DNA of 46,850 nt from Exilispira sp. (GTDB taxonomy: Bacteria > Spirochaetota > JAAYUW01). Location of the stretch: positions 1-46,850 of the forward strand of contig JAAYUW010000066.1 in assembly GCA_012517545.1 (NCBI GenBank), read 5' to 3'. Below the pieces are notes generated by a model that was given only the letters and a program-made list of their open reading frames with translations, was not told the DNA's origin and did no database searches. Shown here piece by piece: positions 1 to 46,850 of the stretch. The translations under genes were made by a program, and so were the position numbers. Positions within the stretch are counted from its first letter, which is position 1, and each line of letters opens with the position of its first letter.

Positions 1-1042
1 CATTTTCTCTTGTTGATAATATTATTCCTGTATATGGTAAAGCCAATCTTAAGATACCTAAAAGTTTGCTAAAATCCTCGTCTGAAACTGGATAAGGCAC
101 GTGTGATGAAAGTGGAGCTCCCAGAGCTTTTTCTATCCTTGGAATGCTTACAGTGTGGCAACCAGTACCGAAGCGATCTTCCAGATGATTTGCATGTTCA
201 ATCAAGGCTAAAACCTCAAACTTATATGGGGCAAGACCAAATAGGGCACCTATTCCAACATCTTTAATACCAGCTTCCATGGCTCTATCCATAACATATA
301 ATCTGTTTAAGTAATCTGATTTTGGACCTGTCGGATGATAGTTTTTATATAAAACTTCATCATAAGTTTCTTGAAAGCAAACGTAAGTTCCAATCTTTTT
401 TTCTTCTAATTTTTGAAATTCTTCAACAGTCAAAGGCGCAATCTCAACATTTATTCTTCTAATATTTGATCCATTTTCTCTAACACTATAAGCAATATCT
501 ATAGCATTTAAGAAATACTCAAGTGATGTAGCTTCCGATTCACCTGTTAGAAGGAGAATTCTCTTATGCCCCTGCCTTAAAAGGGATTTTACTTCAAGTT
601 TGATCTGTTCATCATTAAGTTTTGCTCTTTTAATCTTTTTATTATCTTTACGAAAGGCACAATATAGACAGTTATTTGAGCAATAGTTTGCTAAATAAAG
701 TGGTGCAAAAAGAACAAGTCTCTTTCCATAAATTGCCTGTTTTACAATCGATGATACATCAAGAATTCGATCTATATCTTTTTTACTTTTTGCCATGAGC
801 AATATTGCGGCTTCATCAACACTTAATCCCTTTAATTTGAGTGACTTTTTCAAGATAAGCTCAAGATTTTTTGTTGAATACTCTTTTTCCGCATTTTCTA
901 TAATGTTATATAGTTTATCTCTTTCTATAAAACTTTTTTTTGTAAAATTTTTGTCTAAAGAAAAATTATCAGGGTTTTCAGGACTGACAGAATTTTCCGA
1001 TGATTTGGTACTATTTCGAGTCTTTAGTTTGTGCGTTTCCAT
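1..1042 (-). CDS. hydG: HydG, [FeFe]-hydrogenase H-cluster radical SAM maturase (C-terminus cut by window edge)
   Basis: Radical SAM tyrosine lyase family; HydG cleaves tyrosine to p-cresol and supplies CO and cyanide for the hydrogenase H-cluster. I translated the minus strand by hand because the ORF track omits this open-ended frame. About 347 residues are present of a usual 470 or so. The N-terminal helical region contains LKLKGLSVDEAAILL, followed by FAPLYLANYCSNNCLYC with the CX3CX2C cluster motif. Later segments FQETYDEVLYKNYHPTGPKSD and VGIGALFGL fit HydG. The auxiliary-cluster cysteines lie in the missing C-terminus. The start at 1042 is chosen because AGGAGG lies 6 nt upstream; ATG at 1048 would sit directly on that site. 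It overlaps the upstream TM1266-like gene by 32 bp, which implies translational coupling. The identification is firm. Confidence 0.93.
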   Translation of the reverse strand, partial: METHKLKTRNSTKSSENSVSPENPDNFSLDKNFTKKSFIERDKLYNIIENAEKEYSTKNLELILKKSLKLKGLSVDEAAILLMAKSKKDIDRILDVSSIVKQAIYGKRLVLFAPLYLANYCSNNCLYCAFRKDNKKIKRAKLNDEQIKLEVKSLLRQGHKRILLLTGESEATSLEYFLNAIDIAYSVRENGSNIRRINVEIAPLTVEEFQKLEEKKIGTYVCFQETYDEVLYKNYHPTGPKSDYLNRLYVMDRAMEAGIKDVGIGALFGLAPYKFEVLALIEHANHLEDRFGTGCHTVSIPRIEKALGAPLSSHVPYPVSDEDFSKLLGILRLALPYTGIILSTREN

Positions 1043-1295
1043 GAGCATCCTCCTGTTTAGAAAGGATGGATTTTATTCTAACCCCATGGAGACGTCCCAC
1101 TTTACCAGTAAAAGAACCTATTTCATCTGTAGTGGCTTCCACTATAATATTGATAATTCTAATGTTATGATCTTTAATGTTTAAGCCCTGACGACTGAGA
1201 ATAGAATCGGAAAAATCTGAGATGAGTTTTGTTACCTGTGGAATTTTAGAAAAATCTTCGATCATTATACCAATTATGCCAATTCTCTTATCCAT
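1011..1295 (-). CDS. TM1266-family iron-only hydrogenase system putative regulator
   Basis: Small ferredoxin-fold protein (94 aa) of the family found beside HydE/F/G genes and annotated as a putative regulator of the [FeFe]-hydrogenase system; its biochemical role is not established. Family-typical segments are MDKRIGIIGIMIEDFSKIPQV at the start, then a region reading TTDEIGSFTGKVGRLHGV, and a final VRIKSILSK. The ORF track starts at a GTG at 1337, but the family begins at MDKRIG. An AGAGG site lies 8 nt before that ATG, so 1295 is preferred. Its 3' end overlaps hydG by 32 bp, and the hydG ribosome binding site lies inside its last codons. The pairing of the two genes supports both calls. Confidence 0.88.
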   Translation of the reverse strand: MDKRIGIIGIMIEDFSKIPQVTKLISDFSDSILSRQGLNIKDHNIRIINIIVEATTDEIGSFTGKVGRLHGVRIKSILSKQEDAHGNAQTKDSK

Positions 1296-1620
1296 CAGAT
1301 CATCCTCTGGATTTGATAAAAAAAAATTAAAAGCCACCTCTTAAAAAAAGGCAATGTGTAATCTCCTTAAGATGAATAAATCCATCTTTTAGATTTCAAA
1401 ATTAAAATAGATATATATGGATAATTGTCAAGGATTATAATCTATAAAAATTAAACTATTTCAACTTTTACACCTGAAATTTGTGGTCTATACCTTGATT
1501 ATCGAGTTTAAATAATTAAAGTTCCGGCTTGTTTTTTGTGTGGCTAGAACAGTCGAAAGTCAGAGCTTAAAGTTTTTACAAGTTAGCCCAAACTTTCCGG
1601 CGAAGAGCCAAGAAATATTA
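1296..1620. other. Intergenic stretch, no gene seen
   Basis: About 325 bases with no open frame longer than a few codons on either strand. It separates the hydrogenase maturation genes from the YbjQ gene. Around 1553-1578 it contains one of the dispersed AAAGTC-type motifs seen in several gaps of this window, and a weak inverted pair (aaagttt / aaacttt) that is too short to call a terminator. A minus-strand promoter for the TM1266-hydG pair is expected here, but I could not pick a convincing -35/-10 pair. Confidence 0.5.
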
Positions 1621-1941
1621 CTATTCCACTATAACAGCTGTTCCTGAAACAGATACCATAAGCATGCTTCCGTTTTGCCCTAAAACTTCATAGTCAAGAT
1701 CAACTCCAACTATAGCATTTGCACCGAGTTCTACCGCTCTTTGTTCCATCTCAAGTAGTGCTGCTTCTTTTGCTCTTATCAGCTCATCTTCGTATGCTTT
1801 CGATCTTCCACCCACAAAATCTGTTAAACTGGCAAGAAAATCTTTCATAAAGTTTGCACCAGCGATCACCTCTCCTGTTACTATGCCAAGGTAAGAGCTT
1901 ATGCTTTTCCCTTCTATTGAAGGAGTAGTAGTAATAATCAT
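1621..1941 (-). CDS. YbjQ / UPF0145 family protein
   Basis: A 106-residue cytoplasmic protein of the YbjQ (UPF0145, heavy-metal-binding-like) family, which forms compact oligomers of unproven function. Family marks are the N-terminal [12 protein letters not shown], the glycine-valine strand [14 protein letters not shown], the helix [20 protein letters not shown] and the closing VDLDYEVLG. The length is normal for the family. The ORF-track start six codons upstream is replaced by the ATG at 1941 because GGAGG stands 6 nt before it and the family starts with MII. It is a single gene with no evident functional link to its neighbours. Confidence 0.88.
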
Positions 1942-2048
1942 AGGTAGCCTCCATATCATATTTTTAGCAATTTTTTGTAAAAGATTATCTCTATTTATAT
2001 TATTATCATATAATGCAAAAGGAAAGGTTTTTAATCTTTGGTAAAAAA

Positions 2049-3314
2049 TTATGGTTTAATTTTATATGAAATCGTAGAACTATTATAATAAAAAGCAAGA
2101 ATCTGTAAATAGTTAAACCCTTTTTCGGCCATATTTTTGGCTCCTATCTGTGAAAGTCCAACTCCATGACCGTACCCATAACCAGAAAATGTGAAATTCT
2201 GTGAGTTTTCGTTATAGCACACACTGAATATTGTGGATTTTATAACAGTTGTTCCTACAATTTTTCGAAAGGCATCAGATGATGTTGTATAAGTTTTATT
2301 ATTTGAAAAAGAGACTGTAACAGTTGTTGCTCGTTTATCAATGCCTACACTATCTACTTTGATCGATGTAGCATATCCATCTACAGCGTAACCGGCTCTT
2401 TCAAACAATGTCTTGATAAAATATCTGCCTATATCTGCTTTCCATATGGTGTAATCATCCGAGTATGGGTCAGGTTTGACCTGAAATACTGGAGAAGATG
2501 TTTTCCCCCAGACACGATCAGGAGTTGTAAGGATACCTCCTGAGTTAGAGTGAAAGTAGGCTGGAAAGATTTTATCATCATATAAAAGCACAAGATTATC
2601 CGTCTGTGCAACCAGTGGAATAAAAAAGGAAATGTTATCATAGAGAAAAACCTGAGAATTTATGGAGTTTGTTATATCGTAAGGTTTATCTTCAAGCTTT
2701 GTCGCCCAGAAATATGTCCTGGCTGCTATTATTTGAGCTTTTATTGCTTCTTCAGGGAATTTCATCCCCATCTCGGCTCTTGCAACTCCTGCCAGGTAGT
2801 AAATCAAAGGCATACTGCTAATAAGGTAAAGTGTGTTTGAGTCTTTTCTCTGAACAATTAACTGTTTTCCATAATTTTTCTCTTTAAAAGTAAAACCAGT
2901 CTCACTTACAAATGTTGATACCTGTTCAACTTCCTTTATTATATAAGATCCATCGACTGAAGTATCCAGCAGGTCACCATCTTTATAGATTGGTGAATCC
3001 GAAAAAACTTCAAAAGAGCTATCTTCTGTAATAAGCATCCGTACACGGATATTTGCATCTATACAACTGCTGTAAATACCAAGATCTTTTTTTTCCGGGA
3101 AACTCTGTACGAATCCTTCGCCACCAGGACCTGTTGTTTCTCTTATATACTGATATGTCTCAGTGCAGGAGCTTAAAATCAAAAGAAAAAAGATAAAAAT
3201 ACAAATTAATGTTATATTTAAGATTCGAGTGCTCTTTTTATTGTATATAATTTGAATTGTTTTTTTTATGCTCATACATCTACTCATACAGTTAATCTTT
3301 TTGATAAAGTGCAT
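2049..3314 (-). CDS. SpoIID/LytB-domain lipoprotein, putative peptidoglycan lytic transglycosylase
   Basis: A 421-residue secreted lipoprotein. A basic N-terminus and one hydrophobic segment end in the lipobox LILSSC near residue 50. The SpoIID domain follows: [18 protein letters not shown] with the conserved Glu used by SpoIID to cut denuded glycan strands, then AARTYFW, a middle YFHSNSGG segment, and the C-terminal [15 protein letters not shown] signature. The gene begins 14 bp after flgG on the same strand, so it is probably cotranscribed with the flagellar rod genes. A wall-cutting enzyme there could help the rod cross the peptidoglycan, which is inference. No strong ribosome site marks 3314; internal ATGs at 3287 or 3275 are possible and keep the signal segment. 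The family call is firm and the flagellar role is tentative. Confidence 0.85.
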
Positions 3315-3328
3315 ACTTTCTTTAAAGA

Positions 3329-4123
3329 TTATCTTTTCATCCCGATGGCTGTTTGCAATAGAGAGTCAGCCGTTGTTATTGACTTTGAGTTGAACTCATA
3401 AGCCCTCTGGGCAACTATAAGATTTACCATGGATTCGACAGTATTGACATTTGACATCTCAAGGTATCCCTGATGAACAGATCCAAAGCCAGCAGAACCA
3501 GGTGTGCCGGGTATGGCATAACCTGAAGCCTGAGTTTCTTTGAATAGATTCTCTCCAGCAGCTTCGAGTCCAGCATTGTTGGTAAAGCGGAAAAGCTGTA
3601 TTTGTCCTACAGGGATTGGCGTATCGTTACCAGCGACCTTTGCAAAGATCCTTCCATCTGGAGTAATATTTATCTCATCATAAACAAAACCATCAGGCAA
3701 GATGACTTCTGGAACAAGCCTATAACCTTCAGACGTAACTATCTGTCCGTTTGAGTCAACCTTAAACGAACCGTCTCGAGTATATCCAAATGAACCATCG
3801 TACATCTGAACTCTAAAAAAACCATCTCCCATTATTGCTATATCTGTTCTCACTTCGGTATGCTGCAGGGCTCCCTGTGCAAAGATCTTCTGAGTTGCGG
3901 CAACCTTAGCACCGTAACCTATTTGAATAGGAACTGGTGATATGGTTTCATCCATAATAGGAGTTCCAGCCATCCTTACCTTCTGGTATAAAAGATCTTC
4001 AAACTCAGCTCTACTCTTTTTAAACCCTGAAGTATTAACATTGGCTAAATTATTAGAGATAATATCAATATTTGTCTGCTGGGCTGACATGCCAACTGCA
4101 CCTATCCATAGTGAATTTATCAT
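3329..4123 (-). CDS. flgG: FlgG, flagellar distal rod protein
   Basis: A 264-residue distal rod subunit of the flagellar basal body, exported by the flagellar type III apparatus. The N-terminal rod motif MINSLWIGAVGMSAQQTNID and NNLANVNTSGFKKSRAEFEDL is typical of FlgG. The central D1 region has GFFRVQMYDGSFGYTRDGSF. The C-terminal motif reads LEMSNVNTVESMVNLIVAQR and then ends in TADSLLQTAIGMKR. The length matches the usual 260-264 residues. The ATG at 4123 is used, with AAAGGAG 5 nt upstream, rather than the ORF-track start six codons earlier. It follows flgF by about 90 bp on the same strand, an order common in spirochaetes and Gram-positive lineages. Confidence 0.96.
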   Translation of the reverse strand: MINSLWIGAVGMSAQQTNIDIISNNLANVNTSGFKKSRAEFEDLLYQKVRMAGTPIMDETISPVPIQIGYGAKVAATQKIFAQGALQHTEVRTDIAIMGDGFFRVQMYDGSFGYTRDGSFKVDSNGQIVTSEGYRLVPEVILPDGFVYDEINITPDGRIFAKVAGNDTPIPVGQIQLFRFTNNAGLEAAGENLFKETQASGYAIPGTPGSAGFGSVHQGYLEMSNVNTVESMVNLIVAQRAYEFNSKSITTADSLLQTAIGMKR

Positions 4124-4216
4124 AAAGACTCCTTTATTCAAAACAATTTAAATTATCTATCGAACTGTCAATGTAATTTCAAAATTAAGTTAATACCGGT
4201 TTATGGTTTCAACATA

Positions 4217-5020
4217 TTACATCCTTCCAACCTGATTTATCGCTCTTGAAGTCGCATCATCTTCAGCCTGCAAAGTCTTTGAGTTTGCTTCATAGGACCT
4301 CTGAGCTTCGATGAGTCTGACCATTTCAAGTATAGGGTTGACATTTGATGCCTCCACAAAACCAACATGGATGCGGGTCTGATTTTTTTCTCTAAGTTGT
4401 GCACTACCAGAGTAGCGAGTTTCTTTATACATGGAATCACCAACCTTTTCAAGGTATTTCATATCTTCAAACGAATAAAATGGTATCCTATCCAGATAAC
4501 TATAGTTTGAAGAATTAAAATCTTTTACCCAGACCTGGCCAAACTGATCAAGTTTGAAATCCTTATTTGCAACATTTATCGGTCCATTTTCACCAAGAAC
4601 AACATACCCTTGCTTTGTTACAATTGTCCCATCATTATTAAGGTTTAGTTCACCATTTCTTGTATACATTTTTCCATATTGAGTCATGACAGAAAAGAAA
4701 GCCCCTTCTGTTTCTATAGCAAAATCCAGTGGGTGTTCTGTTTGAACGAAAGACCCTGTACGAAAATCCGTAAACTTTTCGTTAACTTCTGCACCTGTTC
4801 CTATTTTACCAACTATTGGAGCTATATCGAAGGCTCCTCCATCATAGATAAAGAACTTTTCATTCATGCGGTGCAAAAGCATCTGTGGAAACTCTTTTAC
4901 TATCGCCTGGTCCTGTTTATATGATGTTGTATTTACATTTGCAAGATTATTGGCTATTATATCGATTCGCTCATTTTGAACTATCATCCCTGCTGCAGCA
5001 GTATATAAACCTCTGACCAT
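4217..5020 (-). CDS. flgF: FlgF/FlhO-type flagellar basal-body rod protein
   Basis: A 267-residue flagellar rod protein paralogous to the FlgG that follows it. The N-terminus MVRGLYTAAAGMIVQNERID with NNLANVNTTSYKQDQA is the conserved rod signature. The centre has AFFSVMTQYGKMYTRNGELN, and the C-terminus has EASNVNPILEMVRLIEAQR. It resembles the FlgF/FlhO group rather than FlgG because the second conserved block is diverged and it lies first in the pair. It is secreted through the flagellar export gate to form the proximal rod. A GGTGG element lies about 6 nt before the start. The next gene upstream is an unrelated xdhC-like gene, so the flagellar unit probably starts here. Confidence 0.9.
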   Translation of the reverse strand: MVRGLYTAAAGMIVQNERIDIIANNLANVNTTSYKQDQAIVKEFPQMLLHRMNEKFFIYDGGAFDIAPIVGKIGTGAEVNEKFTDFRTGSFVQTEHPLDFAIETEGAFFSVMTQYGKMYTRNGELNLNNDGTIVTKQGYVVLGENGPINVANKDFKLDQFGQVWVKDFNSSNYSYLDRIPFYSFEDMKYLEKVGDSMYKETRYSGSAQLREKNQTRIHVGFVEASNVNPILEMVRLIEAQRSYEANSKTLQAEDDATSRAINQVGRM

Positions 5021-5086
5021 CTTATTACCACCAGTATTTTTAATAAGTTTCGGCAGAATGTTAAAATATTGAGTAAAAGAGGTTGA

Positions 5087-6169
5087 TTAATTAAGATTTT
5101 TAATAATTTCCTGGACAATTGAAAGATTATTTTGATCTTTATTATATCTTGTTGCCTGAATCTGTGCGGCTATTGAGATGGCTATTTCTGCAGCTGAAGT
5201 TCCCCCTATATCAAGTCCAATAGGGCTATAAAAAGGTAGAGATTCAAGTTTCTCCTTAAGAGAAGATGTGTCTTTGAATAGCGGCTTAAAACCTTTGAAA
5301 AGATTTTCTAAAACAGATTTAACTTTGCTTTTAGAACCTATCATGCCGATGTATGAAAATTGAAAATCATGTTTTAAATATAGATTTAGAATGTAATTTA
5401 GAATAACATTATCATCCTGATGTCCATGAGTAACTATTACAACAAAGCTGGCTGGTTTTAGAAAATTTTTTAAATCGATTTGATTTCTTTTATTTTCAGT
5501 TTTATCTTCAGAAATATCGAATTTAACTGGCTCTTCGAGCCATTTAAAGGCTTTTATATAGGAAGTGTCACTTTTTAAAATATTATCATGAGAAATATTG
5601 GATATACCATAAAAACCTATATTTGAGTAAGAAGAGTAAAGTTGGCTTATATCTTTTATCTTATTTTCATCTTTATCAAAAATACAAATCGAATAACCAA
5701 GATCCTTTACAAGATTTACAAGATTTAAACCTATGTTACCTGCGCCAAATATATTTAGCTGGATATTTGCGAAAAGCTCAAAAAAAAGCGTAAGAGAGCC
5801 ACCACAGGTTGAGTCAAGTGACAGGTTGTTTTTTGATGTTAGATCCTTTTTTGAAGATGAATCTATCCGTGACAATAAATCTTTTTCATCTTTTGAATTA
5901 ACTTTTGCATTATTGTTGTTGTTTTCAAGTATCAAACTAAAGTACGCATATTTTTCATTTTTTTTTATCATTGAAAGACTATAATCCACAGCAAAGGTTT
6001 CTGAAGCACCACCACCAACTGAACCATCAAGTCTACCATTTTCATTGACTATCATCTTGAATCCAGGCTTTGCAGGTGTCGAACCTGAAGATTCTACAAC
6101 TGTCACAAGAACGCATGGGGAATATTTGCCTAAAAGTTCGTTAAAGGAATTAAAAAAATCACCGCTCAT
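5087..6169 (-). CDS. XdhC/CoxI-family molybdenum hydroxylase maturation factor
   Basis: XdhC-type chaperones bind sulfurated molybdenum cofactor and hand it to xanthine-dehydrogenase-type enzymes. The N-terminal XdhC/CoxI domain has VTVVESSGSTPAKPGFKM and GSVGGGASE, then STCGGSLTLFFE. A Rossmann domain starts at LNIFGAGNIG and the protein ends in YSPIGLDIGGTSAAEIAISI, all family hallmarks. Two low-complexity insertions stand out: about 38 Asn/Ser/Lys/Asp-rich residues between the two halves of the first domain, and a shorter one in the Rossmann domain. The ORF-track start is a TTG; the ATG nine codons later (6169, weak GTGAG upstream) is preferred. Its partner enzyme is the molybdenum hydroxylase at 10.2-14.4 kb. 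An octamer repeat begins about 67 bp upstream of the start. Confidence 0.88.
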   Translation of the reverse strand: MSGDFFNSFNELLGKYSPCVLVTVVESSGSTPAKPGFKMIVNENGRLDGSVGGGASETFAVDYSLSMIKKNEKYAYFSLILENNNNNAKVNSKDEKDLLSRIDSSSKKDLTSKNNLSLDSTCGGSLTLFFELFANIQLNIFGAGNIGLNLVNLVKDLGYSICIFDKDENKIKDISQLYSSYSNIGFYGISNISHDNILKSDTSYIKAFKWLEEPVKFDISEDKTENKRNQIDLKNFLKPASFVVIVTHGHQDDNVILNYILNLYLKHDFQFSYIGMIGSKSKVKSVLENLFKGFKPLFKDTSSLKEKLESLPFYSPIGLDIGGTSAAEIAISIAAQIQATRYNKDQNNLSIVQEIIKNLN

Positions 6170-6235
6170 AGTTTGCTCACTAAATAAAAACTCCAATACT
6201 CAAATGTTAAATGTGATGCTTGTAAATATATATAC

Positions 6236-6340
6236 AGCTATTTAACTATTTAACTATTTAACTATTTAGCTATTTAGCTATTTAGCTATTTAACTATTTA
6301 ACTATTTAACTATTTAGCTATTTAACTATTTAGCTATTTA
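6236..6340. repeat. Octamer tandem repeat, (TTTARCTA) x 12 plus partial units
   Basis: Twelve consecutive 8-bp units run from 6241 to 6336, flanked by partial units. Only one position varies: unit A is TTTAACTA and unit B is TTTAGCTA. The order is AAABBBAAABAB, which suggests growth by duplication of a 24-bp block. The unit length is not a multiple of three and lies outside coding sequence, between the stop of the PLP-enzyme gene and the start of the xdhC-like gene, both read on the minus strand. Such arrays change copy number by slippage, so expression of the downstream maturation factor could vary; this effect is inferred. Confidence 0.95.
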
Positions 6341-6359
6341 GATAAAAGATATAATTTAA

Positions 6360-6391
6360 TTGTTCAACAAATTACTTGTTCAACAAATTAC
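6360..6391. repeat. Two perfect head-to-tail 16-bp copies with near-palindromic core
   Basis: The 16-mer TTGTTCAACAAATTAC occurs twice in a row (6360-6375 and 6376-6391), directly before the stop codon end of the PLP-enzyme gene and next to the octamer array. Each copy contains TTGTTCAACAA, a palindrome with one unpaired central base. Two palindromes spaced 16 bp apart could be protein-binding sites or short RNA hairpins behind the PLP gene. There is no U-run, so a simple terminator is unlikely. Confidence 0.85.
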
Positions 6392-6394
6392 CTT

Positions 6395-7852
6395 TTAACT
6401 TAAGACTTCTTGATTGAACTGCTCAATCATTTTATCTATTGTAGGAGTCAAAGATTGGATGGATGTCCAGAAATCATCATCATACCAGAGTTCATTTATC
6501 TGTTGCACTGTTTTCCCTTGTTGTTCAACCCAGGTGAAGTACTTAAGGTTGTGTATCCTTTTTCTATCTCTGTAGTTAAGTTCACAAAGGTTGTCAGTTT
6601 TAGATCCAGAAAGAATTTTATTGTAATCAACAGCTGCATTTTCTTTTGTATACCTGCCATACTGTTCATTAAGTTCGATAAGTCTGCTTTGATATAGTTC
6701 CATTGAGTCTGTTAAAACGGTAAATACGACATCTTTATCGTTAAGCTCATAATATTTAGCGAACTTTATAGCAGATAAGAGGTTTGAACAACCAGAGATA
6801 CCAAGTAAATCCAGTTTTGAAACAATTTCATTTGAAATACCTTGTGATAAAAGGTAGTTTTTTCCTTCCTGCTCATTAAAGAGTCTTATCATGGACATAG
6901 TATCTGAGTCATCTATAGCTATAACCATATCGGTATTTTTAACATTATGTATCCAGGGGACATGCTTGTCTCCAATACCTTCAATCCTATGACCACCAAA
7001 ACCATTTTCAAGAAGGGTAGGGCACTGCAAAGCTTCAGATGCTGCTATTTTAACATTCCCAAAAGTTTGTTTTAGTCTATCACCAGCCGCAATGGTTCCA
7101 GCAGAGCCTGTTGCACTCACAAAACCGGATAACCTTTTTCCCTCTTTTTTATATCCTTCAAAAACTTCGAGTATCGCAGAAGCAGTCACTTCATAGTGCC
7201 AGAGATAGTTTCCAAACTCGTCAAATTGATTGAATATAACTACATCATCTCTAGTTTTTTTAAGTTCGTTGCATTTATCAAAAATTTCTTTAACATTGCT
7301 CTCACAACCAGGAGTGGCGATAATCTCTCCAGCAATTTTTTTCAACCAATCAAACCTTTCTTTGCTCATCTGTTCAGGCAAAATGGCTATCGAGTCGCAT
7401 CCAAGAAGAGCACAGTTGTAAGAACCACCACGGCAATAGTTGCCAGTAGATGGCCACACAGCTTTCTGTGCTGTACTGTCAAAATTACCACTAACAAGAG
7501 CTGGAACAAGACAACCATAAGTAGCTCCAACTTTGTGTGCGCCAGTTGGAAACCATTTGCCAACAAGTGCAACTATCTTTGCATCAACGCCTGTTAGCTC
7601 TTTAGGAAATTCAATAAAGTTAACACCACCATATAAACCACCTAAAGGTTTTGGTTCATTTTTCCAGGTTATTCTGAAAAGGTTAAGACTATTTACATCC
7701 CAGAGTCCAACAGATTTTAGTTTTTCTTTTATATTTGAAGGGATAAGCTGTGGATTTTTCATCTGCTCAAAAGTGGGTAAAAGTATATTTTTTGTCCTGC
7801 ATCTTTCAATATTTCGTTTTCGAATTTCCTTATTTATATTAAGATTTATCAT
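6395..7852 (-). CDS. Fold-type-II PLP-dependent lyase (TrpB/diaminopropionate ammonia-lyase-like), substrate unknown
   Basis: A 485-residue enzyme of the tryptophan-synthase-beta/cysteine-synthase superfamily. The motif WFPTGAHKVGATYG carries the likely Schiff-base lysine in a TrpB-like GAHK context. STGNYCRGGSYNCALLG corresponds to the asparagine loop. SATGSAGTIAAGDRLK is the glycine-rich phosphate-binding segment. It is longer than diaminopropionate ammonia-lyase (about 400 aa) and does not match that family's NAFKMLGG motif, so I do not give that name. AGGAGG stands 4 nt before the ATG. It precedes the xdhC-like gene on the same strand; an association with molybdenum hydroxylases suggests a role in breaking down an amino-acid product of purine or N-heterocycle catabolism, but this is inference. 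Confidence 0.75.
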   Translation of the reverse strand: MINLNINKEIRKRNIERCRTKNILLPTFEQMKNPQLIPSNIKEKLKSVGLWDVNSLNLFRITWKNEPKPLGGLYGGVNFIEFPKELTGVDAKIVALVGKWFPTGAHKVGATYGCLVPALVSGNFDSTAQKAVWPSTGNYCRGGSYNCALLGCDSIAILPEQMSKERFDWLKKIAGEIIATPGCESNVKEIFDKCNELKKTRDDVVIFNQFDEFGNYLWHYEVTASAILEVFEGYKKEGKRLSGFVSATGSAGTIAAGDRLKQTFGNVKIAASEALQCPTLLENGFGGHRIEGIGDKHVPWIHNVKNTDMVIAIDDSDTMSMIRLFNEQEGKNYLLSQGISNEIVSKLDLLGISGCSNLLSAIKFAKYYELNDKDVVFTVLTDSMELYQSRLIELNEQYGRYTKENAAVDYNKILSGSKTDNLCELNYRDRKRIHNLKYFTWVEQQGKTVQQINELWYDDDFWTSIQSLTPTIDKMIEQFNQEVLS

Positions 7853-8048
7853 ATAACCTCCTGAAGTTCAACGTTCATGTTTTATAAATATACTATTAAA
7901 TTATTTTTTTGCCATTATTTTCTACTCTTCGGTAAATAAGTCTCTAAAAAAGTTTAAAGTCTAAAGTCCGGGGAAAGGAATTCTTTTAATTTTGCAATTT
8001 CATCATTTAGTGGTAAGATTGTTACATAAAAGAAAAAAACAAATTAAA

Positions 8049-8369
8049 ATGGAAGAAAGAGAAAAATTATTAATTTCAACGCAAATAGTGAAGGATTGCT
8101 TCTGGGATTATTCAATAACGGATAAAGAAGTTCTGGAAATAATTGAAAGTGGAGATTTTGAAGTCAAGAAAAAAGTTTTTATTAAGATAATAAAAAATTC
8201 AACAGCAAAGGTAGATGCTCTTCGCCTTTTTAAAAAGAATGAGCTGAAAAAACTCTTCGAAGATTTACCACCTGAATTGAAAGAGAGCGAAAAAGTTAAG
8301 ATTCTTGAAAATTGTTTTTTTGATGAAAATCACAGGATTTCGAGGTATGAATGGAGAAAATATCAATAA
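8049..8369 (+). CDS. Putative antitoxin paired with AbiEii-like nucleotidyltransferase toxin
   Basis: A 106-residue acidic/basic helical protein with no recognised catalytic motif. Its architecture (DCFWDYSITDKEVLEIIESG near the start, then a charged helix containing KIIKNSTAKVDALRLF) resembles the small proteins encoded directly before AbiEii/AbiGii-type nucleotidyltransferases. Its last 23 bp overlap the toxin gene, typical of toxin-antitoxin pairs. The ORF-track start is a TTG; the ATG at 8049 is more likely although its ribosome site is weak. The antitoxin role is inferred from position and size. The pair is on the opposite strand to the surrounding genes. Confidence 0.62.
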   Translation: MEEREKLLISTQIVKDCFWDYSITDKEVLEIIESGDFEVKKKVFIKIIKNSTAKVDALRLFKKNELKKLFEDLPPELKESEKVKILENCFFDENHRISRYEWRKYQ

Positions 8370-9006
8370 TATTTATCCTTTGCAAGATAAGATATTGAAT
8401 GTTGTTTTTGGTTTTGATAACAGTTTCTATCTTACTGGTGGAACAGCACTTCATAGATTCCATATATCATATAGAATTTCCGATGATCTTGATTTTTTTA
8501 CCTCTACCAATCAATTATTTTATGAAGAGATAAAACAGATATGTAATAGTTTAGATGATAATCATATTTTTTACGAAAAAAAAGTCGAGGTTAAAGATTT
8601 TTTTCGCTTCTTAGTTGAAGGTGCTCTTCAACTTGATTTTGTGAATGACAGGGTTTATCGTGAGGGAATAAGCTTATGCATCAATAATTTTAAGATAGAT
8701 AATATAGAAAACATACTGACAAACAAGATTTGTGCCCTTATTAACAGGGATGAAGAAAAAGATTTTTTTGATCTTTTTGCCATTGCAAAAAATTACCCTT
8801 TTTTCTGGGAGAAAATGCTTAATATAGCAAATAAAAAATCGATTGTGGAAAAGGAATCTCTTATTCTACGAATTAAAACTTTTCCGCTTATCTGGCTTGA
8901 TAAAATTAAAAAAATAAAAGATTTAGAAATAACAAAAAAAGATGTAGAGAAACTTTGTGAAAACATATTTGAAGGCAAAGATAATGAACTTTTCAAAAAA
9001 ACTTAA
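8347..9006 (+). CDS. AbiEii/AbiGii-family nucleotidyltransferase toxin
   Basis: A 219-residue member of the DNA polymerase beta-like nucleotidyltransferase fold. The diagnostic segment near the N-terminus reads FYLTGGTALHRFHISYR followed by SDDLDFF: the GG motif and the paired metal-binding aspartates. Later NILTNKICALINRDEEKDFFDLF is the second family block, with the lysine and the R-x-x-x-KD-x-x-DL element. AbiEii-like toxins modify nucleic acids, in some cases tRNA acceptor ends, and stop growth or block phage. The start is the ATG at 8347 (AGGA upstream), overlapping the antitoxin by 23 bp; the ORF-track start 14 codons earlier lies deep inside the antitoxin. The exact target is unknown. 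Confidence 0.83.
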   Translation: MNGENINNIYPLQDKILNVVFGFDNSFYLTGGTALHRFHISYRISDDLDFFTSTNQLFYEEIKQICNSLDDNHIFYEKKVEVKDFFRFLVEGALQLDFVNDRVYREGISLCINNFKIDNIENILTNKICALINRDEEKDFFDLFAIAKNYPFFWEKMLNIANKKSIVEKESLILRIKTFPLIWLDKIKKIKDLEITKKDVEKLCENIFEGKDNELFKKT

Positions 9007-9077
9007 TCTCTAACTTTTATTCTAATGTTGAGTATATATTTTAAGATTAAAAAATCCAGAAAACCAAAAATCTTTTT

Positions 9078-9145
9078 ATACAAAAACACTAGCGTAAGCC
9101 TGCTTATAAAGCTTATAACCAGGCAAAATATACAGTATTTTCACT
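9078..9145 (-). pseudogene. Decayed copy of the 3' end of the XdhB-like FAD-subunit gene
   Basis: On the minus strand this segment reads LPGYKLYKQAYASVF then a stop, almost the same as LLGYKLYKQAYESVF at the C-terminus of the FAD-subunit gene ending at 10222. The DNA match is 36 of 42 from 9081 against 10242, with a core of 26 of 27 identical bases, and weaker similarity continues to about 9143. A one-base insertion breaks the frame just upstream. It lies between the toxin gene and the DUF1848 gene, so the DUF1848 gene is bracketed by this remnant and the intact gene end. Confidence 0.8.
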
Positions 9146-9182
9146 TTTATAGCATTAAAATTATGCAGGATGATTAAGTAAT

Positions 9183-10187
9183 ATGTCAAATATATGGGAT
9201 AAGGTTAAAATCAGAACCGATGATTGCCAGGAAAAAGATGCTGTGGCTCCGATTATTATTTCTGCCAGCCGCTCAACTGATATACCAGCTTTTTATTCGC
9301 ACTGGTTTTTTAACAGGTTGAAAAAAGGTTATGTTTCGTGGGTAAATCCTTTTAATAGAGAGGTTCAATATATATCTTTCGAAAATGTTAGAGTAGTTGT
9401 ATTCTGGACTAAAAATCCGAAACCAATTATCCCATATCTTAAAATTCTTGATGATGAAAATATTAATTACTATTTCCAATATACAGTTAATGACTATGAA
9501 GATGAAGGATTTGAACCAAATGTCCCCGCTCTTAAAAAGAGGATAGAAACTTTTTATGAACTTTCCGAATTGATTGGCAAAAATAGGGTTATATGGAGAT
9601 TTGATCCTTTAATTTTAACAAATAAACTGGATGTAAAAGGTTTGATAGAGAAAATTTATAAAGTTGGTAACAGTCTTGTTTCATACACAGACAAACTTGT
9701 TTTTAGTTTTGTAGATGTTCTAAAATATAAAAAGGTTCAACACAATTTAATAAGTGAGCTTAAATACTTTGATAGAGATAATATTAACAATTTTGAATTC
9801 AATGATGAAAAAAAAGATGAGTTTGCTTATCTTTTAAGACAAAAACTTGATCTCTGGCAGAAAGTTAACTCAAACTTCAAAGCAGCAACCTGTGCCGAAG
9901 GGATTGACCTGGAGAAATATCAGATAGAACATAATAAATGTATTGATGATGAATTGATGATTAAACTTTTTCCACATGATAAACAATTGATGAATTTTCT
10001 GGGATATAAAAAGGATTCAGGTCAAAGAAAAGAATGTGGTTGCATAGTTAGTAAGGATATCGGTTCTTACAATACCTGTGGACACCTTTGTGTTTATTGC
10101 TATGCAAATAGTTCAAGAAAAATAGTTGAACGAAATATAAGATATCTGAAGGAAAATCAAAGATATGAATCAGAATCTATAATATAA
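9183..10187 (+). CDS. DUF1848 family protein, cysteine-rich (radical-SAM-like)
   Basis: A 334-residue protein matching DUF1848. The N-terminus has IISASRSTDIPAFYSHWFF and a following WVNPFNRE. The middle has VVFWTKNPKPIIPYL. The C-terminus carries clustered cysteines, ECGCIVSKDIGSYNTCGHLC then VYCYAN, probably an iron-sulfur site; the YCYAN ending recalls SplB-type radical SAM proteins. The function is not established. It is convergent with the FAD-subunit gene, whose stop is 34 bp away. Because it faces against the surrounding operon and is flanked by a duplicated gene end, it was probably inserted here. Confidence 0.85.
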   Translation: MSNIWDKVKIRTDDCQEKDAVAPIIISASRSTDIPAFYSHWFFNRLKKGYVSWVNPFNREVQYISFENVRVVVFWTKNPKPIIPYLKILDDENINYYFQYTVNDYEDEGFEPNVPALKKRIETFYELSELIGKNRVIWRFDPLILTNKLDVKGLIEKIYKVGNSLVSYTDKLVFSFVDVLKYKKVQHNLISELKYFDRDNINNFEFNDEKKDEFAYLLRQKLDLWQKVNSNFKAATCAEGIDLEKYQIEHNKCIDDELMIKLFPHDKQLMNFLGYKKDSGQRKECGCIVSKDIGSYNTCGHLCVYCYANSSRKIVERNIRYLKENQRYESESII

Positions 10188-10221
10188 AAAATATAAAAAA
10201 TAAAAGTGATCTGTCTTCAAA

Positions 10222-11103
10222 TCAAAGTTCTTTTTTAGTAGCAAAAACGCTTTCATAAGCCTGCTTATAAAGTTTATAACCAAGAAGTATAGCAGTGTTT
10301 TCCCGATATTCTCTCTCTGATCTTTGATCATCTATTGCTGAAAAATGTTTCCGATAAATATTGGAAAAAAGGGAAAAATCGATAAATTTAGAAGATATGA
10401 TTTCTTCGTTTTCCGCAACTCTAATAATAGTGGGAGAAACAGCCTGAAATGTTAATTGAAAATGTTTTTTTTCGTTTTTTTCGACTACAACAAGACAGAC
10501 TGATAATTTTGAAAGGGTCATGGATCCTCTAAGACCAACTTTTTCAAACTTTGAAAAAAATATTTTATTTTTAGGTATCAGTATAGTCTGAACTATTTCA
10601 TTTTCAGCGCAATCTATAAGTCTTCTTCCCTTTATAAAATCGCGGATTGAAATAATTCTTTCATTTTGCTTGCTTGCAACAACTAGCTTTGCATCTAAAG
10701 AGGAGAGTACGCAAACTCCATCAGCCGCAGGTGATGCATTGCATATATTGCCACCAAGAGTTCCAGAGTTCCTTATAGATGGGCTTCCTATAGTAAGTAT
10801 TGCATCTTTTAAAACTTCTGGCACAAGAGAGCTTTGAAGTATCTCAGAGTATGTGCAGCAGCTTCCTATCTGTAGATATTCTTTGTTTCCACTTATTTTA
10901 TGCAGTTGCTCAATATTTGATAGGTAAATTACAGGAAACTTAAGATCTACAGGCTGTGACTTTCCTTTGCGAAATTGAACCATAAGATCGGTTCCGCCAG
11001 CATACTTTGTGCAAGCATGTTTTTCTAAAATGTTGAGTGCTTCATCAACAGACAAAGGATAAAAAACTTCATGATTTTCCAGATTATTAAAATTTTCCTG
11101 CAT
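10222..11103 (-). CDS. Molybdenum hydroxylase FAD-binding subunit (XdhB/CoxM type)
   Basis: The medium subunit of xanthine-dehydrogenase-type enzymes, which passes electrons from the iron-sulfur clusters to NAD or another acceptor through FAD. KYAGGTDLMVQFRKGK is the first FAD pyrophosphate loop and GSPSIRNSGTLGGNICNASP the second. The C-terminal CoxM domain ends in GYKLYKQAYESVFATKKEL. The length (293 aa) is normal. The ATG at 11103 is chosen because GGAG lies 5 nt upstream; the ORF-track ATG ten codons earlier is preceded only by a T-run. It follows the 2Fe-2S subunit gene by about 90 bp. A decayed copy of its 3' end lies at 9.1 kb. Confidence 0.92.
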   Translation of the reverse strand: MQENFNNLENHEVFYPLSVDEALNILEKHACTKYAGGTDLMVQFRKGKSQPVDLKFPVIYLSNIEQLHKISGNKEYLQIGSCCTYSEILQSSLVPEVLKDAILTIGSPSIRNSGTLGGNICNASPAADGVCVLSSLDAKLVVASKQNERIISIRDFIKGRRLIDCAENEIVQTILIPKNKIFFSKFEKVGLRGSMTLSKLSVCLVVVEKNEKKHFQLTFQAVSPTIIRVAENEEIISSKFIDFSLFSNIYRKHFSAIDDQRSEREYRENTAILLGYKLYKQAYESVFATKKEL

Positions 11104-11192
11104 TGAAACTCCAGAAAGATTTAATTCTATCATAAAAAAAATACAAAATTACTTCTTTTTTCCAGTGGCTAAACTAAATATAGAATCACTAT

Positions 11193-11804
11193 CTATTCAT
11201 TATCTGAGAAATAACAAATAAAAGCATCATACATAGCATCAACGATCTGAGTATAACCTGTGCACCTGCAAAGATTCCCTTCAATCGATTTTTTAAAGTA
11301 TTGTAAGAGAAGATTCTTGTAATCTGGTTTTAGTAAACTTTTAAAATCTTCTATTTTATTACCACAGTTTAAATTCAATAGATAGTCATCATTTTTATTG
11401 ATATTAAAATCATTGTTAAACTCAGTTCCTGGAGATATCATATTTTCTAAGTTTTCTAGCTTTTTGATTGAACAGTATGTGGCAAGAACCATACCAGGTG
11501 TGCAGAACCCGCACTGACTGGCTGAAAATAATGCAAATGAATCTTCAATGCAATCGTATAGCTCAGTGTTTCGTACCCCTTCAAGTGTAATAATCTGCTT
11601 ACCTGAGATTGAAAATGCTGCTGTAATGCAGCTAGCTGCAAGGTCTCCGTTTATAATTACACTGCAGGCTCCACACTCCCCCTCACCGCATCCTTCCTTG
11701 AGTGATTTGACATTAAGATCGTCCCGAAGTATGTCAAGTAACCTTTTAGATGGGTTCAGATCAAGCTTCACAGGAATCGAGTTCAATGTAAATTCTATTT
11801 TCAT
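11193..11804 (-). CDS. Molybdenum hydroxylase 2Fe-2S subunit (XdhC/CoxS type) with insertion
   Basis: The small electron-transfer subunit with two 2Fe-2S clusters. The plant-ferredoxin motif EGCGEGECGACSVIING binds the first cluster, and SQCGFCTPGM plus NLCRCTGY bind the second. At 203 residues it is about 45 longer than usual: an extra Asn/Asp/Lys-rich stretch (bases about 11307-11462, with FNNDFNINKNDDYLL) separates the two halves of the second cluster motif, where normal proteins have only a short helix. Two ATGs two codons apart are possible (11810 or 11804); GAGG lies 3 or 9 nt upstream respectively. It sits between the catalytic and FAD subunits. Confidence 0.92.
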   Translation of the reverse strand: MKIEFTLNSIPVKLDLNPSKRLLDILRDDLNVKSLKEGCGEGECGACSVIINGDLAASCITAAFSISGKQIITLEGVRNTELYDCIEDSFALFSASQCGFCTPGMVLATYCSIKKLENLENMISPGTEFNNDFNINKNDDYLLNLNCGNKIEDFKSLLKPDYKNLLLQYFKKSIEGNLCRCTGYTQIVDAMYDAFICYFSDNE

Positions 11805-12007
11805 AAGCATAAACCTCAGAATCCTTTATCCGATATTACTGGTATTGTAAAATTGGCAATTTAAAACTCAATATTAGCACCATTAAATGTATCAGACCTA
11901 TGACCTTTACTTATGTCGCATGATGATTGAAAAGCAAATATATATATTATTACATTTCATCATGTTCTTCTTTTATGATATTTTTGATTCGTCTAAAAAC
12001 AAAATAC

Positions 12008-14434
12008 TTAACTTAATATCTCTCTTTGAATGACCTCAGGCGTAAGCGGTATTTGAAAGAATCTTTTGCTTACTGATGTCTCTATAGCTGATATTATCGA
12101 TGGTGGAGGAAGAACAAATGGAAGCTCACCGAGACATTTTGCACCAAAAGGTCCTCTATCGTACGGATTATCGAAAAATTTGATCTCAATAGGGGGTATA
12201 TCCATACTTGAGGGGATAGCATAGTCTGTAAAAGTTCTCTGCAAAATTTTGCCATCTTTTATCTCACATTTTTCAAGAAGACTCCAGCCAATACATTGAG
12301 CAAAACCGCCTATAACCTGACCTATGGCAGCGTTTTCATTCAATGCTTTGCCAATATCGAAGCAAGATGTTATTTTACTTATGCTGACCTGAAAGGTTAT
12401 AGGGTCAACTGAAAGCTCGGTTACACAAACACCCCAGGAGTATGCGGGATATGCGTCGCCTTGAGAGTTTTCCTCGTCCCATACTATATCTGGCGGACTT
12501 TTGTAGGTGAGTGTCAGTTCTGGCAAACTTTCAGAAATGATCTTCTGGCAGGCATCATATATAAGTCCGCCAACGATCATCGTGCTTCTACTTGCAACGG
12601 TTGGACCAGAATCTGGTACGAGATGTGTATCCCCTGAAATTATCTTTACCTGTTTTTTATCGATGTTAAGCACACGCGACGCAATTTGCTTAAATACTTC
12701 AAGTAATCCCTGTCCCATTTCAACAGTAGATACAAAAATTTCGCATATTGGAGTGTCTTCAAGGTTTTTGTTACTTTGTTTTGCCGCCAGATCAAACTTC
12801 ACCCTGATAGTTGCTTTAATATTTTCTTCTCCACGTCCCGTGAAACCACATCCGTGAAATACGGTACTTATCCCTATCCCTTTCAAAGGCTCTGGATGTT
12901 TTTCAAACTTATTAATCAAGGTTTCGAGTTTTTTATCTTTATTAGCAGTACTTATCCTGTAAATATCATTGAAGAATTCTTTGCTTTTACTTTTGTATTC
13001 ATTATATTTAGCAGTAAAATCTGTTTTCTCTTCAATCCAATCAAGCATTTGTGGAATAAGAACTTTTTGCCTCATTTTTCCACCTGTTGCTGATATATCT
13101 CCCTGTTGTAAAACATTTAGTTTTCGAATATCTATGGGGGATAAAAATAGATCATCTGCAATATGGTTTATCATCATCTCAAGTGCAAAAAAGCTCTGAG
13201 GTGCTCCAAAACCTCTAAATGCTCCTGAAACAACATTGTTTGTAGCCATAGCTCTGGCTCTTACACGAGCTGCCTGCGTTTTATATATGCCAGCAGCAGC
13301 TATTTCACTTCTTGCCAGTACAACTGGAGAGATACCACAGTATGCTCCTGCATCAAGTATTATATCGCTTTCAATGCTTTTAATCTTTCCATTCTTTCCC
13401 ATTTTTGTTCGTAAAAGGATGTATGAAGGATGCCTTTTTGTTGTTACTTCGATATCTTCTGTTCTTTCAAAGATTATTTTAGAAGGTTTTTTTGTAAGGT
13501 AAGTAACAAGTGCTGCAAATGACGCTACTATAGAGGGAAATTCCTCTTTTCCACCAAACGCACCACCAGTTGCAGCCTGTTGTATTCTTATTTTATCTTC
13601 TGGTAAATTTAAAAGTTCGGTAATAGCCTTCAAGACATAAAATGGGCACTGGATAGATCCTTTCAAAACGAGAACATCATCTTCATAAAAAGCTATGAAA
13701 CCTTGAGGTTCAAGGTATGCATGTTCCTGTCTATCTGTTACGAAAAATTCAGTAAATTTGTCTGATTTAAGAATATTATTGGTTTTTGAAACAAGTTTAT
13801 TTTCGTTCTCGTAAAAAAAGTGATTAATGTATTTTAAAATATTCAAACTTTTTGAGGGAAGAGCTTTTTTATCACCTGAAAGATAACCAAGTTGCTTGAA
13901 TAAGTTTTTGCCCATACTTTTATCAAAAGCTGGTGTTTTTGTTGATGAGGCAGAAGAGTAAATAGCTTCAATATTTTCATCAAATGAGTCAGCAACATTA
14001 TTGATGGGTTGCATGGGTTCGTACCTGACAATAACCTTTGAGGCAAGTTCATGACAGACAGGTAAAGAAGGTCCCGCTATTATAAGTATAGGTTCACCGA
14101 TAAAATTTACCATATCATCAGCTAAAAACTTCCAGTCGTCAAGAAAGTAATGCCATATATTGGAACCTGGAATATGGTTGTGATTAAATATAAAATAACC
14201 TCGAGGGATATGTGGAAGTTGTATAGATATAATTTTTCCTCTTTGAATCGTAGAACGAACTATCGATATGAAAAGAGTATCCTCTATCTCAATATCATCT
14301 GTATATTGGGCTTCGCCTCTAATCTTATCCCATATATCAAGTCGGATGTTATCGTAATTGATCTCAGAAGTTCTTGTTATCTGACAACTTTTATTCTCTC
14401 TGTTATTGGAAGAAAGATCATATTTTTGTTCCAT
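12008..14434 (-). CDS. Molybdenum hydroxylase catalytic subunit (XdhA/CoxL type)
   Basis: The large molybdopterin-binding subunit of a xanthine dehydrogenase/aldehyde oxidase family enzyme, 808 residues. Conserved blocks: GEAQYTDDI at the start, DRQEHAYLEPQGF, the molybdopterin loop ATGGAFGGKEEFPS, SGAFRGFGAPQS, STVEMGQGLLEVFKQIA and the C-terminal GAKCLGELPFVLPPP with the catalytic glutamate. About 45 more residues than usual lie between the N-terminal domain and DRQEHAY (about residues 160-225), rich in Ser/Lys/Asn. AAGGA precedes the ATG. With the two following genes it forms a three-subunit enzyme. The companion xdhC-like and MocA-like genes suggest a mature cytidylylated cofactor. Xanthine is a likely substrate, but other purines, nicotinate or aldehydes cannot be excluded. 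Confidence 0.9.
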   Translation of the reverse strand: MEQKYDLSSNNRENKSCQITRTSEINYDNIRLDIWDKIRGEAQYTDDIEIEDTLFISIVRSTIQRGKIISIQLPHIPRGYFIFNHNHIPGSNIWHYFLDDWKFLADDMVNFIGEPILIIAGPSLPVCHELASKVIVRYEPMQPINNVADSFDENIEAIYSSASSTKTPAFDKSMGKNLFKQLGYLSGDKKALPSKSLNILKYINHFFYENENKLVSKTNNILKSDKFTEFFVTDRQEHAYLEPQGFIAFYEDDVLVLKGSIQCPFYVLKAITELLNLPEDKIRIQQAATGGAFGGKEEFPSIVASFAALVTYLTKKPSKIIFERTEDIEVTTKRHPSYILLRTKMGKNGKIKSIESDIILDAGAYCGISPVVLARSEIAAAGIYKTQAARVRARAMATNNVVSGAFRGFGAPQSFFALEMMINHIADDLFLSPIDIRKLNVLQQGDISATGGKMRQKVLIPQMLDWIEEKTDFTAKYNEYKSKSKEFFNDIYRISTANKDKKLETLINKFEKHPEPLKGIGISTVFHGCGFTGRGEENIKATIRVKFDLAAKQSNKNLEDTPICEIFVSTVEMGQGLLEVFKQIASRVLNIDKKQVKIISGDTHLVPDSGPTVASRSTMIVGGLIYDACQKIISESLPELTLTYKSPPDIVWDEENSQGDAYPAYSWGVCVTELSVDPITFQVSISKITSCFDIGKALNENAAIGQVIGGFAQCIGWSLLEKCEIKDGKILQRTFTDYAIPSSMDIPPIEIKFFDNPYDRGPFGAKCLGELPFVLPPPSIISAIETSVSKRFFQIPLTPEVIQREILS

Positions 14435-14660
14435 CCATGTTCCTTTTGATATATCTTAAACATATATATATAAATCTTTATGTCATTAAAAATAGGATTG
14501 CCAGGTTAAATTTATTTGCTTAAAATTTTCTATCATATCAAATTTATATTTTAAGATGTGTAGCTTTTATAAAGTTTACTGATTTAATGATATAGATAGA
14601 AAAATTAAATAACACAGATGCATAAATCGTAAATAATTACTCATAAAATGTATCTATATT

Positions 14661-15596
14661 TCAAATAAAAAAGCCATCATTCAAAAAATCAGCTGCAAGA
14701 TTATAGTCAAACATCGTATCTATATCAAAAATAGTTCCAATATCGCAAGTTTCAAGTTCAAAAAAACTGCCCGTTTTTAGAACATCTCTTAGTATACTAA
14801 TATTATCAAGCTGTAAAAATTTGCAAGCAAATTTAGAACTTAAAATTACCGGATGCCCCTTTTTGCGAATTGCTGAAACATTTTCGATATTTAAATATTC
14901 TTTTTCATTTTTTGGATGTAAATAATTTTTTTTATCTTTTGAATTTGAAAAATTTTTTTTTGCGCTTGAATATTGGTCTAAATGTTTATTTGAATATTTA
15001 TTATAAAATTTATTATAAATGTATTGTGCGAGTTTGTTGTAATTATTATGTTTATTTATATGCTCATTTTTTTCAAAATTTTGAAGGTTAAAAGCTGGAA
15101 CACAGAAATCAACTTTACTTAATAAAAGGCTATCATATAGGCTTTCAATAGTTTGATTTTGTACAAAAGGCATATCTGATAAAGTAAAAAAGATAGGTGG
15201 TATTTGAAAATCTTTTTTTGTATCTTTTTCAAGGTTGTTGAAAATAAACTCAAGTCCCGTTTTTAGGCTTGAAAACATACCATTTTGAGGATTTTTATTC
15301 TCTATATTATAGGTTTTAGAGCACAGGTAGTTATAATATGAGTAGTTATCATATTTTTCATTTATATTTTTTTTAAAAATTTCATTGATGTTTGCGAAGT
15401 ACTTTCCGCTGACAATAACAAAAGTTACATCAAAGCATAAAAAAGGTTTCATGTTCCAGAGAAGAAGTGGTACATTATTTAATAGTAGTTCTTGCTTGCA
15501 TTTGCCAATCCTCTCAGAATTACCTGCTGCTAAAATTATGCAATAAATTCTTTCTTTTCTTCTTCTTTCAATAATTCTGAGCTCTTCTTTTTCCAT
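14661..15596 (-). CDS. MocA-like molybdenum cofactor nucleotidyltransferase with insertion
   Basis: MobA/MocA-type nucleotidyltransferases attach CMP or GMP to molybdopterin before insertion into hydroxylases. The N-terminal signature is IILAAGNSERIGKCKQELLL. PPIFFTLSDMPFV supplies the metal-binding aspartate, KKGHPVILSSKF is the family's third block, and DIGTIFDIDTMFDYNLA closes the domain. The protein is 311 aa against about 190-200 for the family. The excess is mainly a 70-residue Asn/Lys/Tyr/His-rich insertion (bases about 14871-15086) between the aspartate block and the GHPV block, plus a Tyr/Asn-rich one near residue 80-100. AAAGAG lies before the start. It lies immediately upstream of the catalytic-subunit gene, so it probably serves that enzyme. 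Confidence 0.82.
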   Translation of the reverse strand: MEKEELRIIERRRKERIYCIILAAGNSERIGKCKQELLLNNVPLLLWNMKPFLCFDVTFVIVSGKYFANINEIFKKNINEKYDNYSYYNYLCSKTYNIENKNPQNGMFSSLKTGLEFIFNNLEKDTKKDFQIPPIFFTLSDMPFVQNQTIESLYDSLLLSKVDFCVPAFNLQNFEKNEHINKHNNYNKLAQYIYNKFYNKYSNKHLDQYSSAKKNFSNSKDKKNYLHPKNEKEYLNIENVSAIRKKGHPVILSSKFACKFLQLDNISILRDVLKTGSFFELETCDIGTIFDIDTMFDYNLAADFLNDGFFI

Positions 15597-15941
15597 ATAT
15601 CTCTTTTAGTTTAGTCCTTATTTTTAATGTTAGCTATTTTTTTTATTCTAATTTGTTAGTTATCTTTTTTCAATATTCTAAGTTCATATGGTTAATGAGT
15701 ATTTTTAAGATTAAAGTAATACCTGTATAGTAAAGTATATACATAATCGTTTATCTAGCAATTGTAATATTTATAAAAAAAGCAGATTTACTCATGTTTA
15801 TAAATAAGTTCTTCGCTTTTTCTTTGTATAAGTTATACGAACAAAGTGAACTTCTATCTTTATACTTTCTACTTTTTTAAACAATGAAGAGCGTATAAAA
15901 ATAAAAAAAGTAAAATACTGATTTACCAGATGAACCATATT
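15597..15941. other. Intergenic stretch with one short palindrome, no gene seen
   Basis: About 345 very AT-rich bases between the MocA-like and threonine-synthase-like genes, both on the minus strand. I see no coding frame. It contains GTATAAGTTATAC near 15828-15840, a palindrome with a single unpaired centre base, which could be an operator or merely a chance AT palindrome. The gap is long enough to hold a separate promoter for the hydroxylase genes, but no clear -35/-10 pair stands out. Confidence 0.45.
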
Positions 15942-17438
15942 CTATTTTTTTAGCTTCTCGTAATAATTCATTACTCTGTTGAAATCAGGTGGTAGAGACT
16001 CTGGCAAATTGATCTTTTTTTTTGCAGATTCTATATCTTTAAGTCCTGTTGCTGTTAAAAGTGCAACTATTTTCTTAAAAGGATCTAAACCATTTATAGC
16101 TTCTTTTTTATACCTTATTATTCCAGCTATGGTTGCAGCAGATGATGGTTCGGCAAATATCCCTGTCAAACTTGAAAGCAAAATTTGAGCATCGAGGATC
16201 TCATCATCCGAAACACTTATCATATCTCCACCACACTTTTTTAAAAAATCTATTGCTAAATATCCACATCTTGGTGAATTTACAGAGATGGAATCTGCTA
16301 ATGTTTTAGCTCTATAATCATCTCTAAAAATACCAGTTCTAAATGCACTTTCGATATAATTGCTATTGGAGGATTGAACACCTATAATTTTGGGAAATCT
16401 ATCTATAAAGCCACAATCTTTAAGGTCATTAAAGCCTTTTATTAAGCCACTTAATATAACTCCGTCTCCAACAGGGACAAATATATAATCTGGAGGCACA
16501 AAAGGGGTATATCCATTTTTAGATAAATCATTCTCCAGTCCTTTTCTTATTGCTCGAGGGAAAAGAAGCTCAAAAGCTGCAGATTTTTTTCCTTCTATGG
16601 TAAGTGGATTGTATCCTGTGTTCCTGCTTATAAAACCCAACTGCTGTGAAAACTGCATAGATAGATCAAATGCTTCATCATAAGATCCATCTATTAAAAA
16701 TAGATTTGCTCCATACTGCAAGATTTGAACAAGTTTGGCTATTGGTGCTTTTGCTGGAGCAAAAACAAAAAGATTCTGTTCCATATTTGCACAAACAGCA
16801 GAGATTGAAGAAGCTGCATTACCAGTTGAGGCAACTGATAGAGTATCTTCGTTAAATTTTTTAGCCAGGGAAGATACAAGGATAGATGCCCTATCCTTGT
16901 ATGACCCAGAAATATTGGTTCCTTCCCACTTCAAAAGAAGATCTTTTACTCCAAGGTGCTGACATAGTCTTTTTGAGAAAATCGCTGGAGTTTTGCCGAT
17001 AGGAAGGGAAGGAAAGAACTTGCTCTCAACCGGGAAAAAAGGTAAAACGGGAATAGAAATTGGTTTACTATTTACTTTTTTAGAATCGTTAAAATATTTA
17101 TCATTAATAGGCTTATCATTGATTAACTTATCATCTTTAGATTTATCAATTGTTAGGTCATCATTTATGAATTCATTTTCTAAAAAAAAATTTTCAAAGT
17201 CATCTAGATTATTTAAAATAAAATTTTTACAGGTTTTTATAAATTTTTCAGGCAATTTAACAAGCAAAGTCCCCTCAAGGGGGAGACCTTTTTTATTTTT
17301 TTTACTGCAATCATCACAAAGGTATCTTTTGCTGTCTATTGGGTACTCTTTCTTGCAGCTACTACATACATAGACAAAATCATCCTTTGGAATCTGTGCA
17401 AGACTTGCAAAAAAAATGTGCAAAATTTTCTTTTCCAT
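15942..17438 (-). CDS. Threonine-synthase-like PLP enzyme with N-terminal zinc ribbon and insertion
   Basis: A 498-residue fold-type-II PLP enzyme closest to threonine synthase, which turns O-phosphohomoserine into threonine. The N-terminus has a zinc-ribbon pair, VCSSCKKEYP and YLCDDC. The core has KWEGTNISGSYKDRA with the PLP lysine, SVASTGNAASSISA, and YIFVPVGDGVILSGLIKG. The C-terminus has the SSLTGIFAEPSSAATIAGI segment. Between zinc ribbon and core lies a low-complexity insertion (bases about 17061-17240) with a repeated DKLIN/DKPIN/DKYFN unit. AGGA precedes the ATG. Located with a molybdenum hydroxylase and a second PLP enzyme, it may have a catabolic role instead of threonine synthesis, and I leave the substrate open. 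Confidence 0.78.
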   Translation of the reverse strand: MEKKILHIFFASLAQIPKDDFVYVCSSCKKEYPIDSKRYLCDDCSKKNKKGLPLEGTLLVKLPEKFIKTCKNFILNNLDDFENFFLENEFINDDLTIDKSKDDKLINDKPINDKYFNDSKKVNSKPISIPVLPFFPVESKFFPSLPIGKTPAIFSKRLCQHLGVKDLLLKWEGTNISGSYKDRASILVSSLAKKFNEDTLSVASTGNAASSISAVCANMEQNLFVFAPAKAPIAKLVQILQYGANLFLIDGSYDEAFDLSMQFSQQLGFISRNTGYNPLTIEGKKSAAFELLFPRAIRKGLENDLSKNGYTPFVPPDYIFVPVGDGVILSGLIKGFNDLKDCGFIDRFPKIIGVQSSNSNYIESAFRTGIFRDDYRAKTLADSISVNSPRCGYLAIDFLKKCGGDMISVSDDEILDAQILLSSLTGIFAEPSSAATIAGIIRYKKEAINGLDPFKKIVALLTATGLKDIESAKKKINLPESLPPDFNRVMNYYEKLKK

Positions 17439-17505
17439 AAAAATTCCTGAAGTTTCGTTTCAAATATTATCTATAAAATTGAAAAACCATATTGTTTTAA
17501 TCGAT

Positions 17506-19647
17506 TTATTCGAGGTTAGTTTTAAGTTTTTCTTTAAAGATCGAGGATGTTAGTATAGAAAGAGGAAGATCAAAAATTAAAGGATCATCCTGATCAAATA
17601 TCCTATAAAAATCGGTTATTGGAGACAGCATATTGTAACTATTCTTAAATATATCATTTGTTTTAAGAGCTTTTTCAAAAAAATCCTTATGTTTATAAAG
17701 ATATTCTAAAAATAGAAGATAAATTTTATTTTCTCCTTGAAATTGCTCAATTATTTTAGAATTTTGATTCACAAATTGCTGGTTCTTAATAGTTTTTTTA
17801 GCATGATCACCATCAAAAGAAGCTTTATTAGAAAAATTTTGGTTTTTATCAATCTGAGAGACGATTTTATAAAAATTTGGTTTTAATTGTGGTTCAATAG
17901 TATTATTTTTACCGTTGAGATCCTCTTGAAAAGGAAAATTATGAAATTTTTTCTTACTGTCAAAGCCTTTATCTATATCCTGATGATCTATATTTTCAAT
18001 TTTGTTAATTTTTTTATAAAAAGTTAATAGGTACAAAAATGCATCTATAAAGAAATTTTCTTTCTTGCTTTTATATCTATCCGCAAAGGAATTATTTTTA
18101 TGATTTTCATTTTTATCCGTAAAATTTTCATATCTATCATAGAAAAGCTTGAATATTTCGATATTTTCCTTTGAAGTATCACAAAGGTTTATCTTTATCT
18201 CATCTTCTTTTTTTTTATCAGATTTGCTAATCGATGATTTATTTGTGATCGATGTATCATCAGGTGAAGTGCTGATAGATGATCCATTTATGGTCGCTGT
18301 GTTATCAGGTGATTTGATGATAGGTTCTCTATTTGTAGATAATGTTGCGCTTGATGAGTTTTTTAAGCTTGATGAGTTTTTTTCAGATGCTTCAACATTT
18401 GACTTTATAGCAAATCTGAACTCAAAAAAGTTATTATCCTCTGAATCATATAGGAAATAGAAGGTAGACTCCAGTGAATACAGAAATAATATCTTTGTTT
18501 TCTTTAATATATGAACATCAAGAGGGAAAAACAGATTTTTTTTATTAAAAATATCAATAATATCTTCTTTATTTAACAAAAAATCTTCAGGGCTTTTTTC
18601 TGGACCATCTAACATTACAGCTGATAAGTCGTCCGATTTGGTAATAGAACTTTTATTTAGTCTTTTACCACGAGTATATAAAAAAGGATCAATAAAAAAG
18701 TTCAGATGATTTGTTATAAAATAGTTCCATAAATTTGTATCAGGAAAAGTATCTTTTATCATCCATTTCAAAAAAAGATTATACCTTTTAGCGCTGCTTC
18801 CTTTCAAATCTTGAACAAGAAGATTTTTTAAAATTTTCATATCATTATTGTTGATTTTTAAGTTCAGATTTTTGTTTGAAAGCGCAATTATTCTCTTAAA
18901 AATATCATTTGAAAAGAGGATCATATAACTTATTAAAGGTTTTGTTGATAAAGTAAGATGCTTTGATGTTACGGTCTGGATGTTTTTGTATTTAGACACT
19001 TTAGCTGTAATTTCTAGATTATTTGCATTCTGAACTTTTGTATTGAGGTTACCATAGCTGTCTCCAATGGAAATTTTTTTTATTATAAAATGCAAAATTG
19101 AGTCATTTTCGCAGTAAAATTCATTTAATGCAGCGAGAAGCAAGAATAATATTTTTTTATTAACCCATCTATAATAAGGGAGTTTTGAAAAAATCTCAAT
19201 ATTTTCTTTATTTTGAGGATCAAAAAAATTAGGCTTACTACCGGTAATATCAAAAGGAGAAATAGTGGAAAAAAGATTTGATAAAAATGATATTATGAAT
19301 TTTCGAGAGCCAAAAGCAAAAAGGGAGGAAAAAAAAGCGGTAAATTCGACAACTTTAAAGCTGGATAGAATATCGTTATTTTTAAAGCTTTCATTTGATA
19401 TATAATTGGAGTTGATTTTTAAAAAGTCATAGTATGTACTGTTAGTTAAGTATTCATATGATTGATTGATTTTTGAATCAATAACATTGAAGTCAATACT
19501 ATCTAAGTTTTTTTGATTTTTGAACCAGCTGTTAGAGTTAAAAAGTAGCTTTTTTTGCAGGATCAGGGGAAAGATTATGGGATCTATATCAAAGCAAAAA
19601 TCATTTAAATATGAAATATTATTTAAGTATCTGTAAAGTATTTCCAT
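17506..19647 (-). CDS. DUF2400 (TIGR02757) family protein enlarged to 713 residues
   Basis: I recognise the DUF2400/TIGR02757 family, normally about 250-270 aa and of unknown function, from scattered core blocks. These are EFTAFFSSLFAFGSRKFIIS (residues about 101-120), a block near 168-188 reading LLLAALNEFYCENDSILHF, GSSAKRYNLFLKWMIKD (283-299), FFPLDVHILKKTKIL (373-387) and ITDFYRIFDQDDPLIFDLPL near the C-terminus. Between the last two blocks lie about 280 extra residues rich in Asn, Lys, Ser, Asp and Phe, including a 15-residue tandem repeat. Smaller insertions occur elsewhere. There are no stops despite 2.1 kb of AT-rich sequence, which argues that the frame is kept. No clear ribosome site precedes 19647, so the start is uncertain. 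It is the first gene of the minus-strand group. Confidence 0.72.
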   Translation of the reverse strand: MEILYRYLNNISYLNDFCFDIDPIIFPLILQKKLLFNSNSWFKNQKNLDSIDFNVIDSKINQSYEYLTNSTYYDFLKINSNYISNESFKNNDILSSFKVVEFTAFFSSLFAFGSRKFIISFLSNLFSTISPFDITGSKPNFFDPQNKENIEIFSKLPYYRWVNKKILFLLLAALNEFYCENDSILHFIIKKISIGDSYGNLNTKVQNANNLEITAKVSKYKNIQTVTSKHLTLSTKPLISYMILFSNDIFKRIIALSNKNLNLKINNNDMKILKNLLVQDLKGSSAKRYNLFLKWMIKDTFPDTNLWNYFITNHLNFFIDPFLYTRGKRLNKSSITKSDDLSAVMLDGPEKSPEDFLLNKEDIIDIFNKKNLFFPLDVHILKKTKILFLYSLESTFYFLYDSEDNNFFEFRFAIKSNVEASEKNSSSLKNSSSATLSTNREPIIKSPDNTATINGSSISTSPDDTSITNKSSISKSDKKKEDEIKINLCDTSKENIEIFKLFYDRYENFTDKNENHKNNSFADRYKSKKENFFIDAFLYLLTFYKKINKIENIDHQDIDKGFDSKKKFHNFPFQEDLNGKNNTIEPQLKPNFYKIVSQIDKNQNFSNKASFDGDHAKKTIKNQQFVNQNSKIIEQFQGENKIYLLFLEYLYKHKDFFEKALKTNDIFKNSYNMLSPITDFYRIFDQDDPLIFDLPLSILTSSIFKEKLKTNLE
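18233..18322. repeat. 45-bp tandem repeat inside the DUF2400 insertion
   Basis: Two adjacent 45-bp units (18233-18277 and 18278-18322) begin gatgat and share about three quarters of their bases, including tatcaggtga or catcaggtga near base 30. A third, weaker unit follows on the right. On the coding minus strand they encode a 15-residue unit of the form I-x-x-S-P-D-(N/D)-T-x-x-x-N-x-S-S. Being a multiple of three, expansion keeps the frame. This shows how at least part of the large insertion grew. Confidence 0.75.
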
Positions 19648-20079
19648 AATATTAATTTAAAATTATTTTATCTTTGCATTTATAACCAGTTTAACATTTT
19701 GTAGTTTTTTGCAATTATTTAAATGAAATCTGGATAAAATTCCCTTTGAGTAATGTTAAATAAATTTTAATATCATAAATTAAGAATTTAATTCATAAAT
19801 TTAATTACTATATTTAAAAAGTGCATATTTTTGTGAAAAAATACAAATTTATTTTAAAACAAATACAAAGATAAAAGAGTTGCCTGCATTGATTTAAAAC
19901 TGGAATTTAAGTAATACTCACTCTTCTAAAAAAATTTGATAATCATTGCTAAGATTCAATTTAGAGGCATTTTTCACCTTATTTAAATTCAGAAAAAAAA
20001 TAATGAAATTTTACAAAAAAGTATTGACAAAATTTCATTACTAATTATAAATTAGACATCTAGACTAGGAGGAACTATA
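19648..20079. other. Divergent intergenic region between DUF2400 and OppA-like genes
   Basis: About 430 AT-rich bases, no gene seen. It separates the minus-strand DUF2400 gene from the plus-strand binding-protein gene. The right end holds a strong plus-strand promoter with an inverted repeat (described separately). Upstream of that, I see only A/T runs and no convincing minus-strand promoter. Confidence 0.6.
20001..20051 (+). promoter_or_regulatory. Strong promoter with 12-bp perfect inverted repeat before the OppA-like gene
   Basis: TTGACA at 20024-20029 and TATAAA at 20046-20051 with a 16-bp spacer form a near-consensus sigma-70-type promoter. TAATGAAATTTT (20001-20012) and AAAATTTCATTA (20029-20040) are perfect inverted 12-mers separated by 16 bp. 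The right arm begins on the last base of the -35 box and covers most of the spacer. An arm-length and position like this suggest a regulator binding over the -35 region. AGGAGG follows before the ATG at 20080. Confidence 0.8.
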
Positions 20080-21864
20080 ATGAGAAAATTTACTAAAATT
20101 GCAGTAGTAGCACTAGTCCTTCTTTTAGCTGTTTCATTAATGTTTGGCTTTGCAAAAACTAAAGAGAAGGTATTGTATTCTTCAATTCCTGAGAAAATCA
20201 AAGGATTTGATCCTACTGTTATTACTGACCTTTACACCGCTACTGTTGGTGGAAATATTTTTGAAGGTCTCTTTCAGTACAAATATCTTTCAGATATTTA
20301 TGAACTTGAACCTTGCCTTGCCGACGGTATGCCTGCTGTTTCAAAAGATAATCTTACCTATACTTTCAAAATCAAGAAAAACATTTCTTACTATGATCCA
20401 GAAAAAAAGGTTTTTAAGAATGGTAAGGGAAGAGCTGTTGTTGCCAATGACTTTGTTTACACACTCTTAAGACTTGGTGATCCTAATAATACAGAGTCTG
20501 GTGGTTGGTGGCTTTTTGACGGTTTTATCAAAGGTTTTGATGTTTGGAGAGATGCTGCTGAGAAAAATGGTGCGGCTGACTATAGCAAACTTCCAGAAGG
20601 TGTTAAGATCATCGACAACTATACTTTCAGTATAACTTTAAATACACCTTATCCACAGATTCTTTACTGTTTTGCTATGACCTTTACATGGCCTGTAGCT
20701 AAAGAAGTTGTAGATGTCTATGGTGAAGATTGGATTAACCATCCTATCGGAACCGGTCCTTATGCCCTTGATCATAAACAAACTATCGTTGATAACCAGT
20801 TTGTTCTTACAAGAAACCCTTACTACAGAAACGAGTACTATCCTAGAGAAGCTGGTGAAAAGGCTAAATCTCTTGGTTTGTTAAAGTATGCTGGAAAAAA
20901 ACTTCCTTTTATCGATAAGCTTGTTTACTATGTTATCGAAGAGACTAACCCTGCATGGTTAAAACTTATGGCTGGTGAACTTGATATCGGTGGTATTCCA
21001 AAAGATCAATTTGCTAAATCAATTACTCCTACTAAAGATTTAACACCTGAACTCAAAGAAAAGGGTTTAACACTCGATATCAACCCAACTCTTGATGTTA
21101 CTTACGAATTTTTCAACATGGATGATCCTATTCTTGGGAAAAATAGAAAGTTAAGACAGGCTATATCCATGGCTCAAGATAGAGACAAGATGATCCAGAT
21201 TTTCTACAACAATAGAGCCATCAAAGCTCAAACTGTTATTCCTCCAGGACTTGGTGGTTATGATCCTAAATATGTTAACCCATATGGTGTTTACAATGTA
21301 GAAAAGGCTAAACAGCTTATAGCTGAAGCTGGTTATCCAGAAGGAAAGGGTTTACCTGCTTTCATGTATACAACTTTAACATCAACAACATCAAGACAGA
21401 TGGCTGAGTTTAATAAAAACAACTGGGCACAGATTGGTATTGTTCTCAATATTGAGACCTGTGACTGGCCAACTTTCTTAAGCAAGATAGATACCCATCA
21501 GGTTCAGATAGGTGGTATAGCATGGGGTGCTGATTATCCAGATGCTCAGAACTTCTTACAACTTCTCTACGGTCCTAACAAAGCTCCTGGTCCTAATGCA
21601 GCAAATTATGATAATCCTGAATTCAACGCTTTATATGATCAATTCAAAGTTATGGGCGAATCAAAGAAGAGAAATGAACTCTATTCAAAAGCTGCTAAGA
21701 TAGCTGCTGAAGATTGCCCATGGGTTTTAGGTGTTCATAGAGAGTCCTATAGTTTGGTTTATAACTGGGTTCTTAACTATTTCTTCAGAGACATCGGATA
21801 TGGTTATTCAAAATATAGAGATATCGATATGGCTAAAAGAGATGCTATGAAGGGCAAAAAATAG
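20080..21864 (+). CDS. OppA/DppA-type ABC transporter solute-binding protein (SBP family 5)
   Basis: A 594-residue exported binding protein for oligopeptides, dipeptides or a similar solute. The signal peptide MRKFTKIAVVALVLLLAVSL ends near FGFA with no lipobox cysteine, so it should be a free periplasmic protein. Family marks are IFEGLFQYKY, LPEGVKIIDNYTFSITL, HPIGTGPYAL, RKLRQAISMAQDRDKMIQIF, YNVEKAKQLIAEAGYPEG and GGIAWGADYPDAQNF. The promoter is near consensus, the ribosome site is AGGAGG, and a strong terminator follows directly, so it is a highly expressed single-gene transcript. No permease or ATPase genes adjoin it, so those must be encoded elsewhere. The ligand cannot be read from the sequence. 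Confidence 0.92.
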   Translation: MRKFTKIAVVALVLLLAVSLMFGFAKTKEKVLYSSIPEKIKGFDPTVITDLYTATVGGNIFEGLFQYKYLSDIYELEPCLADGMPAVSKDNLTYTFKIKKNISYYDPEKKVFKNGKGRAVVANDFVYTLLRLGDPNNTESGGWWLFDGFIKGFDVWRDAAEKNGAADYSKLPEGVKIIDNYTFSITLNTPYPQILYCFAMTFTWPVAKEVVDVYGEDWINHPIGTGPYALDHKQTIVDNQFVLTRNPYYRNEYYPREAGEKAKSLGLLKYAGKKLPFIDKLVYYVIEETNPAWLKLMAGELDIGGIPKDQFAKSITPTKDLTPELKEKGLTLDINPTLDVTYEFFNMDDPILGKNRKLRQAISMAQDRDKMIQIFYNNRAIKAQTVIPPGLGGYDPKYVNPYGVYNVEKAKQLIAEAGYPEGKGLPAFMYTTLTSTTSRQMAEFNKNNWAQIGIVLNIETCDWPTFLSKIDTHQVQIGGIAWGADYPDAQNFLQLLYGPNKAPGPNAANYDNPEFNALYDQFKVMGESKKRNELYSKAAKIAAEDCPWVLGVHRESYSLVYNWVLNYFFRDIGYGYSKYRDIDMAKRDAMKGKK

Positions 21865-21880
21865 TTTATTGTTTTAAATT

Positions 21881-21915
21881 AAAAAGACCGGGTTTTACGC
21901 CCGGTCTTTTTTTTT
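21881..21915 (+). terminator. Rho-independent terminator after the OppA-like gene
   Basis: AAAAAGACCGGG and CCCGGTCTTTTT form a 12-bp stem around a 7-nt loop (ttttacg), followed by a T-run to 21915. The A-rich 5' side makes it potentially active in both directions. It lies 17 nt after the stop codon. The rest of the 310-base gap to 22174 holds no gene; it carries one dispersed gacttt-type motif at 22121-22140. Confidence 0.95.
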
Positions 21916-22174
21916 CAAGTTCAGTTTAAAGAAATTGTTAATTGTTTTAAATTTAAAAAAGGTTCTTCACTTTTTTTGTTTACATGACTTAACTTCATAG
22001 ATAAGTGAATAGCGAGAGAATTAATTTGTCAGATTTACCGAAATTTATTCGCTCAGTTCATTCCCTGGCTTAAACTTAAGAATTTCTGTTGTCTGGTTCT
22101 ATGAATAAAATATTTTCTCCGATTTTTGACTTTAGACTTTATAAAAAATCCGACACTTTTATTTTAATAAAAAT

Positions 22175-23482
22175 CTAATCGATTATAGAGATTGTAATAT
22201 CATCGATAAGTTTCATGATATCAAAATCGATATCGATGTGAACATTTTCAAGTTTATCTTTAGCATTAAGATAAAGAACTGTTGCTGGTTGAAAGCCGTT
22301 AAACTTAGTAGCTGACATTATACTATATGCACCTATATCTGTAGAAAAAATTTTGTCTGAAATTTCTATGTCAGCTGGAAGATATACATTTTCCGCAATA
22401 ATATCAATAGAATCACAGGTAGGTCCAGCTACTGTGTAAGGAACAAGTTTTCCAGCATACTGGGGGGAGTAATATTTTTTATCAAGTGGATAAAAAGCGA
22501 ATTTAGCATGATCATAAACCACTCCAGAATAACAACCGTAAACACCATCATTTAGGAAAAGCCAGTTAACTCCATCCCTCTGTTTTTTACCGATAATAGT
22601 CGTTATCAATGATCCAGAAGAAGCTGATATAACACGTCCTGGTTCAGCATAAAGATTTATACCAGAGAAATCATAGGATTGCAAAACATCACGGAGTTCT
22701 TTAAAAAAGCCATCAAGATTATCTATACCACTTCCCTTTTCAGTATCGACAGGGAATCCTCCACCTATATCTATAAGATTAATATCAATATCATAATCTT
22801 TTTTTACTTTTCTAATAATAGTAAAACAATCATCAAGACTTTTACGATAATTGTTGACAAGATAAGACTGAGTGCCAACATGAAAAGCAAGTCCACCAGG
22901 TTGGAGCCCAAGATCATATGCTTTTTTGATGAGATAAGGAGCTTCTTCGACAGTACAACCAAACTTAAGAGATAGATCTGTCTGAACATCCACAGAGTAG
23001 GTTTTTATGCGTAAAACTGCTTTTGGTGTAAAATGATAATTGTGATTTTTTTTAAAATTATAGATTTTCAAAAGTTCTGCTTCATTATCAAAGGTATAGG
23101 ATTCGACTCTTTTTTTAAACATAAAATCAAGAGATTGTTCATTTTTTATAGGATTAGCAAGTATCATCCTGCTTCCGGGAATTTTAAGTCTCGATAGCAA
23201 GCTTATCTCACCAGCAGAAGCAACATCGAAGCAGATGTTTTCATCCTTGAGCATATCGAGAATCCAGGTGTCAGCGTTAGATTTGATGGCATAGTGGATA
23301 AATATCTCAGGGATATATTTTCGAAAGTACCCCAGAGATTTTCGGATTTCCGATTCCTGCAAGATAAGAAAAGGGGTGGGGTGTTTTTTAGTGAGATTTT
23401 CAAGTATTTCCCTTTTTTTTAATATTCTGTTGTTCTTATCATTTGCAGTAATTTCAAGATAAGAAAAGGCGGGCTTATACAT
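22175..23482 (-). CDS. Group III (alanine-racemase fold) PLP decarboxylase, ornithine/lysine decarboxylase-like
   Basis: A 435-residue PLP enzyme of the eukaryotic-type ornithine decarboxylase/diaminopimelate decarboxylase family; it probably makes putrescine or cadaverine. HYAIKSNAD near residue 64-71 carries the PLP lysine. FDVASAGEI, LAFHVGTQS and IDIGGGFP are conserved phosphate-binding and active-site blocks. YAEPGR binds the cofactor, and AGPTCDSIDII carries the cysteine that acts across the dimer interface. The absence of a longer diaminopimelate-type C-terminus favours ornithine or lysine. The ORF-track start is a TTG; the ATG at 23482 has GGAGG about 13 nt upstream and better matches the family N-terminus. 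It is transcribed alone, divergently from the iron genes. Confidence 0.85.
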   Translation of the reverse strand: MYKPAFSYLEITANDKNNRILKKREILENLTKKHPTPFLILQESEIRKSLGYFRKYIPEIFIHYAIKSNADTWILDMLKDENICFDVASAGEISLLSRLKIPGSRMILANPIKNEQSLDFMFKKRVESYTFDNEAELLKIYNFKKNHNYHFTPKAVLRIKTYSVDVQTDLSLKFGCTVEEAPYLIKKAYDLGLQPGGLAFHVGTQSYLVNNYRKSLDDCFTIIRKVKKDYDIDINLIDIGGGFPVDTEKGSGIDNLDGFFKELRDVLQSYDFSGINLYAEPGRVISASSGSLITTIIGKKQRDGVNWLFLNDGVYGCYSGVVYDHAKFAFYPLDKKYYSPQYAGKLVPYTVAGPTCDSIDIIAENVYLPADIEISDKIFSTDIGAYSIMSATKFNGFQPATVLYLNAKDKLENVHIDIDFDIMKLIDDITISIID

Positions 23483-23566
23483 TGCTTTATTTTTACCTCC
23501 AGAACATTCATTTATACGACATTTTAATTTATCTATAATTTTTTCGATAATAGTCAAATAATTTTT

Positions 23567-23602
23567 TTTTAGGATTGACTAAAATTATTCATAACATATA
23601 AA
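23567..23602 (+). promoter_or_regulatory. Promoter with TTTTAG-N6-CTAAAA operator before the DtxR-FeoA gene
   Basis: TTGACT (23575-23580) and TATAAA (23597-23602), 16 bp apart, face the dtxR-feoB genes. An inverted repeat TTTTAG-gattga-CTAAAA (23567-23584) covers the -35 box. Its TTAG...CTAA ends resemble DtxR/IdeR boxes, which are 19 bp with TTAG and CTAA tips, although spacing differs. Autoregulation by the downstream iron repressor is the natural reading but is inferred. Confidence 0.6.
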
Positions 23603-23701
23603 TTATTTAGATTAAACAAGAAAGCGGACTATGTATTTTTGTAATTATACTTTTATAAAACATATGACCATAGAATTCCAGATCAGAAAAAAGAAGGCAA
23701 A

Positions 23702-24472
23702 ATGAGAAATGGTATAAGTGTTTTTAGTTCATCAAGGCTCTCTCCATCATTAGAAGATTACCTTTTGGCTATAGCAACTCTCTTGAAAGATCAAAAAACA
23801 GTGAGATTAAGAGATGTTGTTAAAGTCATGGGAGTATCGAGCCCATCAGCAAATTCAGCTGTAAAGATCCTTACTGATAGAGGTTATATTATACATGATA
23901 AATATGAACATATTGATATTACTCCTTCTGGTATTGCTATTGCAGAGGATATACTTAATAGAAGGCAGACAATCACGGATTTTTTTAAGCTATTTACCTC
24001 TTTAGATAATTTATATATTGAAAAGATAGTTTGTAAAATAGAGCATTACCTTTCAAAGTGTATAAAGGATTTTGAAAATTTGAACAGTTTTTTCAAGAAT
24101 CATCCACAAATATATCAACATTTTAAAGAATATGTTAGTATTCAAAACCAAAATAAAAAAGAGCAGGAAGATGAATATAATACTTTTATACATGATTCTC
24201 TCTTACTTGATGAATCTGACGAAGAAGATTTAGGCTTATTTAATGGCAAACCTGTTTTATTGTTGAATAATGCAAAAGAAGGAAAATATCAAATAGTGGG
24301 ATTTAAAGGTTTTAAGATACAGCTTCGATTAAAACAGATGGGAATAGTCATGAATGATAAAATAAAAGTTTTAAACAATCAATCTGGACAGGTTTTGATT
24401 GCAAAAGATAACCTGAGGTTTGGTCTGGGTAGAGGAGCAGCTATGCATATATATGTTATCAAAGTAGATTAA
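23702..24472 (+). CDS. DtxR/MntR-family metalloregulator with C-terminal FeoA domain
   Basis: A 256-residue repressor predicted to sense Fe(II) or Mn(II). Residues about 14-80 form the winged helix: LSPSLEDYLLAIATLL, then VRLRDVVKVMGVSSPSANSA and LTDRGYIIHD. The dimerisation and metal-binding region follows (DILNRRQTITDFF, CKIEHYLSKCI). A charged linker leads to a FeoA/SH3-like domain at about 180-256, with EGKYQIVGFKGFKIQLRLKQMG, GLGRGAAMHIYV at the end. FeoA usually helps FeoB; here the only FeoA-like domain near feoB is part of the regulator, though SH3-like tails are known in DtxR proteins. It is followed by feoB after 57 bp and is probably in one operon. Confidence 0.88.
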   Translation: MRNGISVFSSSRLSPSLEDYLLAIATLLKDQKTVRLRDVVKVMGVSSPSANSAVKILTDRGYIIHDKYEHIDITPSGIAIAEDILNRRQTITDFFKLFTSLDNLYIEKIVCKIEHYLSKCIKDFENLNSFFKNHPQIYQHFKEYVSIQNQNKKEQEDEYNTFIHDSLLLDESDEEDLGLFNGKPVLLLNNAKEGKYQIVGFKGFKIQLRLKQMGIVMNDKIKVLNNQSGQVLIAKDNLRFGLGRGAAMHIYVIKVD

Positions 24473-24529
24473 CTGGAGTTAAATAGCTGGATTTAAAATA
24501 TAGCTTATAGTTACTATAAAGGGAAAGAT

Positions 24530-26614
24530 ATGAATAAAAAAACTGTTGCAATTATTGGTAATCCTAATAGTGGGAAAACCACATTATTCAATGTACTAAC
24601 CGGTTCAAATCAAAAAACAGGTAATTGGTCAGGAGTAACTGTTGATAAAGTAGAGGGATATTTTTCTACCAAAAATTACAATGTTACACTTGTAGATTTA
24701 CCAGGATTATGGGGTTTTTATTCTGATTCTGAAGATGAAATACTCGCAAAAAGATATCTTATAGAAAATTCTCCGGATTGCATCCTCATAATAATTGATG
24801 GAACAATGCTGGAAAGAAGTTTAATGCTGGTTTTATCATTGCTGGATAGAAAGATACCGATTTTACTTGCCATAAACATGGCTGATGAACTTGAATCTTA
24901 TGGAATAACAATAAACACAGATAAACTTGAAGAATTTTTGCCTATCAAAACTGTCACGATAAGCGCTTTAAAAGAGTTAGGGATCGATTCATTATTGGAA
25001 AATCTTGATTCCATTCTATCTTCAAGTGATAAAGAAAAAAATGAGAGAGTGGAGAATTCAGAACTTTTAAATTCTACTTTGTTAGAAAATAAAGGAAAAG
25101 AGATAAACTTGATACCGCCTGGTATGCAAATATATATTGATGACCTATTTCAAAAATTGGAGGAATTTCTTCCAGAATTTGATAGAAAAATACTTTACTT
25201 TTCCTCGGTCTTGTTATTATGCCTTGACAACCTGGTATATGATCTTCTTCCACTAAATAACGAACAAAAGCTGTATCTTTCCGCAATGGTTAAAGAATAT
25301 GCCGCAAATATAATTAGAAAATACAAACAGGATCCTGCAAACTATCTTATCGATTATCGTTACAGCAAAGCCAAAGCTCTTGCAAATGAGATTGCTAAAC
25401 ATAAAGAAACAAATAAAACAAGGTTTGTATTGTCAGATGCACTTGATAGGATTGTTATCTCAAAATTTGGGGGTTTACTAATATTTTTACTGATAATGTT
25501 CTTAATCTTTCAGTTGACCTTTACAATAAGTCAGCCTTTATCTGACTTGATAGAAAAACTTTTTGATCTGCTATCAAATTCTGTTGAAAACTTCTTACTT
25601 GAAATAGGTTCCAGAGATTTTCTAATATCTTTGCTTATTAATGGTATCATACCTCCTATAGCTTCAGTTGCTGCGTTTATACCATCTGTTGGCATACTTT
25701 TTTTCTTTATTTCCTTTTTGGAAGATTCTGGTTATATGGCAAGAGCTAGTTTTATGTCGGATAAGATCATGCATATTGCTGGACTTCATGGCAAATCCTT
25801 TATTCCGATGATTTTAGGATTTGGTTGCAATGTCCCTGCTATCATGGCAACAAGGACACTGGAAACTCCAAAAGATAGAATAATCACAATCTTAATGAAT
25901 CCTTTGATGTCATGTTCTGCAAGGCTACCTGTATACCTATTATTTGCCCAGGTATTTTTCCCTAAAAATGCTTCAATAGTTGTTTTTTCGCTATATCTTT
26001 TAGGAGTCATTTTATCACTTCTTGTCGGAAAAATCTTTAAATTTATATACTTTAAAAATGATGATGCTACTTTGTTGATAGATTTGCCCCCATATAGAGC
26101 TCCATCTTTAAAAAATGCCTTTACCGTAATGTCTTTAAAAGTGTGGGATTTTCTAAAAAGAATTATTGTTTATGTCTTAACAGGATCAATAATCCTATGG
26201 TTTCTGTCATATTTTCCAGCTGGTAAAGCCTATGGAAGTGAAGAGAGCATCATTGGTAGTCTTGCTAAAGTTTTCACTCCAATCTTAAAACCTTTAGGTT
26301 TTGGTTACTGGCAAGTATTTGTTGCTTTAATTTTTGGATTTATAGGCAAAGAGCTTGTAATAGCAAGTCTGGCTTCATTATTAACCTCAACTACAGGTGA
26401 ATCTCTGGCTTTAGCTTTGCCATTATATTTCAACCCTGCTTCCGCATATGCCTTTCTTGTGTTTGTTCTTTTATATATTCCATGTCTTGCAACTGTAGCT
26501 GTTATACGAAAAGAAGCAGGAAAAAAGTGGATGTGGATAGCTATTTTTTATCAGACAATATTGGCTTACGCAGTTTCATTTGGCTTTTATAAACTTTTAT
26601 CTGTTCTAATTTAA
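24530..26614 (+). CDS. feoB: FeoB ferrous iron transporter
   Basis: A 694-residue inner-membrane Fe(II) transporter. The N-terminal G domain has GNPNSGKTTLFN (G1), VDLPGLWGF (G3), INMADELE (G4) and TISALKELG (G5). A spacer domain follows to about residue 300. The membrane part contains two gate regions, with FIPSVGILFFFISFLEDSGYM and GFGCNVPAIMATRTLETPKDR as the first, and a second with IFGFIGKELVIASLASLL. The C-terminal helices contain YIPCLATVAVIRKEAGKKW. Length and motifs are typical. No separate feoA or feoC adjoins; the upstream regulator carries a FeoA domain. AAAGGG precedes the ATG. Confidence 0.96.
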   Translation: MNKKTVAIIGNPNSGKTTLFNVLTGSNQKTGNWSGVTVDKVEGYFSTKNYNVTLVDLPGLWGFYSDSEDEILAKRYLIENSPDCILIIIDGTMLERSLMLVLSLLDRKIPILLAINMADELESYGITINTDKLEEFLPIKTVTISALKELGIDSLLENLDSILSSSDKEKNERVENSELLNSTLLENKGKEINLIPPGMQIYIDDLFQKLEEFLPEFDRKILYFSSVLLLCLDNLVYDLLPLNNEQKLYLSAMVKEYAANIIRKYKQDPANYLIDYRYSKAKALANEIAKHKETNKTRFVLSDALDRIVISKFGGLLIFLLIMFLIFQLTFTISQPLSDLIEKLFDLLSNSVENFLLEIGSRDFLISLLINGIIPPIASVAAFIPSVGILFFFISFLEDSGYMARASFMSDKIMHIAGLHGKSFIPMILGFGCNVPAIMATRTLETPKDRIITILMNPLMSCSARLPVYLLFAQVFFPKNASIVVFSLYLLGVILSLLVGKIFKFIYFKNDDATLLIDLPPYRAPSLKNAFTVMSLKVWDFLKRIIVYVLTGSIILWFLSYFPAGKAYGSEESIIGSLAKVFTPILKPLGFGYWQVFVALIFGFIGKELVIASLASLLTSTTGESLALALPLYFNPASAYAFLVFVLLYIPCLATVAVIRKEAGKKWMWIAIFYQTILAYAVSFGFYKLLSVLI

Positions 26615-26907
26615 CTATATTAATGAACCTAACCTATAAAAAAGAGATATAAAAAAAGTTCTTAGAGAGCCAGCTGTGTGCAAATGAACAAACTTAAACT
26701 TAAATTATACTCATGTAAAATAAAGAAGAGCAAGAAGTAAATAAACCAGCAAAATCTATCTTTTTGTGCAGGAGAGCCATTAATTAAAATTAATCAAATC
26801 GAATTGTCAAATTATGAAAAAATTGTATTATGAAATTGGAAAGGGGATATATTAAGTTGGTTTTTTTAAAATTATAACCAATGTTATTTCGAGAGAAGGA
26901 GGAATAT

Positions 26908-27429
26908 ATGAAATATGGAAAATTTGTTAAAAAATATGATCTATTTGCTATATTTATTTTTATTGCACTGATTTTTTCAATTTTTAGTATAAATGTTGTT
27001 GCAGATGAAAAAAAGGGAAGTCAGAAATCGTATTTTACATCATACTTAAGCACAAATGATCTATGTATTTACATCTCTTCTGGTTTTCTACTTGGGTTCA
27101 CTCTAAATGCAGGTGCAGAGTTTGTTCTTGGTCAATGGAATATTTCAAATGTTTTACCTATAGATTACTCTCTTGGTGGTAAATTTATATTTAATGGTTA
27201 CAGCGGACATATTGGCATTTCTCCTGTTTTCATGATTCATATAGGTTTTTCTGGTATTAATCTTGAACTTTATCAAGGGATAGGCATTGGTGTTAAAATT
27301 CCTGATGGCGCAACTTTTACTGAAATCGCTGGTTTAAATTGGTTTATAAACAAAAACTTGTCAATAATTTTTGAATATGCATATATCGGTTTTTCATCAT
27401 GGGGAATTGGAATAATGTTTAAAATTTAA
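26908..27429 (+). CDS. Small secreted barrel-like protein A, paralogue of the next gene
   Basis: A 173-residue exported protein of unknown function. The N-terminus has a basic stretch and a long hydrophobic signal (FAIFIFIALIFSIFSINVVA) with a likely cleavage before DEKKG. The mature part alternates glycine and aromatic residues in short strands (INLELYQGIGIGV, LSIIFEYAYIGFSSWGIGIMF), which looks like a small outer-membrane beta barrel. It aligns with the following gene along its whole length, e.g. LGQWNISNVLPIDY against LGEWNIANIWPIDY. The ATG at 26908 is chosen because AAGGAGG precedes it by 5 nt; the ORF-track ATG nine codons earlier has no such site. The 293-base gap upstream holds nothing recognisable. 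Confidence 0.7.
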   Translation: MKYGKFVKKYDLFAIFIFIALIFSIFSINVVADEKKGSQKSYFTSYLSTNDLCIYISSGFLLGFTLNAGAEFVLGQWNISNVLPIDYSLGGKFIFNGYSGHIGISPVFMIHIGFSGINLELYQGIGIGVKIPDGATFTEIAGLNWFINKNLSIIFEYAYIGFSSWGIGIMFKI

Positions 27430-27540
27430 AAGGAAGAAAATTTGAATATTTTCATACGAATATAATATAACATAATATAGTATAGCAGGTAAATTTATGG
27501 AATTTTAATAAAATTTTTATTAATAATATTATTATTTTGA

Positions 27541-27568
27541 TTGACAAATAAATATGATTAATTATCAT
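27541..27568 (+). promoter_or_regulatory. Promoter before barrel-like gene B
   Basis: TTGACA (27541-27546) and TATCAT (27563-27568) with a 16-bp spacer stand just before a strong GGAGGTG ribosome site and the ATG at 27593. This indicates that the second paralogue has its own promoter. The initial transcribed region holds a short direct repeat of ttatcatct. Confidence 0.65.
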
Positions 27569-27592
27569 CTCTTATCATCTTGGAGGTGAACT

Positions 27593-28129
27593 ATGAAAAA
27601 ATGTATGCTGGTTGTTCTTCTTTTGTTGTTGATTTCTACACCAGTTCTTGCTCAAGAAAATAACGATATATCCCAATTTTTTCAATCTTATCTTGACAAT
27701 GGGGATCTTTCTTTCTATGCATCAGCTGGATATTGGTGGGGTTTTTGTATCAATGCAGGTGTTGAGTACACTCTTGGTGAGTGGAATATAGCAAATATCT
27801 GGCCTATAGATTATGGTGTTGCTGTTAAAGTCTTATATGAAGGTTGGAGCTATGCTGGTTATGGCTTTGAAAGTTATATTGGAGCTGCCCCTTTTTTCAT
27901 GCTTCATATTGGTGTCAAAGGGACAAATCTTGACTTTTACGAAGGCATTGGTTTAGGGTTTGCTTTTTACATGGGTAATTATTATAGTGAATATAATGAC
28001 TTCGAGATAGGTTTTGCTGCTGTTTCAGGAGTTTCCTGGTATTTTTCTAAAAATATGGGTCTTATACTTGAGTATGCTTATATAGGTTGGGTTTCAACCT
28101 GGGGTATTGGAATTACAATGAAATTATAA
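27593..28129 (+). CDS. Small secreted barrel-like protein B
   Basis: A 178-residue exported protein, paralogue of the preceding gene. The signal peptide MKKCMLVVLLLLLISTPVLA is followed by QENND; the cleavage looks like signal peptidase I. The mature protein is rich in Gly, Tyr and Trp with repeating strand-like segments (FYASAGYWWGFCINAGVEY, MLHIGVKGTNLDFYEGIGL, LILEYAYIGWVSTWGIGI), consistent with an outer-membrane barrel. No family name is recognised. The mature part is clearly related to protein A, but B carries about 15 more residues, mainly in two central loops (AGYGFESYIG, MGNYYSEYND). A strong terminator follows, so it is probably well expressed. Confidence 0.75.
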   Translation: MKKCMLVVLLLLLISTPVLAQENNDISQFFQSYLDNGDLSFYASAGYWWGFCINAGVEYTLGEWNIANIWPIDYGVAVKVLYEGWSYAGYGFESYIGAAPFFMLHIGVKGTNLDFYEGIGLGFAFYMGNYYSEYNDFEIGFAAVSGVSWYFSKNMGLILEYAYIGWVSTWGIGITMKL

Positions 28130-28196
28130 GTTGTAAGAATTTTAAGACTTATTGGATAATTTATTAAAGCTTTATAATTATCTATAATTTTTTTGG

Positions 28197-28224
28197 GGCA
28201 GATCCAGTTGGGTCTGCCTTTTTT
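28197..28224 (+). terminator. Rho-independent terminator after the barrel-like pair
   Basis: GGCAGATCC and GGGTCTGCC pair as a 9-bp stem with one G-U type mismatch around AGTT, followed by TTTTTT. It closes the barrel-like genes and separates them from the M16 peptidase genes. Confidence 0.93.
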
Positions 28225-28388
28225 ATAGAAAAAATCGTATTAAATCTAAAAGTTAGTTATTTAAATATTGCTTTTTCTTTTAAATTTCAAAAATTAAAAT
28301 TGATAAAATTACAAAATAAAATGTTTTAAAAAATTAATATTGTGATATAAATAATGAGAAAGTTATATATTAAGATAAAGGTAGTTTT

Positions 28389-29762
28389 ATGAATGGGAAA
28401 AGAATTTTACTTTCTACACTTTTAATCTTTTTATTTCTATTTGTCTTATCAGCAGACTATTCTCATTTGCTCAAATATGAAACTTTTACGCTGGATAATG
28501 GTTTGCAGGTTTACCTTGTTCCTAAGTCAGATCTTCCTCTTGTTTCAATATGGCTAGCTTCAAAAACAGGTGCTTATACTCAAACTAAAGATACATTTGG
28601 TTATGTGCATATCTTTGAGCATATGTTTTTTAAGGCAAATAAAAATATGAAAACAGCAGAGGAATATTACGAAACTTTAAAACACCTGGGAATATACTAC
28701 AATGGTTATACATCTCAGGAATATGTTGTTTACTATTACACATTTCCGGAATATCTCTTAGAGCCAGCTGCAAAACTTGCTCATGATTCTATAGTTTATA
28801 CTGCTCTTGACCCAGCTGAGCTTGAAAGAGAAAAAAAAGTTATTGAAGAGGAGTATAATATTAGAATTTCTGATCCTGAATATTATCTTGTAAACAAATT
28901 AATGGCTCAAGCTCTCTATCAGGATCAGCTTTTTAGGTTTGATCCTTTAGGAGAACTGGACACTATAAGATCTGCTTCTATAGAAAAACTTGCTGAAATA
29001 AAAGAAAATTTCTTTATTCCTAAAAATTCGGCTATTTTTCTTGTTGGTAATATTGATATTGAAAAGACTAAAACTCTTGTTTCGCAGCTTTTTTCAGATT
29101 GGAAAGGAAAAGAACCAGTTAAAATAGCCGTAGAGCCAGTCAAATCTCTTGATAAGGATGTTGTTGTTTTTAACTATATGAACAATCCTTACATTGCTAA
29201 AATGTATATTATGCTTAATGGTCCTGGAAACAGTGATCCTGAAGGTAAAAAACTTGGCTATGCAGCAGATGTCCTTTTAGCATCTTTGAGTAATCAGAAT
29301 CATCCATTTTCAAAGGAGATGCTTAAATATGTCTACAACTTTGATTTTTATTACGATACATGTCAATTTGATGGCCCAATAATTTTTTCTGCACAACTTC
29401 CTGTTAATCAGGTTGCATCAGCTTATAATACTTTTAAAAAGTGCTGGAACAAGGTTGTTAATGATAGATCGTACTGGGATAATTCATATATTGAGCAGGC
29501 AAAGCAGAGCTATGCAATATCTCAGATAAAACTCAATCAGTATAAAGATCTTGAAACTATAGGGCATGTTGTATCAAGGCTCTGGTGCCTGAATATGTTT
29601 CCAGAAGCATTGGATCTTTATTATGCATACAATGAGATTAAAAGAGAAGATATTGCTGCTTTTATTGATAAATACTTTAAAGGGAAGCATTGGGTTGCTG
29701 GGATACTTATAAATAAAGCCAAATCAAATTCATTTGGGTATGAAAAGTTGTTGCAACCTTAA
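28389..29762 (+). CDS. M16 family zinc metallopeptidase, catalytic member
   Basis: A 457-residue exported inverzincin-type peptidase. A signal segment (LLSTLLIFLFLFVLSADYS) precedes the M16 N-terminal domain, YETFTLDNGLQVYLVPKSDLPLVS. The zinc motif HIFEH is at residues 74-78 (HXXEH), and a distal glutamate lies about 76 residues later in REKKVIEEEY. Both match active M16 members. The second M16 domain follows at about 200-430. The length is normal for the single-chain bacterial type. It precedes a paralogue without the zinc motif by about 95 bp; such pairs often form a heterodimer. AAAGG lies about 8 nt before the start. Confidence 0.9.
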   Translation: MNGKRILLSTLLIFLFLFVLSADYSHLLKYETFTLDNGLQVYLVPKSDLPLVSIWLASKTGAYTQTKDTFGYVHIFEHMFFKANKNMKTAEEYYETLKHLGIYYNGYTSQEYVVYYYTFPEYLLEPAAKLAHDSIVYTALDPAELEREKKVIEEEYNIRISDPEYYLVNKLMAQALYQDQLFRFDPLGELDTIRSASIEKLAEIKENFFIPKNSAIFLVGNIDIEKTKTLVSQLFSDWKGKEPVKIAVEPVKSLDKDVVVFNYMNNPYIAKMYIMLNGPGNSDPEGKKLGYAADVLLASLSNQNHPFSKEMLKYVYNFDFYYDTCQFDGPIIFSAQLPVNQVASAYNTFKKCWNKVVNDRSYWDNSYIEQAKQSYAISQIKLNQYKDLETIGHVVSRLWCLNMFPEALDLYYAYNEIKREDIAAFIDKYFKGKHWVAGILINKAKSNSFGYEKLLQP

Positions 29763-29856
29763 TTATTCTTTTCCAAATATTATACATTTAAGATTGAGAA
29801 AAAAATAAGCTTTTCGCAACTAAATACCGAAGAGCTAAAAAATTAAAAGGGTTTTT

Positions 29857-31329
29857 ATGAAAAAAGGAATGATAAAAAAAAGATATGGTATTATAATTAT
29901 TTTATCAGCATTGTTTGTATCTATTTTATTCTTATCAGCTGGTTGTGCAACTACACAGACTGCAGAGCTTAAAGAAGATTTTTATAGTAGTATTCAAAAA
30001 ATTGGTAATGAAAATGATAACATCTATCAGTTTACATTACCAAATGGTATCAAAGTATATGTTTTTCAACAGCCAAAAGATGAAGTTGATGAGCAATCGA
30101 CAAATTTTTATAAATCTGTTGAGGTTTCATACATATTTAAAAATGTCCCACTTTGTATGCACAATTTACCGGCTGGAACTCAAAATGCACTCACAAGTTA
30201 TCTTGTAGCTATGCCAGGTAAAAAGTACGATACAGATAAGATTTCAGCTCTTTTAAATATGGGATATTTACTTAATTTCGATCTGGACATAAATGATGAT
30301 TATATTGAATACTACGTTGAAGGAAGCTCCACACACCTTTCAAGCTATTTAACAGATATTGCTGCTGATATGTTTTCCAAAACTATTGCTACAAATATTA
30401 ATTATCAGGCATGGATGAAGGATTTTTCAAAAATTGCCAATTCTTATAAGTACGATCTTCAGTATTATTCCAAGCGGTTAGCCTTGACAAATGCTTTTTA
30501 CAATACTTTTTATGGCGCTTCACTGGATACTTCAGATTCTTACCTTAAAATATCTTACAATTCTCTATCAAAACTGTACAGCAGGTTGATTCAACCTAAA
30601 AACCTTACAATAATAGTTCGTGGTGGAAAGATGAGCCCTTCAGTTATTGCAGATATTCTCTGGGAAAAATTTTCATTTATGAAAAATAGAAAAACAGACA
30701 TAGATAATTTAACCTTTACAGAGGTTGATAGAACAAAATTAAGCAAAAAAAATCTTGAGACCTATTCAAGTTCAGACAGTAAAAGATCACTAATAAGCTG
30801 TTTTTTCCCTGGTCCACTTAATACATCAAAAGACTATGCTCCCTTTAACATAGCCTGTGATGTTCTTAATAACAAGCTTTTTATTAATGTCAGGATAAAG
30901 AATAACCTTGTGTACGATATTTATTCTTATGTGGCAAGTCTAAATCAATCCTGGGGCTATATATTTTTGCAGACAAATAATCCTGAAAATAGCATGAAGA
31001 TAGTCAAACAAACGATAAAGGATCTTATAACGAATGGTATAACCGAATTTGATCTTGAAAGCTTCAACAATTCTTTATTTACCGATTATTACCTTTATAG
31101 TTCATACGGTAAGGGTAAATATTATCTTTTTCACGATGTTGTTTCTTTACTCAATGAGCAGATTGATAGCTATTATGCAAACTTTCTTAAAACATATAAA
31201 AATGTCACGATTGCTGAGGTTAATGAAGTTATAAAAAAATATTTCGATTATTTTTACTGGGGGTTTATTGCTCCAGATGCTAATACTATAAAAAATACAG
31301 ATAAATCTCTTTTCTTTTTGCATCCATAA
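29857..31329 (+). CDS. M16-like lipoprotein lacking the zinc-binding motif
   Basis: A 490-residue protein. The signal peptide ends in the lipobox LFLSAGC at about residue 29, so it should be lipid-anchored. The M16 fold is recognisable from IYQFTLPNGIKVYVFQQ at about 50-70, LIQPKNLTIIVRGG and FINVRIKNNLVYDIYSYV. The position corresponding to HXXEH has no matching histidines (it reads around PAGTQNALTSYLV), so it is probably not catalytic. Together with the preceding gene it probably forms an active/inactive pair in the periplasm, anchored by this subunit. This partnership is inferred from gene order and known M16 heterodimers. Confidence 0.8.
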   Translation: MKKGMIKKRYGIIIILSALFVSILFLSAGCATTQTAELKEDFYSSIQKIGNENDNIYQFTLPNGIKVYVFQQPKDEVDEQSTNFYKSVEVSYIFKNVPLCMHNLPAGTQNALTSYLVAMPGKKYDTDKISALLNMGYLLNFDLDINDDYIEYYVEGSSTHLSSYLTDIAADMFSKTIATNINYQAWMKDFSKIANSYKYDLQYYSKRLALTNAFYNTFYGASLDTSDSYLKISYNSLSKLYSRLIQPKNLTIIVRGGKMSPSVIADILWEKFSFMKNRKTDIDNLTFTEVDRTKLSKKNLETYSSSDSKRSLISCFFPGPLNTSKDYAPFNIACDVLNNKLFINVRIKNNLVYDIYSYVASLNQSWGYIFLQTNNPENSMKIVKQTIKDLITNGITEFDLESFNNSLFTDYYLYSSYGKGKYYLFHDVVSLLNEQIDSYYANFLKTYKNVTIAEVNEVIKKYFDYFYWGFIAPDANTIKNTDKSLFFLHP

Positions 31330-31381
31330 AGCAATTAAACATTAAATCTTTTTTAGTAACCTATTTTACAAAAGGATAATG

Positions 31382-32188
31382 ATGGAACAACTTGATCTAT
31401 ATCTTTCTATTGCCATAAAAGCTGCTAAAATGAGTGGTGATATCCTTAAGAGAAACTTTAAAAAACAATTTATTATAGAAGATAAGGGAAATAGAGATAT
31501 AGTAACCTCTATAGATAAGGCTAGTGAAGAATTATTATATAGATATTTCCAAAAAGTTACTCCAGAAATAAACTTTTATGGTGAAGAAACTCTTGGCAAC
31601 ATCGAAGGTATAAGCTGGGTAGTTGATCCTCTTGATGGAACAAAAAACTATGTCCACAGGATTCCCTATTTTGGAGTTTCTATTGCTCTTTGTGAAGATT
31701 TGCTTCCCATCGTTGGTGTTGTATATTTTCCTCTTTTAGGTGAACTTTACATGGCAATAAAAGGGAATGGAGCTTTTCTTGTGAAAAATAACGAAAAAAG
31801 TATTTTTGTAAAAAAGCAAAGAATTTTATGCAGTTCAACAGAAAGGATAGATCACTGTTTTCTTGCTACAGGTTTTCCACACTCTAAGAGTCAACTTCTT
31901 GGAGATTATATGAGTGAACTTGAAAATGTTTTGAAAAATGTTTCAGCAGTTAGAAGGTTTGGTAGCGCTGCTTATGACCTATGTCAGGTGGCAAAAGGGA
32001 CATTCGATGGATTCTGGGAGCATGGGCTTGAAAGCTGGGATATGGCAGCTGGTGCATTGATAGCTGAGGAAGCTGGATGTACAGTTAGCAAATCTGATGG
32101 TGCTCCCTGGAATATCAAATCCCCAACTATTTTTGTATCAAATCCGAAGTTACATACAAAACTTTTAGATATATTTAGTAGTAAGTGA
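31382..32188 (+). CDS. Inositol monophosphatase family phosphatase (SuhB-like)
   Basis: A 268-residue Mg-dependent phosphatase of the inositol-monophosphatase/fructose-bisphosphatase superfamily. FYGEET provides the first metal-binding glutamate, WVVDPLDGTKNYVH the DPLDGT motif and ESWDMAAGALIAEEAG the third metal aspartate. The length is typical. Substrates may be inositol phosphate or another sugar phosphate; bacterial SuhB proteins also have an rRNA-related role, which the sequence cannot show. Two ATGs are adjacent (31379, 31382). AAGGATA suits the second somewhat better. It follows the M16-like lipoprotein gene by about 50 bp. Confidence 0.92.
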   Translation: MEQLDLYLSIAIKAAKMSGDILKRNFKKQFIIEDKGNRDIVTSIDKASEELLYRYFQKVTPEINFYGEETLGNIEGISWVVDPLDGTKNYVHRIPYFGVSIALCEDLLPIVGVVYFPLLGELYMAIKGNGAFLVKNNEKSIFVKKQRILCSSTERIDHCFLATGFPHSKSQLLGDYMSELENVLKNVSAVRRFGSAAYDLCQVAKGTFDGFWEHGLESWDMAAGALIAEEAGCTVSKSDGAPWNIKSPTIFVSNPKLHTKLLDIFSSK

Positions 32189-32219
32189 TATGAGAGTCGC
32201 AAATCAAAAATCCAAAGTC

Positions 32220-32242
32220 AAAAGTCCTTGAAAAAGACTTTT
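32220..32242. terminator. Possible weak bidirectional terminator between convergent genes
   Basis: AAAAGTC and GACTTTT form a 7-bp stem around a 9-nt loop in the 87-bp space between the convergent phosphatase and ABC-2 permease genes. There is only a short T tract and the stem is AT-rich, so function is uncertain. Part of the stem is also one of the dispersed AAAGTC motifs. Confidence 0.35.
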
Positions 32243-32275
32243 ATTACGACAGTGGAAAATTACAGAACAAAAGTT

Positions 32276-33118
32276 TTATCCCTGCATAATTATAAGGTTA
32301 GAAGACTCATACTTCTTTAAACCTCTATAAAACAGAAAAACTGAAAGAAGAAGTAAAAGTGTTGGAACTATAGTTGCCACTATAAATAATAATAGGTTAA
32401 ACTTAGTTATTACTCTTACCGGTAGATAGATGCCAAAGCCTACTGGAATAAATGTATATAGTATTATTCGAAAAGGGTTTGAATAGATCTTTTCAGGATA
32501 TGTTGAAAATGAAACTATTGCATTAAAGACAGTCTCTTTTATCTGCTCGGAATTCCCTATAAAAAATGTTAAAGATGAAAACATTATCAGGATTGAAGCA
32601 AAAAACATCGCTGCCATTATTATAAAATAAGTAAAAAGAAAAAAACCTGTTATGCTTTTTGGAAGAAATATAAAGAAAAGAATATACCCATAGATTAAAT
32701 CACCCCACGCCGAGGCATCAGAAAAGCTTGCTCCTGAAAGAAAAAGGGTGTTTTTAGGATAAAGAAGATAATTATCGAGTTTTCCTTCAATAATTATACG
32801 TGGCAGATCTCTAAAACCTGCAAATAACGCATGCATAAGTCCAAAACTTGAAGCTGAAAATCCCCATATAAGGGCTATCGCAGAAAATTCAATCCCTTTT
32901 GCCTTAAAGGATTCTTCGAAACTTTCAAATAGAAGAGCCCAGAGTATCAAAAAACCAAGATCATTTAAAATCATCCCAAAAACCTGGAGAAAAAATGCTT
33001 TTTTATACGCAAGTTGTGATTTTAAGTTTATTTTTGTATAGATAAAAAGTAAAGAGAAATAACTGGAATAATCTTTTAAATTCAATTTGTTAAATATTGC
33101 TAGCAGTTTTTTTCTCAT
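32276..33118 (-). CDS. ABC-2 type transporter permease subunit 2
   Basis: A 280-residue integral membrane protein with about six hydrophobic segments (for example FLILWALLFESF, SAIALIWGFSASSF, LFTYFIIMAAMFFASILIMF, LLLFIVATIVPTLLLLLSVFLFYRGL). The segment FRDLPRIIIEGKLDNYLLYP and NPFRIILYTFIPVGFGIYLP are marks of the ABC-2 family often annotated DUF990. It would form a heterodimer with the permease encoded just upstream and be driven by the ATPase at 34.2 kb. The exported substrate is unknown. AAGGA precedes the ATG. Confidence 0.85.
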   Translation of the reverse strand: MRKKLLAIFNKLNLKDYSSYFSLLFIYTKINLKSQLAYKKAFFLQVFGMILNDLGFLILWALLFESFEESFKAKGIEFSAIALIWGFSASSFGLMHALFAGFRDLPRIIIEGKLDNYLLYPKNTLFLSGASFSDASAWGDLIYGYILFFIFLPKSITGFFLFTYFIIMAAMFFASILIMFSSLTFFIGNSEQIKETVFNAIVSFSTYPEKIYSNPFRIILYTFIPVGFGIYLPVRVITKFNLLLFIVATIVPTLLLLLSVFLFYRGLKKYESSNLIIMQG

Positions 33119-33182
33119 GACTTTTCCTTTTTTGTTTTTTTTGTCATATTTAAGTACACTTTAGATCTATGAAGGTTTTATC

Positions 33183-33974
33183 TTAGCCACCCTGTATGTT
33201 TACTCTCTTTATACCATTTTGATATATTAAAAAAGCTGTTGAAAATAAAAGAACTATATAGATAAGCTGGATAGAAAATCCCTGCAAATACTCTATAAAA
33301 TTAAATTTCACGACCATTTTGGCGGCAAAATAGTTCATATAAGTGAATGGAGAATACCTCAAAATCTTAAGAACGATGGGTGGAAAAAACTCAAGTGGTA
33401 CAAAAAGTCCACTTATTATAAATACAAGCTTTTGATATATCCAGTAGATAGGCTTTGTTTCCTCTATGTAAAATGCAAACATCCCGATATTTATCATAAA
33501 AAGAAGGTTCAGGCAGACAGCGCCATAAATAACGGGCAAACCAGCAAAAATTTGCCATACAGGTATCGTTTTAAATCCAGAGATTACAAAAGCTGCTAAA
33601 AATCCTATAACAAGGGTGACAAAATTTTTTAGGATTATTTCACCTATACTCGAAAAAAAGTGATACAGTATAAATGACATAGGTCTTATTAGCTGGTAAG
33701 CAACTGAACCGTCTTTGATGTCACTTGAAATCCTGTTATGTACAAGAACCTTCGACATCTCGATAGACTCGGTAACAACAAGGTAATAAAGTAGCATCGG
33801 TAAGGTAAACCCCATATATTTGTCATTCTGCCCCAGTAAAGTTCTGTAAACAAAGAAAAATGTTATCAGGACGAACACTAAAAAAATTTTGCTTATCAAA
33901 AAATCTTTGAGATATGCCAGGCTTGATTTAAGAGACATATTTACAAGATAAATGTATTTTTTGATGTTATTCAT
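33183..33974 (-). CDS. ABC-2 type transporter permease subunit 1
   Basis: A 263-residue membrane protein with about six predicted transmembrane helices. The segment SDIKDGSVAYQLIRPMSFILYHF is the conserved cytoplasmic element of this exporter group, and GLFVPLEFFPPIVLKILRYSPFTYMNYFAAK is the C-terminal signature. It belongs to the same DUF990/ABC-2 type as the next gene, from which it is separated by 64 bp. The ATPase gene is 182 bp upstream. Together they form a three-gene exporter for an unknown substrate. Confidence 0.85.
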   Translation of the reverse strand: MNNIKKYIYLVNMSLKSSLAYLKDFLISKIFLVFVLITFFFVYRTLLGQNDKYMGFTLPMLLYYLVVTESIEMSKVLVHNRISSDIKDGSVAYQLIRPMSFILYHFFSSIGEIILKNFVTLVIGFLAAFVISGFKTIPVWQIFAGLPVIYGAVCLNLLFMINIGMFAFYIEETKPIYWIYQKLVFIISGLFVPLEFFPPIVLKILRYSPFTYMNYFAAKMVVKFNFIEYLQGFSIQLIYIVLLFSTAFLIYQNGIKRVNIQGG

Positions 33975-34156
33975 TTATTATTCCAATTTAATTTTAGTAC
34001 ATGAAAACGAAGTTTTAATGCTATATTTCAATATGCTGCAAAGTTGTCTTTTTTTTATTTTTCTTTTATAACCTTGATGGATTTGCCAGATAGCGCAATT
34101 TAATCTTTATCGTGCCACCCGAATAAAAGATTGGTTTTTTTAGTTAGATTATATCT

Positions 34157-35232
34157 CTATCTGGCTCCTGTTTTTTTATATATATCAGAAATAATCTCCT
34201 CAAGTGGTGGGTCATCAATAGATATATCCATCACATTATTCTTCGATAAGATTTCATTTATAACATTTTGAATAGGAACTATTTTTGTGTCAATATCAAT
34301 TTTAGCAGCATTATCTTTTCTTTTTACTATGTTTATATTTTGTATATTAAGATCTATGTCATTTTCGGTCTTCAAAGATATCTGTTTCTTACCTAAAAAG
34401 TTGTATTTCAAATTTTTCATAGAATCTTGAAAGACAATTCTTCCATTATTTATGATTATGACTCTATCACAGAGTTTTTCGATATCTGATACATCATGAG
34501 ATGTTAAAATAACTGTTGTTTTATAATCTTTATTCATCTTTAAGATAAGTTCTCTGATCTTTTTCTTTATAATAATATCGAGGCCAATAGTTGGTTCATC
34601 AAGAAAAAGAACTTCTGGTTCATGTAAAAGAGAGGCAACGATTTCGCACTTTATTCTCTCACCTAAAGATAGTTTTCTTGTGGGAACATTTATGATATTT
34701 TCAAGTTCAAAGTCAGTGGTGAATTTAGAAATCTTATCATTTAACATCTTTTTATCTATACTGTATATTGCTCCAAGAAGTTTAAATGTATCAAGAGGTG
34801 CAAGGTGCATTAAAAGTTGAGACTTCTGACCAAAAACAGTTGCTATTCTGTAAGCCATCTTTTTTCTATCTTTTGAAGGATGAAATCCAAGAACAGAGAT
34901 TTCACCAGATGATGGTGTTAGAATACCGGAAAGCATCTTTATTGTTGTAGATTTCCCGGCACCATTTGGTCCTATAAAACCGAGTATTTCTCCACTATCA
35001 ACACTGAATGTTATTGAATCGACAGCCTTAAGATAGCGATTACCTCCTCTTAAAACATATCTATCTTTATTAAAAATATAGTCACAGTCAGGTGATTCAG
35101 ATTTTAGATTTTCTTTGTTAAGATCTAGATTTATCAAATTTGAATTGTTTTTCTTCCCATTTTTTTCCCTTTTTTTTTGCTTTGTGGTAATGGAAATTCT
35201 TTAACGAGGTTTTTAACTTCAATTGCTTTCAT
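34157..35232 (-). CDS. ABC-2 exporter ATPase, gene interrupted by a -1 frameshift at an A9 tract
   Basis: The nucleotide-binding subunit of the exporter. The main frame (stop at 34157) holds GFIGPNGAGKSTTIKMLSG (Walker A), the Q-loop in FGQKSQLLMHL, KLSLGERIKCEIVASLL (signature), LFLDEPTIGLD (Walker B) and LTSHD (H-loop), and a C-terminal domain. Its ORF-track start is a TTG at 35137 without a ribosome site. Upstream, in another frame, ATG at 35232 with AGGA 6 nt before it opens MKAIEVKNLVKEFPLP, which is the missing N-terminal strand of this family. That frame crosses A9 (35170-35178) and A7 (35160-35166) tracts and stops at 35134. Reading one base back in the A9 tract joins the two frames through a Lys/Asn-rich linker. 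So this is slippage-expressed, a recent mutation or a sequencing error. Confidence 0.85.
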
Positions 35233-36091
35233 ATTTTTTCCTGCATTTGTTATTTTTCATCTTTTAGCTTTTTCTTTTTATTTATTCTTTTTTCCAGTAT
35301 TTAACGACCAAACTCAGCATTCAAGGCTTTAACTTTCTTTTTTCTTTTACAGAGTGCTATATAGTCAAGTTCATTCCATGACTTCGACTTTCAACTTGTA
35401 ACTGTTATTTCTTTTAACATATTGATAAAAGTCTTAGTTCTGGACTTTGGACTTATATATCAAAAAGCCAAGAGCAAAAAGAATAAATTGCATGATTAAA
35501 CTTTGTTAAAGCATCTGAATAAAATAAAGAATAAAGTATAAGAATCTTAATATATGTTCTTTACAAATTATAAGGAAATATATTTTTGTAAAGAAGTATT
35601 GAAGAAAAGTCAATCAAAACTTAGCAAATTCGTTTTTTTTAAACTATCATACAATTTATGTCATGGGAAATTTAAATGTATGCATAAACACTTAATAATC
35701 AAATTATATAGACAATATGATCTGGATCTTTCTTTTTATTTAACAATATTAAATATAAGGTTAGAAACCTATTTTTGTACTACTTTTTTAAATTGTTATG
35801 AGAGAAATAAACTTTTATATCCTTCTTTAATCTTTTTTACTTTATCTTTATTGCTACAGAGAAAAGCCTCTTTAGATATATAAAAACAGTATTCACGTAA
35901 ACATTTTCAACTAAATAGTATTAAAAAACAAAATATTTTTATTCTATTCACCTTTTAACTTATAGAGTAAGACTTTTCAGCTGTTTACAAAGTCAGGCTG
36001 TGCAAAGAAAAAAAATATGATAGAAAAAATAGGCTTGGAATGACTGGAAATATAAAAATCAAAAAGTTGCAGGAAAAGAAGATTTTTTAAC
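35233..36091. other. 859-base intergenic region with no convincing gene
   Basis: Very AT-rich space between the exporter ATPase and the Liv permease-hydrolase gene, both on the minus strand. It contains a 109-codon plus-strand ORF (35554-35883) without ribosome site or recognisable domain, which I do not accept. Dispersed gacttt-type motifs occur near 35384-35396 and 35436-35456. No hairpin terminator with a T-run was found. It may hold decayed sequence. Confidence 0.5.
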
Positions 36092-37840
36092 TTATATTGA
36101 TCTTAAAAAATTAAGCAGGCTTTTTTTAAAAAGCACGGGATCTTCTACCATTACACTATGACCAATATCATCAAACACTACCAGTTCGGCTCTATTGTAC
36201 TGCTTAAGAGTCTCATCCACCATCTTTTCAGTTATAATGATATCCTTTTTTCCCCACATTATAAGAACTTTACCCTGGTAAGATTTTAGTTTTCCCATGT
36301 AATTGAACCTTTCAAGAGCTTTCGGATGCTCTGTAAATGCAAAAGGAGCCATAAGCATGGCATCATCGGTAAGATCGTTGAGTATTTTATCATTATTTAA
36401 TCCTGGGGCAATCGCTGCAAGAGACTTTTTCATAAGCTCTCGACTGGTTTTATAAAGTTCGATTACAGGATAATGCTCAGGAGGGGTCACAAGACCAGCT
36501 GGTGATGGACCATCCACAAGAACTATAGCGGATGGAAGATCTGGATAGCGTGCTGATAATGACATAACAACTGCAGCACCAAGACTGTGTCCAACTATTA
36601 CAGGTTTCTCAAGGGATAATCGATCTATAAACTCTACGAGGTAGTCAGCATATGTATCTATCTCGGCTGATTTTATACTTTTAGACCTTCCAAAGTTAGG
36701 CAAATCTAAGGCTATAGTTCTGTAACTATTTTCTTTATCATCTGAAAGATCCATAACAAGATTCCACCATCTACTAGAACCTGTATTTCCATGAACAAAG
36801 ACAACCGCTTTACCAGAACCTTTTTCAACATAAAAAATTGAACTATCTTTGATATCTATCATTTTGCCACTCATTTTTGTTCTCCTCAATCTAAAATACT
36901 TCATAACTGAAATAAACGGCACTTGAAGCCTCTTATGCCAGTTAATAGTAATACCCCAGGTTATCCCTCTTGAAAAGAAGAGAGTAAATATTATAAGTAA
37001 TGAACCAATTATTACAGAAAGCCACGGACCAAAGCCACGGGAGAAAAAAAAGCGAAGTCCAACTATTATGATAGAACCTGCCAGTCCTCCCTGTAGGGAA
37101 CCAAGTCCTCCTATCATAATCATAGCAAGCAAATCAAGAGAACGAGATAATCCAAAGTCAGCAGCACGGATGTAACCGATCGTATGCGCATAGAGGGCGC
37201 CAGCTATACCGCCATAAAAGGCACTGAACATAAAGGCTGACAGTTTAGCTTTACCTGTGTTTATACCAAAACAGGTAGCACTTGTTTCTCCATCACGAAC
37301 CATTTTCCAGGAAAAACCTATCGGACTTTCCTGTATCTGTTTAGTGACAACAATCAAAATCGTATAAACCAAAAAAACATATAGATATGAAATAAATTCA
37401 TTATTTGATAGCTTTGTTATATTTCGAATACCATCATGGGCACCAAGGTAAGGAATTACAGATATTAACTGTTCTATAACGACACCGAAAGCCATCGTGG
37501 TAATTGCAAGATAAAATCCCTTCATCCTTAAAGAAGGAAAACCTATTATCAATCCAAAAATGGATGCCATAGTGCCGGCTAAAATAATTGCTATAGGCAT
37601 AGGAATGCCAAGCTTCATGACAAAGATAGTGGATGCATAAGCACCTATTGACATAAATGCAGCATTTCCAATCGATACCTGACCTGTCAAACCTGTAAGA
37701 ATGTTTAATCCCAGGGCTGCTATTGAAAAAACTAATACCTGTGAAAAAATAGCAAGGATAAAACTCTTATCATAAAAAAGAAGTCCTATCAGAATACCGA
37801 CTATAAGGAGTATTGTTATATATCGAGTTAGTGAACGCAC
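36092..37840 (-). CDS. LivM-type permease fused to an alpha/beta hydrolase
   Basis: A 582-residue fusion. Residues 1 to about 315 are a branched-chain amino-acid ABC permease (LivM): SIAALGLNILTGLTGQVSIGNAAF, FPSLRMKGFYLAITTMAF and IGGLGSLQGGLAGS, with 8-10 transmembrane segments ending at FTLFFSRGITWG. Residues 323-582 are a complete alpha/beta hydrolase: oxyanion segment FVHGNTGSSRWW (about 347-359), nucleophile elbow GHSLG with Ser419, Asp533 in WGKKDIII and His561 in DIGHSVM. No stop or frameshift separates the parts. The hydrolase would hang on the cytoplasmic face, next to the channel exit. The start is GTG at 37840 with AAGG 7 nt upstream, two bases after the livH stop. The fusion hints that the importer takes up an ester, lactone or amide cleaved on entry; that is inference. 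Confidence 0.88.
   Translation of the reverse strand: MRSLTRYITILLIVGILIGLLFYDKSFILAIFSQVLVFSIAALGLNILTGLTGQVSIGNAAFMSIGAYASTIFVMKLGIPMPIAIILAGTMASIFGLIIGFPSLRMKGFYLAITTMAFGVVIEQLISVIPYLGAHDGIRNITKLSNNEFISYLYVFLVYTILIVVTKQIQESPIGFSWKMVRDGETSATCFGINTGKAKLSAFMFSAFYGGIAGALYAHTIGYIRAADFGLSRSLDLLAMIMIGGLGSLQGGLAGSIIIVGLRFFFSRGFGPWLSVIIGSLLIIFTLFFSRGITWGITINWHKRLQVPFISVMKYFRLRRTKMSGKMIDIKDSSIFYVEKGSGKAVVFVHGNTGSSRWWNLVMDLSDDKENSYRTIALDLPNFGRSKSIKSAEIDTYADYLVEFIDRLSLEKPVIVGHSLGAAVVMSLSARYPDLPSAIVLVDGPSPAGLVTPPEHYPVIELYKTSRELMKKSLAAIAPGLNNDKILNDLTDDAMLMAPFAFTEHPKALERFNYMGKLKSYQGKVLIMWGKKDIIITEKMVDETLKQYNRAELVVFDDIGHSVMVEDPVLFKKSLLNFLRSI
36872..36887 (-). promoter_or_regulatory. Internal ribosome binding site and ATG inside the fusion gene
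   Basis: Exactly at the domain boundary, the minus strand reads GAGGAGA, six bases, then ATG AGT GGC (start base 36874), in frame at residue 323. This is one of the better Shine-Dalgarno sites in the window. It should allow a free 260-residue hydrolase to be made as well as the fusion. It also shows how the fusion probably arose: loss of the livM stop before a formerly separate gene. Confidence 0.8.
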
Positions 37841-37842
37841 TT

Positions 37843-38787
37843 TTATACCTTCCCTTTGTATTTATTGCCAAAAAGTCCAGTTGGTTTTACGATTAAAGTT
37901 ACAATTATGCATAAAAGGACTATAGAAAGCTGTAAATCGACAGCATTTATTGAGGTGATATGCAATAGAAGAAAAAGTTCATCAAGTCCTAAAATAACAA
38001 GTTTTTCAATAACTCCTAAGATTAGCCCACCAGCCATCGCTCCAACAATACTTGAAAATCCACCAAAAACGGCTGCTGTAAAGCCATAGAATTGAAGATT
38101 TGTAAGCATATTTGGATTAACTGTGGTCTTTGGTGCTATAAGCAGTCCTGCAAAAACAGCAGTTGCTATGCCAAAGATCCATGAAAGTGTGTCTGTTGCC
38201 TGAGTGTTTATCCCTATAACCCTGGCTCCTATCTCATCTTCAGACCTGGCTTGAACTGCAAGACCAGGTTTAGAATATTTGAAAAATACAATTAAGAGTA
38301 GCAAGAGAGCCATAATAGTTCCAAATACTGCAAGATCATTCCCGGGGATTATCAGTGGTATGTTAGACTTATTTAAAGATTGTGGGAGAAATACGATTTT
38401 AGGAGAAAAGCCAAAAATTTCAGGGAAAATAAGTGGCTGAGTACCCCAGATTATTACAGCTAATCCCTCGAAAATAAGGAGTAACCCAAGCGTTATTATA
38501 AGCATGGCACTGTGTGAAAGACCTTTAACCCTTTTCATAAGAGCTTTATCTATAAAAATTGCCAGTATTGTAGCTGAAATGATAGCAGCAAGAAATGCTA
38601 AAAAGATATTTTTAGTCAGAAATAAAACAGTCCAGCCAACAAAAACACCAATCATTCCGGAATTTCCATGTGCAAAATTCATGACTCCAACTGTACTAAA
38701 TATTAAGGATAAGCCAAATCCCATTATTCCATATAAGCATCCCTGAAACAAACCAAAGATTAATGATTGAAGAACTTTAACAAACAT
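37843..38787 (-). CDS. LivH-type branched-chain amino-acid ABC permease
   Basis: A 314-residue membrane subunit. LFQGCLYGIMGFGLSLIFSTVGVMNFAHG is the classic LivH N-terminal block, and ITLGLLLIFEGLAVIIWG, VQARSEDEIGARVIGINT (the coupling helix EAA-like region) and AAVFGGFSSIVGAMAGGLILG also match. About eight hydrophobic segments are present. Two ATGs occur in tandem; GGAG spacing favours the second (38787). It pairs with the LivM-hydrolase fusion two bases downstream. The ATPases lie upstream on the same strand after a 236-base gap that may hold a promoter or processing site. Confidence 0.93.
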   Translation of the reverse strand: MFVKVLQSLIFGLFQGCLYGIMGFGLSLIFSTVGVMNFAHGNSGMIGVFVGWTVLFLTKNIFLAFLAAIISATILAIFIDKALMKRVKGLSHSAMLIITLGLLLIFEGLAVIIWGTQPLIFPEIFGFSPKIVFLPQSLNKSNIPLIIPGNDLAVFGTIMALLLLLIVFFKYSKPGLAVQARSEDEIGARVIGINTQATDTLSWIFGIATAVFAGLLIAPKTTVNPNMLTNLQFYGFTAAVFGGFSSIVGAMAGGLILGVIEKLVILGLDELFLLLHITSINAVDLQLSIVLLCIIVTLIVKPTGLFGNKYKGKV

Positions 38788-39023
38788 CATTCTCTCCGAA
38801 GTTAAGCAAAATAATTAATAAAATCGTATAATCTGAAAATATTTAATTCAAATTTACCTCAAACCAATTGTTCAAGAGTAAAATGCTATTTTTTTGTAAC
38901 CATCTTGTGGTTGATACTTTAAAAAAATTTATGTTAATTATTTTATTACCATTGTTAGCAAATTTTTTTTACTATTATTCACAAATCTTTTGTCATTATT
39001 GTTAATAAAAAGGCTAAAAATAA

Positions 39024-39719
39024 TTAAATGCCAAGATATGCCGATCGAACTCTATCATTTGAAAGTAATTGTTTAGCATTTCCCTCAAGTATTACTTTCC
39101 CGGTCTCAAGAATATAAGCTCTATCTGCGAAAGATAAAGCCTTATATGCATTTTGTTCAACTAGCAAAACAGACAAACCAGTTTTTTTGAGATCTTCTAA
39201 AGCCTTAAATACCTGATCTACAAGTATCGGGGCAAGACCAAGGGAAGGCTCATCCAGCATTAAAAGAACAGGATTTGCCATCATTGCTCGACCTATTGCA
39301 AGCATCTGTTGTTCACCACCTGAAAGATATCCAGCTATTTGTTTTTTTCTTTCATATAAAACCGGAAAAAGCTCATAGACGAATTCTAATTGAGATTTTT
39401 TAAACTTACTCCTGAAAGCACCAAGTTTGAGATTTTGTTCTGTTGTGAGGGATGGAAAAATCCTTCTGTTTTCCGGGCACAGAGTAAGCCCAAGTTTGAC
39501 TCGCTCATGCGAAGGAAGACTTGAAATATCGTTGCCCTTGTATCTTATTAAACCCTTTGACTCAACAATACCAGAAAGACCAAATAGTAATGAGCTTTTT
39601 CCAGCTCCATTTGCCCCTATAACAGCTATTGCTTCATGTTCGTCGATATGTATATTTGCATCTTTTAAGGCTTCGATTCTACCGTATGAAACAGAAAAAA
39701 AACTAGTTTCAAGTACCAT
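39024..39719 (-). CDS. LivF-type ABC ATPase
   Basis: A 231-residue ATP-binding subunit. Walker A is VIGANGAGKSSLLFGLSG, the Q-loop lies near CPENRRIFPSLTTEQNL, the signature YLSGGEQQMLAIGRAMM is complete, and Walker B is LLMLDEPSLGLAP. LLVEQNAYKAL is the LivF-typical H-region, in which the switch histidine is Gln-Asn as is usual for LivF. Its start overlaps livG by 11 bp, with AGGAAG in the end of livG as ribosome site. It works with LivG, LivH and the LivM fusion. Confidence 0.94.
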   Translation of the reverse strand: MVLETSFFSVSYGRIEALKDANIHIDEHEAIAVIGANGAGKSSLLFGLSGIVESKGLIRYKGNDISSLPSHERVKLGLTLCPENRRIFPSLTTEQNLKLGAFRSKFKKSQLEFVYELFPVLYERKKQIAGYLSGGEQQMLAIGRAMMANPVLLMLDEPSLGLAPILVDQVFKALEDLKKTGLSVLLVEQNAYKALSFADRAYILETGKVILEGNAKQLLSNDRVRSAYLGI

Positions 39720-40464
39720 AAGAACTTCCTAAATATGCTTTTATAACTTCTGGATTTTGAGAAATCTCTTCTGGTTTACCACTGGCAACAAATTTTCCAA
39801 AATTCATAACTGTTACCAGATCTGATATTCTCATAACAAGATTCATATCATGCTCAACAAGCAAAATTGTTATACCCTTGTTTTTTATACTTAACAGTAT
39901 CTCATCAAGTTCAGCGGTTTCTTCATTATTCAATCCAGCAGCAGGTTCATCGAGTAAAAGTATTTTTGGATCCGCAATTAAAGTTCTTGCAAGCTCGACT
40001 TTCTTTTGTATTCCATAGGGCAGGGAACCAACCACTGAACCAAGCCTGTTCTGGATTCCAAAAAGTTTAGCTGCCTGGTAAGCTTTTTCTTCAGCGTCTT
40101 TCATAAATTTATTGTGAAATCCCAGCATCGAATCAAATATAGTTCCCTTCCATTGATATATTATTGCTGCTAAAATATTTTCCTGCACAGTTTGATAAGG
40201 TAATAGTTGTAAATTTTGAAAAGTTCGTGCTATACCATATCTGATCAAATTATATGGTTTTTTTTCAAGTATTGAAATTCCATCGAATTCTATTTGACCA
40301 TCATCTACCTCAATAAGTCTTGATATAGCATTGAATAAGGTGGTTTTACCTGCTCCATTCGGTCCAATAAGAGAATGAATGGTCCCTCTTTTGACTTCAA
40401 GGTTCATTTGATTAACAGCTATCAACCCACCAAATTTAATAAGTATATTTTTACATTTAAGCAT
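39709..40464 (-). CDS. LivG-type ABC ATPase
   Basis: A 251-residue ATP-binding subunit. LIGPNGAGKTTLFNAIS is Walker A, GIARTFQNLQLLPYQTVQEN the Q-loop region, LPYGIQKKVELARTL the signature (the usual LSYG is LPYG), and ILLLDEPAAGLNNEE the LivG-typical Walker B. LLVEHDMNLVM is the H-loop. The ORF-track start at 40479 is a TTG inside the ribosome site; ATG at 40464 with GGAGAGA upstream is used. A perfect 11-bp hairpin lies between it and the upstream binding-protein gene. Confidence 0.94.
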   Translation of the reverse strand: MLKCKNILIKFGGLIAVNQMNLEVKRGTIHSLIGPNGAGKTTLFNAISRLIEVDDGQIEFDGISILEKKPYNLIRYGIARTFQNLQLLPYQTVQENILAAIIYQWKGTIFDSMLGFHNKFMKDAEEKAYQAAKLFGIQNRLGSVVGSLPYGIQKKVELARTLIADPKILLLDEPAAGLNNEETAELDEILLSIKNKGITILLVEHDMNLVMRISDLVTVMNFGKFVASGKPEEISQNPEVIKAYLGSSYGT

Positions 40465-40489
40465 TCTGTATCTCTCCAAAAATTGGATA

Positions 40490-40519
40490 AACCGGGTCTA
40501 CTGTTTAATAGACCCGGTT
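40490..40519 (-). terminator. Intercistronic hairpin between binding-protein and ATPase genes
   Basis: AACCGGGTCTA (40490-40500) and TAGACCCGGTT (40509-40519) form a perfect 11-bp stem around an 8-nt loop. In the minus direction no proper T-run follows, so it is more likely a partial terminator or 3'-end stabiliser that leaves more binding-protein mRNA than transporter mRNA, as is known between malE and malF. It begins 25 bases before the livG start codon. Confidence 0.75.
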
Positions 40520-40622
40520 ATATTATAAATTAGATCTTCAGTTTATAAAAGTCTTTAACTTTAAAAGCCATACAATAAACTGACTTTTAGATTTAAATTG
40601 TTGCAAATATGCAATATTTAGA

Positions 40623-41807
40623 CTATAATTTAATCCAATCGGAAACTTTTTCCATTGTCCCATCAGGTTTAAATTTTAGAACATACATGGTAACAACACC
40701 CAAGCGAGCTTGATCTTTTTTAACAGAGATTGGTCCATAGGTTATTTGCGGGCTAATTTTACCAACCCATCCATTAAAAGTCTCCATAGCTGCAATCAAC
40801 TTTTCTCTCGTTAGATCTTTTCCTGCTCTTTTTAAACCTTCTGTAAAGATTTCAGCTGCAATCATTCCAGCAACAGCATAAGCATTTGGAATTTCGCTCT
40901 GAAATGAAGCTTGATAAACCTCGATAAAGTGAGCCTTAGGATCTGCAAAATCTACACTAACCCATGCCAGGCTTTCAACTCCGACAGCAGCTGGACCGGC
41001 TATTGCTGCAAACGTTGGATCTGCGTTTGCGTAAGAAACCAGATAATTTTGAGAGGTTAATCCTAGTTGCTTAGCCTGTTTTACAAAATTTGATGACTGA
41101 GGTATAAAGAGCATCACTATTATTGAATCAACATTCGAAGACATAAGCTTAACAATTTGAGTAGAAAAGTCGGTTGCAGAAGCTTCAACAGGTATCTCTG
41201 CGACAAGAGGCATCTTTCTTTCTGCAAGAGCTTTTTTAACAGATGCATACTCTTCTTTTCCATCATCAGCATTTCTGTAAACAAGTGCTATCCTCTTTGC
41301 TTTCTTCTGTTCAACAAGATATTTTACAGCAATGGCACCCTCAGTAGTATAGTTTGGTTGAACCCCAAATATATATCTTTTGGGGGGTATCGTCAGGGAA
41401 CCTGCACCAGCAGCCTGATAGATATAAGGAACTTTTTGAGACTCAACATAATCCATTATAGCAAGGTTACCAGGTGCACCAAGACCGCACATTAGAGCAA
41501 AAACTTTATCGGATTCAACCAGTTTTTTGACTTCAATGACAGTATTTGAAGGATTGAAAGCATCATCTGAGACTATCAGATTGATTTTCCTTCCGTAGAT
41601 ACCACCATTACTATTTATCCAATTAAAGTATGAATCCATCCCTTTCTTGACAGAAATACCCATTGATGCAAGTGGTCCTGAAAGAGCTTGAAAAGAACCA
41701 ACTTTGATTTCATTGGGGGTGATACCGTTAGTATCACCAGGATTTGCCTGACCAAAAAGAAAAAAAACTGCAAGGAGAATGATTAAGACTGGTAGAATTT
41801 TTTTCAT
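40623..41807 (-). CDS. LivJ/LivK-type periplasmic binding protein of the importer
   Basis: A 394-residue solute-binding protein (peripla_BP_6, type I). The signal peptide MKKILPVLIILLAVFFLFGQA has no lipobox cysteine, which implies a free periplasmic protein. The mature start has IKVGSFQALSGPLASMGISVKKGM, followed by SDDAFNPSNTVIEVKKLVES, ALMCGLGAPGNLA and the hinge region YRNADDGKEEYASVKKAL. Many such proteins bind amino acids, but others bind amides, urea or aromatic acids, so the ligand is open. The ATG at 41807 with GGAGGA close upstream replaces the ORF-track start. It is the first gene of the importer operon; TATAAT on the minus strand near 41855 may be its -10 box. Confidence 0.92.
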   Translation of the reverse strand: MKKILPVLIILLAVFFLFGQANPGDTNGITPNEIKVGSFQALSGPLASMGISVKKGMDSYFNWINSNGGIYGRKINLIVSDDAFNPSNTVIEVKKLVESDKVFALMCGLGAPGNLAIMDYVESQKVPYIYQAAGAGSLTIPPKRYIFGVQPNYTTEGAIAVKYLVEQKKAKRIALVYRNADDGKEEYASVKKALAERKMPLVAEIPVEASATDFSTQIVKLMSSNVDSIIVMLFIPQSSNFVKQAKQLGLTSQNYLVSYANADPTFAAIAGPAAVGVESLAWVSVDFADPKAHFIEVYQASFQSEIPNAYAVAGMIAAEIFTEGLKRAGKDLTREKLIAAMETFNGWVGKISPQITYGPISVKKDQARLGVVTMYVLKFKPDGTMEKVSDWIKL

Positions 41808-42106
41808 ATTTCCTCCTATTTTTTTTAAAATCCCTGCATTCAAAAATTTTATTATATTTTCTATCGCTTACTTTTCCCTTTTTAAAATTTGAGATAATTA
41901 TAACAATATTTACTAAAATAAGGTCTATTTTTAAAAATTAAGTCTATCTATTAAAAATAAAAATTGAATCGAGAATTTATTTTAATGCTTATTAATATAA
42001 ATAATTCTATAACATAATATGAGCTAATATAATATGCGCTCAGCATACTTAATACGTATAAACAAAAGAAAGAAAAATGCTACGGGTGATATAATACCAA
42101 AATAAA

Positions 42107-43135
42107 TTAGCTTACGATGGGCTCTTCAAAAGGACCCCATCTAACAACACAGGCAGCCCACACAAACCCGAGTCCAGCACCTACCATAACAATATTGTAA
42201 TTATCTTTAACTTTTCCTTCCAATAAACCTAACTCAAGAGAGATTATTTGATCATTTTGACCTATATGTCCATAAGAATCAAGATATACAGTTTGCGATT
42301 CACTTAAACCAAGCTCCTGTAAAACAGCCATATGTGCACTTTTTTTAAAATGTAAAATTGCAAGATAATTTATATCTTTGCGGGTCAGGTTTCCCGAGCT
42401 TGATAGTGCATTATCAATAACCTTAAAAAAATTAGGAAGAGTCTTTGCATTTAATTGCTCTTTAAAATAAGGCTCATCAACCACTATAAAGTGGGATTTA
42501 TCGAGATCTTCAGCCTTTACAGGCCATGATTTGCAACCAAAAACGGGGAAAATACACTGAGTACTGAATGAACCATCCCCCTTAAAAGCTGACCCCAGTA
42601 TAACATTTTTCCCGGCATTTTTTTTGAGAATTGCAGCAGTACCACCCGAGCCAAGATCCAGCATAAAATGGGTGGAATTCTCTTTAAGATCAACAAGGTC
42701 ATTGTTCCTGTAACCTGAAACAAGAAGAACTGTATTACAGTCTTTTCTTGTCAGCATGAGTGATCTTCCTATCTCGATGGCAGTCATAAAAGAGCCACAC
42801 ATTGCTTCCATGTCGAAACTCCAGGCGTTTTTAGCGCCAATTCTATCAGCTATGTAAAGCCCAGCAAGCCAACATGGATAGTCTTTATGTTGAGCTCCAA
42901 ACCAGATAACCAGATCCACTTCGGATGCATCTATATTTCCTTTTTCAAGAGCTTTTAGAGCAGCTTTGATCCCCATCTCAGCTGTTGTGTCATCTTCTAG
43001 AGCCACTGGTTTTTGTTTTACACCAAATTTATTTACGATAACATCTACCGGAATATTTGTAGCTTCAGCTATCTGTTCAGCTGAAATAGAATTCCTGGGA
43101 AGATAAACGCCTGTAGAAACAATACCTATATGCAT
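42107..43135 (-). CDS. KAS III (FabH)-like thiolase-fold enzyme 1 with altered active site
   Basis: A 342-residue member of the beta-ketoacyl synthase III superfamily. MHIGIVSTGVYLPRNSISAEQ is the family N-terminus. The nucleophile Cys113 lies in FDMEAMCGSFMTAI, and the C-terminus MVGAGLGFVWAACVVRWGP is typical. The usual HQAN histidine is kept in LAILHFKKSAH, but the catalytic Asn (YGNT) is replaced by His in DSYGHIGQND. It therefore probably acts on an unusual acyl donor or performs acyl transfer rather than standard decarboxylative condensation. ATG 43135 with AAGGA is chosen over upstream ATGs. It is divergent from the TetR gene, with a shared operator-like dyad in its promoter. Confidence 0.83.
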   Translation of the reverse strand: MHIGIVSTGVYLPRNSISAEQIAEATNIPVDVIVNKFGVKQKPVALEDDTTAEMGIKAALKALEKGNIDASEVDLVIWFGAQHKDYPCWLAGLYIADRIGAKNAWSFDMEAMCGSFMTAIEIGRSLMLTRKDCNTVLLVSGYRNNDLVDLKENSTHFMLDLGSGGTAAILKKNAGKNVILGSAFKGDGSFSTQCIFPVFGCKSWPVKAEDLDKSHFIVVDEPYFKEQLNAKTLPNFFKVIDNALSSSGNLTRKDINYLAILHFKKSAHMAVLQELGLSESQTVYLDSYGHIGQNDQIISLELGLLEGKVKDNYNIVMVGAGLGFVWAACVVRWGPFEEPIVS

Positions 43136-43156
43136 AGACATCCTTCTAAATATAAT

Positions 43157-43214
43157 TGAAAGGTGAATCAACTCTCAATCAAACTTTATATAAAATATAT
43201 TTTTCATTTGTCAA
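43157..43214 (-). promoter_or_regulatory. Promoter and TetR-type operator of KAS III-like gene 1
   Basis: On the minus strand TTGACA (43214-43209) is followed after 16 bp by TATATA (43192-43187). Nine bases further on is the dyad TGA-AAGG-TGA-A-TCA-ACTC-TCA (43157-43177 as read on the plus strand), whose outer bases also pair (TTGA...TCAA). It covers the expected transcription start region, about 20-40 bp before the ATG. A second copy precedes the TetR gene. Confidence 0.78.
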
Positions 43215-43660
43215 GTGTTATTTTTATTTATTTATATTTTTTCGTTTTTCGCTAAAAAGTGTTGGTAAACTTGTAAAATACTTTAAAGTAAGTATTTATG
43301 TTCATTTATTTTAAAGCCTGGTTCAAACTTTATTATATTTTTTAAAGATTCACTTCTAACTTTTTTAAACATAGATTTTTTAATAAAATACTTTTATACT
43401 TTTAAAATATTTTTCCTGAAACTTAAGCTTTCGACTCTGGATGGGGTTGGAGTTAAGTTTATTTTCAGATTTTTGGTTCTTGTACTTTTGACATTAGACT
43501 GTCGTTTTCACAAAAAATTACGAATAACTTATTTTCAAATCTATATCTTTTAATTTTATTTCTGATTAGCAGTTGTTAAAAGAAACAGGATAAATCATAG
43601 ATAATCTTATTATATTGATCACAAGCAAGTATAAAATTTTTATAAATTTTAAAAATTTTC

Positions 43661-43716
43661 TTGAAAATAAAAATTAATATACTATATTGAATATGTGAAA
43701 AGTGACTCACCTCTCA
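43661..43716 (+). promoter_or_regulatory. Promoter and TetR-type operator of the double-TetR gene
   Basis: TTGAAA (43661-43666) and TATATT (43683-43688), spaced 16 bp, face the regulator gene. Seven bases on, the dyad TGA-AAAG-TGA-C-TCA-CCTC-TCA spans 43696-43716. It matches the dyad of the divergent gene at 18 of 22 aligned bases in the same orientation and has the same position relative to its -10 box, supporting one shared regulator and autoregulation. Confidence 0.76.
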
Positions 43717-43830
43717 AATGTCTTAATTGCGGATTATTCTTTTTTACTTTTTGTCAATCAAGTATCTCGTTGTGAGTCTTAACTTTTTTATAAACATTGT
43801 AAAATAAAAAATAGAGAAGTAATTGTAAAA

Positions 43831-44997
43831 ATGGGAACAAGATCAAATGATGTAAGAACAAGACTTATCGAAAGCGCGATAACTATTTTTTCCAAAAAGT
43901 GGTATTCTTCCGCTTCAATAGCCGAAATATGCAGAGCTGCGGGTGTTTCTAATGGTATTTATTATCATTATTTTGAAAACAAAGAAGATATATTTAATAT
44001 AATACTGGAACTTACGATAAACAAGCTGACTCAGTCTTTAAAACAAATAAAAGGAGAAGATGTTTTATCGAAGATTAGAAATATGGTTTTGATTATCTAT
44101 GAATTTGCCAATCAAAACAAAGAGTTAGTGACAATATTTAGAGAAGGGCAGTATAGATTTATAGAATACGAAAGAAATATTGTTAAAATATATAAAAAAA
44201 CACTTGAAACAATATTAGAGCGAAAAGTGACTCTCGCCATGTATATTTATGTTTTTGGTGGTATTCGTTTCGCATGTTTGAGATCGATTTTCAAAGATGC
44301 AAATATTTTTGCAGAGTTTTTTTCAAACTCAATAATCGATGGTATTTTTAAAGTCTACGATATAAATCCGAATCTGATATTTAATATTTCTATTCAGTTT
44401 CCAAATCTTCGTTATCCTATAGATAGCAGGACAAAACTTCTTCAAGCTGGAAAATCTCTTTTTGGTGAAAAAGGATATCATGAAGTTAATGTGCATAATA
44501 TTGCTGAAAAGGCTGGTTTTGCATCTGGTACATTTTATAAGTATTTTAGTAGTAAAGAATCATTTTTTGATGAATTGATATCATCTGTTAGCAAAGAGAT
44601 ACGTCATTTCATTTCTTTAAATCTTAAAACAGATCTAAATAGACTGGAAAAGGAAATCCAGGGAATTTTTCTTTTTTTAACATTTATTTCAATGGATAGA
44701 TGTTGTTATAATATTGTTCGAGAAGCTGAATTTGTCAATCCTGCTAAAGTGAATGAATACTATCAATCTTTCGTAACAGGTTATAAAAAATCAGGTAAAG
44801 AAGGATTTAAGGAAAATCTTATAGATGAAGATCCAGTTAGGTTTAGTATGGCGATAGAATTTTTAATTGGAATCTCACATTTTTGTGGTATAGAATATAT
44901 TTTTGATGAAGAGATACTCAGTACTCCAGAAATTTTAATAGAGTTGTCAAACTTACTAAAATTTGGTCTTAACAGTAAAATTAAAAAAAGAAAATAA
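43831..44997 (+). CDS. Double TetR/AcrR-family regulator (two TetR units in one chain)
   Basis: A 388-residue protein consisting of two complete TetR units of about 195 residues. Unit 1: RTRLIESAITIFSKKWYSSA then SIAEICRAAGVSNGIYYHYF at about residues 9-49. Unit 2: SRTKLLQAGKSLFGEKGYHE, then NIAEKAGFASGTFYKYFSSK, at about 199-240. Each is followed by a helical ligand-binding/dimerisation region. The second recognition helix (FASGTFYKYF) differs from the first (VSNGIYYHYF), so they may touch different half-sites. The ribosome site is weak, which suits low expression. It precedes the second KAS III-like gene by 19 bp and probably controls both KAS III genes and perhaps the CoA-transferase. Acyl-CoA or the imported compound is a plausible ligand. 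Confidence 0.9.
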   Translation: MGTRSNDVRTRLIESAITIFSKKWYSSASIAEICRAAGVSNGIYYHYFENKEDIFNIILELTINKLTQSLKQIKGEDVLSKIRNMVLIIYEFANQNKELVTIFREGQYRFIEYERNIVKIYKKTLETILERKVTLAMYIYVFGGIRFACLRSIFKDANIFAEFFSNSIIDGIFKVYDINPNLIFNISIQFPNLRYPIDSRTKLLQAGKSLFGEKGYHEVNVHNIAEKAGFASGTFYKYFSSKESFFDELISSVSKEIRHFISLNLKTDLNRLEKEIQGIFLFLTFISMDRCCYNIVREAEFVNPAKVNEYYQSFVTGYKKSGKEGFKENLIDEDPVRFSMAIEFLIGISHFCGIEYIFDEEILSTPEILIELSNLLKFGLNSKIKKRK

Positions 44998-45016
44998 TCT
45001 TCAGGAGTTTAAAATC

Positions 45017-46051
45017 ATGATCAATACAAAAATTATTGGGACAGGGGTATATTTACCTGGAAAACCTATTAGCAACGAAGAAGTCAAAAAACTTGCCAAT
45101 GTCGAATTTGATAGTGATAGACTTGAAAATAATACTGGAATAAAATACAGGCATATAGCAAGACTCAGGCAAATACAGGAAACAACAGCTGATTTTGCTG
45201 AAAAGGCAGCCATGAATGCACTTTCAGATGCCAGGATTTCAGCTGATGATATAGACCTTATAATAGTAGCTACTGATACACCAGAATATATAAGTCCTGC
45301 GACATCATTGCTTTTGCAGGGAAGACTTCAAAAACGACAGAATAGAATTATGAGTTTTGATGTTGGATCATCATGTGCAAGTTTTTCAGTTGCTTTCGAT
45401 ACTGCAAACAGAATTTTATATGCAAATGAGACTTTTAAACATGCTCTGGTTGTTGGTGTATATAATATGCCAGCCTATATAAGGGAGAAAGATTCTTTTG
45501 GCTGGTCTATCTTTGCTGATGGAGCAGGAGCTTTTGTAATCGGGAAAGAGGACATAAAGCCAAAATCAAAAGATGCTGATTATAGTAGTTCCGGATATCT
45601 GGATGGTGAATTTGTAACAGATGGTACTCAGTGGAATTTTCTTGGTGTATACACTGGTGGCACAAAAAAGCCGGTTACACATGAACTTCTTGATAAAGGT
45701 ACCTATGGATTTGAGCTACTACAAAAAATGCCGGGGGATCGAAATATTAAACTCTGGCCAGGTATAATTGAATCGCTCTGCAAAAGAGCGGGTGTTGCAC
45801 TTGATAGTATTAATTGCTATGTCATGACGCAAATAAACAAAAGTGTAATTCTTGAAGTCATGAAAATTCTTGGTCAGCCAGTAGAAAAGGCAGCTCTGAC
45901 TATGGATAAATATGGATATACCGGCTCAGCGTGCGTTCCTATCGCTTTTAATGAAATGATAAAGCAAAATAAGGTGAAAAGAGGGGATAAGGTGCTTTTT
46001 TGCGCAAGTGGAGCTGGACTTGAGGTTGGAACAAATCTTTTTATCTACTAA
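45017..46051 (+). CDS. KAS III (FabH)-like thiolase-fold enzyme 2 lacking the catalytic His and Asn
   Basis: A 344-residue thiolase-fold protein. MINTKIIGTGVYLPGKPISN is the KAS III start, and Cys120 lies in FDVGSSCASFSVAF. At the HQAN position it reads MTQINKSV (His replaced by Thr), and at the YGNT position DKYGYTGSACVPIAF (Asn replaced by Tyr). Only the cysteine of the triad is kept. It could be an acyltransferase, like some KAS III homologues in secondary metabolism, or a partner subunit for the other KAS III-like protein. The ORF-track start overlaps the TetR gene; ATG 45017 with AGGAG 9 nt upstream fits the family better. It is cotranscribed with the regulator. Confidence 0.83.
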   Translation: MINTKIIGTGVYLPGKPISNEEVKKLANVEFDSDRLENNTGIKYRHIARLRQIQETTADFAEKAAMNALSDARISADDIDLIIVATDTPEYISPATSLLLQGRLQKRQNRIMSFDVGSSCASFSVAFDTANRILYANETFKHALVVGVYNMPAYIREKDSFGWSIFADGAGAFVIGKEDIKPKSKDADYSSSGYLDGEFVTDGTQWNFLGVYTGGTKKPVTHELLDKGTYGFELLQKMPGDRNIKLWPGIIESLCKRAGVALDSINCYVMTQINKSVILEVMKILGQPVEKAALTMDKYGYTGSACVPIAFNEMIKQNKVKRGDKVLFCASGAGLEVGTNLFIY

Positions 46052-46333
46052 AAGTCGTCTTCTAACTTGAGTAGTCATATTTTTAATATTCTTTGCGAAA
46101 TGCATCTTATTGTAAACCTCTTAATAATATTCCAGATTGTATTTTATTGACAATATTAATTTTGAAGAACTATTTCCTGTTCTGTATTTTTTTTCTGACT
46201 TATGACTTTCAACAGTTCTATCAAACAAAAGAGGAAGAGCCTATTTTAAAAGGAAGGAGAAATATAGATTAATATAATTTATAACAAAATTAAATTAAAA
46301 ATAAGATTTTAACAATAAAATTGAGGATAAAAT

Positions 46334-46850
46334 ATGAAAAATTTTCAACAAGAGTACAGATCAAAACTTCGTTCGATTGAAGATGCTATTCAGTGTATCA
46401 AAAGTAACTATGATATTGTAGTAGCACAATGTGCAAGTGAGCCACAGGGAGTCATGGCTAAACTACATATTCTTTCACCAGACGTAGAAAATGTGAGAGT
46501 TTTTTCCGTCCTGACTCTTAAACCATATGAATTCTATATGAATCCAGCAAATAAAGGACATTTTGAACTTGCCAGCTGGTTTCTTGCTCCAGGTTCTAGA
46601 GAAGCGCTTAAAGCAGGTTGTGGAACAGTTACATATGTACCTAATATGTTGCATAGAGCAGCAGCAGATCGTATATATCGTCATATACCAGAAGTTTTTA
46701 TTGGAACCTGCACGCCACCAGATAAAAATGGATTTGTAAGTCTTTCGTTAGGTATTACATACGAAAAAGATATCCTTGAACATGCAAAATATGTTATTCT
46801 GGAGGTTAATCCAAGACTACCCAGAACACTTGGTGATACTCATGTTCATA
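46334..46850 (+). CDS. Acetyl-CoA hydrolase/transferase family CoA-transferase (C-terminus cut by window edge)
   Basis: Translated by hand, since the ORF track lacks the open-ended frame; 172 residues are present of a usual 430 or so. MKNFQQEYRSKLRSIEDAIQ is followed by DIVVAQCASEPQGVMAKL, FELASWFLAPGSREALKAG, VTYVPNMLHRAAADRI and VFIGTCTPPDKNGFVSLSLG, all typical of the 4-hydroxybutyrate/butyrate CoA-transferase (Cat2) group. The catalytic glutamate lies beyond the window edge. These enzymes move CoA between acetyl-CoA and another acid. GAGG lies 7 nt before the ATG at 46334. The 282-base gap upstream has no gene and one gacttatgacttt motif. Its position after two KAS III-like genes suggests activation of an acid for the same pathway. 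Confidence 0.88.
   Translation, partial: MKNFQQEYRSKLRSIEDAIQCIKSNYDIVVAQCASEPQGVMAKLHILSPDVENVRVFSVLTLKPYEFYMNPANKGHFELASWFLAPGSREALKAGCGTVTYVPNMLHRAAADRIYRHIPEVFIGTCTPPDKNGFVSLSLGITYEKDILEHAKYVILEVNPRLPRTLGDTHVH

Follow-up and report, generated by a model that had tools for sequence, protein, structure and literature searches.

A greatly lengthened DUF2400 protein of Exilispira, probably a remote HhH-GPD glycosylase with older and recent loop insertions

The window is a stretch of 46,850 nt from an Exilispira sp. draft genome (contig JAAYUW010000066.1), and it encodes a 713-aa protein of the uncharacterised DUF2400 family (Table 1). We consider it likely that this protein is an HhH-GPD glycosylase, and that its length was built up from an older insertion and from recent, near-neutral loops of a kind that occurs genome-wide in this species. 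By sequence comparison, the gene is real and probably working, and its family most likely belongs to the HhH-GPD glycosylases as a remote branch.

Table 1. Features of the lengthened DUF2400 protein and their positions in the window
Feature	Residues	Position	Strand	Basis
DUF2400/TIGR02757 family open reading frame, 713 aa		17506..19647	-	profile matches, chance test
Insert 1, DPIIFP block to VEFTAFFSSLFAFGSR helix	29-98	19354..19563	-	alignment; DPIIFP placed by eye
Core helices, pLDDT mostly 80-94	99-198	19054..19353	-	alignment, model
Insert 2, species-specific	199-238	18934..19053	-	G002 gap mapping, model
Core with SSAKRYNLFLKWMIK	239-308	18724..18933	-	alignments, model
Lys287, family-invariant, aligned with EndoIII catalytic Lys in the profile alignment	287	18787..18789	-	alignments
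Insert 3, species-specific	309-365	18553..18723	-	G002 gap mapping, model
Asp377 of PLDVH, aligned with EndoIII catalytic Asp (VDTH)	377	18517..18519	-	profile alignment
Insert 4a, Ser/Asn-rich, species-specific, predicted disordered	408-477	18217..18426	-	G002 gap mapping, model
45-bp tandem repeat, 2.2 copies, inside insert 4a	~442-475	18225..18323	-	repeat search
Stretch partly helical by prediction	478-560	17968..18216	-	alignment, model
Insert 4c, species-specific, mostly pLDDT < 50	561-632	17752..17967	-	G002 gap mapping, model
Final DPLIFD block	688-693	17569..17586	-	ORF, alignment

The open reading frame and its family

The protein is encoded by one open reading frame that starts with ATG and has no internal stop codon, and the five remaining frames of the same DNA contain 34-109 stops each. 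At a stop frequency of 0.079, the chance of 713 open codons was ~3e-26 in a first-order Markov simulation, and the longest open run in DNA simulated in this way with the composition of the ORF was 144 codons. The Pfam DUF2400 profile (PF09674) matched the protein at 70.7 bits, above the cut-off of 25, in a single stretch covering residues 100-343. The TIGR02757 profile, which the sequence-only reading had proposed as a check of the family, also matched, but only at 45.3 bits and below its curated cut-off of 139.2. The low score is probably due to the long distance to the last two blocks, which prevents the profile from joining them to the rest. These blocks, PLDVH (residues 375-379) and DPLIFD, lie outside the span of the Pfam match and align with the blocks of two relatives, the congener G002 and G003 from the same order, which upholds the claim that the blocks are kept in order. 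Judged from the profile matches and aligned blocks, the open frame is a DUF2400 family protein with all conserved blocks in order, including the invariant KR, the W, PLDxH and the final DP..D. It differs from the family by several insertions, by its length and by scoring under the TIGR02757 cut-off. In addition, the family Gly is lost at D.G.W, which reads DTNLW in the window protein, and Lys replaces the Arg of WMVR.

DUF2400 matches were found mostly in open frames of ~252-290 residues among 100 related genomes. In ~80 other records, 79 DUF2400 proteins were mostly 246-326 aa long, and the few shorter ones were artificially short from the start codon chosen. With a family length of ~250-310 aa, the window protein, earlier described as nearly three times the normal length, does have 713 aa and is ~2.5-fold longer. 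The interval between PLDVH and DPLIFD was 308 residues, close to the estimate of about 280, compared to ~40 in the canonical member L051 from a record named Leptospiraceae; from Asp377 to Asp693 there are 316 residues, and the same Asp pair is 42 residues apart in L051. The DUF2400 tail in a genome of the same phylum (G040, L024) was identical to that of L051, which points to Spirochaetota as the probable phylum of the window.

The nearest relatives that have a copy are also long, with 428 aa in G002 and 425 aa in G003. The gene order around the G002 copy is as in the window, namely a substrate-binding protein, DUF2400, threonine synthase, a MobA-like protein and a xanthine dehydrogenase-type subunit, and the identity between the two orthologues is only ~41%. 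In a second congener, G001, neither a DUF2400 copy nor a threonine synthase match was detected, and the gene is thus either dispensable or missing from this assembly, which is 89% complete. No partner gene recurred beside DUF2400 when its genomic surroundings were compared across 30 records. The window's genome is a fragmented draft of 197 contigs, in which an error of assembly or binning might have fused unrelated DNA into the frame, but the gene is internal to a 46.8-kb contig with the gene order of the congener, and the inserts, spread over several sites, keep the reading frame and lie between helices, so we regard such an artefact as extremely improbable.

Similarity of DUF2400 to HhH-GPD glycosylases

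A model of a canonical DUF2400 protein had a mean pLDDT of 91.1, and its best 30 fold matches in the PDB (Foldseek) were all HhH-GPD glycosylases, with EndoIII-3, MutY, MUTYH, AGOG and OGG1 named among them. The matches were weak, with a best E of 4.5e-3 and TM of ~0.4-0.5, which suggests that the relation is remote. When a DUF2400 profile of 53 sequences was compared by hhalign with an EndoIII profile built from related genomes, the score was 72.8 with a probability of 96.7%, whereas one reversed and 12 column-shuffled controls reached scores of at most 18.7 and probabilities of at most 0.7%; the hhalign E-value applies to a single comparison and is not equal to a database E-value. Matches to Pfam HhH-GPD (PF00730) were found in 19 of the 53 members, all sub-threshold (best E 0.0064), with no member over the cut-off, and searching the PDB directly by sequence yielded no significant match. 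In the literature searched, DUF2400 had one passing mention and TIGR02757 none, and no activity was described for any DUF2400 member.

The global profile alignment placed the invariant DUF2400 Lys (of KR) on the Lys of EndoIII GrKTAN, PLDTH on VDTH, and a four-Cys loop on the [4Fe-4S] loop of EndoIII. This Lys and this Asp have catalytic roles in EndoIII. The loop, C-X(5-9)-C-X2-C-X(4-6)-C, was present in 40 of 79 DUF2400 members and absent from the window, G002 and G003 copies. DUF2400 resembles EndoIII (Nth) in the aligned catalytic-type Lys and Asp, in its predicted all-helical fold and, in many canonical members, in the cysteine loop. It differs in a longer Lys-to-Asp spacing (33 residues in canonical members and 90 in the window protein), in having no recognisable LPGVG hairpin motif and, in the copies of this order, in lacking the four Cys. 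The 8-oxoguanine glycosylase AGOG was also a fold match to canonical DUF2400 (1xqo), with a weaker score (E 0.1) and a likeness from the fold only. The Lys-to-Asp spacing in AGOG (K140, D172) resembles that of canonical DUF2400. From the profile alignments and the predicted structure, the DUF2400 family looks like an unrecognised relative of the HhH-GPD glycosylases of the EndoIII/MutY type.

In the window's genome, a 94% complete draft, one gene scored over the Pfam HhH-GPD cut-off and was EndoIII-like (L237, G000:C120), and no second such gene, for example a MutY, was seen. A search for AGOG found no match in this genome, but as there was none in the control genomes either, this negative carries no weight.

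Two layers of insertion

A three-way alignment of the window, G002 and G003 proteins separated an older from a recent layer of insertions. Part of the older layer follows the DPIIFP (DPxxFP) block and is common to the genus: insert 1 has a counterpart of ~55 aa in G002 and none in G003 or canonical members. Also older is an excess of ~110 residues in the interval from PLDVH to the last block, which was found in the window, G002 and G003 proteins and is partly helical in the structure prediction. Residues 478-560 largely represent an older stretch common to G002 and partly to G003, with small species-specific additions. The recent layer is found only in the window's species and consists of inserts 2, 3, 4a and 4c together with some shorter stretches, and the internal gaps relative to G002 total 285 residues.

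In composition, the inserts are rich in K, N, S and D, and their hydrophilicity exceeds that of the core. AlphaFold gave a pLDDT below 50 for most of the species-specific inserts, including residues 196-231 in the region of insert 2 and 316-358 in insert 3, compared to 80-94 for the aligned core. When compared with the canonical model and the alignment, the insertion sites fell between helices, and both Lys287 and Asp377 were kept. Based on the model, the extra length would be mostly disordered loop insertions, and the normal enzyme core appears intact.

The low confidence past residue 308 is partly technical, because the protein was folded with alignment rows for the N-terminal part only and with none past that residue. 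The model was restricted in this way because MAFFT alignments of the window protein with canonical members alone put PLDTH on the look-alike NFFIDPFLY, and aligning separate fragments was no cure. NFFIDPFLY and NFFIDAFLY form an internal protein repeat in which 17 of 23 bases are alike.

The stretch that G002 and G003 also have between PLDVH and DPLIFD, together with weak helices predicted at residues 492-548 and 613-663, could suggest that the inserts are functional as an interaction or regulatory region, and that the helical stretch is a new domain in this order. We find this unlikely, since the species-specific stretches are low-complexity, of low confidence and not in G002, and since similar loops in many unrelated proteins make a gene-specific function less plausible. 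The sequence-only reading had proposed that selection keeps the long frame. The frame is indeed maintained, but selection is a better account of the core than of the inserts, as most of the latter are species-specific, predicted to be disordered, lacking in the congener orthologue and similar to others across the genome.

Loop insertions across the genome

Sequence from the window's genome (~441 kb) was compared with sequence from G002 (1.50 Mb), which gave 212 reciprocal best pairs in which only internal gaps were considered. Inserts of at least 15 residues numbered 47 (1,296 residues) in the window's species and 8 (184 residues) in G002, and a net gain of more than 30 aa was found in 21 pairs in the former and 2 in the latter (binomial P ~7e-5). 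DUF2400 was the most extreme case among the 212 pairs. In three further proteins, the lengths of the open frames were 738 aa in the window's species versus 688, 694 and 688 aa in G001, G002 and G003; 671 versus 618, 586 and 542 aa; and 563 versus 492, 483 and 567 aa. For the window's species, the first two represent a clear increase in length; the third exceeds both congeners but not G003. The insertions in DUF2400 are one case of loop growth across many proteins of the window's species.

Well-conserved proteins of this genome (76% identity) also carry such inserts, and this bears on whether the gene is decaying, that is, whether a glycosylase is losing its function and insertions pile up as the need for it is gone. 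The low identity to the congener orthologue, the large inserts, the loss of one conserved Gly and the apparent absence from G001 would agree with decay. However, every codon of the frame is open, the blocks and the residues of catalytic type have all been preserved, and with similar inserts in well-conserved proteins we give decay a still smaller chance than a function for the inserts.

Several other insertions and repeats were observed. The neighbouring threonine synthase-like gene (15942-17438, reverse strand) has a low-complexity insert at residues 70-105 relative to G002, which is a similar insertion on a smaller scale, and the MobA-like nucleotidyltransferase (14661-15596, reverse strand) has a 49-residue Asn/Lys/Tyr-rich insert (residues 189-237) that is not in G002. 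A 689-aa protein elsewhere (L132:13992-16061, forward strand) has a congener match of 317 aa, and internal insertion explains only part of the difference. An intergenic tandem array at 6236-6340 of the window is made of 16-bp units, AGCTATTTAACTATTT, in 6.6 copies.

Discussion

The gene would encode a probable base-excision-repair DNA glycosylase of the HhH-GPD superfamily, the second such enzyme beside the EndoIII of this genome. By analogy, the protein may flip out and remove a damaged base, with Asp377 as the activating residue and Lys287 as the nucleophile. Since it lacks the cysteines, it probably has no [4Fe-4S] cluster. Its length would have two sources: an older, partly helical insertion common to the genus and the order, and recent disordered loop insertions that are an instance of the loop growth seen across the genome. 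These loops are most likely tolerated and nearly neutral, and may arise partly by tandem duplication. The sequence-only reading was correct on the family and the frame, and it missed both the older lengthening common to the genus and order and the likeness to EndoIII-type enzymes.

Low-complexity insertions are carried by proteins of Plasmodium falciparum (PMC7534687). The two cases are alike in the AT-rich genome and in Asn-rich stretches inside otherwise ordinary proteins, and differ in that the host here is a bacterium and the inserts are of mixed N/K/S/D/E composition with no homopeptide runs. A bolder statement, that DUF2400 is an undescribed EndoIII-type branch and that the species is undergoing a bacterial, Plasmodium-like inflation of loops across the proteome, seems to us evenly balanced between right and wrong.

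DUF2400 was found in records named Bacteroidetes, Leptospiraceae, Myxococcus, Nitrospirae, planctomycetes and others. If the relation to the HhH-GPD glycosylases holds, a role in DNA repair can be tested for this widespread and uncharacterised bacterial family, and the residues that are candidates for catalysis can be named. The window's species and its congener also offer a pair of genomes for measuring how disordered insertions spread through bacterial enzymes.

Follow-up and report, generated by a model that had tools for sequence, protein, structure and literature searches.

A predicted Mce3R-type autorepressor of a divergent acyl-CoA operon pair in spirochaetes, probably closing a DNA loop

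Background

To our knowledge, few natural proteins combine two TetR units, and a single structure, that of Mce3R, shows how such a double TetR reads DNA. A gene for such a protein lies near the end of contig JAAYUW010000066.1 of Exilispira sp. (hereafter the window, the whole stretch of 46,850 nucleotides that was analysed), where a 690-bp divergent region separates the start codon of a KAS III-like gene (43138) from that of the double TetR gene (43831). In this region the original prediction placed two matching dyads of the form TGA-N4-TGA-N-TCA-N4-TCA, one over each promoter, and took them for probable operators of the double TetR. The locus raises the question of what is recognised at these sites, and whether the two sites act together. 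The features considered are as follows.

36092..41807, minus strand: left gene run beyond KAS III-A, with the gene order of genomes G001, G002 and G168, consisting of the next five genes
36092-37840, minus strand: LivM fused to a C-terminal alpha/beta hydrolase (LIV-type permease)
37843-38790, minus strand: LivH
39024-39719, minus strand: LivF
39709-40479, minus strand: LivG
40623-41807, minus strand: substrate-binding protein
42107..43138, minus strand: KAS III-A, predicted to be controlled by the K operator (NF005308 (PRK06840), 428 bits, cut-off 315)
43157..43177, plus strand: predicted K operator (KAS III-A side), with a conserved asymmetric core TGAATCA-A-CTCTCA (43164-43177) and a weakly conserved left outer part (43157-43162)
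43185..43214, minus strand: promoter of the KAS III-A operon (-35 TTGACA, 43214-43209; -10 TATAAA, 43190-43185)
43661..43688, plus strand: promoter of the double TetR operon (-35 TTGAAA, 43661-43666; -10 TATATT, 43683-43688)
43696..43716, plus strand: predicted T operator (double TetR side), core TGACTCA-C-CTCTCA (43703-43716)
43831..44997, plus strand: double TetR, 388 aa, probable repressor and autorepressor (TetR_N at residues 12-56 and 203-249)
45017..46051, plus strand: KAS III-B, directly next in the double TetR operon and adjoining the double TetR at most orthologous loci (PF08541 and PF08545)
46334..46849, plus strand: CoA-transferase, interrupted by the contig end (PF02550; loci compared, L038, L039, L115 and L116)

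Results

Two sites in one intergenic region

A search of the window found both dyads without a mismatch, TGAAAGGTGAATCAACTCTCA at 43157-43177 and TGAAAAGTGACTCACCTCTCA at 43696-43716. They have the same orientation, lie 539 bp apart in the window and agree at 18 bases, as had been stated, although the length is 21 and not 22 (18/21). Both start 7 bp downstream of the respective -10 box, within the 7-9 bp originally given, and overlap the expected transcription start of their promoter (TTGACA-18-TATAAA on the KAS III side, TTGAAA-16-TATATT on the TetR side). In the whole 2.36 Mb genome these are the only exact copies; since about 0.3 exact dyads per genome are expected from base composition, two within one intergenic region are not due to chance. 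Window matches with up to two mismatches were at chance level (8 seen against 4.8 expected), and the additional genome-wide matches to the symmetric pattern were rejected (at most 17.5 bits, against at least 23.5 for the real sites; nearly all within open reading frames).

Conservation of the locus and of the sites

A strict peptide search of 84,980 genomes returned only two congeners and one weak match in Clostridia; relatives outside the genus were reached by profile searches performed family by family. Orthologues of the double TetR are encoded at about 50 spirochaete loci, whose GC content ranges from 30% to 70%. They occur in both other congeneric genomes examined (50% and 47% identity), in family f31 (20 of 23 genomes), family f49 (23 of 30) and family f60, and in G331 (family f42); more distant double TetRs occur in families f50, f55 and f64. 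These three distant families aside, a divergent KAS III-A and a downstream KAS III-B are found at nearly all of the loci. The window, G001, G002 and G168 have in common the transporter genes, the hydrolase fusion and a CoA-transferase gene downstream of KAS III-B, and a thiolase gene comes after the CoA-transferase gene in G001, G002, G168 and G062.

Some products of the window were also inspected individually. The LivM-hydrolase fusion is matched over its full length in G168, and G001 and G002 have open reading frames close to it in length; the hydrolase part of the fusion shows a weak likeness to short-chain PHA depolymerases, and the fusion suggests ester import and cleavage. KAS III-B has, by eye, MTQINKS where the catalytic histidine is expected; as the usual histidine is seemingly absent, it may be no ordinary ketosynthase. 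Elsewhere, a two-gene run at 7992-9006 (plus strand), whose second product resembles by eye an AbiEii-type nucleotidyltransferase, is possibly a toxin-antitoxin or defence pair.

Paired sites were present in every complete KAS III-A/double TetR intergenic region examined, in families f1, f31, f42, f49 and f60 (30-70% GC), and at nearly all of the roughly 50 loci the number of sites between the divergent genes is exactly two. The orthologous K operators include L038:8039, L039:9667, L115:10094, L116:10421 and those of about 45 further loci, and the T operators L038:8344, L039:9425, L115:10245, L116:10698 and others. The divergent regions of G001 and G002 contain exactly two sites each, and with a leave-one-genome-out matrix both sites of both genomes were recovered at 21-25 bits, against a background of at most 11.4. 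Across the loci the site mostly starts 2-11 bp past the -10 box at both promoters. Nearly all orthologous loci again have a CTTGAC-type -35 box at the KAS III-A promoter, placed as in the window with respect to the site, and the double TetR promoters mostly have a CTTGC-type -35 box with TATACT or TATAAT. Thus the element proved to be conserved beside orthologues of both genes, as the original prediction had asked, with its shared orientation kept in the KAS III-A regions of the relatives; copies elsewhere were few, and nothing like a spread over many unrelated promoters was seen.

The site tracks the regulator, since in G012 and G024, where KAS III-A is present and the double TetR absent, there is no site beside KAS III-A. 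G566 and G671 encode two double TetRs apiece, and each of these genes has its own pair of sites. One copy in each (L164 and L168) is without a divergent KAS III-A, and its operators are inverted and 149 bp apart; shared orientation is therefore not obligatory. In families f50, f55 and f64, whose double TetRs are more distant, the site was absent.

Spacing of the two predicted operators

The distance from the K to the T site varies from 129 to 539 bp across the loci. Taken at 10.5 bp per turn, these distances are phased (Rayleigh test over 50 loci: R = 0.59, p = 2e-8); in a period scan the strongest period was 10.5-10.6. The test was devised post hoc, with the data already seen, and excluded the inverted-pair distances of L164 and L168. 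With one value per genus (n = 20) p was 3e-4, or 0.003 once the choice of period was allowed for, and with 8 broad identity clusters the phasing was not significant (median p = 0.19). For independent comparisons, pairs without shared branches on the protein tree were taken, and differences of at least 5 bp were kept. All 14 such differences (9, 10, 11, 19, 20, 21, 21, 29, 63, 64, 72, 96, 107 and 390 bp) departed from a whole number of turns by no more than 2.5 bp (p = 1e-4). As a control, the distance from start codon to start codon in the same loci was unphased (R = 0.08, p = 0.77).

Because the spacing is phased at 10.5 bp, contact between repressors, i.e. a loop, is the natural reading, and we consider it fairly probable, from these distances, that two double TetR chains would bridge both operators into a DNA loop. 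It is also conceivable, if rather unlikely, that the operators are bound independently, with no loop, and that the phasing comes from shared descent or from a constraint such as local DNA curvature: each site overlaps a transcription start and would suffice alone for repression, the spacings (about 130-540 bp) are long and vary widely, and the mean phase is offset from a whole turn by about 3.7 bp instead of being zero. Against this, the independent changes of spacing are whole turns in every case and the start-to-start distance is unphased in the same loci, so that the phasing is not accounted for by descent or by a general indel bias. A literature search for TetR-family looping with helical phasing found only one paper, which treats E. 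coli transcription factors in general.

Shape of the predicted operator

The consensus across the loci is R-TGAATCR-N-CTCTCA, which is asymmetric, with a weak outer left half. In a logo of 84 distinct sites (41 K and 43 T), the right half holds about 10-12 bits against 3-4 for the left outer half; variation is nearly absent at positions 9-10, 12-13, 17-19 and 21, position 20 shows strong conservation, and positions 1-7 are weak. In terms of the motif, hardly any change is seen in the core TGAATCR or in the right half CTCTCA, and the first TGA is weakly informative. In the GC-rich G168 and G062, and likewise at the remaining loci, the dyad is reduced to the consensus, and both sites in the KAS III-A regions are always directed toward the TetR gene. 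Given the near-invariant core and right half and the weak outer left half, the predicted operator is an asymmetric, directional element rather than a four-part dyad, and the dyad of the window, on this comparison, is the near-symmetric extreme of the putative asymmetric site, in an AT-rich genome. Judged by conservation alone (84 sites), it is non-palindromic, like the operators of Mce3R-type double TFRs.

The model of four TGA/TCA half-elements originally proposed is not supported by this comparison. Each site would then be a symmetric dyad bound by a double TetR homodimer with four helix-turn-helix units, and both copies in the window are indeed nearly perfect 21-bp dyads, as several other T sites are near-symmetric (e.g. 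L145, TGAGAGGTGAATCGCCTCTCA). However, four elements would imply conservation on both sides, whereas the sites vary almost freely in the left outer half, have a fixed right half and keep one direction throughout the KAS III-A intergenic regions; moreover, the chain is modelled as a single pseudo-dimer. We regard this arrangement as improbable and discarded it on the evidence of the logo.

The double TetR protein

PF00440 scored above its cut-off of 24 in each half (39.8 and 57.3 bits), which places the protein in the TetR/AcrR family, and the two TetR units per polypeptide that define a double TFR are retained in 57 aligned orthologues. With these 57 sequences AlphaFold2 gave a model of pLDDT 93.5 and pTM 0.90, in which the monomer is modelled as a pseudo-dimer; with three sequences only, the model was poor (pLDDT 54). 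From this model, the double TetR would be a single-chain pseudo-dimer. The earlier idea of two DNA-binding units per chain accordingly stands as to their number, and changes as to their use, with one chain on one asymmetric site.

The top PDB match of the model in Foldseek was Mce3R (9b7y), over the full length (E 4.8e-9, 399 columns). The full-chain TM-score of 0.59 and rmsd of 7.8 mean that the halves are not arranged identically to those of Mce3R. Nor does the protein qualify as an Mce3R orthologue: in a profile search the best alignment to 9b7y covered a single helix-turn-helix region, the structural alignment has 14% identity, and the genes concerned are different. In the structure search the halves singly matched acyl-CoA-responsive TetRs (6el2, 6en8, 3whb, 3whc and 6o6p). 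Among family profiles, the scores for FadR (NF053878, 81.6 bits, cut-off 200) and FasR (80.9 bits, cut-off 330) were both far below the cut-offs, and the protein is not a Bacillus FadR equivalogue.

Probable operator function and regulon

On the sequence evidence, the double TetR very probably uses the two sites as its operators, one at each promoter and thus also at its own, as the original prediction had it, and we infer binding and repression by this protein. That the element acts in RNA (the leader) or as a promoter element, which its position at or just past the transcription start, in both leaders, would allow, is very improbable and was dismissed on orientation, since the copies are co-oriented on the DNA and the transcripts opposite, so that the sequence in one leader would be the complement of that in the other rather than the same, and since the presence of the element tracks the double TetR.

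An exact 14-bp scan of 20 genomes returned mostly the known pairs and about eight other sites. Six of the latter were inspected, and four, in four genomes, have acyl-CoA or fatty acid genes nearby. One is a separate operator copy (L201:1501-1514) just upstream of a G199 thiolase gene, which lies on another contig and resembles the operon thiolase. In G566 and G671 a copy (L182 and L198, 1501-1514) precedes a gene for the enoyl-ACP reductase FabI, followed by one for a MaoC/PhaJ-like hydratase; these genes are possible extra members of the regulon. In G225 a copy (L196:1501-1514) has a MaoC-like hydratase gene on one side and, on the other, a gene for the lysine-fermentation enzyme 3-aminobutyryl-CoA ammonia lyase; here the link is less clear. 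The extra sites in G204 and G222 are inside open reading frames and look like chance.

Discussion

We propose, with a probability of about 0.78, that the double TetR is an autorepressor of the Mce3R type, which controls a pair of acyl-CoA operons and probably closes a loop. One polypeptide would form the TetR pseudo-dimer, and each of its two dissimilar helix-turn-helix units would read one of the dissimilar halves of a site, as in Mce3R. Bound at the transcription start of both divergent promoters, it would repress the KAS III-A/LIV-type transporter/hydrolase operon to the left and, to the right, its own operon of double TetR, KAS III-B, CoA-transferase and thiolase. Two chains, one per operator, would probably be in contact and close the DNA loop; the operators would lie on matching helix faces because the bound chains touch. 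Release would be by a ligand, most likely an acyl-CoA, as the halves resemble the acyl-CoA sensors FadR and FasR. The more specific statement, that the spirochaete double TetR represses the divergent operons through two co-oriented asymmetric operators bridged by a loop, the phase being under selection in dozens of species, we put only somewhat above even odds.

The family supplies about 100 natural operator sequences outside actinobacteria, which independently show an asymmetric site, and the operator identifies a set of acyl-CoA enzymes as a predicted regulon. With sites phased at 10.5 bp, the looping question can be tested directly by a change of spacing; if the bridged arrangement is true, the phasing would be evolutionary evidence for looping, which has so far been only suggested for Mce3R.

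Comparison with known systems

Mce3R of M. tuberculosis (Rv1963c) was seen by cryo-EM (9b7y) to place two unlike helix-turn-helix units on a non-palindromic operator; its homodimer holds two DNA duplexes, and DNA looping was proposed by the authors, without a test (PMC11667970). It is the best full-length structural match of the spirochaete protein and, like it, is a chain of about 390-400 aa that contains two TetR units. Further features of Mce3R, here present as predictions, are a single-chain pseudo-dimer, a non-palindromic operator, two operators upstream of a regulated operon, autoregulation and a lipid-related regulon. In contrast, the identity in the structural alignment is low (14%, as above), the phylum is another and so are the targets (for Mce3R, the mce3 operon and others); the Mce3R sites are of 25 bp and lie 53 bp apart on one side, whereas here there is one site per divergent promoter, at helically phased distances of about 130-540 bp. 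FadR of Bacillus, SaFadR and FasR of M. tuberculosis are, by structure, the best single-domain matches of the halves, the first and last being matched by family profile as well. Their regulons, like the one predicted for the spirochaete double TetR, are of acyl-CoA metabolism, and they have one TetR unit per chain where the spirochaete protein has two.
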